Source: a bacterium
GTDB lineage: Bacteria; JAJVIF01; JAGGVT01
Direction of reading: 5' to 3'
Assembly: GCA_021157815.1 (NCBI GenBank)
Contig: JAGGVT010000213.1
Location: 1-6,823, forward strand
Length of the DNA: 6,823 nucleotides
Shown: positions 1 to 6,823 of the stretch, piece after piece
Layout: each line of letters starts with the position of its first letter
How positions within the stretch are numbered: the first letter of the stretch is position 1
Position numbers and translations under genes: made by a program
The notes under the pieces: model-generated
The model's database searches: none
Told to the model about the DNA's origin: nothing
The model's input: only the letters and a program-made list of their open reading frames with translations

Positions 1-2144
1 AGTTTAGTTTCATGCCGGCGGAAATTCTCGGCAACGTTTACGAGCAGTTTCTGGGTAAAGTGATACGGTTGACGAAAGGGCATCAGGCGAAAGTCGAGGA
101 GAAACCGGAGGTCAGGAAGGCTGGCGGCGTATATTACACTCCCGCGTACATTGTCGATTACATCGTGGAAAACACAGTCGGGAAATTATGCGGCGGCAAA
201 AAGCCGAAGGACATTGCAAAACTCAAAATACTCGATCCGGCATGCGGTTCGGGTTCATTCCTGCTGGGAGCGTTCCAGTACCTGCTCGATTATCACCTTA
301 AATACTACACCGATGAAATGGATAAAACCGGAAAAGTACCCAAGCCTCCATCGCAGACCGGAAAGGGGAAAAAGAAGCGGGACAGGCAGGCGATTTACCA
401 GGGGCAGGACGGCGGTTGGTATCTTACCACTACTGAAAAGAAACGAATTCTGTTGAATAACATCTACGGCGTCGATATCGATTCGCAGGCGGTCGAGGTT
501 ACCAAACTGTCCCTCCTGCTGAAAGTTCTCGAAAATGAGAACAAGGACACGCTTCACCAGCAAATGTTTCTAATCAAGGAACGCGCCCTCCCTGATTTAA
601 GCGACAACGTCAAATGCGGCAACTCGCTGATCGCCTCCGATTTCTACACCCAGTCGGAGCAAACGCTCATGTTCGATGACGAGGAACAGTATCGCATCAA
701 CGCCTTCGACTGGGACGTCGAGTTCCCGGATATCATGAAGGGGCGCAACCCCGGGTTTGACGCGGTGATTGGCAATCCGCCGTATCGTAGGGAGCTGGAT
801 TATAAGCATCTAATGGATGAAATCGCAAAAACAAAGTTTGGACAAAAATATCGTGCTCCAAGAATGGACCTTTGGTATTACTTTATTCATCGTAGCCTGG
901 AATTGCTTAAAACTGGAGGCCAGCTCAGCTTTATTGTTAATGCTTATTGGGTAGCTGCCACAGGTTCAGAGAAGTTGATAAAAACACTAAGAGAAAAAGC
1001 ACAAATTGATGAGATTTTCTTTTTTAAAAAACTAAGGGTCTTTACGAATGTTTCTGGACAACATATGATTATTCGTATCACTAACAATAATGATAAAAAC
1101 ACCACACTTATAAAATTGGTTGAACCAACCTCTGAAATAAGCGCAGAGCCTTTCGTTACTGGAAACTCATCAGTTAATGAATTTATGAAAGCTCACGATC
1201 AATTGTTTACTGAAAACAAGGTTGATCTTGAACCACCTGCAGGGGAATTACTTTCCAAGATTGGCAAATGGCCCATTCTTAATTTGCTCGGTAAAGTACG
1301 ACAAGGGATCGCAGAAAATCCTTCTGTTATTAACAGAAAGACTAATGAGAAGTTTGGCAATATTTGGGAGATTGGAGAAGGAGTATTTACAATACGACCA
1401 GAGAATGTGAAAAAACTTAATCTCAGTAAAACTGAGAAAAAACTTCTTCGAGCTTATCATGATTTGTGTGATCTTGGTCGTTATCAAATCGCATCAAAAC
1501 CATCTTTTTTCATAATCTATTCAACTAGGTACACATGTCCCGATATAAATAGATATCCTAAAATCAGAGATCATCTCAAGCGTTTCAAGGTAATAATGAA
1601 TGCGAGAAGAGAGACCCAAAAGGGATCAAATAAATGGTGGCATCTACATTGGCCCAGAGATGAAGAAATTTGGAAATCTGCAAAAATCATGTCAATTCAA
1701 ATGGGAAAAAGACCAATGTTTGTTCCTTCGCTGAATCCTGTTTATGTTCCTTTCAGTGTCAATGTATTTTTGCCATATCAAGAGACGCGAGAACATATTC
1801 ATTATATAACAGGAGTATTAAATTCACGCCTGATATTCAAATGGTACCAACATTACGCAAAGCGTCGTGGTGTTGGTTTAGAAATTAACGGTAATGTCTT
1901 AAGCAAAACACCAATCCGCACAATCGACTTCACCGACCCCGCTGACAAAGCGCGCCACGACAAGATGGTCAAGCTGGTTTCTAATATGCTGACTCTCCAC
2001 AAGCGAATTCAGGAATCCAAGACACCGCACGAGCGTGAAATGATTCAGCGTCGGATTGTCGCGACAGATCGTCAGATAGATAATCTGGTCTATGAGCTTT
2101 ATGATTTGACTGATGAGGAGGTGGCGGTGGTCGAGGGGAGTTAA
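1..2144 (+). CDS. Type IIG (Eco57I-like) restriction enzyme / adenine-specific DNA methyltransferase, 5'-partial
   Basis: Probably methylates adenine in a specific DNA site and, if an N-terminal nuclease domain exists upstream, also cuts. The frame is open to the left edge: codons before the ATG at 12 read F-S-F and run into PAEILGNVYEQFLG, normally an internal segment of this family, so that ATG is unlikely to be the start. Counting from it, motifs are: YYTP (41-44), motif I DPACGSG (75-81), the GVDID acidic motif (153-157), the conserved KCGNSLI stretch (201-207) and catalytic motif IV NPPY (255-258). A TaqI/Eco57I-type target-recognition region follows (about 400-635; NKWWHLHWPR, LNSRLIFKWY). 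A helical tail ends in ELYDLTDEEV, also typical. The 3' end is intact. DNA at about 795-1905 is much more AT-rich than the rest of the gene, suggesting domain exchange. A methylase-only enzyme remains possible because the nuclease part is not visible. Confidence 0.93.
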   Translation, partial: FSFMPAEILGNVYEQFLGKVIRLTKGHQAKVEEKPEVRKAGGVYYTPAYIVDYIVENTVGKLCGGKKPKDIAKLKILDPACGSGSFLLGAFQYLLDYHLKYYTDEMDKTGKVPKPPSQTGKGKKKRDRQAIYQGQDGGWYLTTTEKKRILLNNIYGVDIDSQAVEVTKLSLLLKVLENENKDTLHQQMFLIKERALPDLSDNVKCGNSLIASDFYTQSEQTLMFDDEEQYRINAFDWDVEFPDIMKGRNPGFDAVIGNPPYRRELDYKHLMDEIAKTKFGQKYRAPRMDLWYYFIHRSLELLKTGGQLSFIVNAYWVAATGSEKLIKTLREKAQIDEIFFFKKLRVFTNVSGQHMIIRITNNNDKNTTLIKLVEPTSEISAEPFVTGNSSVNEFMKAHDQLFTENKVDLEPPAGELLSKIGKWPILNLLGKVRQGIAENPSVINRKTNEKFGNIWEIGEGVFTIRPENVKKLNLSKTEKKLLRAYHDLCDLGRYQIASKPSFFIIYSTRYTCPDINRYPKIRDHLKRFKVIMNARRETQKGSNKWWHLHWPRDEEIWKSAKIMSIQMGKRPMFVPSLNPVYVPFSVNVFLPYQETREHIHYITGVLNSRLIFKWYQHYAKRRGVGLEINGNVLSKTPIRTIDFTDPADKARHDKMVKLVSNMLTLHKRIQESKTPHEREMIQRRIVATDRQIDNLVYELYDLTDEEVAVVEGS

Positions 2145-2199
2145 ACATACTATTGCCAACCTTCATTGATGCACGATTCTCTACTAAAGCAATTTAGCT

Positions 2200-2206
2200 A
2201 AGGTGG
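2200..2206 (+). promoter_or_regulatory. Shine-Dalgarno site fixing the start of the R-x4-H protein gene
   Basis: AAGGTGG lies 8 nt before the ATG at 2215. The upstream in-frame GTG at 2203 falls inside this site, so the ATG is the better start. Confidence 0.6.
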
Positions 2207-2214
2207 TATTGATT

Positions 2215-2871
2215 ATGAATAGTTCAGAGGATTTACGAATAATAAGATTTATTGATGGATTTCACTACTCATTTGAAATTCTTGATTATGCTTATTTGTC
2301 TCTACATGACACATGTTGCTTAATAGGAGAAGATAATAGTAATCTAATCCCTGCTTTGGCAAAGTGCTGGACTTTTATTGATTCTGTTCATCGAATAAGA
2401 GCATTAGCAGATTCTGTGCCAGGACTGAGTAAACGTGATAAGAATTATCGTCAATTTTATAATGAAACTAAACCTGCTAAAGACTTTCGAAATTACATTC
2501 AGCATTTGCGCACAGAATTATCAAAAAAAACAATAAATCCTTTTCCAGTTTGGGGTTCATTGGCGTGGGTTAATAAAGACGATTCATCTCTAAGTCACAT
2601 TGTCATATATGGGGGACAGATCGAAAATCAAAAATATTCTGGTTGTGTTTTTGATATGGAAAAACAGGACTGGGTTAGCAAAGTTAGTCTTGTAATAAAA
2701 GACCTATCCATTCATTTTGATCCAGTTTATAAAGACTGTATCACTTTCAAAAACTTCATAATTCCCTGGCTAGATAATCACTATAAACAAGATATAAAAC
2801 GCATTAGCGGTTTGAAAATTATCGATGTTAAGATGTTACCCATGGGGAACCCGGTTACGCGTCGCGACTGA
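2215..2871 (+). CDS. Hypothetical protein with HEPN-like R-x4-H motif (218 aa)
   Basis: I do not recognise the family by name. The N-terminal half looks all-helical. It contains CWTFIDSVHRIR (51-62) and then KDFRNYIQHLRTEL (89-102). R92-N93-x3-H97 matches the R-x4-H catalytic signature of HEPN RNases, including the polar residue after Arg. The second half (about 108-218) alternates strands and loops (PVWGSLAWV, HIVIYGGQI) and is unassigned. There is no signal peptide or membrane segment, so it is probably cytoplasmic. It starts 70 nt after the restriction-methylase gene on the same strand and may be co-transcribed. It is AT-rich (16 of 60 GC at 2221-2280), like the recognition domain of that gene. 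The last residues (MGNPVTRRD) come from GC-rich DNA just before a repeat, so the original C-terminus may have been replaced. An RNase role is inference from one motif and context. Confidence 0.8.
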   Translation: MNSSEDLRIIRFIDGFHYSFEILDYAYLSLHDTCCLIGEDNSNLIPALAKCWTFIDSVHRIRALADSVPGLSKRDKNYRQFYNETKPAKDFRNYIQHLRTELSKKTINPFPVWGSLAWVNKDDSSLSHIVIYGGQIENQKYSGCVFDMEKQDWVSKVSLVIKDLSIHFDPVYKDCITFKNFIIPWLDNHYKQDIKRISGLKIIDVKMLPMGNPVTRRD

Positions 2872-2883
2872 TGTAAGTTGGGG

Positions 2884-3026
2884 AAAAAGGGGACGGGTGC
2901 ATTTATCGTGTCGATTAACATTGGCAATCCGCTGAAACAAATGCCAGGGATTCCGACCGTTCGACTGCGCTCAGATTCTATAGACGGGACGTTTATGACA
3001 CGGCCGATGAGACATCAGCGCTACGA
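2884..3026. repeat. Dispersed direct repeat, copy 1 (~143 bp)
   Basis: Aligns with 4009-4150 with 11 mismatches and one 1-nt gap (about 92% identity). It begins AAAAAGGGGAC and ends CAGCGCTACGA. Internal partly paired arms (ATAGACG/CGTTTAT, CGACCGT/ACGGCCG) are less perfect than in copy 2. An open frame crosses it (2878-3108, TTG start), but the sequence behaves as repeat DNA. Leading GGGGACA motifs remind me of repeats found near IS200-like (Y1, RAYT) transposases, but no transposase is present here. Confidence 0.9.
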
Positions 3027-3029
3027 AAG

Positions 3030-3065
3030 GGATTCCGACCATCCGCTGCGCGAATGTCGGAATGA
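3030..3065. repeat. REP-like imperfect palindrome
   Basis: ATTCCGAC (3032-3039) pairs perfectly with GTCGGAAT (3056-3063). Inside, CGC and GCG can extend the stem across a bulge and a mismatch, leaving a short TGC loop. Its opening, GGGATTCCGACC, repeats the sequence at 2947 within copy 1 of the long repeat. This unit is absent after copy 2. Confidence 0.65.
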
Positions 3066-3071
3066 CGTAAT

Positions 3072-3150
3072 ATGTAACCCGGTGTCCCTTCACCGGGGCT
3101 TTGCGTGAGATAGCCACCTGTTTCCCCGGCAAAGGGATGCCGGATTACAT
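3072..3150. repeat. Long inverted repeat made of two hairpins with complementary loops
   Basis: Left arm 3072-3098 and right arm 3124-3150 are inverted copies (22 of 27 positions match), separated by 25 nt. Each arm is itself a hairpin. CCCGGTG/CACCGGG closes a TCCCTT loop (3078-3097), and CCGGCA/TGCCGG closes an AAGGGA loop (3126-3143). The two loops are exactly complementary. It lies between convergent genes (ends at 2871 and 3190), so it could act as a transcription barrier, but there is no T-run typical of an intrinsic terminator. A REP/MITE-type element is the alternative. Confidence 0.75.
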
Positions 3151-3189
3151 TAAATATGTTCCTTTTTCAGTTTGTAGCCCGGCTACTTT

Positions 3190-3516
3190 CTAAGCCGGTT
3201 TTGAGATACGTTTGCTTTTTTCGGTTTGGTAGTCATCCCAGTGGAGTTCTTTTGTTACTTTGGGGGAGAGTCCATGCACCATGATTGAGAAACCGTTAGG
3301 TTCGGCGTAGTTTTCCTCCAGATCATCGACGAAATCCTCAAACCTTGCATACTCTTCATAGGGAATCCATAAAGCCTCAAAGATTTCCGTTTCATCGAAG
3401 TCCTCATCAGGGGAACCAGTACCGCACCAAATAACGACCGAATTCTCGAAATTGGCTTCAACCCTGTTAATTATCTCATTGATAAATTCATGTCTTTCAA
3501 TTTTACCGGATTCCAT
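3190..3516 (-). CDS. Small acidic protein, second gene of a coupled pair (108 aa)
   Basis: I do not recognise the family. The product is strongly acidic (about 26 Asp/Glu against 10 Lys/Arg) and looks alpha/beta. A helical start (HEFINEIINRVEANF) is followed by a hydrophobic strand and Gly-rich turn (VVIWCGTGSPDEDFDE), then EALWIPYEEYARFEDFVDDL and a GFSIMVHGL strand. No signal or membrane segment is seen. The ATG at 3516 starts one base after the stop of the upstream gene and has AAGGTGA 5 nt before it. An in-frame GTG at 3525 would give 111 aa and an 8-nt overlap, with AAAAGG 6 nt upstream; either start implies translational coupling. The Gly/Asp-rich turn loosely recalls a minimal nucleotidyltransferase, the usual partner of HEPN toxins, but the G-S...D-x-D pattern is not convincing. 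A partner or antidote role is inference. Confidence 0.8.
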   Translation of the reverse strand: MESGKIERHEFINEIINRVEANFENSVVIWCGTGSPDEDFDETEIFEALWIPYEEYARFEDFVDDLEENYAEPNGFSIMVHGLSPKVTKELHWDDYQTEKSKRISKPA

Positions 3517-3517
3517 G

Positions 3518-3946
3518 TTACTCACCTTGTACCTTTTGATTAATCAATTGGAACAGACCATCCGCATCGTTTTTAAGATGTTCAATCTGATGCTGTTCCA
3601 CAGGCGTTGGGCTGTAATCACCTAAAACTCTCAGTTTCCATGCTCGTTTCAACAATCTATCCACACTGACAGGATAATCCTGAATTGCCCTATTAGCCTG
3701 CCAATGCATTTCCGGGCGAGGCCACGTTCCAGGATTCGGATTGGGCCTGGCCATCCCGTTTCTATTTATCCTGTCAGGCACAATTACCTGTTTCTTTTCC
3801 AATAACGCATTAAATGCAAATCTAAGCGCGTAATAATATCTGGATGCCGCAACATTGAACATTTGCTCCGTTAAGGCAAGATCACTCATTTCTTTATTCT
3901 CAACACTTTTTTTCCAAAATGCATCTACTCGTTCATTTCTGTTCAT
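3518..3946 (-). CDS. HEPN-like helical protein, first gene of a coupled pair (142 aa)
   Basis: The product looks all-helical and resembles small HEPN proteins. NVAASRYYYALRFAFNALL (31-49) matches the usual 'N-A-SR-YYA-x-A' helix, and LRVLGDYSP (105-113) matches the later 'R-x3-DY' motif. A Pro/Asn-rich loop (about 58-78; ARPNPNPGTWPRP) separates the two parts and is unusual for the family. The strict R-x4-6-H active site is not obvious, so it could be a non-catalytic relative. Start: ATG at 3946 with AGGT 7 nt upstream. The stop at 3518 abuts or overlaps the next gene, indicating a two-gene operon. Upstream DNA to 4008 is very AT-rich and probably holds the promoter, though I see no clean -35/-10 pair. 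The operon lies between two direct repeats (2884 and 4009). HEPN assignment is from motif recognition; toxin or substrate-binding roles are both possible. Confidence 0.82.
   Translation of the reverse strand: MNRNERVDAFWKKSVENKEMSDLALTEQMFNVAASRYYYALRFAFNALLEKKQVIVPDRINRNGMARPNPNPGTWPRPEMHWQANRAIQDYPVSVDRLLKRAWKLRVLGDYSPTPVEQHQIEHLKNDADGLFQLINQKVQGE
3521..3528 (-). promoter_or_regulatory. Shine-Dalgarno inside the end of the upstream gene
   Basis: Read on the minus strand, AAGGTGAG lies just before the ATG at 3516 and contains the last sense codons of the HEPN-like gene. Ribosomes finishing that gene would sit on the start of the acidic partner gene. It also contains the competing GTG start at 3525. 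Confidence 0.5.
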
Positions 3947-4008
3947 TAACGATACCTGAAAATATCAAATTTCAACTGTCGAATTAGTGTCATTAATAAT
4001 AATATCAT

Positions 4009-4150
4009 AAAAAGGGGACAGGTTCATTTATCGTGTCGATTAATATTGGCGATCCGCTGAAACAAATGCGAGGGATTCCGGCCGTTCGTTGCGCTCATGT
4101 TCTATAGACGGGACGTCTATGACACGGCCGATGGGACATCAGCGCTACGA
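4009..4150. repeat. Dispersed direct repeat, copy 2 (~142 bp)
   Basis: Same orientation as copy 1 and about 92% identical. This copy keeps better symmetry. ATAGACG (4104-4110) and CGTCTAT (4114-4120) form a perfect stem around GGA, enclosed by a second perfect stem, CGGCCGT (4079-4085) with ACGGCCG (4124-4130). It ends 9 bp from the stop of the 3D-domain gene. The two copies bracket the 3190-3946 operon. Confidence 0.9.
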
Positions 4151-4159
4151 TGAACGTTT

Positions 4160-5173
4160 TTACTCTTCCAGAATATAAACAGCTACATCACGCCGTCCGA
4201 ATTTCAGCGCTTCTTTGCGGGATTCATAGAATAAATCTATTCTCAAGCCCTTAATCGCGCCCCCGACATCATCCGCAACCGCGTATCCGTAACCCTCGAC
4301 AAACAATTTGGTTCCCAACGGGATTACTTTTGGATCAATCGCAACGATGCCATATTTGGCTTTTTTCCCTGTGGCGGTTATTCCATCCGACCATTTGCCG
4401 GTCGATCTGGGACCGGCATCGTAGGCAGTCGCTTCCATTTCAAGAACGCGGCGTCCGCGATATCCGCTGCGGGACATTGTCAACACACGTGAACCGATAT
4501 GCTTGACTCCGGGAGTTGACGTCTTGATGATTCGCTCACTTTTTTTCTTGGTCAGCGTCAATTCACCATTTTTATAGTATTTCCGGTACGTTACTTCCTT
4601 AATGCCGGGTTTCCCGCGATCGATTGTCTTTACTCTGCCGCGCGGAAGTGAACTGTCAGCGATCATTTCAAAATGTGGAAGGACAGGCTCCTCTCTGACC
4701 TCATCCTCAGTGGTAACTCTGGTAATAGTAACAGCCATGCCGTCGCTGAGCTTTGTGTCCGGTGATGGCTTCACTCTGTCGAGATAGCCGAGGTTAATCG
4801 ATTCTGCATTCTGGCGAATCAAATCTCCAACTGTTCTACCTGTCGTGGCAGCGTTCCAAGAGTTATCATGCTCAACGATTTGGATTATTCTCGCTCGTTG
4901 GATAACATAAATCGACTCGGAATAACCGGGAATTTTCATTGCGCTGATACGGTCATTCACAGTAAGAGGTGATGACAGACAAATTAGTCCCGCGGTTGGG
5001 GAGTCAAATCCCCTGGCGATTCGAACGCAGCCCTCATCCAGATATATTACCTGCGGTGTAATGGGGGGTACCATCATGGTGAACGCGAGTATCAACGCGC
5101 CAAATGACAGCCCAAGATATAATAACAACATACCCCCCTTGGAAAGGGAGGTAAAACTGAAACTTTCGCTCAT
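4160..5173 (-). CDS. Membrane-anchored G5/3D-domain protein, putative peptidoglycan hydrolase (337 aa)
   Basis: Likely acts on or binds peptidoglycan outside the inner membrane. From the chosen start, residues 14-34 are one hydrophobic membrane segment (MLLLYLGLSFGALILAF). A region similar to DUF348 follows (about 85-152), then a G5-like stretch (about 153-227; ends KKKSERIIKTSTPGVKHIG). The C-terminus is a complete 3D domain (246-335), as in MltA-type lytic transglycosylases and YabE/Rpf-like proteins. Its three aspartates lie in AIDPKVIPLGTK (D280), VADDVGGAIKG (D302) and RIDLF (D313). The frame extends upstream to a GTG at 5293 (377 aa), but the extra 40 residues are not signal-like and would bury the membrane segment. 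AGGGA lies 10 nt before the ATG at 5173. Divergent from apgM. Catalysis is inferred from the family; a binding role is possible. Confidence 0.9.
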   Translation of the reverse strand: MSESFSFTSLSKGGMLLLYLGLSFGALILAFTMMVPPITPQVIYLDEGCVRIARGFDSPTAGLICLSSPLTVNDRISAMKIPGYSESIYVIQRARIIQIVEHDNSWNAATTGRTVGDLIRQNAESINLGYLDRVKPSPDTKLSDGMAVTITRVTTEDEVREEPVLPHFEMIADSSLPRGRVKTIDRGKPGIKEVTYRKYYKNGELTLTKKKSERIIKTSTPGVKHIGSRVLTMSRSGYRGRRVLEMEATAYDAGPRSTGKWSDGITATGKKAKYGIVAIDPKVIPLGTKLFVEGYGYAVADDVGGAIKGLRIDLFYESRKEALKFGRRDVAVYILEE

Positions 5174-5489
5174 ATTTCTTGTTTCCCTGCTCAATTTAAC
5201 GCAAAAATGGTAACCCTGCCTGTGAGTGATGTCAACCATTTGGCTTTTAATCAGGTTCACTATCATAAAGCCGGATTTTCCCATGCAATCCACGATGTCT
5301 GCTTTCGCTGAATAATCCAGCAGTTACGGAGCATATTCCACCTGTATCAGGCGGTAAATCTCAAAGCGTTTTTTTATATTTTTTTTTCAGGATTTGTTTT
5401 GATGCGGTGTTATGTTCTATGATATTGTAATGAGTAATTAAGAGCTTGTGTGATATAAATTTCAAAAATGAAAGCTCAAAGAGGATATC
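5174..5489. promoter_or_regulatory. Divergent intergenic region with candidate promoters
   Basis: Separates the minus-strand 3D-domain gene from plus-strand apgM. It holds a short imperfect palindrome (CCACCTG, 5338-5344, facing CAGGCGG, 5348-5354), then T-rich runs (about 5369-5388). A -10-like TATAAA follows at 5454-5459, after TGTGA, about 30 nt before the apgM start. No convincing -35 is spaced correctly. The palindrome could be an operator. No known riboswitch fold was recognised. The part at 5174-5293 would be coding only if the 3D-domain gene used its far upstream GTG. Confidence 0.35.
5480..5485 (+). promoter_or_regulatory. Shine-Dalgarno site of apgM
   Basis: AGAGGA sits 4 nt before the ATG at 5490 and supports that start. 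Confidence 0.6.
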
Positions 5490-6719
5490 ATGTTTAAGAA
5501 ATTTCAAGTTGAGGACCTGGTTCAGGAAACCGACAGCAAAATAGTAATGCTTGTAATGGATGGCGTAGGCGACATACCCCATCCCGATTATGATTTCAAA
5601 ACCCCTCTTGAGGCAGCGAAAACTCCAAACATGGATAAACTAACCGAGAAATCCGTGCTTGGAAGGATTGTGCCTGTGCATTACGGCATAACGCCCGGAA
5701 GCGGTCCCGGCCATCTTGGACTGTTCGGATATGACCCGCGAAACTACACGCTTGGCCGCGGAGTCATGGAGGCACTTGGGCTGGACATTCAGATGTTCCC
5801 AAGCGATGTCGCTGCCAGGGGTAATTTTGTGACGATGGACAAGAACGGGATAATACTCAACCGTCGTGGAGGGAAGGGAGAGGAGGCTCGTCTCACAACT
5901 GAAGAATCAACAGAACGGGTGAAACTGCTTTCCGAGAAAGTCAAAAAAATCCTGTCCATAGAAATTCTGTTGACTCCTGGACTGGATCACAGGTTTGTCG
6001 CTATTTTCCGCGGCAGGGAAATACGCGCTAACATGACCGATGCCGACCCGCAGCAAACAGGCAAGCCGATATCGCAAATACGGGCGCTCGATTCAAATTC
6101 GCAAATCTCGGCTCAAATCGCAAACGAATTCATCCTCAGAGCAAACAAAGTGCTGGCGGATTTTGAATACGGCAACGCATTGGTGCTTCGCGGATTCTCG
6201 AAACGCCCAAACTGGCCCACAATGAAACAGCGATTCAAACTCGACTGCTGCGCGATTGCGGAATACCCAATGTATCGCGGCATCGCACAAATTCTCGGCA
6301 TGGATAAACTGGCAGCTAGCAGCGGCGCTGAGGAAGCATTCAAAACCTATGTAAAAAACCACGATAAATATAATTTCTTCTTTATCCACATCAAGAAAAC
6401 GGACTCCTACGGTGAAAGCGGATTATTCGAGGAGAAGGTAAAGGTAATCGAGGATGTCGATTCCGCGCTTCCGATAATTCTGGACAAAATGCCCGACACT
6501 CTTGTGATTACAGGTGACCATTCAACTCCGGTTTACATGAAAGGGCATTCATGGCATCCAGTGCCGATCCTAATCCACTCCGACTATTGCGGCACTGACC
6601 AGACTAAACGATTCACCGAAAACGAATGCAACATAGGCGGCTTGTCAACATTCCCCGCCCGCCACATGATGAACCTCGCTCTCGCAAACGCAATGAAGCT
6701 TGAGAAGTACGGGGCGTAG
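5490..6719 (+). CDS. apgM: 2,3-bisphosphoglycerate-independent phosphoglycerate mutase, archaeal type (409 aa)
   Basis: Interconverts 3- and 2-phosphoglycerate in glycolysis and gluconeogenesis in the cytoplasm. It belongs to the alkaline phosphatase superfamily and uses two metal ions and a phosphoserine intermediate. Seen: the first metal-ligand motif VMDGVGD (D24), the catalytic-serine motif TPGSGPGHLGLFGYDP (S71), GRGVMEALG (89-97), the mid-domain ARGNF (109-113) and NRRGGKGE (124-131), and the later ligand motifs KKTDSYGE (D305), TGDHSTP (D343, H344) and GHSWHP (H353). Length fits the family (about 400 aa) and both ends look complete. Where canonical archaeal enzymes have His after D-x2-G, this protein has Glu (E309); as I recall, that is common in the bacterial branch. 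The ATG at 5490 has a good ribosome site. No gene follows closely on the same strand, so it is probably monocistronic. Confidence 0.95.
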   Translation: MFKKFQVEDLVQETDSKIVMLVMDGVGDIPHPDYDFKTPLEAAKTPNMDKLTEKSVLGRIVPVHYGITPGSGPGHLGLFGYDPRNYTLGRGVMEALGLDIQMFPSDVAARGNFVTMDKNGIILNRRGGKGEEARLTTEESTERVKLLSEKVKKILSIEILLTPGLDHRFVAIFRGREIRANMTDADPQQTGKPISQIRALDSNSQISAQIANEFILRANKVLADFEYGNALVLRGFSKRPNWPTMKQRFKLDCCAIAEYPMYRGIAQILGMDKLAASSGAEEAFKTYVKNHDKYNFFFIHIKKTDSYGESGLFEEKVKVIEDVDSALPIILDKMPDTLVITGDHSTPVYMKGHSWHPVPILIHSDYCGTDQTKRFTENECNIGGLSTFPARHMMNLALANAMKLEKYGA

Positions 6720-6731
6720 GGCGGTTAGAAT

Positions 6732-6752
6732 AAAGGGGACAGAGACGAATGT
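6732..6752. repeat. Possible fragment of the GGGGACA-type repeat
   Basis: AAAGGGGACAG matches the first bases of the 4009 repeat exactly; the following AGACGAATGTC diverges, although it also ends in GTC, as the repeats do in CGTGTC. It begins 12 bp after the apgM stop. The match is short and could be chance. Confidence 0.4.
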
Positions 6753-6762
6753 CACTCGGTTA

Positions 6763-6784
6763 GCTAGTTGTATCAATATCTAGC
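6763..6784. other. Small inverted repeat downstream of apgM
   Basis: GCTAG (6763-6767) faces CTAGC (6780-6784) across 12 nt. The stem is only 5 bp with no T-run, so it is a weak terminator candidate at best. Nothing else was recognised between 6753 and the right edge. Confidence 0.25.
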
Positions 6785-6823
6785 GGATTTAACTTTTGGA
6801 AAATTATCATATCTATTAAAAGG

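Follow-up and report, generated by a model that had tools for sequence, protein, structure and literature searches.

A rare family of small HEPN-like proteins, probably ribonucleases, with one member encoded behind a type IIG restriction-methylase gene

HEPN RNA-cutting proteins frequently occur on mobile DNA and in defence islands. A gene for a small protein with an R-x4-H motif, lying behind a restriction-methylase gene, raises two questions: whether its product is a HEPN ribonuclease, and whether it acts as an effector that backs up restriction, as an earlier note made from the sequence alone had proposed. The window (the whole stretch of DNA that was analysed) is an entire 6823-bp contig from a 3.2-Mb draft genome, whose class is represented by four genomes in the collection searched. 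Its features considered here are as follows.

1..2144, + strand: type IIG restriction-methylase gene, 3' two thirds, with Eco57I, N6_Mtase and TaqI_C matches
2200-2206, + strand: Shine-Dalgarno sequence AAGGTGG, 8 nt before ATG 2215
2215..2871, + strand: HEPN-like protein gene, 218 aa, ATG start, member of an unnamed family
2380..2394, + strand: D56-S-V-H-R60, acidic-x3-basic pair, both in 8 of 9 sequences, N and K in the ninth
2488..2505, + strand: R92-N-Y-I-Q-H97, predicted catalytic Rx4H, R and H in 8 of 9 sequences, A and N in the ninth
2554..2568, + strand: G114-x3-W118, family-specific signature, invariant in 9 of 9 sequences
3190-3525, - strand: acidic ORF, 111 aa, no known family, overlapping the next gene by 8 bp
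3518-3946, - strand: HEPN-like gene, 142 aa, PF05168 match with E 0.0044 (below cut-off), R-V-L-G-D-Y

The start at ATG 2215 was favoured over an in-frame GTG at 2203 because AAGGTGG is situated 8 nt before the ATG. Translation of the ORF placed R92 (2488-2490), N93 and H97 (2503-2505), as well as the stretch HRIRALAD (residues 59-66), where the earlier note had them, and its count of 16 GC among the 60 nucleotides at 2221-2280 was also reproduced. As it had said, the gene follows the type IIG gene on the same strand; the gap is 70 bp, and no terminator-like site was found between the two genes. The AT-rich character that it had ascribed to both genes is common to gene 2215-2871 (34% GC) and the middle of the type IIG gene (36% in 780-1910), but not to the rest of the latter, which has 51% GC at both ends of its part in the window. 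This GC mosaic suggests a swapped recognition part in the type IIG gene.

The type IIG gene is truncated by the contig start, with 710 aa encoded from the first ATG inside the window. The end of another contig, C132, is exactly identical to window positions 1-127, within this gene, and these shared 127 bases suggest that the two contigs join here. The gene joined in this way would encode 1036 aa, and the PADLOC type IIG model matched the product end to end (1e-203); a nuclease-like motif, PDYCF...FFLETKK, was read by eye near its N-terminus. The assembly break thus falls within the type IIG gene, perhaps via strain variation. Genes read as dnaB, purD and RuvX-like are located upstream on C132, and a G5/3D-domain gene and a phosphoglycerate mutase gene downstream in the window, so the restriction/HEPN patch is flanked by housekeeping genes.

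Searches of the 218-aa protein with Pfam, NCBIfam and PADLOC models gave no match, and no solved structure was found for it by sequence search. Rx4H occurs once in the protein. Since the same string appeared in 30% of shuffled copies (R[NDH]x3H in 6%), it is weak on its own and only its conservation carries weight. A first scan of the genome collection with the single sequence detected no homologue. Further searches yielded eight homologues, 16-36% identical to the 218-aa protein, from Bacteroidota and Gemmatimonadota: one on a Gemmatirosa plasmid (28.5% identity over 127 aa, E 4e-12), one in a Bacteroidetes MAG (35% identity across the whole length), one on a Tunicatimonas plasmid, and five in genomes G457, G968, G1033, G987 and G974, obtained via searches around the MAG. 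The family is rare, with hits in 3 of 395 genomes that were sampled across one phylum (one of the three being rejected) and in 5 of 341 genomes in one order. Matches in G365 (opposite strand of a luciferase-like gene) and G777 (within a miaB-like gene) were discarded, and a Klebsiella match (43 aa, E 0.5) was judged to be due to chance. In IMG/VR, one prophage relative only was found, identical to the G987 prophage; contig L025, found with Rx4H-motif patterns, is the same prophage as L022 and not an extra homologue.

The frequency of Rx4H in shuffles would be in keeping with a chance ORF whose motif has no meaning. This reading is refuted by the existence of the homologues, one of them similar over its whole length, together with the conserved motif and the good ribosome site, and is hardly credible.

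In the nine-row alignment, whose homologues had been detected with profiles that included the conserved columns and whose MAG sequence had been detected by patterns containing D56 and R60, the most conserved columns besides the start Met were W52, G114 and W118 (invariant) and L30, D56, R60, R92 and H97 (kept in 8 of 9). The persistence of R92 and H97 on which the earlier note had made its reading depend was thus observed. The residue after R was N, D or H in 7 of the 8 sequences that keep R and H, and G in one. HEPN proteins have Rx4-6H, typically with a polar residue (N, D or H) after R, and in many families, not all, an upstream acidic residue is found in Ex3[KR] (PMC3710099). This second motif is matched by D56-x3-R60 of the present family, with D replacing E. 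In the protein from G974 (L023 7531-8346), all four polar residues were changed together (D to N, R to K, R to A and H to N) and W52, G114 and W118 were kept, suggesting that this protein, encoded beside an integrase-like gene, is likely an inactive form. The register of the motif in the G974 and prophage rows hinges on the multiple alignment; the prophage motif was out of register in a three-row alignment and in register with its three closer relatives. Retention of the polar set by 8 of 9 sequences that otherwise diverge strongly is what an active site would be expected to show.

A fold was modelled by AlphaFold from two sequences, the window protein and the MAG protein; a single-sequence model (pLDDT 37) was discarded, and the prophage sequence was dropped because MAFFT had set its motif out of register. 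The two-sequence model (pTM 0.61, pLDDT 59) is a moderately confident helical bundle made up of five main helices, of which helix 4 (residues 87-103) carries the motif; HEPN proteins are all-alpha, up-and-down bundles whose motif is in a late helix. Helices in residues 1-100 and 160-190 mostly had pLDDT 56-88, and residues 104-159 were below 50. HepT HEPN toxins (7ae9, 7ae8, 7ae6 and 7ae2) matched the model with Z 10.8-11.1 over 122-128 residues, values of a size common among helical bundles. With respect to the HEPN bundle for which the earlier note had proposed a structure prediction and search, a bundle with HepT matches was found, but unrelated four-helix bundles scored as high or higher (vinculin, catenin and designed bundles, Z 11-13), Foldseek gave no E below 0.4 and a BFVD search nothing significant, so the structure matches were not discriminating.

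For this reason, profiles were compared, using nine ApeA HEPN domains from genomes and, as a control, the Hpt four-helix family. In hhalign, the family scored 31.2 against ApeA HEPN, with R92 and H97 aligned onto the R and H of ApeA, compared with 10.0 ± 1.4 for 150 column shuffles (maximum 14.8) and 14.5 for the reversed profile. Against Hpt it scored 23.9, elsewhere in the protein, compared with 11.0 ± 2.3 for shuffles. As the control also exceeded its own shuffles, specificity can be claimed only for the motif register and for a share of the ApeA excess, the rest being a generic helix pattern. The Pfam HEPN_Apea model touched two homologues at the motif, below cut-off (best 16.3 bits vs 24.4), and no family member reached the curated HEPN cut-offs of Pfam, NCBIfam or PADLOC.

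Taken together, the R92/H97 and acidic-basic pairs in nine diverse sequences, the model and the ApeA alignment with the motif in register back the HEPN-like reading of the earlier note. The family very likely belongs to the HEPN superfamily, and it is likely, with somewhat less assurance, that it has RNase activity. One alternative is distinctly unlikely, namely a non-cutting protein of HEPN fold with an RNA-binding or regulatory role, or a helical family in which the motif arose by convergence. MtlR is a known non-catalytic HEPN protein (PMC3710099) and offers a precedent, the fold matches are generic, and one member lost all four polar residues while keeping the rest; the retention of the full set in all other, otherwise very divergent, sequences argues against it. 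What the conserved columns and profiles point to is a new, diverged HEPN family, named by none of the Pfam, NCBIfam or PADLOC models and probably an active RNase.

Comparison with known HEPN proteins places this family as follows. With the ApeA HEPN domain (PF18739) it shares RN-x3-H in register, the helical pattern around the motif and the Pfam hits, below cut-off, that two members give precisely at the motif, but the window protein gives no Pfam match itself, is without the large N-terminal region seen in ApeA proteins, and continues beyond the motif into a G-x3-W region of its own. HepT (7ae8, 6m6u, 7bxo) has a helical bundle similar to the modelled one and the Rx4H pair (R102/H107 in 7ae8/7ae2), but carries a modified Y109 two residues after H, where the window protein has L98-R99 after H97. 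No MNT nucleotidyltransferase gene lies beside the window gene and none was recognised among the scanned or annotated homologue neighbours, and the class of HEPN/MNT toxins was rejected. The anticodon nucleases PrrC and RloC are likewise HEPN RNases adjoining restriction genes, with the same back-up idea (PMC3710099), but the window protein, with 218 aa, has no ABC ATPase match, and its neighbour is type IIG, not type Ic; PrrC, in which an ABC ATPase is fused to HEPN, was rejected as its class. The AbiU2, AbiF/D, Cthe_2314 and MAE_28990 families likewise comprise Rx4-6H proteins from defence or mobile settings (PMC3710099), but none of their profiles matched the window protein, whose kinship is placed at superfamily level only.

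The neighbourhoods of the homologues bear on the second question. The Gemmatirosa gene is on a megaplasmid, adjoining an NYN-domain nuclease gene, and the Tunicatimonas gene is on a plasmid with nitrous-oxide reductase and related genes and a Tn3 transposase nearby; neighbours in the MAG had no assigned family. From readings of translations, which underlie the "-like" names here, the G457 gene adjoins a resolvase gene and has an integrase-like gene nearby, the G968 gene has a transposase-like gene 80 bp upstream, the G1033 gene has ribonucleotide reductase-like genes nearby, the G987 gene is among prophage structural genes (the same stretch as the IMG/VR contig), and the G974 gene is preceded at about 40 bp by an integrase-like gene and followed by a NUMOD4 gene. 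Two genes away from the G457 member, with the resolvase between, a small ORF with RNNVIH (L013 5100-5660, - strand) is possibly a second HEPN-like gene. In ten scanned neighbours, PADLOC detected the NYN nuclease (also as weak HEC-09), a homing endonuclease and a weak CARF match to the resolvase. Most homologues are thus on plasmids, in a prophage or beside recombinases. No conserved partner or antitoxin gene was found across the family loci, and a restriction-modification (R-M) gene was beside none of the homologues (0/8). Therefore, type IIG plus HEPN is not a conserved pairing; the recurring type IIG neighbourhood for which the earlier note had proposed a survey of homologues did not appear, and their link to defence genes was largely absent.

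The converse survey covered eleven plasmid loci with type IIG-like homologues, ten of them annotated, a small and non-random sample whose members are not all independent because the plasmids of E. coli and Acinetobacter seem to carry one and the same system. HEPN-like genes unrelated to the present family were located downstream at 2 of the 10 annotated loci, the term resting on motif reading and, for Rhizobium, also on the annotated name: in Planktothrix, two genes downstream, a protein of 434 aa that has IRNLIVH close to the C-terminus, and in Rhizobium an Abi-family gene directly downstream with R-x6-H in LRSKLGDAH. The remaining annotated loci had no HEPN-like gene by annotation, and no recognised member of the window protein's family was found at any of the ten. 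On Microcystis plasmid p1 (L080 5084-6722), genes for a nucleotidyltransferase and a SLATT protein, which could be an effector pair, come after a type IIG homologue.

Links to R-M systems have been described for at least 16 HEPN clades, PrrC-PrrI being the model that has been tested, and the two HEPN-like genes at type IIG loci fit this picture of many HEPN clades beside R-M genes (PMC3710099). By analogy to PrrC, the type IIG enzyme could restrain the HEPN RNase, and a phage disabling restriction would then free it. The common strand, the short gap with no terminator-like site, the low GC common to the HEPN gene and the central section of the type IIG gene (which is probably concerned with recognition), the published clades and the Planktothrix and Rhizobium loci are in favour of such a two-line defence. 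Nevertheless, we regard it as unlikely, given that no homologue has an R-M neighbour, that none of the ten type IIG loci had a recognised family member, and that the coupling tested for PrrC-PrrI involves a three-subunit type Ic system rather than a single-chain type IIG enzyme. More improbable still is the fuller proposal that the new family gives a single-chain type IIG enzyme a second line of defence by RNase, in which the G-x3-W region of the HEPN protein acts as a built-in sensor or inhibitor instead of an antitoxin. Of the suggested effector that backs up restriction, then, the general idea stands as published for HEPN proteins in R-M loci (PMC3710099), but the specific pairing does not recur among the homologues. 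The adjacency to the type IIG gene is most readily understood as a clustering of defence genes; a functional coupling to restriction is possible.

On the other strand of the window, the ORFs within 3190-3946 form a candidate for a second two-gene module of the HEPN kind, in which no MNT match was obtained. No plasmid homologues of the 142-aa and 111-aa proteins were found. This module is flanked by two direct repeats of about 140 bp that are 93% identical (2884-3026 and 4009-4150). Pieces of 2878-3130 recur widely in the genome, with 55 matches in all.

The explanation that we favour as fairly probable is that gene 2215-2871 encodes a small stand-alone HEPN endoribonuclease, a rare mobile cargo that is here in a defence patch, most plausibly as a growth-arresting effector or a solitary toxin. 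If the chemistry established for other HEPN enzymes applies, H97 and R92 would constitute a metal-independent active site together with N93 and probably D56/R60, and cutting of RNA would leave a 2',3'-cyclic phosphate. The protein would most likely be a dimer with the motifs at the interface. The family appears to be an uncommon accessory cargo that travels on plasmids, in prophages and with recombinase-linked elements; in the source genome it is found in a small defence patch amid housekeeping genes, behind the type IIG enzyme, and its likeliest role would be to arrest growth in response to phage or other mobile DNA, as a solitary toxin or an RNase effector. The data themselves show the homology, the conserved set of four polar residues and its combined loss in one relative, a modelled helical bundle and the mobile surroundings, whereas the RNase activity, the dimer, the target and the trigger are what we infer here. 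With no conserved antitoxin found, region 104-156, a part of low model confidence that contains the invariant G114 and W118, may speculatively hold a control or target-recognition element.

These results add to the HEPN RNases an unnamed, putative family, found in Bacteroidota, Gemmatimonadota and the little-sampled class of the window and missed by the family libraries searched. The addition to a well-known theme is modest, since the relatives do not adjoin a restriction enzyme; HEPN genes behind R-M genes have already been published. The member that has lost all four polar residues provides a natural control for the comparison of active and inactive forms. If the coupling to the type IIG enzyme is true, the PrrC idea would extend to single-chain restriction enzymes.
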